Shown here piece by piece: positions 1 to 36,941 of a DNA stretch of 36,941 bases (within the stretch, counting starts at the first letter, position 1; each line of letters begins with the position of its first letter). This DNA is from an uncultured Erysipelotrichaceae bacterium (GTDB taxonomy: Bacteria > Bacillota_I > Bacilli_A > Erysipelotrichales > Erysipelotrichaceae). A program made the translations under genes and the position numbers. The notes beneath the pieces were generated by a model, which worked only from the letters and a program-made list of their open reading frames with translations, was not told the DNA's origin and ran no database searches. The stretch spans positions 1-36,941 of the forward strand of contig CASFOT010000083.1 in the NCBI GenBank assembly GCA_949296305.1. Direction: 5' to 3'.

Positions 1-37
1 CTAATTTTGGTGTGTTTTCCCCAAAATAACGTTCCAT
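1..37 (-). CDS. Probable aldo/keto reductase, N-terminal fragment (runs off the window)
   Basis: Only the first 12 or 13 codons are present on the minus strand, reading (M)MERYFGENTPKL. The RYFG...PKL opening is typical of Firmicute aldo/keto reductases, whose next residues are usually GFGxMRLP, but those lie outside the window. An AGGAGG box at 44-49 precedes two adjacent ATG codons. The gap is 3 nt to the ATG at 38-40 and 6 nt to the ATG at 35-37, so the second ATG is preferred. The family call rests on a very short peptide and is tentative. Confidence 0.45.
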   Translation of the reverse strand, partial: MERYFGENTPKL

Positions 38-142
38 CATTTTCCTCCTCATTTCCTATGATTTATATTCTATAATCTTCTATATCCATATTATAACAAA
101 TCTGAAAATCCGCAATTTCTAATTCACTTTTCAAACAAAAAT

Positions 143-380
143 GGACACTTTTTACAAAGTGTCCGCAGCTTGTTGACAAACTATATACTTAAAAAGTATA
201 GAAAAATAATTCGATAAAAGTGGGGATTATCAACCATTTTTCAGGTACTTTTATATAAATGATGGCTTAAGATTGCCTGTTTTCTCTTTAAAAGTGGAGA
301 TTAAAAAAGACCGTAAGACAAAGTCTGCTCAAAGAGCGACTTTGTCAACGGTCTGAGGACACTTTTTACAAAGTGTCCGC
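143..380. repeat. Repeat-rich spacer with two identical palindromes
   Basis: This gene-free stretch holds two identical 24-nt copies at 143-166 and 357-380. Each contains a perfect 9-bp hairpin (GGACACTTT, loop TTAC, AAAGTGTCC). Between them lie two 15-nt near-repeats at 215-229 and 289-303 (TAAAAGTGGGGATTA and TAAAAGTGGAGATTA), a small hairpin at 184-200 (TATACTT/AAGTATA), and a 9-nt inverted pair GTTGACAAA (172-180) and TTTGTCAAC (341-349). Because each end is palindromic, the block has matched ends in both orientations, as a MITE-like or intergenic palindromic element would. No coding sequence is seen. Confidence 0.6.
303..354 (-). terminator. Large rho-independent terminator of ychF
   Basis: A long interrupted hairpin spans 308-354. 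The outer 7-bp stem is 308-314/348-354, the middle 9-bp stem is 317-325/338-346, and an inner GCTC/GAGC stem (327-330/334-337) closes on AAA. On the minus strand it is followed by six T residues (complement of 303-308). It lies about 40 nt beyond the ychF stop codon. A second, smaller hairpin (357-378) sits between the stop codon and this terminator. Confidence 0.8.
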
Positions 381-390
381 TTCAGATCAA

Positions 391-1494
391 TTATACGTTA
401 AACCGGAAATGCATGATATCTCCATCTTCCACTTCATACTCTTTTCCTTCCAAGCGCAATTTTCCAGCTTCTTTGACAGCATGTTCACTGCCCAATTCAT
501 CTATATCTTTGAATGCATATGTTTCTGCCCGAATAAAGCCTTTTTGAAAATCTGTATGGATCACTCCGGCACATTCAGGTGCTTTCATTCCTTTTTTGAA
601 GGTCCATGCACGGCATTCATCTTCCCCTGCAGTTAAGAATGTACGAAGGTTCAAGATATGATAAGCACTCTTGATGATTTGATCCAAACCACTTTCAGCA
701 ATTCCTAATTCAGCAAGAAATTCAGCTTTCTCTTCTTTTTCCAAACCGCTTAATTCTTCCTCGATCTTTGCACAGATCGGAACGACCAGATTATTTTCTG
801 CTTCTGCATAAGCTTTCACCTTCTGATAATAAGGATTTGCCTGTGGATCGATGATTTCTTCATCACTCATGTTCGCTACATAAATCATCGGTTTCAAAGT
901 CAGCAAAGCAAAGGCTTTTACGATCGCCAGCTCTTCTTTATCCAGCTCTACGCTGCGCGCAGCTTTTCCTTCTAATAACGCACTTTGCAGTTTTTTCAAA
1001 ACATTTACTTCTGCAACAGCATCTTTATCTTTATTCGTCTGAGCTTTACGTTCTACTTTTGCCAAACGATTTTCTACTGTCTGCAAGTCCGCCATGACCA
1101 ATTCTAAGTTAATGATCTCGATATCACGGATCGGATCCACATTTCCTTCCACATGTGTAATATTAGGATCGTCGAAACAGCGGACGACATGACAGATTGC
1201 ATCTGTTAATCGAATATTAGACAAGAATTGATTGCCAAGGCCTTCTCCTTTGCTTGCACCTTTTACTAATCCGGCGATATCCGTAAATTCAAACGTCGTA
1301 TAAATCGTTTTTTTCGGATGAAACAGCTCGACCAAGCGATCCACTCGTGCATCCGGCACTTCTACCACGCCTACATTTGGCTGAATGGTAGCAAATGGAT
1401 AGTTAGCCGCTTCCACCTGGCTTTTTGTAATTGCATTGAATAATGTAGATTTTCCTACGTTTGGCAAACCTACGATTCCTGCTGTTAATGGCAT
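391..1494 (-). CDS. ychF: Redox-regulated ATPase YchF (Obg family)
   Basis: 367 aa, the usual length for YchF/OLA1. The N terminus carries the G1/Walker A motif GLPNVGKST (residues 9-17). Next comes the switch II region [20 protein letters not shown] typical of YchF, a central coiled-coil insertion rich in K/E/Q (about 130-180), and a C-terminal TGS domain (about 280-367). The family binds ribosomes and prefers ATP over GTP because its G4 motif is altered; here NMSDE stands at the G4 position. It appears monocistronic, with a promoter upstream (1519-1547) and a strong terminator downstream. The stop codon is TAA. Confidence 0.96.
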
Positions 1495-1518
1495 ATTATC
1501 ATTCCTCTCGTTTCTACT

Positions 1519-1547
1519 AGTTTACCCTTTTTAAATATGGTTTTCAA
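1519..1547 (-). promoter_or_regulatory. Sigma-A-type promoter of ychF
   Basis: On the minus strand TTGAAA (1547-1542) and TAAACT (1524-1519) are separated by exactly 17 bp. A GAGAGGAA Shine-Dalgarno-like sequence follows just upstream of the ychF ATG. Confidence 0.55.
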
Positions 1548-1598
1548 TAGCTCTTTTTGGCATTTTATTCACATTTTCCAAGCTTCTCTTCCATCAGA

Positions 1599-2975
1599 TC
1601 AAGCCAATCTCTCCTGTTGCAGTTCCATTGCTTTCAGATGATTGAATTCCTTCCATACAAATATGACCGAAACCACAAAAGCGACGAAATCTGCAATCGG
1701 ACCAGCATATAAAATTCCATTGATGCCAAAACGAAGCGGCAGCAACAAGATCAGCGGAATCAAAAAGAAGACCTGCCGTGTTAAAGACAATAACAAACCT
1801 TTTAATGCTTTGCCGATTGCCGTAAAGAAGTTAGAAGACAAAAGCTGCACACCGTTCACGATCACCATGAAAAGGAATGTTCGCATAAAAGAGACTGAGA
1901 ACTCATAGTAAAGAGCATCTCCGCTGCCAAAGATCGATATGATCGGATACGTACAGAACTGAAACAAACAAAAACCGATGATGGAGACAACAAAATTCCA
2001 TTTGATGGCCATCAGATAAGCTTGACGTATGCGGTCATATCTTGCGGCTCCAAAATTATAACCAATGATCGGCTGTACACCTTGGGAGATTCCGACAATG
2101 ATCGATAACAAAATTGCATTTGTCTTCATGACGATACCGCAAGCAGCCAGCGGCACATCAGAACCATAAACAGAAAGCGCACCATAATACGTAAGCGAGT
2201 TGTTCAGTATGATCTGGACAAAGGTGATCGCTACTTGATTGATGCAGCTGCTGGTTCCCATGTACATCGTCCGCAGGTTATCTCTCATATCAAGATGAAA
2301 GCTGGACCTGGATAATTGTATCGTCTGAAAATGAAACAAATAGCGAAAAGCGATAAAGAACGAGAGGATCTGTCCTAAAATGGTTGCTAACGCGGCACCA
2401 AAGACACCCCAATGGAACCCAAAGATGAAGATCGGGTCCAAGATCGTATTTACGATTGCTCCAACTACCATGCAGAACATGGAATACTTTGGACTGCCAT
2501 CTGCGCGTATGAGATTGCTGATGCCATTGGTCAAGATCAAAAACGGCATACCAATCAACGTAATTCCAGCATATTCAACAGCATAAGGCATGACTTCATC
2601 TGTTGCACCAAAAACACGTAACAAAACAGACAACAAACATTCACCGATGATCAGGTAAATTACGCCAGCCAAGGTCATCATCAAAACCGCATTGCCTACC
2701 AATGATGCGGCACGTTCATATTTCTTCTCTCCTAGATAAATTGAAAATCGTGAAGCACTGCCGATTCCGATCAAAAGCGCGATTGCTAAACAGATCGTAG
2801 ACAATGGATAAGATACATTAGTTGCCGCATTTCCCAAGTAGCCAACACCCTGTCCGATAAACACTTGGTCAACGATATTATAAAGAGATCCAACCAGCAT
2901 CGCTGTAATGCTGGGGATCGCAAACTTTTTTAACAATTTCGATATCTTTTCATATCCTAATGGATTTTCATGCAT
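1599..2975 (-). CDS. MATE family efflux transporter
   Basis: 458 aa with twelve hydrophobic segments in two pseudo-symmetric halves, the usual MATE size. The N-terminal stretch (PSITAMLVGSLYNIVDQVFIG, in part) is the MATE family signature around TM1, and a matching motif opens the second half (around residue 240). The family exports cationic drugs or metabolites in exchange for Na+ or H+; the substrate cannot be predicted here. The start ATG is preceded by GGGGAG at good spacing. It stands alone between ychF and the pst operon terminator and ends in TGA. Confidence 0.93.
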   Translation of the reverse strand: MHENPLGYEKISKLLKKFAIPSITAMLVGSLYNIVDQVFIGQGVGYLGNAATNVSYPLSTICLAIALLIGIGSASRFSIYLGEKKYERAASLVGNAVLMMTLAGVIYLIIGECLLSVLLRVFGATDEVMPYAVEYAGITLIGMPFLILTNGISNLIRADGSPKYSMFCMVVGAIVNTILDPIFIFGFHWGVFGAALATILGQILSFFIAFRYLFHFQTIQLSRSSFHLDMRDNLRTMYMGTSSCINQVAITFVQIILNNSLTYYGALSVYGSDVPLAACGIVMKTNAILLSIIVGISQGVQPIIGYNFGAARYDRIRQAYLMAIKWNFVVSIIGFCLFQFCTYPIISIFGSGDALYYEFSVSFMRTFLFMVIVNGVQLLSSNFFTAIGKALKGLLLSLTRQVFFLIPLILLLPLRFGINGILYAGPIADFVAFVVSVIFVWKEFNHLKAMELQQERLA

Positions 2976-3031
2976 ACATTTCTCCCCTTATTCAAACAGT
3001 TCCTTGCATATTGTATAACAAAGTGCAACAT

Positions 3032-3056
3032 AAAAAAAGAACCGAATGAACGGTTC
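3032..3056 (-). terminator. Terminator of the pst-phoU operon
   Basis: A hairpin GAACCG (3039-3044), 6-nt loop, CGGTTC (3051-3056) is followed on the minus strand by seven T residues (complement of 3032-3038). It lies 26 nt beyond the stop codon of the last gene of the pst cluster. Confidence 0.85.
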
Positions 3057-3081
3057 ATAAATATTTTGGACTGCTTTATGA

Positions 3082-3687
3082 TCAAACGAGTTCATATGTT
3101 TGATCCCCTGTATATAGATGATGGACTTGATCACAGATGTGCTGGACACAGTCGAAAGTGACATGCATGCTTTCAATCAACCCTTGTTTCCATTCGCTTG
3201 CAACGACATCTTCTTTAAATGCAAGCAAGCTTTTTTTCGTATCTTCCATCATTGTCCACAAACAGCTATCATCTTCCAGCTGTTTCATTTGATACAGCTG
3301 CATGGCCATGCGCAGTGTTTTCACAAACTGCTGTTCTGTTCTTTGCGCACAGCTGCGAGCACCGGGATCTTTGCAGCGATTTGCAAAGGATGCAACAATA
3401 CGTGCATGATCTTTGATTTGAATGAGTTCTTTCGTGATGTTTGAAGATGCAGACAGCCGTCTTTGATCAATGGAAGTTCCTTGCAAATAGGGTTTAAGTT
3501 CCCGGATCTTGTGTTCAATGATCTCACCCATCCGTTGGATCCGCTGTTCTTTCTTCATGACTTTATAAAGGGTTTGATATTCTTTTCCATCTAACATCTG
3601 AATACATATTTCATATTGGCTGCAGACAGTTTCACAGATGCTGACAACCGTGCTGGTTAACCGCTCTGTTTTGCTTTCAAGATTCAT
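3082..3687 (-). CDS. PhoU-like helical protein, last gene of the pst operon
   Basis: About 201 aa, predicted almost entirely helical, rich in Q/E/K and with five or six scattered cysteines. It has the size and helical layout of PhoU and follows phoU directly (about 37 nt gap), but lacks the clear E-D metal motifs of the true PhoU next door. Two ATGs are possible. AGGAGG at 3695-3700 is 1 nt from the ATG at 3693 and 7 nt from the ATG at 3687, so 3687 (MNLESK) is preferred. By position it is probably an accessory phosphate-signalling protein. The PhoU relationship is inferred from layout and weak similarity. Confidence 0.6.
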   Translation of the reverse strand: MNLESKTERLTSTVVSICETVCSQYEICIQMLDGKEYQTLYKVMKKEQRIQRMGEIIEHKIRELKPYLQGTSIDQRRLSASSNITKELIQIKDHARIVASFANRCKDPGARSCAQRTEQQFVKTLRMAMQLYQMKQLEDDSCLWTMMEDTKKSLLAFKEDVVASEWKQGLIESMHVTFDCVQHICDQVHHLYTGDQTYELV

Positions 3688-3724
3688 CGCCATTCCTCCT
3701 GTCTGTCATCCAACTGACTACTCA

Positions 3725-4372
3725 TTAACCGAAATCGTAGTGCTGCCCTTTCATCATATACAAAACATGCTCGCAGATATTTTTGACATGATCGCCCGCG
3801 CGTTCGATATTGCGTAGCATTGCACTGATCTCAAAGAGTTCTTTTAATGTGTCTTCTTTTGATTCCTCTTTATTTGAAAGCAGCTTCTCACGGATATCTC
3901 TCATTTGCTGATTGATCAAATGATCGCTTTCTGGTATCGCAAATGCAGCTTCTTCATCTTGATCGACCATGCATTGCATTGCCTTTTCCAACATGCTGAT
4001 GAGATCTTTTTCCATCGAAATTGCATAATCTGCTACAACATCACTTAAGTTTTCGTTTTTAATAAGAAACTTTGCAATATTCTTCGCATAGTCTCCAATT
4101 CTTTCTAACTCGGTTGCGATCTTGATCGTCCCGATCACTTTCCGAAGATCCGTTGCGACCGGAGCAAGCAGTGCCAATGATTCGATTGCTAGATCATTGA
4201 TCTCTTCTTCCATATGATTGATACGATCATCTGCTTGAATAATCTCTAATTCACGTTCTTTATTTGGAACAGCTAATACTTCACATACACATTCATGCAT
4301 GCTAACAACCCGATTACCCATTTTGACCAATGTCTGTTCCATCTGTGAAAGCTTTCCATCAATTCTTATCAT
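3725..4372 (-). CDS. phoU: Phosphate signalling/transport regulator PhoU
   Basis: 215 aa, the usual PhoU length, made of two three-helix repeats. The ATELERIGDYAKNIAKF segment (about residues 88-105) and its counterpart RNIERAGDHVKNICEHVLYM near the C terminus are the duplicated E(R)xGD(H/Y)xxN metal-binding signatures of PhoU. PhoU couples the Pst transporter to the Pho sensor kinase and limits phosphate uptake. AGGAGG sits 8 nt before the ATG and just after the pstB stop codon, so the two genes are closely coupled. Confidence 0.95.
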   Translation of the reverse strand: MIRIDGKLSQMEQTLVKMGNRVVSMHECVCEVLAVPNKERELEIIQADDRINHMEEEINDLAIESLALLAPVATDLRKVIGTIKIATELERIGDYAKNIAKFLIKNENLSDVVADYAISMEKDLISMLEKAMQCMVDQDEEAAFAIPESDHLINQQMRDIREKLLSNKEESKEDTLKELFEISAMLRNIERAGDHVKNICEHVLYMMKGQHYDFG

Positions 4373-4386
4373 TTTTCTGCCTCCTT

Positions 4387-5145
4387 TTAACCAAAACGAC
4401 CAGTGATGTAATCTTCTGTTCGTTTATCTTTTGGATTTTGGAAGATCACGCTTGTTTTATCAAATTCCACCATTTCACCTAATAAGAAAAACGCAGTATG
4501 ATCACTGACACGAGCAGCCTGCTGCATATTATGCGTGACGATGACGATCGTATAGTCTTTTTTTAGTTCGCACGCCAATTCTTCGATCTTATTGGTAGAG
4601 ATTGGGTCTAATGCTGACGTAGGCTCATCCATCAAGATCACTTCAGGTTCCATGGCGATCGTTCGTGCGATGCATAACCGCTGCTGCTGTCCACCAGAAA
4701 GTCCATATGCACTTTCTTTCAAGCGATCTTTTACTTCATCCCAAAGTGCAGAACGTTTTAATGATTGTTCAACGATCGCATTAAGCACCTTTTTATCTTT
4801 AATTCCTTGGCAACGCGGCCCATAAGCGATATTGTCATAAATTGACATCGGGAATGGATTTGGTTTTTGAAACACCATGCCCACACGTGTGCGCAAGTCA
4901 ACGACGTTTAAATTCCCTTTGTTGATATCGGTTCCTTCCAGCAAGATGTCTCCTTCGATACGGCAGCCATCAATTAAGTCATTCATACGATTCAGGCAGC
5001 GTAAGAACGTAGACTTGCCACATCCAGAAGGTCCGATCAATGCCGTGATCGCATTCTTTTCGATCTTCATGTTGAGATCGATCAATGCTTGTTTTTCTCC
5101 ATAAAACAGATTTAGATGATTTACATCAAATATTACATTCTCCAT
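4387..5145 (-). CDS. pstB: Phosphate ABC transporter ATP-binding protein PstB
   Basis: 252 aa, standard PstB length. Motifs in order: Walker [10 protein letters not shown] (38-46), Q-loop in [21 protein letters not shown] (a PstB hallmark), ABC signature LSGGQQQR, Walker [14 protein letters not shown], and the switch histidine in [10 protein letters not shown]. It powers high-affinity phosphate uptake together with PstC and PstA. The gene begins about 10 nt after pstA; AGGAGG immediately follows the TAG stop of pstA. Confidence 0.98.
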
Positions 5146-5155
5146 ACGCTACCTC

Positions 5156-6397
5156 CTAATACCAAGCTTTTGAGAATCGCTTACTGATCGCTTTGACCGC
5201 AAAGTTCAAAATCAACACAAAGAACAGGATGATGATCGAGATGGCACATGCCAGTTCAAAGTTTGGCTGTTCCCCGCTCATGACGCTCCAGATCTGTACT
5301 GCCAAAGAGGTTCCTTGGCTTAACAATGTTGGCGAGTCATTGATGAATGTACCCATCGTATAGATCAAGGCAGCTGATTCACCGATGACACGGCCGATTC
5401 CAAGCAATACGCCTGTCAAGATCCCAGGCACAGCACAAGGCAATACGATTTTAAAAATCGTCTGTGATTGATTAGCACCTACCGATAAAGAGGCATCCCG
5501 TAAATGCTGTGGCACGACCAAGAGTGCTTCCTCAGTCGAGCGGATAATGGTTGGCAGCAAAATAATCGCCATGGTCAGACCGCCCAGCAAAATGCTTGTC
5601 GTCGTTGCGCCAAAAATCTGCGTCACTGGAAATAATACCGTCACTCCCATCAGACCAAAGACAATGCTGGGCACGCCAGTCAATGTTTCCACACCGCTTC
5701 TCAACATCATATTAAATTTTGATTTCCGCGCGTATTCATTTAAATAAATCGCAGCCGCAACACCAATCGGAATAGCGATCAATAAAGATACCAACAATAA
5801 ATAAAATGTAGAAAGAATGGAACCTCGGATCCCGCCGCCAGTTGTCTGAATATATAAAGCGTCTACACTTTCAGCTTCTTCGTCTAATGTATGAGCCAGC
5901 TGCTGTGCATTCTGTCCTGCTAATTTTCCAGCTAATCGAATCGTTCCTTCTGCATCAGTATATTGCAGGCGGGTAATCTGCATCCCAACTTGAAGCTGCT
6001 TCTCTTTTGGATTTTTACGGATACTGACATCATTTAATGCATATAATGGTGATCGTTCATCGATATATTCCACCAAGATCATCTTATTTTTATGTGCATC
6101 CACATGATCGACAAAAGCAATGCCCCATTCTTGTGAGAAAAAAGCATCCTCACTGAGATCTGCCGGCCGTTCAAATGTCGTATTCGATTGAGCGGTGATG
6201 GTCTCTGCTGAATAATTTTCTGACCAATAATTGCTTTTTATCAAATCAAAATTGATCAAAGACCATCCTTTCGAAAAAATAAAGATGAACAGTGCGGTCA
6301 GCACCAAAACCGAAATACCGCTGGATACATAGGTACATCCTTGCAGGACCCCATCATAAAAGCGTCTTTTTTTCTGATTTCCGGTTTTTACGTTCAT
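5156..6397 (-). CDS. pstA: Phosphate ABC transporter permease PstA with a large extracytoplasmic insertion
   Basis: 413 aa, well over the roughly 280-300 aa common for PstA. TM1 is at about residues 26-48. A hydrophilic segment of about 145 residues (48-192) follows, before the conserved BPD_transp_1 core (193-413) with PSIVFGLMG and the EAA-like loop around ASLSVGANQSQT. The insertion should lie outside the membrane and includes a stretch that loosely recalls a PDZ-like fold; that is only an impression. The start overlaps the end of pstC by 4 nt (ATGA). It ends with TAG, followed at once by the AGGAGG of pstB. Confidence 0.92.
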   Translation of the reverse strand: MNVKTGNQKKRRFYDGVLQGCTYVSSGISVLVLTALFIFIFSKGWSLINFDLIKSNYWSENYSAETITAQSNTTFERPADLSEDAFFSQEWGIAFVDHVDAHKNKMILVEYIDERSPLYALNDVSIRKNPKEKQLQVGMQITRLQYTDAEGTIRLAGKLAGQNAQQLAHTLDEEAESVDALYIQTTGGGIRGSILSTFYLLLVSLLIAIPIGVAAAIYLNEYARKSKFNMMLRSGVETLTGVPSIVFGLMGVTVLFPVTQIFGATTTSILLGGLTMAIILLPTIIRSTEEALLVVPQHLRDASLSVGANQSQTIFKIVLPCAVPGILTGVLLGIGRVIGESAALIYTMGTFINDSPTLLSQGTSLAVQIWSVMSGEQPNFELACAISIIILFFVLILNFAVKAISKRFSKAWY

Positions 6398-7335
6398 GAC
6401 ATATTCCCTACTTTCCTCTTTACTAAGTTTAATAAGAAGTTCGATACCAAGATGACCACCATCAATACCAAGCCTACTGAAAAGCGAATATCATAATCTA
6501 AGCCGGTCGTTTCTTTCAACCCAGAAAGCATCGTGCTGGTCAGCGTGCGTGTAATATCGAAAAGATCAAACGTTGGTCCAAACATCTTGTTTCCGGCGAC
6601 CATCGCTACCGCAGTTGCTTCACCAAAGGCACGGCCGATCCCCAAGATCGCTCCTGCAAAGATTCCGGATTTTGCAGCAATCAATACGACCTTAAAATTT
6701 GTTTGTGTTTTTGTTGCCCCTAATGCCAAGCTTCCTTCTTCTAAAGAGCGGTCAACAGAGCGGATCGCTGTGATAGATAAAGAAGTGATCGTTGGAAAGA
6801 TCATAATCGCAAGCAGCAAGATCACAGATAAAAACGAATTCCCCCCTGCAGTAGATACGCCAACAGATGCAGCCAGATCCATAACGAACGTTGTGATTAC
6901 GCCGGCCGCAAAGACACCATATACGACCGAAGGAATGCTGGCAAGGAGCTCAACGATGGTCGTCATGATCTTAGCAAGCCAGTTTGGTGCAATCTTTACG
7001 ATAAACAGAGCAGTTAACACGCTGAGCGGAAAAGCGATCAGCAACGCACCAAAGGATGTAAGAAGCGTATTGATGACGATAAAGCCTACACCATAGATTC
7101 CTTGGTCTTGCCGCCAAGTCGTTCCAAACAGAAAATCAATGATCGAGACTTGCCCATTTGCATATCCTGGAAGGAAGGGCTGCACGCCGCGCATGAAGAC
7201 AAATAGTGCAATCACGGCGATCGCACCGCCCGAAAGTACAGCAGCGATCCGAAAGATTCCTTTTAATAGTGCATCTTTCTGCATCTTTCTTTGATTTTTT
7301 TCTGGACTGATATGTGGTCTAACTAATTTTTCCAT
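6394..7335 (-). CDS. pstC: Phosphate ABC transporter permease PstC
   Basis: 313 aa with six membrane segments and the MetI/BPD_transp_1 fold. Recognisable features are TM1 near residues 27-50, a core with LLASIPSVVYGVFA, and the coupling-helix motif around EGSLALGATKTQTN. PstC and PstA form the heterodimeric membrane channel of the Pst system. It overlaps pstA by 4 nt, which suggests translational coupling and equal amounts. It lies 85 nt from pstS, and that gap contains an intrinsic hairpin (7364-7396). Confidence 0.96.
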   Translation of the reverse strand: MEKLVRPHISPEKNQRKMQKDALLKGIFRIAAVLSGGAIAVIALFVFMRGVQPFLPGYANGQVSIIDFLFGTTWRQDQGIYGVGFIVINTLLTSFGALLIAFPLSVLTALFIVKIAPNWLAKIMTTIVELLASIPSVVYGVFAAGVITTFVMDLAASVGVSTAGGNSFLSVILLLAIMIFPTITSLSITAIRSVDRSLEEGSLALGATKTQTNFKVVLIAAKSGIFAGAILGIGRAFGEATAVAMVAGNKMFGPTFDLFDITRTLTSTMLSGLKETTGLDYDIRFSVGLVLMVVILVSNFLLNLVKRKVGNMS

Positions 7336-7363
7336 TTACTCACCCTATCTACTATCACTTTTC

Positions 7364-7396
7364 TTATAAAAACCTTAGCAGCAGACTGCTAAGGTT
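7364..7396 (-). terminator. Intercistronic attenuator between pstS and pstC
   Basis: A perfect 11-bp stem (7371-7381 with 7386-7396, loop CAGA) is followed by TTTTTAT on the minus strand. It sits between the pstS stop codon and pstC. Partial termination here would yield more binding protein than permease, as is common for ABC operons. Confidence 0.8.
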
Positions 7397-7420
7397 TCTT
7401 ACATCTTAGAAGCACATTAC

Positions 7421-8344
7421 TTACTTCAATTCAGACCAAGCACTAATTTCTCCGCTATAGATTCCTTTGATCTGTTCTGCAGTCAAGTTGGTTACCGCTT
7501 CATTATCCGCACTGACAACTGCAACGACTGCATCGATGCAATACTGTCCGTTTGCTAATGCTTTTGAGACATCTTCATCATCCTCAAAGCTGCGGGATGC
7601 AAATCCGATATCTGCTGCATTTGCGCCATCTTTTTCATCACCGAGCACGCGTTTATAACCATCACCGGAACCACTTTGGTTCATAGTGAACTGAAATTGT
7701 CCTGCTTCAGCCTGGAATGCCTCTAAAGCTGCTTTCAATGTACCTTCTACCGAAGTCGATCCTGCTGTACGAATTGTTAGATCTGAATTGTCTTCATCTA
7801 CGATCGGATGATTTTTCTTTAATTCTGCCCAAGGTGTCGTTTTATCTAAATCAACGATTCCACCAGCTTCTTTTACGACCTGCTGTCCTTCCGTAGAATT
7901 GCACAGATAATCGATAAATGCTTCTACTAATGCCTGTGTGCGATCATCTGCGAAATCCCCATCTGCTCTGGTTACATAAGAGAACGGACGCTGCATACCA
8001 TAGCTGCCATCTAATACCGTTTCTTCTGTTGGTGTAACACCTTCATAATCTAATGCTTTCAAATTGTTTGCTTCAAAATTTGTAGACAGAGATACATATC
8101 CAAATCCATTTGCATCCTGTCCTACTTTTGTAGCCATATCGCCATTGCTGTCAACAGTGACTGCGTGATCGGTCAATGTCTTTTCCATATCATTTGCTTT
8201 TTCAAAAGCCTCGCGTGTACCGCTGGATGCATCACGAGAATAAACAGTGATCGAATCATTGCCATTGCTGCCCCCGCAGCCAGTTAATGTCAATCCCATC
8301 AAACAGGCGATGGAAAATGCTGTTAATTTTTTCATGAACTTCAT
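7421..8344 (-). CDS. pstS: Phosphate-binding lipoprotein PstS, circularly permuted domain order
   Basis: 307 aa. The signal peptide ends in lipobox LTGC, making Cys23 the predicted lipid anchor. The elements of a PstS-like binding protein occur in swapped order. The mature protein starts with the half-domain holding ITVYSRDASSGTR (32-44), normally in the second half. The part that normally comes first follows: GSTSV (195-199), SGSGDG (224-229), ADIGFASR (244-251), and the NLTAEQIKGIY...W region (286-304), where the protein ends. The break falls between the usual W-x-E-L element and the I-x-V-x-SR element. AGGAGG lies 9 nt before the ATG. First gene of the pst operon, behind a Pho-box-like array. 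Confidence 0.9.
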   Translation of the reverse strand: MKFMKKLTAFSIACLMGLTLTGCGGSNGNDSITVYSRDASSGTREAFEKANDMEKTLTDHAVTVDSNGDMATKVGQDANGFGYVSLSTNFEANNLKALDYEGVTPTEETVLDGSYGMQRPFSYVTRADGDFADDRTQALVEAFIDYLCNSTEGQQVVKEAGGIVDLDKTTPWAELKKNHPIVDEDNSDLTIRTAGSTSVEGTLKAALEAFQAEAGQFQFTMNQSGSGDGYKRVLGDEKDGANAADIGFASRSFEDDEDVSKALANGQYCIDAVVAVVSADNEAVTNLTAEQIKGIYSGEISAWSELK

Positions 8345-8386
8345 TTGTTCATTCCTCCTTCTGAGCTTTCCTCAATTACAGCTTCC

Positions 8387-8462
8387 ATTATACGAATGCA
8401 ATTTAAGATAATCTTCAACACATTGTTAATTTTCCCTAAAACGGTGTCAAATCTACGTTAAA
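8387..8462 (-). promoter_or_regulatory. Pho-box-like array and promoter of the pst operon
   Basis: On the minus strand five hexamers occur every 11 bp: TTTAAC (8462-8457), TTTGAC (8451-8446), TTTAGG (8440-8435), TTAACA (8429-8424) and TTGAAG (8418-8413). They match the TT(A/T/C)A(C/T)A repeats bound by PhoP in Bacillus, which have the same 11-bp spacing. A perfect -10 TATAAT follows at 8392-8387, 20 bp after the last repeat. The absence of a well-spaced -35 fits an activator-dependent promoter. The pstS start is 42 nt further on. Confidence 0.7.
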
Positions 8463-8483
8463 TGATTCAAAGGCATGTAAAAG

Positions 8484-8528
8484 AAAAAACATCTCTCATT
8501 GTCCATTATGGACAACAAGAGATGTTTT
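8484..8528 (-). terminator. Terminator of the ispF-dtd-folD-DUF951 operon
   Basis: An outer 11-bp stem (8486-8496/8518-8528) encloses a second 8-bp stem (8499-8506/8508-8515). On the minus strand a T-rich run follows (complement of 8484-8489). It begins 12 nt after the DUF951 gene stop codon. Confidence 0.85.
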
Positions 8529-8539
8529 ATAACCCTTGC

Positions 8540-8752
8540 TCATTCTTCCTCAGATGGCTGTGCATGTTCTACAACTTTTTTTAATTTCTTTTCAAATTTA
8601 ACTCGCGGCATCAGCACGCTGGCTCCACACCCCAGACATTTGATCCGGATATCAGCACCCATTCGAATGATCCGCCACTGCTTTGATTTATGACAAGGAT
8701 GTTCCTTTTTCATCTCAACGATATCATTCAGATCATACTGTGGTACATCCAT
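8540..8752 (-). CDS. DUF951 domain-containing small protein
   Basis: 70 aa. It starts MDVPQYDLNDIVEMKKEHPC and carries a Cys pattern (C20, then C39 and C42 in IKCLGCGASV) that looks like a zinc-binding knuckle. This matches the small DUF951 family found throughout Firmicutes, which has no established function. The frame is open up to 8776, but AGGAGG lies 8 nt before the ATG at 8752, which fixes the start there. It overlaps the 3' end of folD by about 20 nt, so it is probably translated as the last gene of that operon. Confidence 0.88.
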   Translation of the reverse strand: MDVPQYDLNDIVEMKKEHPCHKSKQWRIIRMGADIRIKCLGCGASVLMPRVKFEKKLKKVVEHAQPSEEE

Positions 8753-9611
8753 TTTCTCTGCCTCCTTCATGTGCAATATACGCTTGTAATGTATTTTCTA
8801 ATAACATCGCAATCGTCATCGGGCCTACGCCGCCCGGTACCGGTGAAATTGCAGAAGCTTTCTCTTTTACAGCTTCAAAATCAACATCCCCGCATAATTT
8901 TCCTTGTTCATCGCGCGTTGTTCCCACGTCGATGACGACAGCCCCTTCTTTGATCCAATCCGCCTTCACTAATTTCACCACGCCGGCCGCCGCGATCACG
9001 ATATCCGCTTCCCGGCATAGATTTTCGATTCCTTTCGTGCGTGAATGTGCGATTGTCACGGTCGCATGATTTGCTAATAACAGCTGAGCAACCGGTTTTC
9101 CTACGATATTGCTTCGCCCGATCACGATTGCCCGTTTCCCGCTGAGATCCTCATAACCGATCGATTGCAGCATGCGCAGGATTCCTTTTGGCGTACATGG
9201 CAGACATGTCGCTTCATTGATCATCATCTTTCCAACATTGAGCGGATGAAAACCATCCACATCTTTTGATGGATCAATTGCCTGTAACACCTGCTGTTCA
9301 TTGATCTGTGCAGGCACAGGCAGCTGAACCAAGATCCCATCCACAGATGGATCATGGTTCAGTTGATCGATCAATGTGAGCAATTCCTCCTGTGTGGTTT
9401 CTTCTTTTAAGCGCAGGGTCTTGGTCTTCATTCCAATGGCTTCACAAGCACGTTCTTTATTACGGACATAAGTCATGCTGGCCGGATTTTCCCCGACAAG
9501 CACCACGACAAGCTGCGGGATCCGTTTTCCCTGCATGGTGATCTGTTCAATGGTTTCTTTCAATTGATCTTTTACTTCTTGTGCAATCTTTTTCCCATCA
9601 ATGATCTGCAT
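8733..9611 (-). CDS. folD: Bifunctional methylenetetrahydrofolate dehydrogenase/methenyltetrahydrofolate cyclohydrolase FolD
   Basis: 292 aa, typical for FolD. The catalytic domain has the YVxxK active-site motif (Tyr48, Lys52) and DGILVQLPVPAQI. The NAD(P)-binding half has PCTPKGI followed by the Rossmann motif VIGRSNIVGKP, and the C terminus has SPVPGGVGPMTIAMLLENT. It interconverts 5,10-methylene-, methenyl- and 10-formyl-tetrahydrofolate for purine, thymidylate and formyl-Met-tRNA synthesis. It lies 15 nt after dtd in an operon with ispF. Confidence 0.98.
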   Translation of the reverse strand: MQIIDGKKIAQEVKDQLKETIEQITMQGKRIPQLVVVLVGENPASMTYVRNKERACEAIGMKTKTLRLKEETTQEELLTLIDQLNHDPSVDGILVQLPVPAQINEQQVLQAIDPSKDVDGFHPLNVGKMMINEATCLPCTPKGILRMLQSIGYEDLSGKRAIVIGRSNIVGKPVAQLLLANHATVTIAHSRTKGIENLCREADIVIAAAGVVKLVKADWIKEGAVVIDVGTTRDEQGKLCGDVDFEAVKEKASAISPVPGGVGPMTIAMLLENTLQAYIAHEGGRENGCTTV

Positions 9612-9626
9612 GATTCTTTCTCCTTC

Positions 9627-10073
9627 TCAAAGTGTATCGCTATCTAGCCAGATGGTCACTGGACCATCATTCAATAGTTCAATCTTCATATCTGCGCCAA
9701 AGATTCCCGTTTCTACATGGAAACCTAGTTTACGCAGTTCTTCGTTAAACTGTTCATATAATTGAATGGCAATGTCGCCTCTTGCGGCATCTATAAAACT
9801 AGGGCGCCGCCCTTTTTTGCAATCTGCATATAAAGTAAACTGCGAGATCGATAAGATCGATCCGCCCACATCACTCAAACTGCAATTCATCTTTCCTTGC
9901 GCATCTTCAAAGATCCGTAATGAACTTGCTTTGGATGCCATTTTTGCGATAACTTGCTGATCATCCTGCTCACTGCAGCCAACAAACATCAAAAAGCCTT
10001 TTCCGATCTGACCGGTGATCTTTCCATCTACTGTGCAAGAAGCATGTGCTGCCCGCTGTATCAATACTCTCAT
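9627..10073 (-). CDS. dtd: D-aminoacyl-tRNA deacylase Dtd
   Basis: 148 aa, the standard length. Family motifs are the N-terminal MRVLIQR, the substrate-pocket motif SQFTLYAD (about residues 77-84), and the C-terminal NDGPVT(I)W element that forms the cross-subunit Gly-cisPro site. The enzyme removes D-amino acids mischarged onto tRNA. Its ATG follows the ispF TAG stop with only 2 nt between, so translation is probably coupled. Confidence 0.97.
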   Translation of the reverse strand: MRVLIQRAAHASCTVDGKITGQIGKGFLMFVGCSEQDDQQVIAKMASKASSLRIFEDAQGKMNCSLSDVGGSILSISQFTLYADCKKGRRPSFIDAARGDIAIQLYEQFNEELRKLGFHVETGIFGADMKIELLNDGPVTIWLDSDTL

Positions 10074-10075
10074 GT

Positions 10076-10564
10076 CTATTCCCCTTTTACAATCAATGTG
10101 ATGCTTTGTGCAAGCACGCCTTCTTCGCGCCCAACAAAGCCAAGTTTTTCTCCACGTGTCGCTTTGATCGATATTTGATCCAGATCACAATGCAGACACT
10201 GGGCAATGTTTCTACGCATCTGCAAGATATGCGGTGCCATCTTTGGACGTTCGATCATGATCAACGCATCCACATTCCCAATGCGATAGCCTTTTTCTTT
10301 CATCATCGTATATACATGTGACAATAAAACAAGTGAATCTGCCCCTTTATAGCGCGGATCTGTATCAGGAAAATGTGTTCCAAGATCACCTAACGCTAAG
10401 GCACCTAAGATGCTTTCAGCAATCGCATGTGTCAGAGCATCTGCGTCTGAATGGCCAAGCAAACCTTTTTCATGTTCGATTTCCACCCCGCCTAAGACCA
10501 ATTTTCTGCCGCTTGTCAGCTGATGAATATCACTAGATTGTCCAATGCGAAACAATTTGATCAC
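10076..10564 (-). CDS. ispF: 2-C-methyl-D-erythritol 2,4-cyclodiphosphate synthase IspF
   Basis: 162 aa. Motifs: RIGQSSDIHQL (metal ligands Asp and His of DxH), LGGVEI, GLLGHSDADALTHAI (third metal ligand His), GDLGTHFPDTDPRYKGADS, and near the C terminus KATRGEKLGFVGREEGV, close to the usual TTEKLGFTGRGEGI. The enzyme makes the cyclic diphosphate intermediate of the MEP isoprenoid pathway. The start codon is GTG with only a close GGAG box, so the exact start is uncertain. It is the first gene of the operon, behind an extended -10 promoter, and ends with TAG. Confidence 0.95.
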   Translation of the reverse strand: MIKLFRIGQSSDIHQLTSGRKLVLGGVEIEHEKGLLGHSDADALTHAIAESILGALALGDLGTHFPDTDPRYKGADSLVLLSHVYTMMKEKGYRIGNVDALIMIERPKMAPHILQMRRNIAQCLHCDLDQISIKATRGEKLGFVGREEGVLAQSITLIVKGE

Positions 10565-10586
10565 CTACTCCATTTCAATTAAACGT

Positions 10587-10595
10587 ATTATAGCA
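10587..10595 (-). promoter_or_regulatory. Extended -10 promoter of the ispF operon
   Basis: TGCTATAAT (10595-10587 on the minus strand) is a perfect extended -10. No good -35 is seen at 16-18 bp, as is common for extended -10 promoters. The ispF start codon is about 22 nt downstream. Confidence 0.55.
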
Positions 10596-10641
10596 TGTTT
10601 CCAGCCAAATTTGAGAACATTCCTATATTTCATTTTCAAGT

Positions 10642-10676
10642 AAAAATAAGATGCCGTCTACATGCATCTTATTTTT
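10642..10676 (-). terminator. Terminator overlapping the MFS gene stop codon
   Basis: A perfect 13-bp inverted repeat (10642-10654 and 10664-10676) with a 9-nt loop and flanking A/T runs. The stop codon of the MFS gene (10669-10671) lies inside one arm. It separates the MFS gene from the ispF operon. Confidence 0.8.
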
Positions 10677-11823
10677 GTATGCGTTCTTCTGATCGTACAT
10701 TATGGAAATAATATAAGAATAATAGAAAGCTCATCAAGCTGAGCAATACACCAAATCCGATTGAAATCATGATCGAAATCTCAGAGAGTGCACCAAAAAT
10801 CAAATTGGTTCCTACCGCAACAGCATCGATCAGCATGGCATGAACGCTTAGACGTGTCGCACGATCCTGGGTAGTGATCATTTGATTTTGAATGTCAAGC
10901 TGAATCGGTTGAAAAATGCTGTGCACGATACGTATGACCATCACTGCTCCTATCGCACTGGCAGCTTGTGAAGCCACAGACAACCAGCCGCAGGAAATTG
11001 CAGCAATCAAACAAATCACCAAGACCGCATCTTTAGATCCCAGTTTCTGTACGACCCACATTGATGCAACACTGCACAAACCGGAAAAGGTCGATAAGAT
11101 ATAGACAATGCCCATCGCAGCATCGTCCATGCCTAAGCGGCGATATTGCACTTGACTCAAAAAGACCGTGATCGTCTGATGCATTTCCGACAGAAAGGCC
11201 ACAGCGAATAAAAAGAGCAGCCATCGTCTTGCTTGGAAAACCTGTTTGATCTCTTTATAAACAGAAGATCGTTCTGTGATCTTTTCTGATTTGACTTCAA
11301 TGATAAAAAAAGACAAGATCATCGCAATGCCATAACTGATCATGGTCAAAAAAGCAGCCAATCTGTAATCGTCTTTGATGAAAAGTGAAAACAAGATTCC
11401 GGCTGCAAATAAACCGGCCATGCCCAATCCTTGATAAATGCCGAATACACGGGTGCTTTGTTCCTTCGAACAAGATAAGTATAAAATGCTGCTGTCCACA
11501 CCGGAAATGCCCGCAATGACGATGCTGAGCAAGATCCGTTCCAACAAGAAGAAAGCCAGCGCTGCAGCCTGCCAAAAAATGATCTTTGATACAAAATAAA
11601 GAGAGGAGCAGATGATCATCGTCTTGCGATAACCGATCTTATCTGCCAAGATTCCCCATGGAATTTCTAATGCGATACAAAGAGCAAGCGAGATGCTTTC
11701 GATCCATGTGATCTGAAGCACAGAAATCCCCTGTGCCTGTCGATACAATGTCGCTATCGGTCCGTAAAATACCATTCCCTGAAAAAAAGCGATCGCATAC
11801 AAAATCACGATATTCCTTTTCAT
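10669..11823 (-). CDS. MFS transporter
   Basis: 384 aa from the preferred start, with twelve hydrophobic segments. The first is VILYAIAFFQGMVFYG, and the loop between TM2 and TM3 holds the MFS motif-A-like GILADKIGYRKTMI. It resembles drug/metabolite MFS antiporters of Firmicutes; the substrate is unknown. The frame is open to 11898, but AAAGGAAA lies upstream of the ATG at 11823 (MKRNIV), where the hydrophobic sequence begins. A promoter (11913-11941) lies in the 3' end of the preceding AAA+ gene. Confidence 0.88.
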   Translation of the reverse strand: MKRNIVILYAIAFFQGMVFYGPIATLYRQAQGISVLQITWIESISLALCIALEIPWGILADKIGYRKTMIICSSLYFVSKIIFWQAAALAFFLLERILLSIVIAGISGVDSSILYLSCSKEQSTRVFGIYQGLGMAGLFAAGILFSLFIKDDYRLAAFLTMISYGIAMILSFFIIEVKSEKITERSSVYKEIKQVFQARRWLLFLFAVAFLSEMHQTITVFLSQVQYRRLGMDDAAMGIVYILSTFSGLCSVASMWVVQKLGSKDAVLVICLIAAISCGWLSVASQAASAIGAVMVIRIVHSIFQPIQLDIQNQMITTQDRATRLSVHAMLIDAVAVGTNLIFGALSEISIMISIGFGVLLSLMSFLLFLYYFHNVRSEERIQK

Positions 11824-11912
11824 GAACGAATTTCCTTTCTCTTTTTCTCTATACGCTTTCACTATTCCATAAGATCTACATATTCTGCCCTCTCTCATCT
11901 AAATTTATCTCT

Positions 11913-11941
11913 ATTATACTAGTCTTTTATTATCTTCGCAA
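11913..11941 (-). promoter_or_regulatory. Promoter of the MFS gene inside the 3' end of the AAA+ gene
   Basis: On the minus strand TTGCGA (11941-11936) and a perfect TATAAT (11918-11913) are separated by 17 bp. The -35 falls within the last codons of the AAA+ gene. The predicted leader before the MFS start codon is about 80 nt. Confidence 0.65.
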
Positions 11942-14530
11942 TTGCTGATATCGCGCACATTCTTCATCTGATAAAGATCTTCTTGTATGTCTGATCAGAT
12001 CTTCGCAGTCTTGCTGTGTCATGATCGTTTCACGATTCTCGATCATCTGATCTAATAATCTTTCTTTTATTCTACGGCATGCCCCGGCAATATCCGCACA
12101 GCTAAAGCCTTCGCTAAGTTCAGCAAGCGGGCGGCAGTTAATATGGGGCAGCTGTGAATGCAGATATAACTGGAACTGCTTTTCGCGAGAATTCATATCT
12201 GGTAAACCGATATAAACAATATGATCAAAACGTCCTGGACGTTTCAATGCCGGATCAATGATATCGATGCGGTTGGTAGCTGCCAGCACGATCACACCAT
12301 CGAGTTCCTCCATTCCATCCATTTCTGTGAGCAGCTGGTTGATCAATCTGACTGAAGTCTGATTAGAAGAACGGTTTTCTGCAATTGAATCAAATTCATC
12401 AAAGAAAATGATGGCTGGTTTCTGTTCTCTAGCATCACGAAATACCCTGCGCAGTTTTTCTTCACTTTCTCCAACTCTGCCACTCAGCAGTTCAGGTCCA
12501 TTTACACATAAGAAAGCCGCTTTGCATTCACTTGCAACTACTTTGGCAAATAACGTCTTTCCACATCCAGGAGGACCAAACAGCAAGGTTCCTTTCGGCC
12601 GTGTCAGATCCAGTTTCCTATACATGTCCGCATATAAGAGCGGTTTCTCAACATATTTTCGAATTGCCTCCTTTTCCATTTCCATACCGGCAATGCTGTC
12701 CCAGGTATAACGCTTTTCTTCTTGCTGCGGCTCCTGTGCAAGCAAGCGTCGATTATACTGCATCTTCAGCTTTTCATATTTATCACGCATATCCAGCGTT
12801 ACTGTTGGCTGATATGATTGTGCACCGTGCAAGATTGTCTGAACATCTAATGGTTCATAGTGATTTTGGCGATACAGTTCTTTGATCAGCCCTTCTATAT
12901 CTGCAGCAGTGAACCGTTCCAATTTCCCAGCCACTTCTTTTATTTCTGTGTCAGAAAGCACACTTTTCTCTCCTAGATATTTTTTCAAGATTGCTTGTTT
13001 TGCATCCAGATCAGGTTCACTGATATATATGCATTTGTCAAAACGTCCAGGACGGATCGCGGCTGCATCGATCTGGTCAGGATAATTCGTTGCGCCGATG
13101 ACCAATACGCCTTTCAATTTATCAAAACCATCCATCTGAGCAAGAAATGTTGTTACCAATGTTTTCTCCCAGCTATTCTGTGCTTTCTCTCTGGAAGGCA
13201 AAAAGGATTCTAGCTCATCAAAAAAGAGAATACACGGAGCCTTTTCTTTCGCCTGTTCAAAGATCATGCGAAGATTACGATCACTTTCCCCGACCCATTT
13301 GCTTGTAAACTGAGCCCCGGCTACGGTCATGATATTCATTTTCGATTCACTGGCAATGGCTTTGGCAAACAGTGTTTTTCCACAACCCGGCGGTCCAAAC
13401 AACAATAACCCTTTTACCGGTTCGATATGACTTTCTTTCATTTTTTTCATGACCTTGCTATCCAGATAAGGTTCTAAGGCCTGTTTGAGTTCTTCTTTTA
13501 CATCTTCATAACCAGCAATGCTCGCCCATCCTTCTTTGATCTGATCTTTTTGAACTTGGGACACGACTTGAGATAATCGTTCTTTTTGTTCTAATGCCTG
13601 CTTCTCTTCATATGTAGGTATTTCATTGCAAGCATGATATGGCAAGAACAAAGCGCATGCAAATCCGCATAAAAGTCCAAAGATTAACAACAGCAATGAA
13701 CCGATATGTACTGCTGAATCATTGACAAGAGAAAGAACGATTGCCATACCTGAAATAACGATGACAGAAACAAGACAAGCAAGCCAGTGTTTAGAAAACG
13801 CATAGTCTTTTTCTTGTGTTTTTGTCAATCGAAGATAATGAAATAAGGCATATAATGAAACCACACTAATCAAGTAGAATACGATGTGATCTTGGATCGT
13901 ATCGATGAAGACCGTATGGAATCCATCTTGTGAAGCAGATAACCAGTTCACCAGACTTGGATCATTCAACACTCCTGAAATATAATCCATCACATTATCC
14001 AGCGGCAGGGCAAACGTTGGCTGCAAGAAAAATGGGATATCTTGAAACAGGCCATATACTGCCATGGAAAATGTACACATCAATGCAGTCAATAACGGGA
14101 TCCCAAACCCCCTGTGAATGCAATAAATGGAATAAATACCTAAAGCGAGCCCTAACGCAAACGTACTCCTTCCATTCATCAACAAAAAGAATACACAGAA
14201 ATAACCCAATGTATTTTTCCCATAAGATGCCCCAAACGCAGCAATCACGCCGAACAACATCATCAAGAAAGCAGTGCCGACACTATTTGATAATAGATGA
14301 ACCGCAAATAACGAAGCGGCCAGCACATAAGCAATTTCTGTTTTTAAAAATGCCGTTCCTACGATCACAGCTAAGCAGATCAATAACAATCCTTGAGAAA
14401 GCATGTTCCACTGAGAAAGATTTAAATAGCAGATCCATGCACAAAAAACAACAAGCCCATATGGAAACCATCGCTGGATCGCAGCATATCGTTGATGGAT
14501 CTCCTGCTGGATCATATCCATTCTTTCCAT
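11930..14530 (-). CDS. Membrane-anchored tandem AAA+ ATPase (Cdc48/p97-like double ATPase)
   Basis: 866 aa. Residues 1-300 hold about ten hydrophobic membrane segments (roughly 22-40, 43-62, 64-82, 84-100, 107-137, 143-164, 208-233, 248-268, 274-297). Two AAA+ modules follow. The first has Walker A GPPGCGKT (379-386), Walker B CILFFDELE (433-441), sensor-1 GATN and RPGRFD (493-498). The second has Walker A (652-659), Walker B AIIFFDEFD (706-714), AATNRIDIIDPAL and RPGRFD (764-769). Both keep the arginine-finger region. There is no protease motif (no HExxH), unlike FtsH. The layout suggests a hexameric unfoldase or extractase for membrane proteins; that role is inferred. AGGGGG lies 8 nt before the ATG at 14530; an upstream in-frame codon at 14569 lacks a ribosome binding site. 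Confidence 0.9.
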   Translation of the reverse strand: MERMDMIQQEIHQRYAAIQRWFPYGLVVFCAWICYLNLSQWNMLSQGLLLICLAVIVGTAFLKTEIAYVLAASLFAVHLLSNSVGTAFLMMLFGVIAAFGASYGKNTLGYFCVFFLLMNGRSTFALGLALGIYSIYCIHRGFGIPLLTALMCTFSMAVYGLFQDIPFFLQPTFALPLDNVMDYISGVLNDPSLVNWLSASQDGFHTVFIDTIQDHIVFYLISVVSLYALFHYLRLTKTQEKDYAFSKHWLACLVSVIVISGMAIVLSLVNDSAVHIGSLLLLIFGLLCGFACALFLPYHACNEIPTYEEKQALEQKERLSQVVSQVQKDQIKEGWASIAGYEDVKEELKQALEPYLDSKVMKKMKESHIEPVKGLLLFGPPGCGKTLFAKAIASESKMNIMTVAGAQFTSKWVGESDRNLRMIFEQAKEKAPCILFFDELESFLPSREKAQNSWEKTLVTTFLAQMDGFDKLKGVLVIGATNYPDQIDAAAIRPGRFDKCIYISEPDLDAKQAILKKYLGEKSVLSDTEIKEVAGKLERFTAADIEGLIKELYRQNHYEPLDVQTILHGAQSYQPTVTLDMRDKYEKLKMQYNRRLLAQEPQQEEKRYTWDSIAGMEMEKEAIRKYVEKPLLYADMYRKLDLTRPKGTLLFGPPGCGKTLFAKVVASECKAAFLCVNGPELLSGRVGESEEKLRRVFRDAREQKPAIIFFDEFDSIAENRSSNQTSVRLINQLLTEMDGMEELDGVIVLAATNRIDIIDPALKRPGRFDHIVYIGLPDMNSREKQFQLYLHSQLPHINCRPLAELSEGFSCADIAGACRRIKERLLDQMIENRETIMTQQDCEDLIRHTRRSLSDEECARYQQLRR

Positions 14531-14650
14531 TTTCTCATCCCCCTTTTCAACCTGTCTAATTATCAACATTATATAAGCTCGTGCAGTATTTCCTTTTATA
14601 CCTACACCAAATGCAAAGAAAATGTCATAAACTGCAACGATTTCTCCTCA

Positions 14651-14659
14651 TGTTATAAT
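14651..14659 (+). promoter_or_regulatory. Extended -10 promoter of the GNAT gene
   Basis: TGTTATAAT, a TGN-TATAAT extended -10, lies 32 nt before the acetyltransferase ATG. No clear -35 is present. The neighbouring minus strand also has a TATAAT (14573-14568) that could serve the AAA+ gene, again without a good -35. Confidence 0.5.
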
Positions 14660-14690
14660 AATATATATACGAACAACGAGGTGAGAGGCC

Positions 14691-15185
14691 ATGTATATAC
14701 GTTTGGCAAAAATGGATGATCTGCCCGCTTTGCTTGCCCTTTATGCACATGCAAGAGAACAGATGAAACGTCATCAGAACCCGCATCAATGGGGAGATCA
14801 CGATCCTTCATCATCTGTTTTGCAGCAGGACATCCGCCAGCAGCAGCTCTATGTGATCCTATCCGATGAACAGCTTTGTGGTGCATTTGCTTTTGTCCTT
14901 GGAGAAGATCCCACCTACCAGCAGATCGAAGAAGGGCACTGGCTCAACAGCTGTCCATATGGAACGATCCATCGGTTAGCCTCCAACGATATCATTCCTG
15001 AAATCTTTGCAACAGCTCTACGATTTTGTGAAAAGATCTGTGCGAATATTCGTATCGATACGCACAAAGACAACATGATCATGCAGCACCTGATCCAAAA
15101 ACATGGTTTTACACCTTGCGGGGTCATCTATGTTGAAGATGGAACACCACGTATCGCTTATCAAAGAGATAAAAAGGAATTGTAA
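14691..15185 (+). CDS. GNAT family N-acetyltransferase
   Basis: 164 aa. It begins MYIRLAKMDDLPALLALY, the usual first strand and helix of a GNAT fold. The central part has GTIHRLASN, and the C-terminal half has NIRIDTHKDNMIMQHLIQKHGF, where the N-x-x-M...K-x-GF pattern marks the acetyl-CoA-binding helix and the following strand. The acceptor is unknown; enzymes of this layout often acetylate small amines or peptide N termini. GAGG lies 9 nt before the ATG. It is divergent from the AAA+ gene and is followed directly by the mntP leader, so it appears monocistronic. Confidence 0.9.
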   Translation: MYIRLAKMDDLPALLALYAHAREQMKRHQNPHQWGDHDPSSSVLQQDIRQQQLYVILSDEQLCGAFAFVLGEDPTYQQIEEGHWLNSCPYGTIHRLASNDIIPEIFATALRFCEKICANIRIDTHKDNMIMQHLIQKHGFTPCGVIYVEDGTPRIAYQRDKKEL

Positions 15186-15208
15186 TCTTTTCAAGAATTT
15201 GTTATCAT
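15180..15208 (+). promoter_or_regulatory. Promoter of the mntP leader
   Basis: TTGTAA (15180-15185) and TATCAT (15203-15208) are spaced 17 bp apart. The predicted start near 15215 coincides with the 5' end of the riboswitch. The -35 overlaps the stop codon of the GNAT gene. Confidence 0.6.
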
Positions 15209-15212
15209 GATT

Positions 15213-15318
15213 CATGTTTAAGGGAGTAGCTGGCTCTTTAGAGCGATTAAGTCAACAGAATGATTCGTTGTTATAAAAACGAATCTGGCTTAAACTGAAA
15301 TAGCGAGACTTATACGTG
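15213..15318 (+). promoter_or_regulatory. yybP-ykoY manganese riboswitch
   Basis: The leader contains the two conserved yybP-ykoY blocks: AGGGAGTAGC (15221-15230) near the 5' side and CTGAAATAGCGAGAC (15295-15309) near the 3' side. P1 can form between CATGTTTAAG (15213-15222) and CTTATACGTG (15309-15318). The 3' strand of P1 is also the 5' arm of the terminator at 15306-15344, so Mn2+ binding that stabilises P1 should prevent termination. This matches the known ON switch in front of manganese exporters, and the downstream gene is mntP. Confidence 0.9.
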
Positions 15319-15344
15319 TTTTTTCACGTATAAGTCTTTTTTTT
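15306..15344 (+). terminator. Riboswitch-controlled terminator of mntP
   Basis: A perfect 13-bp stem (15306-15318 with 15325-15337), loop of six T, then an uninterrupted T run to 15344. It overlaps the 3' strand of riboswitch P1 and ends just before the GGGAGG ribosome binding site of mntP. Confidence 0.92.
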
Positions 15345-15357
15345 GGGAGGATCGGAT

Positions 15358-15918
15358 ATGTCATTTTTTGCTGTATTTTTAATTGGGATCAGTCTGAGCA
15401 TGGATGCTTTTGCCGTATCGATAGCAAAAGGGATGTGTATCAAAAACAATCGTTTTCGATGTGCTTTGCAGTTAGCTTTTTGGTTTGGTTTATTTCAGGC
15501 AATGATGCCGCTGATCGGATGGCTGGGAGGGCGTCTCTTTGAATCGATGATCACTTCGATCGATCACTGGATCGCTTTTCTCTTGTTAGGGGTCATTGGA
15601 GCTAATATGATCAGAGAATCTCTAAAACCAGATGAAGAGGAAGAACAAAGCAGCAGCCTCACATTATCACACGTATTGTTATTAGCTGTGGCCACAAGCA
15701 TCGATGCTTTGGCAGTAGGCATTACCTTTGCTTTTCTGAAAGTAAACATTCTGTCCAGCATCGCCATCATCGGATGTACGACCTTTATCTTGTCATTCAT
15801 CGCGGTTTATCTCGGCAGTCAATTAGGAAACGTATTAAAAAAATATGCCGGTATCTTTGGCGGAATCATTTTGATTTTGATCGGCACAAAGATCTTGGTC
15901 GAGCATCTTTTCTTCTAA
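15358..15918 (+). CDS. mntP: Manganese efflux pump MntP
   Basis: 186 aa with six membrane segments. It has two copies of the family motif: SLSMDAFAVSIAKG in TM1 and ATSIDALAVGITFA in TM4, whose aspartates are the proposed metal ligands. A charged loop (DEEEEQSSS) separates the halves. MntP exports Mn2+. GGGAGG at 15345-15350 lies 7 nt before the ATG at 15358, which fixes that start over an upstream TTG. Control by the manganese riboswitch immediately upstream supports the function. Confidence 0.96.
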   Translation: MSFFAVFLIGISLSMDAFAVSIAKGMCIKNNRFRCALQLAFWFGLFQAMMPLIGWLGGRLFESMITSIDHWIAFLLLGVIGANMIRESLKPDEEEEQSSSLTLSHVLLLAVATSIDALAVGITFAFLKVNILSSIAIIGCTTFILSFIAVYLGSQLGNVLKKYAGIFGGIILILIGTKILVEHLFF

Positions 15919-15922
15919 AAGC

Positions 15923-15964
15923 AAAAATGGGGCAGCACACTGTTAAAGTGTATTGCTCCATTTT
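15923..15964. terminator. Bidirectional terminator between mntP and rsmI
   Basis: An 11-bp stem with one G-T pair (15924-15934 with 15954-15964) has an A run on its left and a T run on its right, so it can end transcription from both sides. It serves convergent mntP (+) and rsmI (-); the rsmI stop codon overlaps the right arm. Confidence 0.75.
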
Positions 15965-16820
15965 AATTCAATCCATGATATTCTTTATAAATCTCATTCT
16001 TTGATAAGCCACGCTCACGAGCCACTCGTTTGATTGCTTCATTGGTCGACATGCCCTCGCTGATATAGTTTTGGATATGATCTTTCAATAAAGGCATCGC
16101 TTGTGTCACATCTTGTTCTTTATCTTCTTCATGCCCGGCAATGAGCACGACCATCTCGCCTTTTCTGTTCGCCGCTTCTTGCAAGACCTCACGGATGGTA
16201 CCGCGCAAAAATTCCTCATGTTTTTTTGTGAGTTCCCGGGCCAAACACATCGGGCGGTCACCTAGCACCTCTAAACAATTTGTCAGCATCTTTTCGATAC
16301 GATGAGGAGCCTCATAAAAGATCAAGGTCATCGGCTGGTGTTTCAATGACTGCAATTCTTTGATCCGCTGGCGTTCATTGCTTGGCAGAAAGCCGTAAAA
16401 GAGGAAAGGCTGTGGAGACAGACCGCTGGCAACCAACGCATTCAGCATGGCATTGCTGCCAGAGATCGGAACGACCGGGTATCCGGCATCAATGACCAAA
16501 CGAACCAGTTCGCTGCCTGGATCGCTGATCAATGGATATCCGGCATCGCTGACAACAGCAACATCTTTTCCTTCTTGAAGCAGCTGGATGATTCCTTTGC
16601 TGCTGGCTGTTTCATTAAACTTGTGGTGCGCGATTAAATGTGTGCTGATCTGAAAATGAGAAAGCAGTTTCATCGTATTGCGGGTATCTTCCGCAGCAAT
16701 CACATCCACGCTTTCCAATACTTCTTTTGCTCTAGGCGTCAGCTCGCTCAGATTACCGATCGGTGTCGCTACTATATACAAGGTTGGGGCATCATTTTCA
16801 AAGCTTTTTTGCTGATTCAT
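15963..16820 (-). CDS. rsmI: 16S rRNA (cytidine(1402)-2'-O)-methyltransferase RsmI
   Basis: 285 aa. Motifs: LYIVATPIGNLSELTPRA at the N terminus, AEDTRNTMKLL, the SAM-site stretch VSDAGYPLISDPG, PISGSNAMLNALVASGL, and FYEAPHRIEKML. These are the classical RsmI/tetrapyrrole-methylase-fold signatures. The enzyme methylates the ribose of C1402 in the ribosomal P site. The frame extends to 16880, but the ATG at 16820 comes 1 nt after the ricT stop codon (TAATATG) and starts the conserved part. There is no good ribosome binding site, so translation is probably coupled to ricT. Confidence 0.97.
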   Translation of the reverse strand: MNQQKSFENDAPTLYIVATPIGNLSELTPRAKEVLESVDVIAAEDTRNTMKLLSHFQISTHLIAHHKFNETASSKGIIQLLQEGKDVAVVSDAGYPLISDPGSELVRLVIDAGYPVVPISGSNAMLNALVASGLSPQPFLFYGFLPSNERQRIKELQSLKHQPMTLIFYEAPHRIEKMLTNCLEVLGDRPMCLARELTKKHEEFLRGTIREVLQEAANRKGEMVVLIAGHEEDKEQDVTQAMPLLKDHIQNYISEGMSTNEAIKRVARERGLSKNEIYKEYHGLN

Positions 16821-16821
16821 A

Positions 16822-17796
16822 TTATCGATTGGAAAAATCAATGTCCGGCCAAAGTTCTTTAAAATCAAGGAACTGGACATCTTCCTTATTTTCGATCTTA
16901 GCTTGCTGCAACAGCACGTTCATGCTTGTCACCCGATATTTTTTTCCCTTGTATTCCACCTGTGCATTCAGCTTCGGTAACCCTTGGCGCATTTCTTTAT
17001 ATTGTGCATCTTCATATTTGAGGCAGCACATCAGTTTTCCGCACTGACCGCTTAATTTTTGAATATTCAATGCCAAAAGCTGATTTTTGGCCATGTTGAT
17101 CGATACCACATCAAAATCATTTAAAAATCTAGAACAGCAAGTTTCCATTCCACAAGTTCCTAATCCGCCAATGATCTTTGACTTGTTACGCGCACCGACC
17201 TGACGCAGTTCAATACGGCAGCGGAAACGGCTTGCCAATTCTTTTAATAACTCTCTGAAATCAACACGTTCTTCCGCAACATAGACAAAAATGATCTTGC
17301 TGCAATCGAGCGTATATTCTGCTTCGATCAAATGCATGTCCAGGCCAAGCATCTTGATGCATTCATCACAGATCGTCAATGCGCGTTTTGCTTTCTCGAT
17401 GTTTTCCTGTTCTTTTTCTAAATCTTTGTCCGTTGCTTTGCGAAGCACCGGTTTAATTTCCATGCCGTTATTTTGTACGAAGAACGGCTCGCACTCTTTG
17501 ACGATCGTTCCTAATTCTTGACCGCGCACCGTTTCAACGACAACACGGTCATTTACTTTTATATCTTCACCATCATAGCCGAATGTATAAATCTTTCTTG
17601 ATTCTTTGAAGCTTACGTATGCCAGAAAACGATAATGATGATTGATCATTTCTTCCTCAGTTTGTGTACGTTCATCACTTCGATCGGTCTTCTTTTCGAT
17701 CCTATGATTGTTTCTCTTTTCTTTTCCTTGCTCATTGGTATAAGAACCGCGGTTTTTATTCCGTACACGTTCCGTGCTTCTGTTCTCTTCGCTCAT
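16822..17796 (-). CDS. ricT: PSP1-domain protein RicT (YaaT)
   Basis: 324 aa. The first 50 residues are charged and probably disordered. The PSP1 domain follows, with GTCGMETCCSRFL (Cys215, 220, 221) and SGQCGKLMCCLKYE (Cys252, 257, 258), a cysteine set that in Bacillus RicT helps bind an Fe-S cluster in the RicAFT (Y-) complex that acts with RNase Y. Its place between holB and rsmI is typical of Firmicutes. GAGG lies 7 nt before the ATG, and the start overlaps the holB stop by 4 nt. Confidence 0.94.
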   Translation of the reverse strand: MSEENRSTERVRNKNRGSYTNEQGKEKRNNHRIEKKTDRSDERTQTEEEMINHHYRFLAYVSFKESRKIYTFGYDGEDIKVNDRVVVETVRGQELGTIVKECEPFFVQNNGMEIKPVLRKATDKDLEKEQENIEKAKRALTICDECIKMLGLDMHLIEAEYTLDCSKIIFVYVAEERVDFRELLKELASRFRCRIELRQVGARNKSKIIGGLGTCGMETCCSRFLNDFDVVSINMAKNQLLALNIQKLSGQCGKLMCCLKYEDAQYKEMRQGLPKLNAQVEYKGKKYRVTSMNVLLQQAKIENKEDVQFLDFKELWPDIDFSNR

Positions 17797-18779
17797 CTTC
17801 TCACCTCTTTTAATTCTGCCATCATCTGATCAGCCAGCAGTTGCAAATTGACTGATCTTCGCAGCAAATCTTTTTTATTTAATAAAATTTGTATCACTTC
17901 TATAAGCTGTTCGTTACTCCATGGCTGTTTTTCCCATAATGCTCGATACGCTTCATCTTTACATGCCAATGTCTGCTGTGTGCAGTCTTTTGCATATCGA
18001 AGCATCATATCCAAAAACCATGAAAAAGAATTTTTCCCCAGCTTTTTATTCTTGGAAGGATATCCTTGCAGTTCCAAGAACAACGCCGCTTGTTCTTCAT
18101 TTTTTAACAACCGCTGGATCAGCTCAAAGAACACAAAGCGTGCATGCTGATAATCTTCACTTTCACTGATCTCAGTCATCTGCTGTGCGCTGCAGCGAAT
18201 GCTGGACAACAGATAAGCATCGTATTCATCGCAATAAGCCAGTCCTTGTTCATAACTCTCTTTACGATTCAATGCATGAAAAGGAATACATTGGCAACGT
18301 GAAACGATCGTAGGCATGACCAATTCCAATTGATCTGCCACTAAGATTGCCACGACTCCTTCCACTGGTTCCTCCAAAAATTTCAATAGTGCGTTTAATG
18401 CTTCGCTTGTGGCATTCTCCACGTGGTTTAAGATATAGATCTTATGCATGTCTGCTTCCAATGCTGTTTTTACAAACATTTCCTGTACACGAAGCACATC
18501 ATTTTTCTTAATGGATGTTTCACTTCCATCGATAAAGCAGTAATCTGCATACTCTCCTGCTGCCACACGCCGGCAGATATTGCAAGTTTCACAAGCAAAT
18601 GCATCATCTGAAGATTTACATAAGATGCTTTGTGCAAACAGAACTGCCATTTCTTTTTTTCCTGTTCCTTTTGGGCCATGAAATAAGTAGGCATGAGCAA
18701 AAGCTTCTTTCTGCAATGCGTTGCGAAGCGTCTGCCACACGATCGGCTGTTGTTTCTGGAGCAGCTTTTGTTTACACAT
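17793..18779 (-). CDS. holB: DNA polymerase III subunit delta'
   Basis: 328 aa. The AAA+ clamp-loader domain has AHAYLFHGPKGTGKKEMA (P-loop), a four-cysteine zinc region including CETCNIC, the HVENATSEALNALLKFLEEP segment typical of delta'/gamma subunits, and the SRC motif in TIVSRCQ. It is part of the clamp loader that places the beta clamp on DNA. The start overlaps the end of tmk by 8 nt and the end overlaps ricT by 4 nt, so the genes form a tight operon. Confidence 0.95.
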   Translation of the reverse strand: MCKQKLLQKQQPIVWQTLRNALQKEAFAHAYLFHGPKGTGKKEMAVLFAQSILCKSSDDAFACETCNICRRVAAGEYADYCFIDGSETSIKKNDVLRVQEMFVKTALEADMHKIYILNHVENATSEALNALLKFLEEPVEGVVAILVADQLELVMPTIVSRCQCIPFHALNRKESYEQGLAYCDEYDAYLLSSIRCSAQQMTEISESEDYQHARFVFFELIQRLLKNEEQAALFLELQGYPSKNKKLGKNSFSWFLDMMLRYAKDCTQQTLACKDEAYRALWEKQPWSNEQLIEVIQILLNKKDLLRRSVNLQLLADQMMAELKEVRR

Positions 18780-19401
18780 GAGCGAGGATCCTTTCGATTT
18801 CTTCTAAACAGGCATCTTTAACTTCTGTGATACTTTGTTGAGCATCGATGACATGAATACGTTGTGGATAACGTTTTTTTACCATTTCATAACCTAAGCG
18901 TACTCGCTGATGGAATGCATCATTTTCTTGGTCCAGGCGATCTTTATTTCCTCGTCCTTCCATCCGTTTCATCGCTTCTTCAACGCTGACGTCTAAAAAC
19001 AATGTCAGGTCTGGCAGACATCCTTGTGTAGCAAACAAGTTCATCTCATAAACTTCTTTGATTCCGATCGAACGTCCCATTCCCTGATAAGCAAGCGAGC
19101 TGTCTATAAACCGATCACAAATCACATGCGTTCCTGCTTCTAATGCAGGCAATATTTTTTCCACCAAGTGCTGACGGCGGCTGGCCGCATACAATAAAGC
19201 TTCCGTCCGTGCATCCATTCCTGTATTCTTTGGATCCAGGATGATCGTACGAATCTGTTCGGCAATCTCAATACCGCCGGGCTCTCTAGTAAAGACCACA
19301 GGGATTCCCTGTGCCTGCAATTCTTCAAATACCAGTTTGCTGATGGTCGTCTTCCCGCTTCCATCATTTCCTTCAAATGTGATGAATTTTCCTCTGTTCA
19401 C
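18772..19401 (-). CDS. tmk: Thymidylate kinase
   Basis: 209 aa from a GTG start. P-loop FEGNDGSGKTT, the TREPGG motif that binds dTMP, DRFIDSSLAYQG, and a lid region with GRGNKDRLDQE are all present. It phosphorylates dTMP to dTDP. The frame reaches 19410, also a GTG, but GAGGAG abuts that codon and lies 8 nt from the GTG at 19401. The product from 19401 (MNRGKFITFEG) matches the usual N terminus. First gene of the tmk-holB-ricT-rsmI operon. Confidence 0.97.
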   Translation of the reverse strand: MNRGKFITFEGNDGSGKTTISKLVFEELQAQGIPVVFTREPGGIEIAEQIRTIILDPKNTGMDARTEALLYAASRRQHLVEKILPALEAGTHVICDRFIDSSLAYQGMGRSIGIKEVYEMNLFATQGCLPDLTLFLDVSVEEAMKRMEGRGNKDRLDQENDAFHQRVRLGYEMVKKRYPQRIHVIDAQQSITEVKDACLEEIERILAHV

Positions 19402-19516
19402 ATTTTTCACTCCTCAAAGTTACCATGCAGATCAGCTTCCATGCATGCGAATATATTGTACCATAAAAACAAGCGCTTCACATCTATGTTCTTTATTTCC
19501 CCTTTTCTGCATCCAT

Positions 19517-19546
19517 AAAAAAAATACCGCTCGATATCGAGCGATA
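19517..19546 (-). terminator. Terminator of the deo operon
   Basis: A 16-nt self-complementary core (19528-19543, CGCTCGATATCGAGCG), extended by further pairs, is followed on the minus strand by a run of eight T (complement of 19517-19524). It lies just past the deoB stop codon. Confidence 0.88.
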
Positions 19547-19561
19547 CTTTTCGATAGATCC

Positions 19562-20752
19562 TTATTTGATTTCTTGCAGACGTGACGTGCCGATCGTGCC
19601 TTCCGGCATCTTCACATCAAAGTTTTCGGCGATCGTTGCGCCGATATCCGCAAATGTTTTCCCTTCAGTCAATAAACCATGACCATTCATCGAAGGTGAA
19701 TAAACGATCAACGGCACCATCTCACGTGTATGATCCGTTCCTTTAAATGTAGGGTCATTGCCATGATCTGCAGTGATGATCAGCAAATCATCTTTTCGTA
19801 AAAGAGTTAACAAACGACCCAGCCGTTCATCAAAACGTTCCAATTCTTCCCCATAACCGATTGGATTGCGGCGATGTCCCCACAACGCATCAAAATCCAC
19901 TAAGTTGACAAAGCACAAACCATGGAAATCTTTTTCTGCCAATTCGATCGTTTGTTCCATTCCATGCACACTGCTGGTTGAACGATATGCTTCTGTGATT
20001 CCTTCCCCGTCAAAGATATCTTTGATCTTTCCGACACTGATCACATCATATCCCTCAGCTTTCAAAGCATCCAGCACAGTCTTCCCATATGGCTTCAACG
20101 CATAGTCATGACGATTGCTTGTACGGACGAATTCCCCTTTGTGCATTCCTGTATATGGTCGAGCAATAACTCGTCCTACGCGCCATTCCTCCTTCATCGT
20201 CAATTCTCTGGCTGCTTCACAATAACGATACAAAGTTTCTAATCCCATCGTTTCTTCATTCCCGCAGATCTGCAATACAGAGTCTGCGGAAGTATAAACG
20301 ATCAGATCTCCCTGATTGATTTCCTGTTCAGCTAATTCATCCAAGATCTCCGTTCCGCTGGCTGATTTGTTTCCAATGATCCGTCTATGGTCACATCGTC
20401 TGCTCAATTCATCTAATAGTTCCTGTGGAAAACCTGTATCTGTAAATGTTTGAAACGGCGATGTGATGTGAAGGCCCATCATTTCCCAATGTCCGGTCAT
20501 TGTGTCCTTTCCTGCACTGGCTTCCTGCAATTTCGTGTAATAACCCATCGGTTCCTGGACAGGTTCGATATGATCTAACGGATGCAAATTTGCAATGCCA
20601 AGCTGTTGAAGGAACGGAATATGCAGATCTTTTTTTTGTTCGCTGATGTGACCTAATGTATCACTGCCTTCATCTCCATACTCTTTTGCATCTGGTCCAG
20701 CGCCAACGCCTAATGAATCGATGACGATCGTAAAAATACGTTTATATTTCAT
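19562..20752 (-). CDS. deoB: Phosphopentomutase DeoB
   Basis: 396 aa. Alkaline-phosphatase-superfamily metal sites: [14 protein letters not shown] near the N terminus (Asp ligand), [13 protein letters not shown] (nucleophile Thr), [15 protein letters not shown] and the C-terminal [18 protein letters not shown] (Asp/His ligands). It converts (deoxy)ribose-1-phosphate to the 5-phosphate, the step after DeoD. The frame is open to 20785, but GGAGG lies 6 nt before the ATG at 20752, which is the usual N terminus ([12 protein letters not shown]). The start is just downstream of the deoD stop. Confidence 0.97.
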
Positions 20753-20753
20753 A

Positions 20754-21473
20754 TCAAGCCTCCATGCTTGCAGCTTCCAAAGCAACTTCCATCATATTAG
20801 CAAATGAGGTCTGTCTCTCTTCCGCACTTGCATGTACATCGCTGACCAATGAATCGGAGATCGTCAATAAGCAGGCAGCATGTTTTCCTAAGATATGGGC
20901 ATTATGGAACAATGCAAAGCTTTCCATCTCCACGCATACACAGCCATGTTCCCGATAGAAATCTTCATATGTCGGCATGTTTTTCTCTGCGTAGAATACA
21001 TCGCTGGAATGGATGCGTGCACAGCGTATCTCTTTTTTCAATGTGCTTGCGGCTTCTTTGATTGTTGCATTCAGCTGTGCGCTTGGTCTCATAATATCTT
21101 CTTTGACCCCTGCCTGCGCATATGGGAACGTGGATTCGCTCCATGCGCTGTCTGCTAGTACCAGATCAAAGAGATGCAGGTCATCAACGTATGCGCCTGC
21201 GCTTCCGATGCGGATGATCGCTTCTACATCATAAAACTTGAACAATTCATAGGAATAGATCCCGATGCTGGCCATCCCCATGCCGCTGCCCATCACGGAA
21301 ATCCGTTTCCCTTTATATGTTCCTGTATAGCCAAACATATTTCTTACGGCATTGAACTGTACCGGATCCTCCAAGTACGTTTCCGCAATGTATTTTGCGC
21401 GCAATGGATCGCCCGGCATCAATACGACCTTTGCGATCTCTCCTTTTTCTGCATGATTGTGTGCTGTACTCAT
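20754..21473 (-). CDS. deoD: Purine nucleoside phosphorylase, DeoD type (copy 1)
   Basis: 239 aa. Signature segments are [16 protein letters not shown] (phosphate loop), [37 protein letters not shown] (ribose-binding Glu) and [21 protein letters not shown] (catalytic Asp and Arg). It cleaves purine (deoxy)nucleosides to base plus (deoxy)ribose-1-phosphate. AGGAGG lies 8 nt before the ATG. It shares an operon with deoB. A paralogue lies at 22339-23055 and differs at GSAGAY versus GSCGAY and VEMES versus VDMES. Confidence 0.96.
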
Positions 21474-21488
21474 AATGTCTTCCTCCTT

Positions 21489-22097
21489 TTAGTTTTCAGC
21501 TGGCAAAAACCTGTGAATTGCATGACAAGAAAGCAGTTTGATAAAAAGCTGTATACCGCTTCCCATACAAAGAATAGCTAACAATGTTCCTATGGCTGCT
21601 GGTGCACCTAACCCGATGCCGGTGATCGCTAATATCACATCACAAAGCGTGCGCACGACACCGACCGTCAGGTGACCGCGTTCGCAAACGGTAAATACCA
21701 ATGCTTCATAAGCGCCTTTTCCATAATCAGCCAAAGCATAAAGCGCTATGCCAAATGCAAGGATCGCAAAACCAATGATCATCCATGCAATGCGGAATAT
21801 AAATGGCCATGTGGCAAGATCAGAAAAAGCCAAATGATCGGTCACAATCGCAATTGCTGCTGGATTGATCAAAGAACCGATATGGATCTGATGACGATCC
21901 AAAAAGAATACGATAACAAGCAGCACGGCACATACCAAAAGATTTGCCTGTCCTACGGTAATATGCAGATGGTCAGCGATCCCGATCCAAAATAAAGTCA
22001 TTGGATCGCTTCCTGCATTTACACCGATGGTGATGCTGATGCCGATCCCCATGATCAAGGAACCCAGCGTGACGAACAACAATTTTTTTAATTTCAT
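21489..22097 (-). CDS. YczE/YyaS/YitT family membrane protein
   Basis: 202 aa with about five or six membrane segments and few charges. The N-terminal segment with LGSLIMGIGISITIGVNAGSDPMTLFW and the second half with YGKGAYEALVFTVCERGHLTVGVVRTLCDV match the YczE/YitT-like integral membrane family, whose function is not established. It is the first gene of the deo operon (15 nt before deoD), so a link to nucleoside uptake or release is possible but unproven. AGGAG is 1 nt from the ATG at 22103 and 7 nt from the ATG at 22097, so 22097 is preferred. Confidence 0.85.
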   Translation of the reverse strand: MKLKKLLFVTLGSLIMGIGISITIGVNAGSDPMTLFWIGIADHLHITVGQANLLVCAVLLVIVFFLDRHQIHIGSLINPAAIAIVTDHLAFSDLATWPFIFRIAWMIIGFAILAFGIALYALADYGKGAYEALVFTVCERGHLTVGVVRTLCDVILAITGIGLGAPAAIGTLLAILCMGSGIQLFIKLLSCHAIHRFLPAEN

Positions 22098-22114
22098 GAA
22101 CATGCTCCTTTCGT

Positions 22115-22151
22115 AAAAAGATACTGCAAAGATTTTCTTTACAGTATCTTT
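22115..22151 (-). terminator. Terminator-like hairpin in the leader of yczE-deoD-deoB
   Basis: A 10-bp stem (22117-22126 with 22142-22151), extended by inner AAAG/CTTT pairing, is followed on the minus strand by TTTTT. It lies between a good promoter (22179-22207) and the AGGAG of yczE. It therefore looks like an attenuator in the short 5' leader rather than the end of an upstream gene, which has its own terminator at 22281-22313. Confidence 0.65.
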
Positions 22152-22178
22152 AAGCAGCCATTCACTTTTTACACTTTT

Positions 22179-22207
22179 ACTATAGCGCTTGCCTCTTTCT
22201 TACGCAA
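22179..22207 (-). promoter_or_regulatory. Promoter of the yczE-deoD-deoB operon
   Basis: On the minus strand TTGCGT (22207-22202) and TATAGT (22184-22179) have a 17-bp spacer. The predicted transcript starts about 20 nt before the leader hairpin at 22115-22151. Confidence 0.65.
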
Positions 22208-22280
22208 ATATAGTTTTTCCACAGGGTACGGAAAAAGTGTATGTACTGCAAAGGATCCTTCATGAATCTTCATCAAGGCA

Positions 22281-22313
22281 AAAAGCCCCGTCTTGACAGC
22301 TGAGAAACGAGGC
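22281..22313 (-). terminator. Terminator of the PTS-PNP operon
   Basis: A 7-bp GC-rich stem (22285-22291 with 22307-22313, one G-T pair) is followed on the minus strand by TTTTT within GGGGCTTTTTGCC. It lies about 26 nt past the stop codon of the second deoD gene. Confidence 0.75.
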
Positions 22314-22338
22314 CCTTCCTTACTATAATGAAGGTACG

Positions 22339-23055
22339 CTATGCATATTTCCACAAGACATCCAGTGCAATTTCGATCATTTCATCAAAACTGCGTTCAC
22401 GTTCCTCACTGGATAGCTTTTCTTTTCGAGCTGGAAGATCACTGACCGTTAACAAGGTCGCTGCTTTTTTATCAGTGAATGCCGCCGTATGAAATAAGGC
22501 AAAGCTTTCCATATCGACCCCCAGACAGCCTTTGACATCACAAAGATCGTGCAGATCTTCCTTTAACTGATGATAAAAACAATCACTGGTATGAATACGT
22601 CCTTTTCGGCTGTTTGCTTGATGTGCAAGCGCACACGCATAAAGCTGATCACTTAATTCTTTATCCGGATATACGATGTGTTCCAAACTGCCGCTATACG
22701 TTTGCGCATATGTAGACTCACTATAACAGCTGTCAGCGATAATGATTTCTTTCAACTGCAGATCATCCGCATAAGCACCGCATGAACCAGCACGAATGAT
22801 CACTTCACAATCATATTTATAGAAAAGTTCGTGTGAATAAATCCCCATTGATCCACATCCCATGCCGCTGCCCATCACAGTGATCCTTTTTCCTTTATAA
22901 GTACCCGTATAAGCAAACATATTCCGTACATCATTGATTAAGACTGCATTTGTCAAAAACTTTTGGGCAATATATTGTGCACGCAATGGATCGCCAGGCA
23001 TCAATACGGCTTTAGCGACTTCTTCTTTTTGTGCACGGTTATGAGCGGTTGCCAT
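22339..23055 (-). CDS. deoD: Purine nucleoside phosphorylase, DeoD type (copy 2)
   Basis: 238 aa. It matches copy 1 along its whole length: [67 protein letters not shown] and TVSDLPARKEKLSSEERERSF, with the catalytic Asp and Arg kept. The frame opens at 23067, but the ATG at 23055 overlaps the stop codon of the preceding gene as TAATG and aligns exactly with the start of copy 1. It closes an operon of PTS genes, which is unusual company for a nucleoside phosphorylase. A different substrate from copy 1 is possible. Confidence 0.93.
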   Translation of the reverse strand: MATAHNRAQKEEVAKAVLMPGDPLRAQYIAQKFLTNAVLINDVRNMFAYTGTYKGKRITVMGSGMGCGSMGIYSHELFYKYDCEVIIRAGSCGAYADDLQLKEIIIADSCYSESTYAQTYSGSLEHIVYPDKELSDQLYACALAHQANSRKGRIHTSDCFYHQLKEDLHDLCDVKGCLGVDMESFALFHTAAFTDKKAATLLTVSDLPARKEKLSSEERERSFDEMIEIALDVLWKYA

Positions 23056-23666
23056 TAAAACTGCCATCCATTGAATTTGAATGTGGTGTCTGTCACGTTA
23101 TCAGGATCATATTCTTCCAAGATCTTGGCATAACGTTCCTTGTAGTCATTATCAATTTCTGCCTGCGGAACCACTTTGCTTGCCTCATTCAGGAAATGGA
23201 ATGAATCACGTCCCATCGCCTGGCCGCGTTGCGTATGTTTATCTAAGGCATAATCAGGAATTTCAGGCAGTTTGCCCATTGCAAAGCTCTTGATGCAGAT
23301 ATTCTTCAGTAAATCACTTGAACGATCTTTTTGGCTTTGGCACATATAACGAATCGCATGGATGAAATAGATCGTACGATCATTATCCGCATAATCAAAG
23401 TTCAAACGTGCTTGTGACAAAGAATTTACCACTACAGCAGCTAATGGATTTCCCATGCCGATATCTTCCACAGAAATCGTTAACAGGCGTCTCCAGAGTT
23501 TTTCTTCCAACTGAGGAGAAGAAATATACAATTCATAAGCAAACATGCAAGCTTGCTCTTCCAAACCGCGGCGAATCGATTTTTGAAGCGCAGAGATCAC
23601 TTCATCACAGGCATATCCATTGCGCGTCGTAATCTTGGACCACGGGTCATACATTTGTTTTCCCAT
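23055..23666 (-). CDS. Stand-alone RarA/MgsA C-terminal-like protein
   Basis: 203 aa. The stretch with VISALQKSIRRGLEEQA, LEEKLWRRLLTISVEDIGMGNP and later IYFIHAIRYMCQSQKDR resembles the helical C-terminal domain of the AAA+ recombination factor RarA/MgsA. There is no P-loop, so it cannot be an ATPase. Similar stand-alone proteins occur in Firmicutes with unknown role. It ends DxTFKFNGWQF. GGAGGG lies 6 nt before the ATG. It sits between EIIA and the second deoD, with TAATG coupling to the latter. Confidence 0.72.
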   Translation of the reverse strand: MGKQMYDPWSKITTRNGYACDEVISALQKSIRRGLEEQACMFAYELYISSPQLEEKLWRRLLTISVEDIGMGNPLAAVVVNSLSQARLNFDYADNDRTIYFIHAIRYMCQSQKDRSSDLLKNICIKSFAMGKLPEIPDYALDKHTQRGQAMGRDSFHFLNEASKVVPQAEIDNDYKERYAKILEEYDPDNVTDTTFKFNGWQF

Positions 23667-23681
23667 CGTTTTCCCTCCATT

Positions 23682-24020
23682 CTATGCTTTATCGTCTTCA
23701 AAATACTTCAGCTTTTTATATACTTCTATTAACTCGAGCGCAAACAATTTCATTGTTTCGCTGCTCATAAACTGGTCTTCTGCATGCAGGATCAACATGG
23801 ACACCTGCGGCGTATTTTCTGATGCCTCTTTTTGTAAAAGCTGAAGATGTGCATCATGTGCTTCCTTCAACACAGAATCGCCTTCTTCGATCTTTTTCAT
23901 CGCTTCATCAAATCGATAAGCTCTAGCCAGACGTGCAGATTCCACATAATTAGACTTTGCCACTCCTGCATAAGCGATGATCTCCATCGCTGAAGAACCC
24001 AGCTGTTCTAAATCTAACAT
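23682..24020 (-). CDS. PTS lactose/cellobiose-family EIIA
   Basis: 112 aa, the usual length of this small helical trimeric IIA. The conserved histidine that accepts phosphate from HPr lies in LILHAEDQFM (His79), and the N terminus EQLGSSAMEIIAYAGVAKS is typical. It passes phosphate to the EIIB encoded just upstream. The start is preceded by AAAGGA. The 4-nt spacing from EIIB and the shared strand put it in one operon with EIIC, the PRD regulator and EIIB. Confidence 0.93.
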   Translation of the reverse strand: MLDLEQLGSSAMEIIAYAGVAKSNYVESARLARAYRFDEAMKKIEEGDSVLKEAHDAHLQLLQKEASENTPQVSMLILHAEDQFMSSETMKLFALELIEVYKKLKYFEDDKA

Positions 24021-24024
24021 AAAA

Positions 24025-24318
24025 TTATCCTTTCATTGCTTTTGCCGCTTCATAAGCAGATTTTCCATCAGCGATCGCATAGACACGCATATCCACTGCG
24101 TCCGTAGGAATACCTAGTTTTGATTTTACATCATTTACTGCATATTTGATCTGCGGTGCCACCAGACAAACATCCCATTTGCCTTTTTCATCAGCTACGC
24201 TTGAAGCGCTGACCGCCTGTACCACTGCTTCATCACCGATGCTTTTCGCATATTCTTGAATTTTCTTCACTAAGATTGAGCTAGACATACCGGCATTACA
24301 TACAACTAAAATTTTCAT
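24025..24318 (-). CDS. PTS lactose/cellobiose-family EIIB
   Basis: 97 aa. The N-terminal P-loop-like MKILVVCNAGMSSSILV contains the phosphorylated cysteine (Cys7) of cellobiose-type IIB, and the rest (WDVCLVAPQIKY...) completes the small alpha/beta fold. It receives phosphate from EIIA and transfers it to the sugar bound in EIIC. GGAG precedes the ATG. The substrate cannot be read from the sequence. Confidence 0.94.
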   Translation of the reverse strand: MKILVVCNAGMSSSILVKKIQEYAKSIGDEAVVQAVSASSVADEKGKWDVCLVAPQIKYAVNDVKSKLGIPTDAVDMRVYAIADGKSAYEAAKAMKG

Positions 24319-24341
24319 AATTCACGACACTCCTTTTCTGT

Positions 24342-26276
24342 TTACATGATCTGGATCACTCGCTCCAGATAATCAATTAGTTCATCTTCATTTGGCAGCG
24401 ACAACAAAACATTTACCAATTGTGAGGATGCGGCGATCTTATTGATGAGATCATAAATATGGATCATCTCCGGATCGATCTGCGGTTCATGGGCACTGAC
24501 GAACACCAATCGAACCGGCTGTCCTTTTTCTTGAACATTTCCATGAATAACACCGATGCAAATGCCATTATGAAGTGCATCGTTCACTAACGGATGAGGA
24601 AAAAACACACCATTGTCGATATACGTTGGATATACCTTTTCACGATCGACCACATGTTGGACATAGCTTCGTTCATCGGTGATGTTCCCTTCTTGTTCCA
24701 AACGTTTCGCACACAGAGAAACGATCGTTTCAAAATCGATATCTTCATCCATAAACAGCACTTTCCTTCGATCAAAAACAGCATGGAAAATTGCTGCGCT
24801 GGAAGAAGCAGCCACATGACGACTCAAAAAGCTTTCGATCCTGCGGATCTCATTTTCCCCTGGCAGCTGCGTAATTTCGATCAATGGCAGGGAAAGTTTC
24901 TGATCAAGCACCATATCAGAGATGATCAGCTGCGCCGGATATTCCTTCAGTGCATCTGGCAGCTGTTGCAAAGGCACTTGGCAGACAATTTCTAATTTAT
25001 CCCTGAATTCTTGTTTTAACCACATGCTGAGAAGATTAGCAAAACTTTGCGAAGTTCCATTGATCAAGATCGTCGGCACACAAATGCTCTGTGCTTTTAA
25101 GAACGGCATGACATACATGGTCAAGAAGGAAATTTCATCTTCACTCATATACAGGCCATATCGCTCATGTATGATCGGAACGATCAGCATCGTAATTTCA
25201 TATGCAAAAGCGTATTTGGTCTTTACCTCTTGAAGCAATGGATTTGTCAACTGATAATCGACCAATAATCGTTTAATGGCAAACTGTAGATGAATGCGGA
25301 AATTATCAAACAAAGAAGGCATGCTGGAAAAATCATAACCATATTTTTCTCTGATCTGCTGAGTAAATTCATCGGCGATCTCATCGCTTTCACTACCAAT
25401 CGCATTCCCTTGGCGGATGCTGTAGAAACCTAATGTTTCAACATAGTTCTGCAATAGATTCATGTCCGCTTTTGATAAAGTCAACCGCAAATCAGTCAAT
25501 AAATTATGCAGCATCCGCGTCAATACTTCGTTGCGATGGAACAACTGCACTTCTCTTTTGATCTCATACCCATTTTCAATTCTTACCATCGTAAAAAAGA
25601 TCATCCATGAAATTGTATAAATGATCTGATCCGATAATACGATGGCATTACCTTTGCAAAAACAACTGACATAATCCACGATTCCGTTCAGTTCTTCTAA
25701 ATCCACATAATCTTTTGTCAATTGATACAGATGCAGATCCATCAGCTTATTAGAAACATAGATTTCCTCTTTTGCGATTCGATAAAACAGCGTGCGTAAC
25801 TCTGCTTCATCTGATTCAATATGGATCTTCCCATTCTCTAACGTAAGCGTGTGAAAATGATATTTGCTTTTTAACAGCTGTATAAACGAAGTCAGATCCT
25901 TATAAATCGTCTGTTCTGACACAAACAGTTCCTCTGCCAGATCAGCTAAACTCATCTGATAAGATTGGAACAGCTGTCCTAACATATAGTATTTTCTTTC
26001 CATTGGTGTAGAAGCAATCTGTTTCCCGTCAACAGCATCCATCAATGACAGGCATTCACGAATTCTCGCAATATTTTCCTGCATGATAAAATAACCTGTC
26101 CGTTTGCTCGATTGGATCATACAGTGGCTGTTCATCAACATCATATTGATGCTGGCAATATCATTACGCACTGTACGATCGCTGACTTTTAGCTTTTCTG
26201 CAATCGTAGCCGCATAGATTCCTTTTGGATGATTCAAAATATATGTGATCACTTTTCGCTGCCTATCTGTCAACAT
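24342..26276 (-). CDS. PRD-containing transcriptional regulator with EIIA domain (BglG/LicR type)
   Basis: 644 aa. An N-terminal winged HTH (about 5-45) and a second HTH near 105-135 are followed by two PRD domains (about 185-290 and 300-395). Next come an EIIB-like domain (about 400-490) and an EIIA-like domain (about 505-644) with the phosphorylatable histidine in FFPHP (His561). PRD2 keeps a histidine in FRIHLQFAIKRL (His329). The EIIB-like domain has INGTSQS where a cysteine is expected, so that phosphorylation site seems lost. It should activate the PTS operon according to PTS phosphorylation state. It is encoded between EIIC and EIIB. Confidence 0.92.
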   Translation of the reverse strand: MLTDRQRKVITYILNHPKGIYAATIAEKLKVSDRTVRNDIASINMMLMNSHCMIQSSKRTGYFIMQENIARIRECLSLMDAVDGKQIASTPMERKYYMLGQLFQSYQMSLADLAEELFVSEQTIYKDLTSFIQLLKSKYHFHTLTLENGKIHIESDEAELRTLFYRIAKEEIYVSNKLMDLHLYQLTKDYVDLEELNGIVDYVSCFCKGNAIVLSDQIIYTISWMIFFTMVRIENGYEIKREVQLFHRNEVLTRMLHNLLTDLRLTLSKADMNLLQNYVETLGFYSIRQGNAIGSESDEIADEFTQQIREKYGYDFSSMPSLFDNFRIHLQFAIKRLLVDYQLTNPLLQEVKTKYAFAYEITMLIVPIIHERYGLYMSEDEISFLTMYVMPFLKAQSICVPTILINGTSQSFANLLSMWLKQEFRDKLEIVCQVPLQQLPDALKEYPAQLIISDMVLDQKLSLPLIEITQLPGENEIRRIESFLSRHVAASSSAAIFHAVFDRRKVLFMDEDIDFETIVSLCAKRLEQEGNITDERSYVQHVVDREKVYPTYIDNGVFFPHPLVNDALHNGICIGVIHGNVQEKGQPVRLVFVSAHEPQIDPEMIHIYDLINKIAASSQLVNVLLSLPNEDELIDYLERVIQIM

Positions 26277-26363
26277 GTTTTTACCCCTGCTTCTTCTAAT
26301 TATTAGATTATCATATTTTCTTCATCTTATTGAAATAATTAGAAAAATATTTTATTTATGAAA

Positions 26364-26405
26364 CTGCCGCTTCCTGCATGAATCCATCATCGCGAAAAGC
26401 GGCAG
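26364..26405 (-). terminator. Hairpin between EIIC and the regulator gene
   Basis: A perfect 9-bp GC-rich stem (26364-26372 with 26397-26405) with a 24-nt loop, followed on the minus strand by an A/T-rich stretch with short T runs. It lies 13 nt after the EIIC stop codon. It may end part of the transcripts or protect the EIIC message, so EIIC could be made in excess. Confidence 0.6.
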
Positions 26406-26417
26406 CTCAAAACATCA

Positions 26418-27719
26418 CTAGTTATTCTGTAATTCAGCGGCTTTTTGTGCTTCGATTTCTCTTTCTTTACGTAATTCATCTGCTTCCATTGCTTTAAAGA
26501 ACGGATAGTAGAATAGACCCATCAAGCAGACATTAAAGATCGCAAGCACTGCACCCTTCCAATCCATCGTCAATAAGAATGCCTGGAATCCTGGAGGCAG
26601 GAAGCCTGGTGCTTCACCTAAAGGCAAGCTGACGATGCCTGTAGCCATTGCTTGATAAGAAATGATTGCGCAAACTACTGGTCCAAAGACGAATGGAATC
26701 AGCATGTATGGGTTCATGATCATAGGAACACCGAAGATGATCGGCTCATTGATGCCGAAAATAGACGGTACGATACCGATCTTACCAACTGCGTTGAGTG
26801 ATTTTGCCTTTGAACGGCACATCATCAATACAAGCAACAATGTCATACCTGATCCGCTGACCTGCAAGAAGCCAAAGTAGAATCCATATGTAAAGATATG
26901 TGTAGGTTCTAATCCTGCAGCTACGGCATTTGCATTTTCAACCGCATACTGGATCGCGAATGCTGCCCAAACGCTCTGTGTGATCGCAGCACCGTGCAGA
27001 CCGAATACCCACAATAACTGTGTCAAGAAAATGATAATAGCGACAGCCCATACAGAGTCCATAGAAGATACTGCTGGAGCCAACAAACTCATGATGATCT
27101 TAGGGAATGTTGTCTGTCCATAGATTGTGCAAAGACCAGCCACTACACAAGCAAGTACGATGTTTACTGCAAATGGAATCAATGCAGAGAAACTTTCAGA
27201 TACCATGGTAGGAACGCTTTCTGGCATACGGATCGTTAAATGGAATTTCTCGATCATGCGAGCAATTTCAACAACCAGAAGACCGCCAATGATCGAAACG
27301 AATAATCCTTCTGAACCAAAAGAAGTGACATCCCACATCGTTGTTGCAGCAGGATCCACCAAGTTTGCACACAGCGCACACTGTACCAATACAGCACAGA
27401 TGCCATGCATGCTCGTAGCTTTCATGCCATAGCTTTTTGCCAAAGATTCAGCAATGAAAAATGCAGAGAATAAAGACATAATGTTAGTCGTAAAAATGGT
27501 TGGAAAAGTAAATACTGCAGAATGCTCTGTCACCCAAGCGCCAAAGCCTCCGCCAATCAAGTTGCCCAGTCCTAATGGAATCTGGCAGAAGGAACCAACG
27601 ATGATGATCGGAATAATTGCAACCACACCGTTTTTCACCGCTTGCAGATGACGCTGCTGTTCGATCTTCTGTGCGATCGGGAACAGCCATTTCTGCAAAA
27701 AGTTTTGAATTGCTACCAT
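26418..27719 (-). CDS. PTS lactose/cellobiose-family EIIC permease
   Basis: 433 aa with about ten membrane segments. The N terminus (FLQKWLFPIAQKIEQQRHLQAVKNG) and the motifs GFYFGFLQVSGSGMTL and GINEPIIFGVPMIMNPY are hallmarks of the CelB/LicC-type EIIC that binds and translocates beta-glucosides, chitobiose or related sugars. No phospho-beta-glucosidase is encoded nearby. GGGAG lies before the ATG. It is the first gene of the operon, behind the palindrome-rich promoter at 27753-27799. Confidence 0.95.
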   Translation of the reverse strand: MVAIQNFLQKWLFPIAQKIEQQRHLQAVKNGVVAIIPIIIVGSFCQIPLGLGNLIGGGFGAWVTEHSAVFTFPTIFTTNIMSLFSAFFIAESLAKSYGMKATSMHGICAVLVQCALCANLVDPAATTMWDVTSFGSEGLFVSIIGGLLVVEIARMIEKFHLTIRMPESVPTMVSESFSALIPFAVNIVLACVVAGLCTIYGQTTFPKIIMSLLAPAVSSMDSVWAVAIIIFLTQLLWVFGLHGAAITQSVWAAFAIQYAVENANAVAAGLEPTHIFTYGFYFGFLQVSGSGMTLLLVLMMCRSKAKSLNAVGKIGIVPSIFGINEPIIFGVPMIMNPYMLIPFVFGPVVCAIISYQAMATGIVSLPLGEAPGFLPPGFQAFLLTMDWKGAVLAIFNVCLMGLFYYPFFKAMEADELRKEREIEAQKAAELQNN

Positions 27720-27752
27720 AATTTTTCTCCCTCTCCTTTACTAAGATACATA

Positions 27753-27799
27753 ATGTCATGACATCGAAAATTTTATACTATCTTGTCGAATACCGACAA
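27753..27799 (-). promoter_or_regulatory. Promoter with two operator-like palindromes upstream of EIIC
   Basis: On the minus strand TTGTCG (27799-27794) and TATAAA (27777-27772) are spaced 16 bp apart. The -35 is one arm of an inverted repeat TTGTCG-aatac-CGACAA (27783-27799). A perfect 12-bp palindrome ATGTCATGACAT lies at 27753-27764, near the expected transcription start. Both are plausible binding sites, for instance for the PRD regulator encoded in the operon. A further inverted repeat (27806-27813/27820-27827, TTTTCCTA/TAGGAAAA) lies just outside. Confidence 0.55.
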
Positions 27800-27855
27800 A
27801 TAATTTTTTCCTATTCAGTTAGGAAAAGAAATATAAGCGTCTTTCCTATAAATAA

Positions 27856-27864
27856 TGCTATAAT
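27856..27864 (+). promoter_or_regulatory. Extended -10 promoter of the FAD oxidoreductase gene
   Basis: TGCTATAAT is a perfect extended -10. The gene starts 60 nt downstream with AGGAGG in front of its ATG. No convincing -35 was seen. Confidence 0.55.
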
Positions 27865-27924
27865 AACATCGCAGAAGAATATCTATCTATGTAAAACGAG
27901 ACAAAAAATCACAGGAGGAACACT

Positions 27925-29301
27925 ATGAAGTATGATCTAATTATCATTGGAGCAGGTCCAGGCGGGATCTTCTCATGCTATGAAGCATGCCGTTTAGATC
28001 CAACATTGAAAATTGCCGTGTTTGAAGCAGGCAGTCCATTAGAAAAACGGAAATGTCCAATCGATGGAAAACGCATCAAATCCTGCATCAGCTGTCCGAC
28101 TTGTGCCATCATGAATGGTTTTGGCGGTGCGGGCGCTTTTTCCGATGGTAAATACAACATCACGAACGAATTTGGCGGCAACCTCTACGAATATATCGGA
28201 AAACAAGAAGCAATTGATTTAATGGAATATGTCGATTCGATCAATGTAGCCCATGGAGGCGAACATACGAGACTGTTTTCCAATAACAATGCTGAGATCC
28301 GAAAAAAATGCTTAGAAAACGATTTGCATTTGTTAGATGCAAAAGTACGCCATCTGGGCACCGATATCAACTATGTCGTTTTACAAAATCTCTTTGATGA
28401 ATTAAAAGAAAAAGCAGATTTCTACTTCCATACCCGCATCGATGAAGTGAAAAAGCTGGAAGAAGGGTATCAGCTGATATCCGACAAAGGAGAGATCTTT
28501 GAAGGGACCCAATGCATCATCTCCACTGGGCGAAGCGGAAGCAAATGGATGCAGAAAATCTGTAATTCGCTCGACATCAAAACAGAAAGCAATCGTGTCG
28601 ACATCGGTGTCCGCGTCGAATTGCCTGCAGATGTCTTTGCCCATCTGACGGATGAGCTCTATGAAAGCAAGATCGTATATCGTACAGAAAAATTCCAGGA
28701 TAAGGTTCGCACATTCTGTATGAATCCTAGAGGCGTCGTTGTAAATGAAAATACCAACGGCATTGTAACGGTCAACGGCCACAGTTACGAAGATCCATCT
28801 CGTTATACAGATAATACCAACTTTGCCTTACTGGTTTCTAACCATTTCACTGAGCCATTCAAAGACAGCAATGAATATGGTGAAAGCATTGCCCGTTTGT
28901 CCAACATGCTGGGCGGCGGTGTCATCGTTCAGCGTTTCGGTGATCTAATCCGCGGTCAGCGAAGTACAAAAAGCCGAATTGCTGAAAGCTTTATCACACC
29001 GACACTAAATGCTACGCCGGGCGACTTAAGCTTGGTCATCCCAAAACGCCAGATGGATGATATCATCGAAATGATCTATGCATTGGACAAGGTTGCTCCA
29101 GGTACAGCGAACGATGATACCTTGTTGTATGGTGTTGAAGTAAAATTCTATAATATGCAGGTAGAAGTTGATGAAAATCTGGAAACCATGCATAAAGGAC
29201 TGTATGTCATTGGCGACTGCAGCGGTGTAACACATTCATTGTCACATGCAAGTGCCAGCGGTGTGCACGTTGCTCGTCATATCTGCGAGAAAAAGGCATA
29301 A
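27925..29301 (+). CDS. NAD(P)/FAD-dependent oxidoreductase (COG2509-like)
   Basis: 458 aa. An N-terminal FAD-binding Rossmann motif IIIGAGPGGIFSCYEA (7-22) is followed by KRKCP...SCISCPTCAIMNGFGGAGAFSDGK, a cysteine-rich segment typical of the uncharacterised COG2509 family. The C terminus has the second FAD motif GLYVIGDCSGVTHSLSHASASGVHVA. The reaction is unknown; relatives are described only as FAD-dependent dehydrogenases. AGGAGG lies just upstream of the ATG. It is divergent from the PTS operon and monocistronic, with two terminators after it. Confidence 0.88.
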   Translation: MKYDLIIIGAGPGGIFSCYEACRLDPTLKIAVFEAGSPLEKRKCPIDGKRIKSCISCPTCAIMNGFGGAGAFSDGKYNITNEFGGNLYEYIGKQEAIDLMEYVDSINVAHGGEHTRLFSNNNAEIRKKCLENDLHLLDAKVRHLGTDINYVVLQNLFDELKEKADFYFHTRIDEVKKLEEGYQLISDKGEIFEGTQCIISTGRSGSKWMQKICNSLDIKTESNRVDIGVRVELPADVFAHLTDELYESKIVYRTEKFQDKVRTFCMNPRGVVVNENTNGIVTVNGHSYEDPSRYTDNTNFALLVSNHFTEPFKDSNEYGESIARLSNMLGGGVIVQRFGDLIRGQRSTKSRIAESFITPTLNATPGDLSLVIPKRQMDDIIEMIYALDKVAPGTANDDTLLYGVEVKFYNMQVEVDENLETMHKGLYVIGDCSGVTHSLSHASASGVHVARHICEKKA

Positions 29302-29311
29302 TCGAAATAAT

Positions 29312-29341
29312 AAGGAATTGATTTGCTCATCAATTCCTTTT
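29312..29341 (+). terminator. Terminator of the FAD oxidoreductase gene
   Basis: A perfect 11-bp stem (29312-29322 with 29329-29339, loop TTGCTC) ends in a short T run. It begins 10 nt after the stop codon. Confidence 0.82.
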
Positions 29342-29360
29342 CATTTGCATTAACAACAAA

Positions 29361-29385
29361 AAAAGAAGCAAAATCTGCTTCTTTT
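29361..29385. terminator. Second terminator, possibly bidirectional
   Basis: A perfect 10-bp stem AAAAGAAGCA/TGCTTCTTTT (29361-29370 with 29376-29385) with loop AAATC, A-rich on the left and T-rich on the right. It backs up the terminator at 29312-29341. Confidence 0.7.
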
Positions 29386-29478
29386 ATGGCTTTATAATAC
29401 CACAAATCGACCATTTTTTCAAGAATTGAAAGCTGCAGGGATCCGTGTTATCAATTAGAGACACAAGGAGGGGTCACA

Positions 29479-29862
29479 TTGGATCAACTGCAGTTATTCG
29501 AACAATCACAAAATGAAGCGATCATCACCAAACAACATTCTTTAAATGAAAGAAAAGTACAACAGCTCCTGCATTATCAGGCAATGGTATGCAAACAGAT
29601 GGAATGGGTAGAAACCGATCCTGATAAGGTATTTCAGATTGTCCTCCCTATCCTTAAAAGCGGTTATGTTCACGAACAAAACGATCTTCAGATCTTAAAA
29701 AAAGTAATTTTGATCTATTATCATGTTCGTTCATCATTGTCCGATGCCACATCTGATCAAACGATCATCACAGGGATCGTTCAACAATATGCGCTGTTAT
29801 CCGGCATGGGCATTGAAACGCTCGCTCAGCGCGTCTGTACGGCATTGGGAATCGAGGAATGA
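29479..29862 (+). CDS. DUF6323-like helical protein
   Basis: 127 aa from a TTG start. AAGGAGGGG (29465-29473) stands 7 nt before the TTG, making this unusual start credible. The protein is helical, with LNERKVQQLLHYQ, LPILKSGYVHEQNDLQILKKVILIYYHVRSSLSD and GIETLAQRVC. That order of segments (helix, short 'F/Y-V' element, long helical pair) resembles the DUF6323 family as I recall it. The function is unknown. Its stop codon is 4 nt before the next gene, so the two form an operon. Confidence 0.6.
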   Translation: MDQLQLFEQSQNEAIITKQHSLNERKVQQLLHYQAMVCKQMEWVETDPDKVFQIVLPILKSGYVHEQNDLQILKKVILIYYHVRSSLSDATSDQTIITGIVQQYALLSGMGIETLAQRVCTALGIEE

Positions 29863-29866
29863 GAAC

Positions 29867-30604
29867 ATGATGGACTTACAGAGCAGAAAGGCCGATTCGA
29901 TCTTGTTATTTTATCAGGAGCTTTATCGAAAAAAGCAGATCACCAAAACGCATCTGCTTGAGAAACTTCAAGAATATCAACAGATCCTTCGATCCAAAGT
30001 GCTGCAATTCAACCATCAAAACAGCACCTCGATCAGTTTAGAAAATTATGAACGGATCAGAAATGCATTGGATTATCTCTTCTTTCACTCGACGATGACC
30101 ACAGATATCAATGGTACGCTTCATGAGCACTTAGACCGCGGAAAAGAAAAGATCGAGCAAGACCTCTGTCACATTGAGACGCTTATTCAACAACTATTGC
30201 ATCTTCCCTTCCCGTTTTTGAATGATGCCTATCATGATGTGCTGCATGCGTCAGCTTCGTTCTTAAAAAACTGGAAACAAGCAGATGGCTGGCTGAGTTA
30301 TCCAGAAATGACGGAAGATCTACTATATCCTTTGATCGATGGGCTTCCTTTATATCACGATCTCTATCAATTAAAAGGGACAGATCTTGTCATGTATTAT
30401 TTAGAGCGACTGCATACAGAAAGCATGTTCTGCAATACTTTTGCATCTGATCTGCCTCGTTTTTATGAGCATTTTTCAGAAACTAGAGAGCTTCCGATCA
30501 AAGAATTGCTGATCAATTTAAGTGATTTGCTCATCCATCAATGCATCATAGCTCAAATCTTGCATGGAACAAACCAGATCTTGTTGACCTCAGTCGATCA
30601 GTAG
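29867..30604 (+). CDS. DUF6179-like protein, N-terminal part ended by an in-frame TAG
   Basis: 245 codons from the ATG at 29867 (MMDLQSRKADSILLFYQ). GAGG (29854-29857) lies 9 nt upstream. The protein is helical; LKGTDLVMYYLERLHTESMFCNTF resembles the core of the DUF6179 family, which I recall as a neighbour of DUF6323. The reading frame stops at TAG (30602-30604) but continues open and helical in the same frame to 31165. Family members are usually far longer than 245 aa, so this is probably a truncated gene. The function is unknown. Confidence 0.6.
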   Translation: MMDLQSRKADSILLFYQELYRKKQITKTHLLEKLQEYQQILRSKVLQFNHQNSTSISLENYERIRNALDYLFFHSTMTTDINGTLHEHLDRGKEKIEQDLCHIETLIQQLLHLPFPFLNDAYHDVLHASASFLKNWKQADGWLSYPEMTEDLLYPLIDGLPLYHDLYQLKGTDLVMYYLERLHTESMFCNTFASDLPRFYEHFSETRELPIKELLINLSDLLIHQCIIAQILHGTNQILLTSVDQ

Positions 30605-31165
30605 CGTTTCCAACATCTGATCGAAACACAGCAATTGGATCAAAACCAGATCCACTCCGCTTTTATTGCTGTTTTCAAACAGATGCCTGGCCAAGTACAA
30701 ACTTATTTTTACAGCTATGCTGATTGGATCCTTCACGCTGACCTCAGTCACAGCATGATCTGTCACCAGGAACAAGCATTGCTTCCGATCATCCGGATCA
30801 AAAAATATGGCCGCATCCAAAGTTTATCTGCAGTTCTTGATCATTTATACACACTGCCTTCCATTCACAAGCAGACAGCCTTTATCCAAAAACTCGATAT
30901 GGGCATCTACGATTGGATCGATCTATTAGATCAATGGCTTTTGACAGAGGAAGAACTGAAATTCTTGTTTCACTCAATGGATGAAATCAGCATACAGATC
31001 TTATGGGAAGCCTTGAAAAAAGAATATATGACCGACAGCATCTTTGAATTGGAACACATTGCTCAAAATGAAGATATCCGTTGGCTCTCTGTCTTTATTG
31101 CGTGCTTACGGCAGCAACGATCAAACTGGCTGCACAAGCCAAATGTCCGATACGATTTTACCTAA
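30605..31165 (+). pseudogene. C-terminal remainder of the interrupted DUF6179-like gene
   Basis: The frame of the preceding gene continues directly after the TAG (RFQHLIETQQLDQNQ...) for 186 codons to a TAA at 31163-31165. No Shine-Dalgarno sequence or ATG stands near its beginning; the only early start-like codon is a TTG at 30635. The peptide is helical, with WIDLLDQWLLTEEELKFLFHSMDEISIQIL. Joined, the two parts give about 432 residues in one frame. This suggests a single nonsense change rather than two genes; readthrough cannot be excluded. Confidence 0.65.
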
Positions 31166-31202
31166 TACGTTTTTAAATGCAAAAGAAAGATTAAAGAGGT
31201 AA

Positions 31203-31769
31203 TCAGCGTTTACTTTTTTCTGACTTCTCTTTCATTTTTTTGATCAATCGTGCTTCTGCATTTTCCCGCTCACGATATAGAAATGGTGCCCAGGTCTGCT
31301 TCAACAAATCATCCTGATCATGAAAAGATGATAACCGGTCCATATACCACTGTACCTTTTCTTCGATCAGCTGCCGGCATTGTTCAATCCCATATTGATG
31401 CACCATTGCAGTCAGATCATAAGTGACCATACCGATGGCATGCGCCCATGCGGCAATGATCGGATCAGCCGTTTCTTTGGCGATTCCGTGTACGGTCAAA
31501 ATGGTTGCTTTTGCCTGCGGCATCTTTACTCCGCCTTTTGCCCACTGCCGGCATATATCCAGCACTTGATCAATGCGTGCATCCTCGCCCCAGCGCTGCC
31601 GTAATGCAGCTGCCAGCGATTGCAGACAATCGAAACACCAAGCAGCGATCACGATATGATGCTGCTGAGCAATCTGTTCACGAAGCGGCTGCAACAAGAT
31701 GCTGTTGCGGTCAAACAAAATTTGATTATGACGACGTTGTTTTGTTTTTACCTGTTCTAGCCAATCCAT
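31203..31769 (-). CDS. Putative immunity protein (Imm-5-like helical protein)
   Basis: 188 aa, helical. The core AAWCFDCLQSLAAAL, IDQVLDICRQWAKGGVKMPQAKATILTVHGIAKE, then AAWAHAIGMVTYDLTAMVHQYGI, recalls the repeated-helix 'putative immunity protein' family. In that family W-A-D-C, a P-R-x-A-I-E-A-x-x-x-W-x-x-G-E block and A-A-x-H-x-A repeats are typical. The C terminus is strongly basic (KKMKEKSEKSKR). No toxin gene is seen next to it. AGGAGG lies 6 nt before the ATG. It follows metK, separated by a terminator. Confidence 0.55.
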   Translation of the reverse strand: MDWLEQVKTKQRRHNQILFDRNSILLQPLREQIAQQHHIVIAAWCFDCLQSLAAALRQRWGEDARIDQVLDICRQWAKGGVKMPQAKATILTVHGIAKETADPIIAAWAHAIGMVTYDLTAMVHQYGIEQCRQLIEEKVQWYMDRLSSFHDQDDLLKQTWAPFLYRERENAEARLIKKMKEKSEKSKR

Positions 31770-31781
31770 CTGATGCCTCCT

Positions 31782-31811
31782 AAAAGAGCCTCTCCTTGAT
31801 CAAGGAGAGGC
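31782..31811 (-). terminator. Terminator of metK
   Basis: A perfect 24-nt self-complementary sequence (31788-31811, 5' end GCCTCTCC) is followed on the minus strand by TCTTTTA. It begins 6 nt past the metK stop codon and lies just before the ribosome binding site of the immunity-protein gene. Confidence 0.85.
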
Positions 31812-31817
31812 AATGAA

Positions 31818-32915
31818 CTAATATGATAATTTTTTGATTTTTTCCCATGTAAACTGCGGATCGCCGAAATGTCCGTAACAAGAAGTTTTTGAATAGATCG
31901 GCTTGCGAAGATCCAGTTCTTTTAAGATGTTCGTAACAGAGAAATTGAAATTCTTGCGAATGATCGTTAATAATTCTTCATCGCTTTTCACACCTGTTCC
32001 AAACGTATCCACACATAGAGAAACGGGTTCGCTCTTGCCAATCGCATAAGCAACCTGTACCTCACAGCGTTCAGCTAATCCATTCGCTACGATATTCTTT
32101 GCCACATAGCGGCAATAATAAGCCGCACTGCGGTCTACCTTTGTCGGATCTTTGGATGAAAAACATCCGCCGCCGATTCTTCCCATGCCGCCATAGGTAT
32201 CACATACGATCTTACGTCCGGTCGTTCCAGAATCCCCAAAACTGCCGCCTACGATAAAGCTGCCGCTTGGATTGATCAAGAATTTTGTATGTTCATCGAT
32301 CATTTCTTTTTCGATGCTTGGCAAGATCACTTCATTCATCACCAATTCACGAATTTCCTCTTGTGTTGCCTGCGGAGCATGCTGTGTTGATACAACGATC
32401 GTATCGATTCGCTGCATTTTGCCGTCTTTATATTCTACGGATACCTGTGTTTTTCCATCCGGGCGAAGCAATGGATTATTACGGCGCACCTTTGTTAATT
32501 GACGTGCTAATTTATGGGCATAATAAATTGGCGCCGGCATATATTCATCGCTCTCATTACAAGCATAGCCAAACATGATCCCTTGATCTCCGGCGCCGAT
32601 TTCTTCATCCTGATGGTTCACGGCGTTATGGATCTCGCTTGACTGCTTATTGACTTTTACAAGCACCGTATATTCCTCTTCATATCCGATCTTACGAATC
32701 ATCGCTTTCGCAATGGCTTCATAATCGATATGTGCTTTCGTATCTGCTTCACCATAGATCAATACAAAATCATCTTTGATCGTTGCTTCTACGGCCATAT
32801 TGGAATATGGATCTTGGCGCAATGCTTCATCTAAGATCGCATCTGCGATCGAATCACAAATTTTGTCTGGATGTCCTTCTGTTATGCTTTCTGACGTAAA
32901 AATATAATCTTTCAT
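31818..32915 (-). CDS. metK: S-adenosylmethionine synthetase
   Basis: 365 aa, slightly shorter than the usual 380-400. Conserved motifs: SITEGHPDKICDSIADAILD, GAGDQGIMFGYA, LRPDGKTQVSVEY, KDPTKVDRSAAYYCRYVAKNI, and CYGHFGDP near the C terminus. Two normally invariant regions differ: GGSFGDSGTTGRK replaces the usual GGPxGDAGLTGRK, and GRIGGGCFSSKDPTK replaces PHGGGAFSGKDPTK. This marks a distinct MetK clade. It makes SAM from methionine and ATP. AAGGAAGG lies 8 nt before the ATG. A riboswitch with terminator precedes it. Confidence 0.95.
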   Translation of the reverse strand: MKDYIFTSESITEGHPDKICDSIADAILDEALRQDPYSNMAVEATIKDDFVLIYGEADTKAHIDYEAIAKAMIRKIGYEEEYTVLVKVNKQSSEIHNAVNHQDEEIGAGDQGIMFGYACNESDEYMPAPIYYAHKLARQLTKVRRNNPLLRPDGKTQVSVEYKDGKMQRIDTIVVSTQHAPQATQEEIRELVMNEVILPSIEKEMIDEHTKFLINPSGSFIVGGSFGDSGTTGRKIVCDTYGGMGRIGGGCFSSKDPTKVDRSAAYYCRYVAKNIVANGLAERCEVQVAYAIGKSEPVSLCVDTFGTGVKSDEELLTIIRKNFNFSVTNILKELDLRKPIYSKTSCYGHFGDPQFTWEKIKKLSY

Positions 32916-32940
32916 CGTACATGCCTTCCTTTCCTATCAT

Positions 32941-32970
32941 AAAAAAATCTTCCCGCGAAAGAGAAGATTT
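32941..32970 (-). terminator. Riboswitch-controlled terminator of metK
   Basis: An 8-bp stem (32945-32952 with 32963-32970) is followed on the minus strand by seven T (complement of 32941-32947). It lies between the aptamer (32985-33073) and the metK ribosome binding site. Confidence 0.82.
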
Positions 32971-32984
32971 TCATTTTCGATCTC

Positions 32985-33073
32985 TCTTATCGCTGTCAGC
33001 TGTACCACCTTATAGCTTCCTACAGGTTGGTGTGGGGTCTTAGAGCTGACTCTCTCGCCCATCTCTTGATAAA
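32985..33073 (-). promoter_or_regulatory. Divergent SAM-type (S-box-like) riboswitch of metK
   Basis: On the minus strand the leader starts TTTATCAAGAG, as in S-box RNAs, and ends GATAAGAG, giving P1 (TTATC/GATAA). It then has a G-rich P2 region, and P3 ACCAACCT (33031-33024) pairs with AGGTGGT (33010-33004), replacing the usual GCAACC/GGUGC by CCAACC/GGUGG, a compensatory change. GTCAGC (33050-33045) and GCTGAC (33000-32995) can pair as a pseudoknot. It lacks an obvious P4. The gene identity, size and terminator support a SAM sensor; the exact class is uncertain. Confidence 0.68.
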
Positions 33074-33083
33074 TAGCAGATAT

Positions 33084-33112
33084 ATTAAAACATACTCTAT
33101 TTGAAAATGCAA
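33084..33112 (-). promoter_or_regulatory. Promoter of the metK leader
   Basis: On the minus strand TTGCAT (33112-33107) and TTTAAT (33089-33084) are separated by 17 bp. The expected start lies just before the riboswitch P1 strand, giving a leader of about 160 nt to the metK start codon. Confidence 0.6.
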
Positions 33113-33140
33113 CAAAAATGATGAACATCCAATGATCGAA

Positions 33141-35057
33141 TCATTCAACTGTTTCCAGCAGATCCAATTGTCTTAACAAGTGAAGATAGCTTTCTAACAT
33201 CTCTCGGCAACATTGGCCGCTTTCAGCTTCCACTCGTTCTATGACAGTATGTATTGTGCGTCTTCCATCGATCCAATACATGCACAACACTTCACAGAGA
33301 TCTTTTTCTTTTACTTGTGCATAGCGTTGATCATAGGCATCGATCCATGCCAATGCATCCGGTCGTTCCAAGAATAATGAACGCAAAGATTCGATCGGAT
33401 CCTGAAACTTTCTTCGCACTACGATCGTTTCACTTTGATCCTCATACATCGTTTGTGGCAACAGCATGTTGATTCGTGCGCATTGTTCCTGTACAGGCGC
33501 ATCTTTGACAAAGTGTCTGAGATCTTCTGCGCAGGCAATATGAAATTCCTTTAATGCGCTTAATTCTTGCTGGATGAATGATTCGCTATGTCCTTCTTTG
33601 CGAGCAATCCGTTTCTTTTGTTCTGCTTGCATCATCAAGTGCGTACATTGATGATCATAGACTGCTTCTGCATCGATTGATTTTGTATTGCTGAGCAGAT
33701 ACACATAACTAGCCGCTAATACGGTTGAATATTTCAAGACATTCATATCCATGCGCTGCAAAGTATCACCGCTCGTATGATAATAAAGATCCGGCATCTG
33801 TCCCAGCATCACACAAGGAATGTGGACTTGAGGATCACTCAAGATGAAGTGATCGCTTCCTAAACCAAACGGCTCTTCATGCGTAAGGACATTTTGCAGC
33901 AGAATATCTTCTTGGCAGGATGGCTCTTGTTTGATTTCTTCCATCAACAAGGAAGCCAGTTCTCCAACGATCGAAGGAGACGCATAAGGCAGATGCGTCA
34001 AGTTGATTGGTCCGGTAATTCCTTCCTGTTTAGCTCCGATCATATCTAAATTGATCCCGGCAATGATGTTGCTGACATCTTGTTTGTTGATGTAATGATA
34101 AGTTCCTGTAAACTCAGGTACTAGCAAGATCTTGATCGTTTTTTCTAATGGTTCCAAGGCCCCTTGATCGATCGCTCGTTTTAAAGCAATCAATGTTTCG
34201 ATTGCTCCGCTGACTCCGGAAGCATTATCATTTGCACTCGCATACGGGTGACATAAATGAGCAATGATCATTATGGTTTCATCACTCTTCCCTGGCAGCA
34301 CTCCTTCCACCACTTCAATATGCCCTTCTTCTATCGAAGCGTCTACGTAGGCAGCCGCTTGTGGATAAGGAGAATCACATTCCCCTTTTTCATAACGTTG
34401 TTTTTGCAAAACACATAACTCTTTCAATCGTGCAGAAAGACGCGGAGAAATGACAAAACCAAATCCTTTCTTCTCGTTTTCTCGATAATCCCACCAAAAC
34501 CCAGTATAATTTCGGATATCCGCCAGATCCTGGTCTGAACGGAAAAACGGGGTCACATTGATATAATCGGAGATGATCCCTAACGCTCCTTGTTCAAAAG
34601 CCCATCGGTATTTCTTTACTTGTTCATGCGTAAATAACAATTTTCCTTTCAGATCGACGTCTTCATAATTCTCAGGGGAGCTGCCTCGATCCATGTCAAT
34701 GATCGAAAGCGGCTGGTCACGATAATCGCAAGGCAGGCTCTGGGTGATGACCTGAATAGGATCTTCTTTAAAATCCGCCAGTTTGACCGTTTTAGGTTCG
34801 ATGAGCTTGCACCATCCATCGGTACAGTTCCATTCAGGAAATAACCGATAACTGCCCGCAAATGTTCGTTCTTTCATTTCATAAGAGATGATCTTAGCTT
34901 CAATTCCAGATCGATTCAATAAATCTGCACAATCCGCTGCAGCTTGTCCATAACTTCTTGTCGTCTGGATCCGATGATGCCTGCACACCATAGCTAACGT
35001 CTGATATAAACGCTCCCGGCTGACTTCGTTCTTGATGGCCCGTATCACGTTCTGCAT
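33141..35057 (-). CDS. M28-family aminopeptidase-like protein with DUF4910-type architecture
   Basis: 638 aa. The metallopeptidase core has MIIAHLCHPYASANDNASG (His and Asp zinc ligands), LLVPEFTGTYHY (Glu), INLDMIGA (Asp) and YYHTSGDT (His), all characteristic of M28-type peptidases. A PA-like insertion occupies about residues 100-230. The C-terminal third looks like a winged-helix region (IHTVIERVE...LLRQLDLLE), as in the DUF4910/COG4310 proteins. No signal peptide is seen, so it should be cytoplasmic. GGGAGG is 1 nt from one ATG and 7 nt from the ATG at 35057 (MQNVIR), which is preferred. Confidence 0.88.
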   Translation of the reverse strand: MQNVIRAIKNEVSRERLYQTLAMVCRHHRIQTTRSYGQAAADCADLLNRSGIEAKIISYEMKERTFAGSYRLFPEWNCTDGWCKLIEPKTVKLADFKEDPIQVITQSLPCDYRDQPLSIIDMDRGSSPENYEDVDLKGKLLFTHEQVKKYRWAFEQGALGIISDYINVTPFFRSDQDLADIRNYTGFWWDYRENEKKGFGFVISPRLSARLKELCVLQKQRYEKGECDSPYPQAAAYVDASIEEGHIEVVEGVLPGKSDETIMIIAHLCHPYASANDNASGVSGAIETLIALKRAIDQGALEPLEKTIKILLVPEFTGTYHYINKQDVSNIIAGINLDMIGAKQEGITGPINLTHLPYASPSIVGELASLLMEEIKQEPSCQEDILLQNVLTHEEPFGLGSDHFILSDPQVHIPCVMLGQMPDLYYHTSGDTLQRMDMNVLKYSTVLAASYVYLLSNTKSIDAEAVYDHQCTHLMMQAEQKKRIARKEGHSESFIQQELSALKEFHIACAEDLRHFVKDAPVQEQCARINMLLPQTMYEDQSETIVVRRKFQDPIESLRSLFLERPDALAWIDAYDQRYAQVKEKDLCEVLCMYWIDGRRTIHTVIERVEAESGQCCREMLESYLHLLRQLDLLETVE

Positions 35058-35087
35058 GTACATTCCTCCCATTCTGTTCTATCATCG

Positions 35088-35116
35088 ATTATACGCTCGT
35101 GTGCTATTCTTGTCCA
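35088..35116 (-). promoter_or_regulatory. Promoter of the M28 peptidase gene
   Basis: On the minus strand TGGACA (35116-35111) and a perfect TATAAT (35093-35088) are separated by 17 bp, about 30 nt upstream of the start codon. Confidence 0.7.
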
Positions 35117-35133
35117 TGAGCGAAAGCGTGCAT

Positions 35134-35163
35134 AAAAATGCATGAAGCAAATACTTCATGCAT
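35134..35163 (-). terminator. Orphan terminator next to the insertion sequence
   Basis: A perfect 10-bp stem (35138-35147 with 35154-35163, loop CAAATA) is followed by TTTTTAT on the minus strand. It should end a minus-strand gene coming from the right, but the sequence to the right is the ISL3 element that begins 15 bp away. The gene it served may lie beyond the insertion sequences. Confidence 0.7.
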
Positions 35164-35177
35164 CATTTTGTTTTCGG

Positions 35178-35199
35178 CGCTTTAAATTCGTGTGTGGGT
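35178..35199 (+). repeat. Left terminal inverted repeat of the ISL3 element
   Basis: CGCTTTAAATTCGTGTGTGG with two more bases. It pairs with the reverse complement of 36772-36793 at 19 of 22 positions. Confidence 0.75.
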
Positions 35200-35241
35200 G
35201 TGCCATACCTTTAAACTTTGGTGTTGCTATTTTAAAACCTA

Positions 35242-35285
35242 TTTAACATGATGTGTGGGTATCTTTAACATTTGTGTGGATACCC
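35242..35285 (+). repeat. Subterminal direct repeats in the left end of the ISL3 element
   Basis: Two adjacent copies of about 22 bp, TTTAACATGATGTGTGGGTA (35242) and TTTAACATTTGTGTGGATAC (35264), repeat the core of the terminal repeat (TTTAAA...TGTGTGGGT at 35181). A weaker copy (TTTAAAC...GGTGTTGC) starts at 35210. They are candidate transposase-binding sites and occur only in the left end. Confidence 0.7.
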
Positions 35286-35304
35286 CACTTTTTATATAAA
35301 AAAA

Positions 35305-35347
35305 CCTTCGTGTTATCATTTCTTTGCCGAGAAAAAACACACGAAGG
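35305..35347 (+). promoter_or_regulatory. Hairpin sequestering the transposase ribosome binding site
   Basis: CCTTCGTGT (35305-35313) is perfectly complementary to ACACGAAGG (35339-35347), which contains most of the GAAGGAGG Shine-Dalgarno sequence (35343-35350) of the transposase. In a transcript reading in from outside, this 9-bp stem would hide the ribosome binding site. Transcripts starting inside the element downstream of 35313 would escape it. Confidence 0.65.
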
Positions 35348-35360
35348 AGGCAATAAACCT

Positions 35361-36683
35361 ATGTATGATTTTATCACAGATTCATTCAATATCGACAAAA
35401 AGATGATCAAGAAGATTGAAGTGTTTTCTTCAAAAGATTTAACTGAATTTCACATCTCTTTAGTGCCTGAAAAGCTTAGATGTCCATATTGTCATGGCAT
35501 CACTCATTTACACGGCTTTTCTAAGCCTAAAGTAATCAATCATCCAAAGCTTACCGATCGCAAATGCATCATCGTTTTCAAAAACAATAGATTTCAGTGC
35601 AATGAATGCTTGCGCACATTCTCTGGAAAAAATCCTTTCACTTTTTCCAATTTTAAAAATTCATTTCTTTCTATGAACAACATCATGAAATCTTTATCAA
35701 ACCTAAACTATACTTATTCCATGGTAGCCGAATTAAACCATATATCTGTTACTCAGGTGCAGCGCTATTTTGACAGTTTTGTCAACATCCCAAGAATTCG
35801 TCTTCCTGAATCTATCGGTATTGATGAGATCCATTCTAAAATGGCCAAGAGAGCCGATTCTGCTTATTTATGTGTCATGGTAGATAATAAGAACAGATCC
35901 CTATTTGAAATCCTTCCCTCACGTTCCAAAGCCGAATTAAAACGATACTTCGATAGGATTCCATCAGAAGAAAGAAACTGCGTCCATTACGTCACCATCG
36001 ATATGTGCTAGCCTTACAAAAATATAGCCACTACTTATTTAAAGAACGCTATCATAGCTGTAGATCCTTTCCATGTTGTAAAACATCTCATGGACTGTTT
36101 TAAGCGCATCCGCCTTAATATCATGTATCAGGCAGAATACAATTCCAACAGTTATTATCTTCTTAAGACATGGAAAGATCTTATCGAAAGAGATGTTTAT
36201 TTGGATAATGAGCCTGTATACAATAAACGGTTCAAAAAGAAATTAAACAAACGTAATCTCTTAGATATGATATTGGACATCAGTGAAAACCTGGCTCTCG
36301 GATACAGATTAAAAGAGATGTATCTGCACTTCAATGAAAATGCTACAGAAAAGGATTGCGAACCATGGTTCGATTCTATATACGAAGCATTTAGAGAAGC
36401 CCAATTACCTGAATACAATGAATTTGTAGCTATTCTTCAAACTTGGAAAACAGAAATATTAAACTCATTCAAAAGACCTGTTGACGACAGAAAACTAAGC
36501 AACGCACTTTCAGAAAATATCAATGGACAAATCCGTACATACCTGGCAGTTTCCAACGGAGTAAGAAACTTTACAAGATTCAGAAAGCGCTGTTTATTAT
36601 CACTGAACAGAAAAGTATTCTATTCCATAAATGATCAATTAAAGTCAGATAAATATACAACAGATAAAAAACAAAATAATTAA
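35361..36683 (+). pseudogene. ISL3-family transposase interrupted by an in-frame TAG
   Basis: The frame spans 441 codons from the ATG at 35361 (MYDFITDSFNID) to TAA, but codon 217 is TAG (36009-36011). The N terminus has the CPYCHG...CNEC zinc-finger typical of ISL3, an HTH-like YTYSMVAELNHISVTQVQRY, and the DDE core starts at ESIGIDEIH. The stop falls two residues after the second catalytic Asp (VTIDMC-stop-PYKNIA). VDPFHVVKHL and the region with the catalytic Glu (LSENINGQI) follow in the same frame. GAAGGAGG lies 10 nt before the ATG. Unless TAG is read through, the protein is inactive. Confidence 0.85.
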
Positions 36684-36710
36684 ACGTTAAAAACTTTTCT
36701 CGGCACACAA

Positions 36711-36762
36711 AAAAACAGATGATAATCAGGAATCAAATTCATCCATAAAATCATCTGTTTTT
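36711..36762 (+). terminator. Terminator-like inverted repeat after the transposase
   Basis: A perfect 13-bp inverted repeat (36711-36723 with 36750-36762; AAAAACAGATGAT/ATCATCTGTTTTT) with a 26-nt loop, A-rich on one side and T-rich on the other. It lies inside the ISL3 element, between the transposase stop and the right terminal repeat. Confidence 0.7.
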
Positions 36763-36771
36763 CACTTTATA

Positions 36772-36793
36772 AACCACACACTAGTTTAAAGCG
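36772..36793 (-). repeat. Right terminal inverted repeat of the ISL3 element
   Basis: Its reverse complement begins CGCTTTAAACTAGTGTGTGG and matches the left end at 19 of 22 positions. Confidence 0.75.
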
Positions 36794-36801
36794 GATTTCT
36801 C

Positions 36802-36884
36802 GAGAATGTAGAAAAAGATGTGTAAATAGTTGAAAACAGGTAAGAATGAAGATGAATAAACAATCTTATCAGGAGGAATTCGAC
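36802..36884 (+). mobile_element. Possible left end of an IS256-like element
   Basis: Directly beyond the ISL3 right end the sequence reads GAGAATGTAGAAAAAGATG followed by TGTGTAAATAG-like bases. This resembles IS256-family ends, which often hold TGTGTAAA-type runs. An AGGAGG ribosome binding site and a small open frame follow at 36871-36941. The right end is outside the window, so this is a weak call. Confidence 0.35.
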
Positions 36885-36941
36885 ATGAACACATCTTTTA
36901 TTTCGACACAACAGATCAAGGATCTGATCAATGAACAAAAG
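36885..36941 (+). CDS. N-terminal fragment, possibly an IS256-family transposase
   Basis: Nineteen codons (MNTSFISTQQIKDLINEQK) up to the window edge, with AGGAGG (36871-36876) 8 nt before the ATG. The QQIKDLINEQ stretch resembles the N-terminal helix of IS256-type transposases in gut Firmicutes, and the upstream sequence looks like an element end. The fragment is too short for certainty. Confidence 0.45.
   Translation, partial: MNTSFISTQQIKDLINEQK

Follow-up and report, generated by a model that had tools for sequence, protein, structure and literature searches.

A probable phosphate-binding lipoprotein PstS with circularly permuted lobes at the head of a pstSCAB-phoU operon in Erysipelotrichaceae

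The pst operon and the permuted pstS gene

The analysed window is the whole stretch of 36,941 nucleotides from an uncultured Erysipelotrichaceae bacterium. In this Merdibacter lineage of the Erysipelotrichaceae, a permuted pstS gene heads an intact pstSCAB-phoU operon, which consists of the following features:

7421..8344 (-): permuted pstS gene, 307-aa lipoprotein (intact ORF; TIGR02136 and PF12849 matches; colinear with 4h1x)
6394..7335 (-): pstC, permease (PF00528)
5156..6397 (-): pstA, permease, 413 aa, with an extracytoplasmic insert after TM1 (PF00528 only on residues 209-409)
5831..6223 (-): insert of PstA, ~130 aa, which separates TM1 from the permease core (alignment and insert profile; co-inherited with group A PstS, defined below)
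4387..5145 (-): pstB, ATPase (PF00005)
3725..4372 (-): phoU (PF01895)

No other PstS-like match was found in the genome of the window (86% complete, 156 contigs). The closest named relatives of the protein are from Merdibacter species (92% and 86% identity), which places the window in this genus; two congeners have the same lobe order at 86-93% identity. Directly after phoU lies a second, divergent PhoU-like gene (3082-3693, minus strand), which scored just below the PF01895 cut-off. Elsewhere in the window, the 879-aa protein of 11930-14569 (minus strand) shows, by eye, a number of hydrophobic segments ahead of two AAA ATPase modules; such a CDC48-like arrangement with a membrane anchor is unusual. 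Near the window end (35253-36683, plus strand), two ORFs (252 and 197 aa) look like pieces of a split transposase, probably from a broken insertion sequence.

The pstS gene is a single ORF with an ATG start, and its product could be divided into five parts:

8276..8344 (-): residues 1-23, signal peptide with the lipobox LTGC; C23 as the predicted lipidated cysteine (sequence; C23 in 64/64 aligned relatives)
7967..8251 (-): lobe 2 (D2), residues 32-126, with SRDASSGTR; first here, after hinge 1 normally; approximate boundaries (profile and PDB-chain alignments, AlphaFold model)
7856..7966 (-): D1C, the part of lobe 1 that is C-terminal in canonical PstS, residues ~127-163 (profile and PDB-chain alignments, AlphaFold model)
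7781..7855 (-): linker from the old C-terminus to the old N-terminus, ~25 residues, ~164-188, DKTTPWAELKKNHPIVDEDNS (conservation; model pLDDT ~98)
7424..7780 (-): D1N, the part of lobe 1 that is N-terminal in canonical PstS, residues 189-307, with GSTSV, GSG and ADIGFASR, and the WSELK end at hinge 1 (profile and PDB-chain alignments)

The lobe order is D2-D1C-linker-D1N, and not the canonical D1N-D2-D1C. In ordinary PstS proteins, the ITVYSRDASSGTR-type motif sits after hinge 1. In the window PstS, C23 of the lipobox is followed by only eight residues and then by ITVYSRDASSGTR (residues 32-44); GSTSV (195-199), GSG (225-227) and ADIGFASR (244-251) come late, and the C-terminus is WSELK. The initial annotation had placed the SGTR region right after the lipoprotein signal and the normally N-terminal part last, and both placements agree with these positions.

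Profile matches and the re-ordering control

The TIGR02136 profile matched the native protein in two stretches at 139.2 bits, the best one aligning residues 28-161 with profile positions 160-291. PF12849 also matched in two stretches, and its 89.8 bits are above the gathering score of 27. The phmmer comparison with the canonical PstS chains 4q8r, 4gd5, 1twy and 4n13 of the PDB gave two stretches each, and for 4q8r, 4gd5 and 1twy the alignments as printed have these stretches in swapped order; whereas 4h1x aligned in a single stretch over residues 27-307. For a control, residues 187-307 were placed ahead of residues 31-165. The re-ordered protein gave one contiguous TIGR02136 match (profile 1-291), with 152.4 bits versus 139.2 in the native order; 4q8r, 4gd5 and 1twy each matched in one piece, and 4h1x split in two. 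The permutation is therefore real, because the canonical models match in swapped pieces, and re-ordering makes these matches whole and breaks that of 4h1x. A normal order of the two halves against canonical PstS, which the initial annotation had named as counter-evidence, was not what the alignments gave: the halves are swapped and become contiguous only after re-ordering.

The NCBI curated cut-off for TIGR02136 is 206.6 bits, which the window PstS reached neither in the native order (139.2) nor when re-ordered (152.4). Since re-ordering does not close this gap, the permutation is accompanied by sequence divergence. Judged by these scores, it is a permuted relative of the TIGR02136 PstS proteins, and not a member by the curated cut-off.

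Structure prediction and comparison with known proteins

The AlphaFold2 model of the window PstS, built with the 64-sequence alignment, has a mean pLDDT of 92.9 and a pTM of 0.86; the linker between the old termini reaches a pLDDT of about 98. The top Foldseek match in the PDB was 4h1x (SP_2084), with an E value of 4.1e-26 and a TM score of 0.88 (target length) over 287 columns. It was followed by OpuAC (TM ~0.5), and the canonical 4q8r had a TM score of 0.37, which is low because a sequential method here meets a permutation. The fold predicted is thus not one unrelated to PstS, the other outcome that would have spoken against the initial annotation. Its proposal that the protein breaks at the natural hinge and keeps the fold was supported by the swapped and re-ordered matches, the confident model and the colinear fold match of 4H1X.

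The 4H1X structure was released in 2012 and is colinear with the window PstS; therefore a permuted PstS has been in the PDB since then. No paper discussing a permuted PstS was found in the open-access literature. The order is rarely noted in papers, as initially stated, but a solved example has long been deposited.

The window PstS and PstS2 of Streptococcus pneumoniae (SP_2084, 4H1X) share the permuted order, colinearity over the whole chain, the bilobed fold (TM 0.88) and the phosphate-binding annotation of the latter. Their sequence identity is 28%, however, and the linker of 4H1X is shorter and lacks the W...DNS signature. With canonical PstS (TIGR02136/PF12849; 4Q8R, 4GD5, 1TWY), the window protein has the lobes, motifs and operon in common, and a contiguous match once re-ordered. 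The canonical proteins have the order D1N-D2-D1C, two crossings between the lobes and a lipid anchor leading into lobe 1; the window PstS differs in each of these.

Two other binding proteins were compared. OpuAC, the glycine-betaine-binding protein of Bacillus subtilis and next best sequential fold match, belongs to another ligand family and shares 13-15% identity with the window PstS; OpuAC is itself permuted relative to ProX of Escherichia coli. TpMglB-2 (Tp0684) of Treponema pallidum, a ‘Cluster Bc’ protein, is likewise a naturally permuted, lipid-anchored ABC binding protein. However, it has a type I sugar-binding fold of another family and another permutation point, and represents a separate event from PstS. 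This fold was not found for the window PstS, which matched PF12849 and 4H1X instead. A link between permutation and tethering was proposed by the authors of the TpMglB-2 study (PMC4990184).

Conserved residues and the ligand

The anion-binding motifs RxxxSGTR, GSTS, GS and the D of ADIG are all present in the window PstS, and all but the D are invariant or nearly so in 64 aligned relatives. R37, S41-G42-T43-R44, G195, S196, S198, S226 and R251 are identical in 64/64 sequences, and T197 in 63/64. The linker also contains conserved residues, namely W172 (63/64) and D185 (60/64). From the ligand-motif residues, the operon and 4h1x, we infer that the window PstS binds phosphate.

The variable position is residue 245, the aspartate of ADIG (window 7610-7612), which is D in 48/64, H in 11/64, E in 4/64 and S in 1/64 of the aligned group A sequences. 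The histidine found in 11 of these might alter anion recognition.

Distribution and phylogeny

The PstS type was read from the order of profile matches in a phylum sample of 392 genomes, one of which falls in two classes. The window type (group A) was found in 74/392 genomes, including five tandem forms and one re-permuted form; a second permuted type, similar to 4h1x (group B), in 8/392; and the canonical order in 25/392. The plain or tandem D2-first order occurs in 81/392 genomes, with the re-permuted one counted apart. The permuted order is a lineage trait and the majority arrangement in the sampled phylum. This is what the initial annotation had suspected when it called the order a lineage trait rather than unique, and the 81 permuted versus 25 canonical genomes agree with it. 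In the other family of the same taxonomic order (f2), the PstS matches were read as canonical.

Isolates also have the permuted order in the same operon position, for example Merdibacter massiliensis, Holdemania filiformis and Erysipelothrix species. Beyond the phylum sample, group A occurs in Clostridia such as Youngiibacter and Helcococcus, in line with the similar order that the initial annotation had mentioned for some Clostridia proteins. Other permuted cases include one Treponema and S. pneumoniae: group B was found in Monoglobus and Treponema saccharophilum, as the first gene of the pst operon both times. The two RefSeq records of permuted PstS that were examined are named only ‘substrate-binding domain-containing protein’.

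The tree of canonicalised sequences placed group A and group B, the latter being the branch of 4H1X, apart from each other, with canonical proteins between them. Several independent permutations were considered on the basis of this split; however, a single A+B clade was not rejected (p-AU 0.133), and therefore one or two permutation origins both stand. A permuted PstS-like protein on a long branch was also found outside any pst operon in genome G023 (L017, L233), which has a canonical homologue as well; the protein after this gene resembles a Na/phosphate symporter by its QSSSAT motif.

Tandem copies and a second permutation

Some relatives carry several permuted units in one frame, and one carries the lobes in a third order:

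L055 492-2333 (+): tandem in-frame permuted PstS fusion, one lipid anchor
L056 1152-2924 (-): tandem in-frame permuted PstS fusion, one lipid anchor
L057 1006-2928 (-): tandem in-frame permuted PstS fusion, one lipid anchor
L058 785-2608 (+): tandem in-frame permuted PstS fusion, one lipid anchor
L059 521-2473 (+): tandem in-frame permuted PstS fusion, one lipid anchor
L100 575-3448 (+): tandem in-frame permuted PstS fusion, three units
L128 2896-5610 (+): tandem in-frame permuted PstS fusion, three units
L061 946-1872 (-): re-permuted PstS, D1C-linker-D1N-D2, directly upstream of pstC (genome G284)

The two-unit proteins were found in five genomes of the 392-genome sample (591-651 aa), and the three-unit proteins in two named metagenome loci, L100 (958 aa) and L128 (905 aa). 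Copies within one protein are 81-98% identical, which points to recent duplication or homogenisation. Pairing of D1 of one copy with D2 of the next, by which a canonical unit would be restored, was considered as well. The fragment model of two copies matched 4H1X with a TM score of 0.81, but its fit to canonical chains had an rmsd of about 20 Å; the placement of the copies relative to each other is uncertain in this model (pTM 0.52). Each tandem copy therefore seems to fold on its own, as a 4H1X-like unit, and the junction between the copies does not show the canonical pairing.

The PstS of G284 consists of lipobox, D1C, linker, D1N and D2, and ends with ...LKRPFMFVTRY about 17 bases before pstC. 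The signature that marks the linker of the first permutation (KSWDEVKENHPV..DNS) is still present, and a canonical-like D1N-D2 join has been regained. This protein is a second permutation, with the cut at hinge 2. The nearest relative found of L061 (60% identity) is from G422, another genus of the same family; it is singly permuted and has RPFMFVTRY inside the chain. The genus-mate G197 carries a tandem form; direct derivation of L061 from that gene was considered, but is unsupported by the tree. The tandem fusions and the second permutation show that duplication and trimming do take place in this gene family. In addition, genome G483 has a tandem PstS (L147 958-2767, minus strand) whose first lobe 2 is broken by a frameshift, with the second ORF starting at hinge 2; this is either a sequencing error or a step toward re-permutation.

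The PstA insert

The PstA insert lies between TM1 and the next membrane segment and is extracytoplasmic by position; in the alignment, neither the canonical nor the group B operons have it. An insert profile (A4) was searched against group A, group B and canonical genomes. It matched 72/74 group A genomes; in both misses the operon is cut by or near a contig end, which leaves 72/72 testable genomes. There were no matches in the 8 group B genomes or in the 24 genomes with only canonical PstS (0/32 together). In the 4H1X branch, the operons examined, which are those of relatives of the pneumococcal protein, are likewise without the insert, in contrast to group A. Because group A is one branch, the insert and the group A PstS represent one inherited package and not many independent events, and the Fisher value for these counts does not constitute independent evidence. 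Family f12 has the insert too, and this speaks for its assignment to group A.

No Pfam family covers the insert, and a PDB sequence search with it gave no match. A PDZ identity was considered, but the motif is only reminiscent: PDZ_2 matched in one relative only, with an insignificant E value of 0.04, and the hhalign probabilities against PDZ, 17% for all sequences and 48% for one subfamily, are also not significant. The P2 loop of MalF (cited in PMC8134467) is a docking element for the maltose-binding protein. By analogy, it is possible that the PstA insert contacts PstS and helps to dock it.

Interpretation and alternative explanations

The protein of 7421-8344 is, with a probability of about 90%, the phosphate-binding lipoprotein PstS of a pstSCAB-phoU importer, circularly permuted at hinge 1. 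Such a protein would capture phosphate in its interlobe cleft and pass it on to PstC/PstA like any PstS. In the permuted chain each lobe is continuous, with one crossing between the lobes instead of the two in canonical PstS, and the lipid anchor, which in canonical PstS leads into lobe 1, enters lobe 2 at the hinge. It is from this entry of the lipid into lobe 2 that the idea of an altered tethering arises. The order probably arose when a tandem duplicate became fused and then lost sequence at both ends; and in group A the extracytoplasmic domain of PstA might help to dock PstS, as hypothesised from the MalF P2 loop.

A permuted binding protein of this fold could instead serve another oxyanion, or act only as a sensor and not in phosphate uptake. 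The unreached TIGR02136 cut-off in either order and the histidine at the ADIG aspartate position in 11/64 relatives would fit such a protein, but the permuted pstS stands first in pstSCAB-phoU in the window as well as in relatives, the SGTR, GSTS and GS motifs are invariant or nearly so, and the nearest structure carries a phosphate-binding annotation; both of these roles are improbable. An artefact of assembly or annotation (a rearranged contig or a frameshift) might be suspected in a genome of 156 contigs. However, the ORF is intact with a correctly placed signal peptide, and the same lobe order recurs in the two congeners of 86-93% identity and in many isolate genomes, so that the relatives refute an artefact.

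The meaning of the permuted PstS is more evenly disputed. An origin via duplication and trimming could be neutral, a reading that competes seriously with the adaptive one and is compatible with the PstS identity: the permutation would be an accident kept by descent, with tethering, docking and opening unchanged, to which we give slightly less than an even chance. The ordinary bilobed fold in the AlphaFold model and 4H1X is consistent with this, and the type I protein TpMglB-2, though permuted, still binds glucose and closes (PMC4990184). On the other side, the permuted order is the majority state in the sampled phylum, is retained in tandem and re-permuted forms, and is co-inherited with the PstA insert, although none of these points proves adaptation. 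We tentatively suggest, at odds a little short of even, that the Pst importer of the phylum was rebuilt as a package of hinge-1-permuted PstS and PstA docking domain, and that PstS was then duplicated and trimmed, which gave rise to proteins with two or three units per lipid anchor and, at hinge 2, to a second permutation. The tandem fusions, the second permutation and the PstA package go beyond the initial annotation; the permuted order itself was already in the PDB.

Profile models in the canonical order score the permuted PstS as two fragments, which is a warning for annotation. Most known circular permutations of binding proteins come from engineered sensors or individual structures. Across the relatives studied here, a single uptake gene is found in the canonical order, permuted, doubled or tripled in frame, and permuted once more, and therefore the duplication-and-trimming model is testable with natural sequences. 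Moreover, the extra PstA domain is a concrete place to ask whether the permutation changed the contact between PstS and the permease. If the package reading is true, successive circular permutations would have occurred naturally within a single protein family, and the transporter would have changed to match.
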